7,896 nt of DNA from Deltaproteobacteria bacterium RIFOXYA12_FULL_61_11 (lineage in GTDB: Bacteria; Bdellovibrionota_F; JAHFAK01; YA12-FULL-61-11): NCBI GenBank assembly GCA_001799195.1, contig MGSU01000078.1:1-7896 (forward strand), read 5' to 3'. The translations under genes and the position numbers were made by a program. Each line of letters begins with the position of its first letter. The stretch's first letter is position 1. Shown here one piece after another: positions 1 to 7,896 of this stretch. Below the pieces are notes generated by a model. It saw only the letters and a list, made by a program, of their open reading frames with translations. It was not told where the DNA came from and ran no database searches.

Positions 1-130
1 CCTTCTGTTCCTCCCCTGTTCGCTCGTGTGTCCCTGCCCCTTGAAGCTTCGCTCTTCATTGCTGCGAGTGGGTGGACTATCGGGCGCGAATGCGGTATCG
101 GGTCGAGTGGCCGATCCACGAGGAGGCATG
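1..130. other. Leader region upstream of the radical SAM operon
   Basis: No gene is supported here. The reading frame of the downstream gene stays open back to an ATG at 26, but the translated stretch shows no domain character. The strong ribosome binding site sits just before 131, so this part is read as untranslated leader or promoter DNA. I found no convincing -35/-10 pair: a TTGAAG at 41-46 lacks a -10 partner at a suitable distance. The real promoter may lie left of the window. Confidence 0.5.
121..126 (+). promoter_or_regulatory. Ribosome binding site AGGAGG of the radical SAM gene
   Basis: A perfect AGGAGG lies four bases before the ATG at 131 and only one base before the ATG at 128. 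The spacing favours 131 as the start and argues strongly against the far upstream ATG at 26. Confidence 0.8.
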
Positions 131-1990
131 ATGTCGGAGTGCGGTCTTGAACAAAGAAACCCGTCGGTTACCCTGGTATTGTTGCCGATGTGGGATACCA
201 GCATGCCGCCGCTGTCTCTCGCCTGTCTTTCCTGGTACTTGCGCCGACACAGTGTTTCGGTTACGGTACTCGATGCCAACATCGACCTCTTTCAGGGGGT
301 GTCGGCCGAACAACGCACCTTGTGGGACATGGCCAAGCTCGGATTTTGGATCGACGGTCGCGAGAAATTCCCGGGCGTCGTGCTACGAGCCTTGGAGAAC
401 CTGCTCGATCCTCTCGTCGAACGCATTCTTGCCTCCCCAGGTGCCTGGTTGGGCTTCTCGGTGACTAAGAGCAATGCCTTGTTCACGCGCGAGGTACTGC
501 TCCGCCTGCTCCCGCTCAAGGGAACGCGCAAGGTGGTGCTCGGGGGACATCACTGCGGTCACCCCGCGTACCGAGCCCTCTTCGACGACCTCCCGCTCGA
601 TCACATCGTGGTCGGTGAGGGAGAACAGGCACTGCTCGATCTGATTCGAGGTCAACGGAGCGAGCGGTTGCTCCTGGCCGGCGAGGATCTGGACCCTGAG
701 GCCCTGGGCCTCCCGGACTTCGCCGGGTTTGACCTCGACCGCTATACCAGCCGTACCCTTCCGGTCTGGTTCGGCAGAGGGTGTGTCTATCGCTGCGCCT
801 TCTGCGAGGATTCTACGCTCGCGGGGCGCTACCGCGGGAGGGATCCTGCCGGCTTGGCCGCGGACCTGGAGAGGCTCGTATCCGCCACCGGCAGAACTGA
901 CCTCCTCTTTGTCGATCTCCTGCTCAATGCCCATTCGGAGCGCTTGGCCGAACTGTGCCGGGCGATCCTCGATCGAGGGTTGGTGTTGCATTGGCACGGG
1001 TTGTTGGTGATCGACCGGCGCGACGGTCAGGATTTCTATGACTTGCTCGCAGCGGCAGGCTGTCATACCGTTGCCTTTGGCGTGGAACACGGGTCGGAGC
1101 GCGTCTTGCGTCGGATGCGCAAGCGATTCCATGCCGAGGACGTGCCGGTGGTTCTCGGCAGGGCCAGGAAGGCCGGTCTGCACACCGCGATCAACCTGAT
1201 CGTCGGTTTCCCCGGCGAGAGCGAGGAAGATTTCGAAGAGTTGCTCGACTTCCTGCGCCGGCACCACGGGGGTATTTCCTCCATCGGCAGCCTGAATACC
1301 TATACGCTGCTGGTCGGTACCCAGGTCGAGCGAAAGATGGCCGAGTGGGGCATCGAAGCGCCCGAGGGCTGGCAACCCTCGACCCAGTTCTGGTGGGACG
1401 GCGATACGATCTTCGAAGAGCGCGATCGGCGCATGCAGCGGCTGAGCGTCCTGCTCGAGGAGTTGGGCTTGGCCTATTACAGCTCCACGGTGGACGTGGT
1501 CGACCGGCAGTTCCGGGCTCACCCCGAGGACCACGAACGCGGCGAGGACTACCTCCGCGTGCGCGCCGTGGACTTCTTCCAGGGCAACCTCAATCGCTGG
1601 GATCGTACCTTCGGCGGTCTGGTCCTGGACAACGGAGTATATCCGAACGTGGTGAGGTACAAAGTCAGGCCGCTCCGGCAGGGCACCTACGAATGGTGGC
1701 TCGGGATGGCCGCCGATGAGCCGAGGACTCTGGAATGCTGGGTGGGGGATTGCCTGCTCCTCACCATGACCCCGCGTTCGACCGGGGGGATGTTCGACAC
1801 CAACGTGGCGTGGTTCCGTTGCGGCACCTTCGAGTTGCCCTTGACCGGAGCCATCCTCACGCTGCGCGCTCGAGGCATGGTTCCCCACCTCCATGGTCTT
1901 TACCTGCGCAAGGTGTCCCCCGCTCATGGACCTCAAGATCCCCCTGCCGTGGGAGAGCGCCCCGGACTCAACCCGAGGTCGGAACGGTGA
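131..1990 (+). CDS. B12-binding-type radical SAM protein with extra C-terminal beta-rich domain
   Basis: This 619-residue cytoplasmic protein is a radical SAM enzyme of the cobalamin-binding-domain class. Residues about 12-170 look like the Rossmann-type B12-binding domain, with hydrophobic strands, VVLGGHHCGHP near 135-145 and VGEGEQALLDLI at 161-172. The canonical DxHxxG cobalamin ligand motif is absent, as is usual in this class. The iron-sulfur cluster motif CxxxCxxC is C218, C222 and C225. Further class signatures are FGVEHGSERVLRRMRK (316-331) and INLIVGFPGESEEDFEELL (354-372). Residues about 495-593 form a Trp- and Gly-rich, probably beta-sandwich extension not expected in the core fold. 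The start at 131 follows AGGAGG; ATG at 128 is a possible alternative. The stop overlaps the GTG start of the next gene. The substrate cannot be read from the sequence. Members of this class perform methylations, ring contractions or other radical chemistry, and some no longer use cobalamin. Confidence 0.9.
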   Translation: MSECGLEQRNPSVTLVLLPMWDTSMPPLSLACLSWYLRRHSVSVTVLDANIDLFQGVSAEQRTLWDMAKLGFWIDGREKFPGVVLRALENLLDPLVERILASPGAWLGFSVTKSNALFTREVLLRLLPLKGTRKVVLGGHHCGHPAYRALFDDLPLDHIVVGEGEQALLDLIRGQRSERLLLAGEDLDPEALGLPDFAGFDLDRYTSRTLPVWFGRGCVYRCAFCEDSTLAGRYRGRDPAGLAADLERLVSATGRTDLLFVDLLLNAHSERLAELCRAILDRGLVLHWHGLLVIDRRDGQDFYDLLAAAGCHTVAFGVEHGSERVLRRMRKRFHAEDVPVVLGRARKAGLHTAINLIVGFPGESEEDFEELLDFLRRHHGGISSIGSLNTYTLLVGTQVERKMAEWGIEAPEGWQPSTQFWWDGDTIFEERDRRMQRLSVLLEELGLAYYSSTVDVVDRQFRAHPEDHERGEDYLRVRAVDFFQGNLNRWDRTFGGLVLDNGVYPNVVRYKVRPLRQGTYEWWLGMAADEPRTLECWVGDCLLLTMTPRSTGGMFDTNVAWFRCGTFELPLTGAILTLRARGMVPHLHGLYLRKVSPAHGPQDPPAVGERPGLNPRSER

Positions 1991-2469
1991 GGAAGCTCGT
2001 TGCACCTCCCCTGGACGAGTCGGGTTTGTACCAGGAGGCGATGGAGGGGTACACCTGGAGGCATCACCCCCTGGTCGAACGGCCATGGACTGCTGCTGTC
2101 ATCGTCCCGTTCCTCGCCGCCGGGGCAATGGGGGCAGGGCTCCTGCTCGGACATCTGCTCCTGTCCGTGCCGGTTGGTATCGTCCTGCTGCTCTCCCTGC
2201 GCCGATACTTCCTGCCGACCGAATACCGGCTCGATCCCGATGGGGTTACGGTCCGGCATCTCGGAGCGACAACGCACGTGTCTTGGCCCAACCTGAAGCG
2301 GTATTCCCTCGAGCCTCACGGCATTTTCCTGAGCCCCTTCGAGGAACCTTCGCGTCTCGAGAATTTCCGCGGCATCTTTCTCCTGACCGGGGAGCACAGG
2401 GAAGCGGTGGCCGCGTGGCTGGCCAAGCACTGGACCAAGGGTACACCTCACGGCGAGGGGGTGCTGTGA
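1987..2469 (+). CDS. Small membrane protein with PH-like C-terminal domain
   Basis: This is a predicted 160-residue protein. Residues about 35-71 are strongly hydrophobic and read as two closely spaced transmembrane helices (PWTAAVIVPFLAAGAMGAGLL, then a second one ending SLRRYF), so the hairpin probably leaves both ends in the cytoplasm. After it, residues 74-147 (YRLDPDGVTVRHLG, then VSWPNLKRYSL, ending in helix HREAVAAWLAKHW) resemble the bacterial PH-like domains that follow a two-helix hairpin. The GTG start at 1987 overlaps the upstream TGA (GTGA) and has GAGG eight bases before it. An ATG at 2041 with AGGAGG two bases before it is a possible alternative that would drop the first 18 residues and keep the helices. 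Function is unknown. It could anchor its operon partners at the membrane, which is inference. Confidence 0.75.
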   Translation: MRKLVAPPLDESGLYQEAMEGYTWRHHPLVERPWTAAVIVPFLAAGAMGAGLLLGHLLLSVPVGIVLLLSLRRYFLPTEYRLDPDGVTVRHLGATTHVSWPNLKRYSLEPHGIFLSPFEEPSRLENFRGIFLLTGEHREAVAAWLAKHWTKGTPHGEGVL

Positions 2470-2801
2470 GTTGGTGGAAGCGCGCTTTTTCCCTCGCCCG
2501 CCCGCAAGAAGACGCCGCGCCCGAGAAAACGGAGCGGGTATTCCTCGAACGTTTGGCAGCCAAGGTTGAAGCCAGGGGATTGACCACGGTGACCGTGCTG
2601 TTCCTGGAATCGTTCCGGCCCCTTGCCTTCTTGGGCAGCCAACTGCTGGTCTTCCTCGAACCCATGGTCAAGGCCCTGGTCAACCTCGAGGAGTATGATC
2701 ACTTCGTCCATCTGGTCGAGCGGCCGGCCCATCTCGCCTATTTCCTCCGCCGCCTCGAACGACCCTCACCCGCAGAAGACGAGAAAAACCATGAACAATG
2801 A
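2466..2801 (+). CDS. Small helical protein of unknown function, between membrane protein and MutL
   Basis: This is a predicted 111-residue protein with no enzyme motif. A charged N-terminus (to about 27) is followed by a largely helical core, residues 28-97. The core includes a hydrophobic stretch around TVTVLFLESFRPLAFLGSQL (41-60) and FLEPMVKALVNLEEYDHF (63-80). The FLES-P-F-GSQ pattern looks like a conserved signature rather than random translation. From memory, similar short proteins occur beside MutL-like genes in other bacteria, but I cannot verify this here. The GTG start at 2466 overlaps the preceding TGA in a GTGA junction, and its end overlaps the start of the MutL gene by 11 bases, so its translation should be coupled on both sides. 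The hydrophobic stretch is broken by Glu, Arg and Pro, so a peripheral membrane or protein-protein interface role fits better than a true transmembrane helix. No specific function is assigned. Confidence 0.75.
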   Translation: MSWWKRAFSLARPQEDAAPEKTERVFLERLAAKVEARGLTTVTVLFLESFRPLAFLGSQLLVFLEPMVKALVNLEEYDHFVHLVERPAHLAYFLRRLERPSPAEDEKNHEQ

Positions 2802-4608
2802 ACCTACTGTCAAGGTGATACTCGCCACGGATTGCGGCAGCACCACCACCAAGGCCATTCTCATCGAGAAGGTCGGGCAGGAATACCGGCAGACGTATCG
2901 CGGCGAGGCTCCCACCACGGTCGAGGCGCCCTTCGAGGACGTTACCATGGGGGTGCTTAACGCGGTCCAGGAGGTCGCCGAAATCTCAGGTCGGCGGCTC
3001 GTCGGTGACGACGGACGGATTATGACCCCTGCCCGAGGAAAGGAGGGCTGCGACCTCTATATCAGCACCTCCAGTGCCGGAGGAGGATTGCAGATGATGG
3101 TCGCAGGGGTGGTGCGGAGCATGACCGCGGAGAGCGCCGAACGGGCCGCCCTGGGGGCTGGATCCATCGTCATGGACGTCATCGCCTGTAACGACAAACG
3201 ATTGCCGCATGAACAGATCGAACGCATCCGCCAACTCAGACCGGACATGATCCTGGTGTCGGGCGGCGTGGACGGCGGCACGACCAAACACGTGGTGGAG
3301 TTGGCAGAGCTTATCGCGGCGGCCTCGCCCAAGCCGCGCCTCGGCAGCGGGTTCCACCTGCCGGTCATTTATGCGGGTAATGCCCAGGCCGCGGATGAGG
3401 TCGCTACCGTGTTGGCGGACAAGACCGATCTGAACGTGGTCCCCAACCTCCGACCGGTGCTCGAACGCGAGAATCTTGGACCGGCCCGCGAAAAGATCCA
3501 TGACATGTTCCTGGAGCACGTCATGCAACAAGCTCCGGGCTACAAGAAGCTGATGTCCTGGGTCAACGCGGATATCATGCCGACGCCCGAAGCCGTCGGC
3601 CGCATTTTGCGTACCATCGCGGAGAAAGAAGGCATCAACGCGGTGTGTGTGGATATCGGTGGTGCTACCACGGACATCTTTTCGGTCTTCGGCGGGGAGT
3701 TCAATAGGACGGTCAGCGCCAATCTGGGGATGAGCTATTCCATCTCCAACGTCTTCACCGAAGCCGGGCTTCCCAATGTCCTGCGCTGGGTGCCCTTCCC
3801 CATGGACGAGCGCGACCTGCGCAATCGGGTCAAGAATAAGATGATAAGGCCGACCACCATTCCCAGCAGCTTGGAGGAGTTGGTCTTCGAACAGGCTATT
3901 GCCAGAGAGGCCCTGCGGTTGGCCTTCGAGCAGCATAAGGCCTTCGCCAGCAGGCTCAAGGGAGTGCAGCAACAGCGCACCATCGGCGACACCTTCGATC
4001 AAGGGGCCGGCGGCGAGAGTCTGGTGAACCTCATGGATCTCGACCTGCTCGTCGCCTCCGGGGGGGTGTTGTCCCACGCTCCGCGTATGGCGCAGACCGC
4101 GCTACTGTTGATCGATTCCTTCTTGCCCGAGGGGGTGACCGCCCTGGCCAAGGACAGCATCTTCATGATGCCCCATCTCGGGGTGCTTTCCCAGGTGCAT
4201 CCGGCTGCTGCCACCGAGGTCTTCGAGAAGGATTGCCTCATCTACCTCGGCACCTGCGTCGCGCCGGTTGGCAAGGCCAAGGAAGGTTCGCGGCTGTTGC
4301 ACTGGCGCTTCGAGACCGAGACCGGCCGCGTGGAGGAGGGTGAATTGCACCAGGGAGAGCTCGCGCGAGTGCCCCTGGCGCTCCAGGAGAGGGCTCACTT
4401 CTCAGGTCATCCCGAGAAGGGAATTGACCTCGGCAGGGGCAAGGGCACGAAGGTCGAAACCGTACTCAAGGGAGGAGAAGTCGGACTGGTGCTCGACGGC
4501 CGTGGCAGACCCCTTGTACTGCCCGCGGACCAAGGACGGCGGGTGGAGTGTCTGCATCGGTGGCTCAAAGCGATGGACGCTTACGATGCTCGGTTGTACA
4601 CGTTGTAA
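2791..4608 (+). CDS. MutL/GlmL-family actin-fold ATPase (glutamate mutase L-like)
   Basis: This 605-residue protein has the ASKHA (actin/Hsp70-like) ATPase signature of the glutamate mutase L family. The phosphate-1 loop is ATDCGSTTTK (12-21), phosphate-2 is VDIGGATTD (287-295), and the adenosine motif is SGGVLSHAP (423-431). VSGGVDGGTTKHVVELAEL (156-174) and YAGNAQAADEV (194-204) are also typical. Characterised relatives accompany adenosylcobalamin-dependent glutamate or ornithine mutases and are thought to reactivate them by ATP-driven cofactor exchange. No mutase gene is present here. The protein is longer than the roughly 460 residues I recall for clostridial MutL. The extra part is mainly a tail after about residue 485, with the motif GLVLDGRGRPLVLP at 565-578. 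The start at 2791 is inside the preceding gene, with only a weak purine-rich ribosome site, so coupled translation is likely. An in-frame GTG at 2815 lacks any ribosome site. The name MutL here is unrelated to the mismatch-repair protein. Confidence 0.9.
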   Translation: MNNEPTVKVILATDCGSTTTKAILIEKVGQEYRQTYRGEAPTTVEAPFEDVTMGVLNAVQEVAEISGRRLVGDDGRIMTPARGKEGCDLYISTSSAGGGLQMMVAGVVRSMTAESAERAALGAGSIVMDVIACNDKRLPHEQIERIRQLRPDMILVSGGVDGGTTKHVVELAELIAAASPKPRLGSGFHLPVIYAGNAQAADEVATVLADKTDLNVVPNLRPVLERENLGPAREKIHDMFLEHVMQQAPGYKKLMSWVNADIMPTPEAVGRILRTIAEKEGINAVCVDIGGATTDIFSVFGGEFNRTVSANLGMSYSISNVFTEAGLPNVLRWVPFPMDERDLRNRVKNKMIRPTTIPSSLEELVFEQAIAREALRLAFEQHKAFASRLKGVQQQRTIGDTFDQGAGGESLVNLMDLDLLVASGGVLSHAPRMAQTALLLIDSFLPEGVTALAKDSIFMMPHLGVLSQVHPAAATEVFEKDCLIYLGTCVAPVGKAKEGSRLLHWRFETETGRVEEGELHQGELARVPLALQERAHFSGHPEKGIDLGRGKGTKVETVLKGGEVGLVLDGRGRPLVLPADQGRRVECLHRWLKAMDAYDARLYTL

Positions 4609-4632
4609 ATAGGTGCGGTAGCTCTTGTCTGT

Positions 4633-4636
4633 GAGG
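4633..4636 (+). promoter_or_regulatory. Ribosome binding site GAGG before the KOW-domain protein
   Basis: GAGG lies seven bases before the ATG at 4644 and supports that start. It sits in the 35-base gap after the MutL gene, in which no terminator or separate promoter is visible. Confidence 0.65.
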
Positions 4637-4643
4637 TAGTTCG

Positions 4644-5765
4644 ATGGGGAGTTCGTTCGTTCCAGGTCTGAAAGTCTCCCGGCACACGGTACTCCGGAAG
4701 CGCCGTATCCTACCGCTCAAGGGGGAGGTGAAGAAGAATCTCGGGGATGAGGTCGCTGCCAGCGAGGTCGTCGCCGAAACATATCTTCCCGGCAAGGTCC
4801 ACCCGATGAACGTGGCCAACCTGCTCGGGGTTGTACCCGCCGATCTGCCGCGTTGCATGGTGCGTAAGGAAGGCGAGGCCGTGCAGCGCAATGAGGTCCT
4901 CGCCCGATCCACGTCCTTCTTCGGTTTGTTCAAGAACGAGGTGACGGCAAAGGTCGAGGGAACCCTCGAGAATGTTTCGACCATCACCGGCCAAGTCATG
5001 GTGAGGGAAAAACCCACTCCGGTACAGGTTCGAGCGTTCGTCGACGGGACCGTGGTCGAGATAATCCCCCAAGAGGGTGTGGTGCTGGAGACCACGGCCA
5101 CCTACATCCAGGGTATTTTCGGTATCGGCGGCGAAACCCAGGGGCGCATCACCGTGTTGGTCGAGGCACCGGGAGAAGAACTCACCGCCGAGTCGATCAG
5201 GTCCGAGCACGCGGGGCAGGTCCTGGTCGGGGGAGCCTTCGCTTCGCTCGCCGCCTTGCGCAAGGCCGTCGAGGTCGGTGCCGCGGGAGTCGTGGTCGGG
5301 GGAATCGATGCCCTGGATCTGGTCGAGTTCATGGGGTACGACCTCGGTGTGGCCATTACTGGCTCAGAACGCTTGGGGCTGACCTTGATCGTGACCGAGG
5401 GTTTTGGGCACGTCGCTATGGCCGAGCGAACGTTTTCCCTCCTGACCGAGTTGAGCGGCAGCGAGGCCAGTATCAATGGCTCGACCCAGATCAGGGCCGG
5501 AGTCATCCGGCCGGAGATCATTGTCACCCGGGCGAGGGAGCAGAGGGAGGCTCCTCCCGGGGATGAGCTAAAAGGCCTCGAGGTCGGGGACCTCGTCCGC
5601 ATTATCCGCCAACCGCACTTCGGTGAGCTCGGCACGGTCACGAGTTTGCCGCACGAATTATCCACTCTGGAATCCGAATCCCGAGCCCGCGTCCTCGAGG
5701 TCACCTTGGCCACAGGGCAGATCCTGCGCCTGCCCCGGGCGAACACCGAGGTCATCGCCGGCTGA
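4644..5765 (+). CDS. Barrel-sandwich-like and KOW-motif protein, MutL operon partner
   Basis: This is a predicted 373-residue cytoplasmic protein with no signal peptide or membrane helix. Residues about 22-155 look like a barrel-sandwich hybrid (RnfC or biotinyl-like fold). They contain two copies of a G-x-x-V-x-x-x-E-V-[VL]-A motif (34-44 and 77-87) and a return strand DGTVVEIIPQEGVVLET (134-150). There is no biotin or lipoyl lysine motif. Residues about 175-295 are a Gly/Val-rich alpha/beta region (GQVLVGGAFASLAALRKAVE, AAGVVVGGIDALDLVEFMGY) that I cannot assign. Residues 311-336 (GLEVGDLVRIIRQPHFGELG and following) form a KOW-type SH3-like beta barrel of the kind found in ribosomal and NusG proteins, closed by a strand pair near 349-371. 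The gene follows MutL by 35 bases, so it is probably the last gene of the operon. A scaffold or binding role for the MutL module is inferred; no catalytic residues are recognised. Confidence 0.8.
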   Translation: MGSSFVPGLKVSRHTVLRKRRILPLKGEVKKNLGDEVAASEVVAETYLPGKVHPMNVANLLGVVPADLPRCMVRKEGEAVQRNEVLARSTSFFGLFKNEVTAKVEGTLENVSTITGQVMVREKPTPVQVRAFVDGTVVEIIPQEGVVLETTATYIQGIFGIGGETQGRITVLVEAPGEELTAESIRSEHAGQVLVGGAFASLAALRKAVEVGAAGVVVGGIDALDLVEFMGYDLGVAITGSERLGLTLIVTEGFGHVAMAERTFSLLTELSGSEASINGSTQIRAGVIRPEIIVTRAREQREAPPGDELKGLEVGDLVRIIRQPHFGELGTVTSLPHELSTLESESRARVLEVTLATGQILRLPRANTEVIAG

Positions 5766-5790
5766 GGCGGCCTCCAGCCTTCTTCGTGCG

Positions 5791-6660
5791 TTATTGGAGC
5801 TGCTGTACGAGCTCGTCGGCTGCGCGGAAGACCTCTTCGGTAACGAAGCGGACCTTGAGCTTGAATTGCAGCTCCTCGAGTTCTGAACGCAAGGTGAGAT
5901 CACTCGGATCGTAGGTTGCGAGGGTCCCGGTCTCATGACAGGTGGTCATATCGTTGACGAGACGCAACACGCGTAATTCTTTCGTATAAGGGCCTTGGTA
6001 TCCCTCGCGGTGATGGTGCCCGATGCAGTCGATGAAGAGTTGGGGCAGGTTCCAGCGCGCCATGGCCCAGGCTCCGATGTCCTCATGGGTCAGCCCCAGG
6101 ACGTCGAATTCGAACTCGGGCAGGTCTAGGTTCAGCTTGCGGTCGAAGTGCTTGACGACTCGTTGGTAGAGCTCCGGGAAGTAGAAGTCCAAGATCAGGA
6201 TACCCACGTCGTGGAGCAGGCCCAAGGTATAGAGATCACGGCCGGCGCGGCGGTCGAGCTTCTCCTCGTACAAGATCTCATAGGCGCGCGCGCAGGTGCC
6301 GGCCACGATCATCGAGTGTTTCCAGAAGTCGGCGAATACGGCTCCGGTGCCGAACCCCTTGAAGGAGTGCAGGGCGGAGAAGGAGAGTGCGATGCGTTCG
6401 AATTCGTGCAGACCCAGCCGGACGATCGCTTCTTCGAGATTGCCGATGGCCGCTCTCGATGGTCCTCGATAATAGGCGGAGTTGACCAATTTGAGGACAT
6501 TGGTGGTCAGGGCAACATCTCGCTCGGCGAGGGCGACGATCTCGGGCAGCTCGCGGTTCTCGTCAAGGGCCTTGGCCAGGGCGAAGACCGTATCCGGCAA
6601 TACGGGAAAGGATTGGATGGTGCCGAGTTTCTTGAGGATGAAATTCTTGCGCAGGACCAT
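5791..6660 (-). CDS. HDOD domain protein, second of a tandem pair
   Basis: This 289-residue protein is almost entirely an HDOD domain, a relative of the HD phosphohydrolase fold widely found in bacterial signalling. Typical parts are FPVLPDTVFALAKAL (18-32), LTTNVLKLVNSAYY (51-64) and AIVRLGLHEFERIAL (78-92). All positions of an HD-type metal site seem filled: H115 (FWKHSM), H150-D151 (LLHDVG), H192 (THED), H215-H217 and D237 (VND). The lysine following HD-x-G in HD-GYP enzymes is Ile here, and no GYP motif is present, so phosphodiesterase activity is not implied. Most HDOD proteins are thought to work as protein-interaction modules in signalling, motility or stress responses. Its ATG overlaps the stop codon of the upstream paralogue by one base (TGATG), with GAGG eight bases ahead. 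It ends 25 bases from the convergent operon. Confidence 0.9.
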   Translation of the reverse strand: MVLRKNFILKKLGTIQSFPVLPDTVFALAKALDENRELPEIVALAERDVALTTNVLKLVNSAYYRGPSRAAIGNLEEAIVRLGLHEFERIALSFSALHSFKGFGTGAVFADFWKHSMIVAGTCARAYEILYEEKLDRRAGRDLYTLGLLHDVGILILDFYFPELYQRVVKHFDRKLNLDLPEFEFDVLGLTHEDIGAWAMARWNLPQLFIDCIGHHHREGYQGPYTKELRVLRLVNDMTTCHETGTLATYDPSDLTLRSELEELQFKLKVRFVTEEVFRAADELVQQLQ

Positions 6661-7544
6661 CAGAGGATCCTCATGATGGCCTGGGAGCGATCGACATCGG
6701 CCTGGAAGTTGGACAAAATATCTTGGTAGAGATCGCTTTTCTCGACCAGCTTGTTCTTGATCTCCTCGTGCCGTTTGTCCTGGTGATCGTCGCGGTTGTT
6801 GTTGATGCTGCCGATGCCCTGTAGGGTGCAGATTTCATTTGCAATTTTTACTACTCGAACAATCGGTTCATATTTACCGGTGTAGTCCTTGATGTTGTGG
6901 TGGTAGCGAATTGCAGCGCGGAGGTGTTCGGGTAATTGCCAGCGCAAGGCGATGATCTCTCCCACCTCCTCGTGGGTGATCTCGAGCATCTCTTGCTCGA
7001 GTTCGATGATCTTGGGAGCGTTGGGACTGCGGGCTGCAAGCAGGACTTTCTCGTAGTAGTCGGGAAAATAATGATCGAGGATGAGGATGCCGATGTCGTG
7101 GAGCAAGGCGGCGCTGTAAAGTTCGCCGGAGACCTTCTTCCCCAGTTTTTTTGCCGAGATCTTGGCAAAGGCTTCCAGGGTGATGAACGCCGTCGTCAAA
7201 CAGTGTTGCCAGAAGTGTTGATAATCCAGTTTGTTGGAGAAAGAACCGAAGGTCTCGATGACACTCAGGGAGATGACGATCTTCTTGAACTCCACGGTCC
7301 CGAGGCGGACCACCCCGGTCTCGACATCGGTGACCTCCTTGCCGAGGGATTGGTAGACGGGAGAATTGACGATCTTCAGCACTTTTGCGGACAACGCAAT
7401 GTCCAGCTTCGCCAGGACGGCTATCTTCTCGATGTCGGCGTCGGAATCGATGGCCTGGATGATTTCGTTGTAGACATTGCTGATGGTCGGGAGATCGTTG
7501 ATCCGTTCGAGGGATTTCAGAATCAACTTTCGGCGTGAGACCAT
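6660..7544 (-). CDS. HDOD domain protein, first of a tandem pair
   Basis: This 294-residue HDOD protein is clearly paralogous to the next gene over nearly its full length. Shared landmarks include LILKSLERINDLPTISNVYN (7-26), LSAKVLKIVNSPVY (51-64) and LLHDIGILILDHYFPDYYEK (147-166). Metal-type residues H114, H149-D150, H191 and H215-H216 are present, but the last aspartate position is Glu (ANEI, 235-238), so the site may be incomplete. The C-terminal tail (about 245-294) is very polar, rich in Asn, Asp, Lys and Glu, and probably helical. Codon and residue choice looks more AT-leaning (many Ile, Lys and Asn) than the neighbours, for example around 6830-6900. The ATG at 7544 has AGGCGG six bases upstream. 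It is the first gene of a two-gene minus-strand operon and diverges from the cytochrome gene. Confidence 0.9.
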   Translation of the reverse strand: MVSRRKLILKSLERINDLPTISNVYNEIIQAIDSDADIEKIAVLAKLDIALSAKVLKIVNSPVYQSLGKEVTDVETGVVRLGTVEFKKIVISLSVIETFGSFSNKLDYQHFWQHCLTTAFITLEAFAKISAKKLGKKVSGELYSAALLHDIGILILDHYFPDYYEKVLLAARSPNAPKIIELEQEMLEITHEEVGEIIALRWQLPEHLRAAIRYHHNIKDYTGKYEPIVRVVKIANEICTLQGIGSINNNRDDHQDKRHEEIKNKLVEKSDLYQDILSNFQADVDRSQAIMRIL

Positions 7545-7550
7545 GTATTT

Positions 7551-7556
7551 CCGCCT
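7551..7556 (-). promoter_or_regulatory. Ribosome binding site of the first HDOD gene
   Basis: Read on the minus strand this is AGGCGG, one mismatch from AGGAGG, six bases before the ATG at 7544. It supports that start. Confidence 0.55.
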
Positions 7557-7604
7557 GGGAACGAGACCAGCAACTCGTCCATTGAACCCTTTTCACGGGA
7601 TGGT

Positions 7605-7629
7605 GGCAAGTATTTTCCAATATCTTGCC
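7605..7629. repeat. Imperfect inverted repeat, possible operator or hairpin
   Basis: Arms GGCAAG (7605-7610) and CTTGCC (7624-7629) are exact reverse complements. The pairing continues as TATT with AATA if one base is bulged out, leaving a TTCC loop. It lies roughly midway between the two divergent starts, as expected for a shared regulator site, but no family can be named. Confidence 0.45.
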
Positions 7630-7701
7630 GCTCAGAGCGTCGATGGTGACTTTCGCGTGACCGGGCCGAGGTATCCATACTATCCTGGGCAGGTGGAGAG
7701 T

Positions 7702-7705
7702 GAGG
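7702..7705 (+). promoter_or_regulatory. Ribosome binding site GAGG of the cytochrome gene
   Basis: GAGG stands seven bases before the ATG at 7713. An in-frame TGA at 7701-7703 rules out any start further upstream, so this site and ATG define the start. Confidence 0.65.
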
Positions 7706-7712
7706 TAGTGCG

Positions 7713-7896
7713 ATGAACGTTGGGTCCCGAAGGTGGAGGTCCGAGACGGTGTGCCGGGTACTCCCTCAGGTCTTGGCCTTCGTTTTCGTGGGATTGCTGC
7801 CGTTCCCGGGTAGCGCGGGCAGCGCTGAGAGTTGCGAACGTTGTCATCGTTTACAGACGGAACAGCAGAGGGCCCATCCCGAGAGTGTCTCGTGCA
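7713..7896 (+). CDS. Exported c-type cytochrome, N-terminal part (cut by window end)
   Basis: The frame from ATG 7713 runs open to the window edge (61 codons and one base), so only the N-terminus is visible. Residues 1-39 look like a Sec signal peptide: a basic n-region with RR, a hydrophobic core around VLAFVFVGLLPF, and a likely cleavage site at the SAGSA/E boundary. Directly after it comes CERCH, a CxxCH heme-c attachment motif. The following HPESVSC has the His and Cys spacing common in multiheme cytochromes, so a second CxxCH may begin at the last visible Cys, but this is not shown. The product should be covalently heme-loaded in the periplasm and act in electron transfer. A thiol-linked zinc protein is unlikely given the signal peptide. 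The gene is divergent from the HDOD pair; no functional link is evident. Confidence 0.75.
   Translation, partial: MNVGSRRWRSETVCRVLPQVLAFVFVGLLPFPGSAGSAESCERCHRLQTEQQRAHPESVSC

Follow-up and report, generated by a model that had tools for sequence, protein, structure and literature searches.

What does a complete gene for a MutL-type ATPase do where no mutase gene adjoins it? The locus that raises this question lies in a stretch of 7,896 nucleotides (the window; contig MGSU01000078.1, assembly GCA_001799195.1) from Deltaproteobacteria bacterium RIFOXYA12_FULL_61_11. A preliminary description of it had proposed a unit of five genes chained by overlapping starts, in which MutL either services a radical SAM enzyme or its cobalamin or drives a membrane-associated modification system. 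All five of the open reading frames named there are present as described, and we refer to the last four as genes A to D:

131-1990, plus strand: radical SAM gene (P0001), Pfam Radical_SAM at E 9.7e-20; a local neighbor outside the conserved system
1987-2469, plus strand: gene A (P0002), predicted membrane protein with a PH-like C-terminal part
2466-2801, plus strand: gene B (P0003), small helical protein with no Pfam match
2791-4608, plus strand: gene C (P0004), long MutL, predicted ASKHA ATPase of 605 aa, Pfam PF13941 at E 1.6e-127
4644-5765, plus strand: gene D (P0005), predicted adaptor with a C-terminal KOW domain, sub-threshold Pfam KOW match

Across 131-5765, the first four frames overlap by 4, 4, and 11 nt, so that the chain of overlapping starts is real as far as gene C; the KOW gene departs from it, starting 35 nt downstream of gene C. 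Gene A has a hydrophobic segment and a weak match to bPH_6 (16.5 bits against the 22-bit Pfam cut-off). A scan for promoters and terminators gave no signal exceeding that in shuffled sequence.

Two conserved blocks of genes

We scanned for relatives of gene C and retrieved 80 loci; separately, we searched 116 whole genomes, 24 of which carry a long MutL, the genome of the window included. The neighbors of C in Planctomycetota, Acidobacteriota, Neomarinimicrobiota, Zixibacteria, and Verrucomicrobia include homologs of A, B, and D. In profile searches, A lies directly upstream of B in every locus that has A (52/52), B, with homologs in 97 loci, directly precedes MutL in 76/77, and D follows C in 75/80, several of the exceptions being contig ends. 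The conserved unit is A-B-C-D, without the radical SAM gene.

Most of the 80 loci also carry four further genes, E-F-G-H, downstream of D in fixed order (D then E in 69/75 loci, E then F in 64/70, F then G in 61/64, and G then H in 61/61). Gene E is a full member of DUF6754 (PF20539), a family that Pfam lists as a domain of unknown function, and is built of an external fibronectin-III part, a membrane segment, the DUF6754 domain, and a second membrane segment. Gene F has about six membrane segments, gene G carries a domain between two membrane segments, and gene H is polytopic. The block is intact in the genome of the window, where it lies near rpoB/rpoC on contig C332 (L112:9091-13099, minus strand):

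L112 13099-11363, minus strand: gene E, DUF6754 at E 7e-114
L112 11343-10651, minus strand: gene F
L112 10647-9748, minus strand: gene G
L112 9744-9091, minus strand: gene H

The A-D and E-H blocks also stand apart in many other genomes. In two Schlesneria loci (L101 and L105), B and C have no D-H in the vicinity and are succeeded by other conserved genes; these loci may represent a reduced variant.

In the structure predicted for one E homolog (from locus L079), a fibronectin-III domain is clearly recognizable (Z 12.8) and is accompanied by a membrane helix and a DUF6754 domain of alpha/beta type; fibronectin folds took up the list of structural matches. From the charges flanking the membrane segments, DUF6754 is predicted to be cytosolic and the G domain external. 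Among solved structures, sequence searches found relatives for the fibronectin domains of E only and chance-level matches for G; a resemblance of G to cobalamin adenosyltransferase (E 0.46) is also at chance level and was discarded. Profile comparison of E with G gave no homology (2.5% probability).

We further measured the co-occurrence of the two blocks in 386 genomes, related ones among them, of which 94 carry a long MutL. DUF6754 is present in 92 of these 94 genomes vs. 10 of the 292 others (Fisher's test, p 1.6e-74, a value that ignores shared ancestry), and five of the 10 genomes having DUF6754 without a strong long MutL have a divergent MutL. The order A-B-C-D-E-F-G-H is kept in relatives across several phyla, and copies that depart from it interleave the blocks: E-H sits between B and C at L169, where D completes an unbroken series; A-B directly precedes E-F-G-H at L192; and genome G060 has B-E-F at one place and G-H-C at another. 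In addition, C is fused to most of D in three MutL paralogs (875-1033 aa as stop-to-stop frames). These rearranged and fused copies lend independent support to one eight-part system. With both blocks also present in the genome of the window (A-D in the window and E-H at L112:9091-13099), we consider it very probable, and well supported by genomics, that A-D and E-H form one functional system. The five-gene unit proposed earlier must be redrawn accordingly: the radical SAM gene is not conserved with the other four, and four further genes appear to belong. Of the two functions guessed in the preliminary description, the membrane-associated one survives, since MutL is tied to a membrane system.

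No recurring extra neighbor that would name a substrate was convincing. E-H blocks with no detectable long MutL occur in genomes G008, G058, and G077 (loci L179, L180, L185, and L187). The fused MutL-D paralogs (L196 in G115:C8, L197 in G081:C51, and L198 in G106:C110) occur in genomes that also have a long MutL of the normal kind, and that of L196 has an N-terminal stretch resembling a helix-turn-helix domain.

The copy numbers of the two blocks differ. At least two DUF6754 genes are found in 47 of the 92 genomes with both genes and at least three in 24, the range extending up to six, while the unfused long MutL is nearly always single (two copies in G180 and G313). Tandem E-H copies occur at L053, L152, L160, L171, L172, L173, and L176. 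When E paralogs within a genome are compared, median identity is 33% for the outer part and 62% for the cytosolic part, and the ectodomain is the less conserved of the two in all 17 pairs compared (17/17). Co-resident copies are 37% identical for G, whose domain is predicted to lie outside, 47% for F, and 48% for H. This pattern, in which the inner face is kept and the outer face has diversified, agrees with a single A-D unit that works on several E-H units, and on balance we favor such a shared-energizer layout, in which the E-H units would differ in their outer parts. ECF-type and other shared-energizer transporters likewise combine one cytosolic ATPase unit with several membrane units of divergent outer parts. 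ABC and ECF-type transporters use an ABC ATPase, whereas none is found among the parts of this system (no Pfam match in A-H, with E-H scanned as the L079 homologs), and transport by A-H is putative.

The ATPase and its predicted adaptor

Gene C matches PF13941 over profile positions 1-450 with 426.5 bits (cut-off 27), and T13-K21, V287-D295, and S423-P431 are nearly all invariant among 31 sequences. We take these segments to be the phosphate-1, phosphate-2, and adenosine-type motifs of ASKHA ATPases. Judged by its sequence, gene C is a MutL-branch ASKHA ATPase, predicted to bind and hydrolyze ATP; the earlier statement that the gene is complete with intact ATPase motifs agrees with this match to PF13941. 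Mean column identity reaches 75% over the 31 sequences, most of which are cross-phylum. Sequence searches returned no solved-structure relatives of gene C.

Gene D was modeled with AlphaFold2 (mean pLDDT 86.6). In the predicted structure, residues 129-301 resemble the swiveling domains of RraA (Z 9.3, rmsd 4.2 over 129 aligned residues) and rifampin phosphotransferase (Z 9.1), and residues 308-373 resemble the KOW domain of NusG (Z 8.8, rmsd 2.4); these Z values only slightly exceed the tool's middling level for unrelated folds, and the HMM match also supports the KOW assignment. The N-terminal part has weak matches to RnfC_N and biotinyl-lipoyl models. Gene D is predicted from its model to be a multidomain adaptor, with a barrel-sandwich-like N terminus, a swiveling middle, and a C-terminal KOW domain. 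The RraA-type swiveling fold and the NusG/Spt5 KOW fold are both predicted in D, a combination that none of the matches showed; by sequence, solved structures gave chance-level matches only. Phosphohistidine swivels have an invariant histidine, whereas no invariant or nearly invariant histidine is found in D over 39 sequences, and phosphohistidine chemistry is therefore unlikely.

Proposed mechanism and the chaperone alternative

The best explanation of these data, and in our judgment probably the right one, is that A-D and E-H make up an eight-part membrane system energized by the MutL ATPase. In such a system, A (membrane-bound and PH-like) and B would bring the ATPase C and its adaptor D to the membrane. 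There C would open and close, driven by ATP, and D would relay this cycle to DUF6754 on the cytosolic side of E, from where it would reach the E-F-G-H unit. The output would most likely be ATP-driven transport or remodeling of an external or membrane substrate; transport in particular is a tentative choice, and one we would not bet on. More speculatively still, the system may be an ATP-driven membrane machine of a new class: a MutL-type ASKHA ATPase would act on DUF6754 through a barrel-sandwich/swivel/KOW adaptor and power interchangeable membrane units that differ in their outer domains, and the motor behind transport or remodeling would be unrelated to ABC ATPases.

The long MutL might instead act as a chaperone or reactivase, the role ascribed to GlmL-type proteins, and assemble, load, or repair the E-H complex, which would itself work without ATP-driven cycling. 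Gene C belongs to the same Pfam family as the mutase accessory proteins, a single long MutL for several membrane units would suit a helper, and DUF6754 occurs in 10 genomes without a strong long MutL. We nevertheless regard a chaperone role as unlikely, though it is the most serious alternative, because most relatives carry A-D and E-H as one ordered series and others interleave the two, an arrangement more in keeping with a permanent part than with a helper called on from time to time.

The eight-gene bacterial system is apparently undescribed so far: a corpus of 5.39 million open-access papers yielded none that describes it or DUF6754. No Pfam family reaches its cut-off in four of the parts, and another part is a DUF. 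An important role is likely, since the eight-gene set is kept in several phyla and MutL identity is 75%. Planctomycetes with genetics make the system directly testable; per-gene essentiality for Planctopirus limnophila is covered by PMC10632474.

Mutases and radical SAM enzymes as candidate partners

GlmL and Or-4, the accessory MutL proteins that go with glutamate mutase and with ornithine degradation, share with gene C the PF13941 domain over the first ~480 residues and the layout of the ATPase motifs. Unlike them, gene C is ~600 aa long with a conserved C-terminal extension, and it has membrane partners and no glutamate mutase. It scores 229 bits with the GlmL equivalog NF040745 (cut-off 475), 212 bits with the Or-4 equivalog NF040744 (cut-off 600), and 173.9 bits with glmL_fam TIGR01319 (cut-off 204.05), falling short of all three. 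The short MutL proteins of genomes G078 and G107, which adjoin glutamate mutase E, have GlmL scores of 584 and 554. In a tree marked by long branches and an unsettled bootstrap, five short MutL proteins split from the rest with support of 100/99. By scores and tree, the long MutL is a separate branch of the MutL family.

Genome content agrees with this separation. Glutamate mutase E (PF06368) exceeds its cut-off in 0/24 long-MutL genomes and does so only in G078 and G107, both with a short MutL. In the genome of the window, its best match (18.5 bits vs. the 26.6 cut-off) falls inside a methylmalonyl-CoA mutase gene, and PF09043, the lysine/ornithine-type aminomutase family, is absent; Lys-AminoMut_A is found in one of the 24 long-MutL genomes (G090). 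On scores, tree, and genome content together, we rejected the long MutL as a glutamate or ornithine mutase partner, which bears out the earlier view of a MutL without such a partner. Many annotations in the style of "glutamate mutase L" change meaning as a result, the long branch not being a mutase partner.

The broader claim that there is no mutase is correct for the neighborhood and too strong for the genome, which has two genes of methylmalonyl-CoA-mutase type. The long MutL could on that account be an accessory protein of such a mutase encoded elsewhere, but we consider this very improbable and rejected it as a candidate: the family has no match in 7/24 long-MutL genomes (G005, G013, G035, G040, G090, G104, and G106), and no such mutase is recognized beside the block. 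Methylmalonyl-CoA-type mutases, moreover, have a G-protein partner of their own.

P0001 contains the CxxxCxxC motif (as GCVYRCAFC). Its match to the B12-binding family PF02310 is below the Pfam cut-off (28.2 vs. 32.1 bits), as are its best NCBIfam models among the matches listed. P0001-like genes (E <= 1e-30) are present in 4/116 genomes, away from MutL, and the genome of the window has eight, seven of them outside the window on contigs C21, C151, C276, C11, C33, C290, and C115. This distribution marks a locally expanded family and suggests a lineage-specific expansion. The idea that MutL and its neighbors work for the radical SAM enzyme or its cobalamin, which the 4-nt overlap of the radical SAM stop with the next start favors in the window, is the least probable of all, because no P0001 relative adjoins MutL in any other locus among the neighborhoods of C relatives, P0001-like genes occur in so few genomes against the 24 with a long MutL, and seven of the eight copies in its own genome lie elsewhere. 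On neighborhoods and genome distribution, we rejected the radical SAM gene as a module member: of the five genes first grouped together, it alone is rarely a neighbor elsewhere, and the other four keep together.

Long arrays of similar enzymes were seen in other sequences. At G036:C110:13273-19284 (the L202 region), four radical SAM units of ~450 aa stand in a row in one open frame of 2449 aa, each 32-34% identical to P0001, and a 2018-aa frame on C119 contains more P0001-like units.

On the far side of gene D, two adjacent HDOD-domain genes (window 5791-7544, minus strand), which overlap each other by one base, are convergent with the MutL operon. Downstream of them, at L113:7713-10249, inspection by eye found two open frames rich in CxxCH heme-binding motifs, as in multiheme cytochromes, followed by FHA-like genes.
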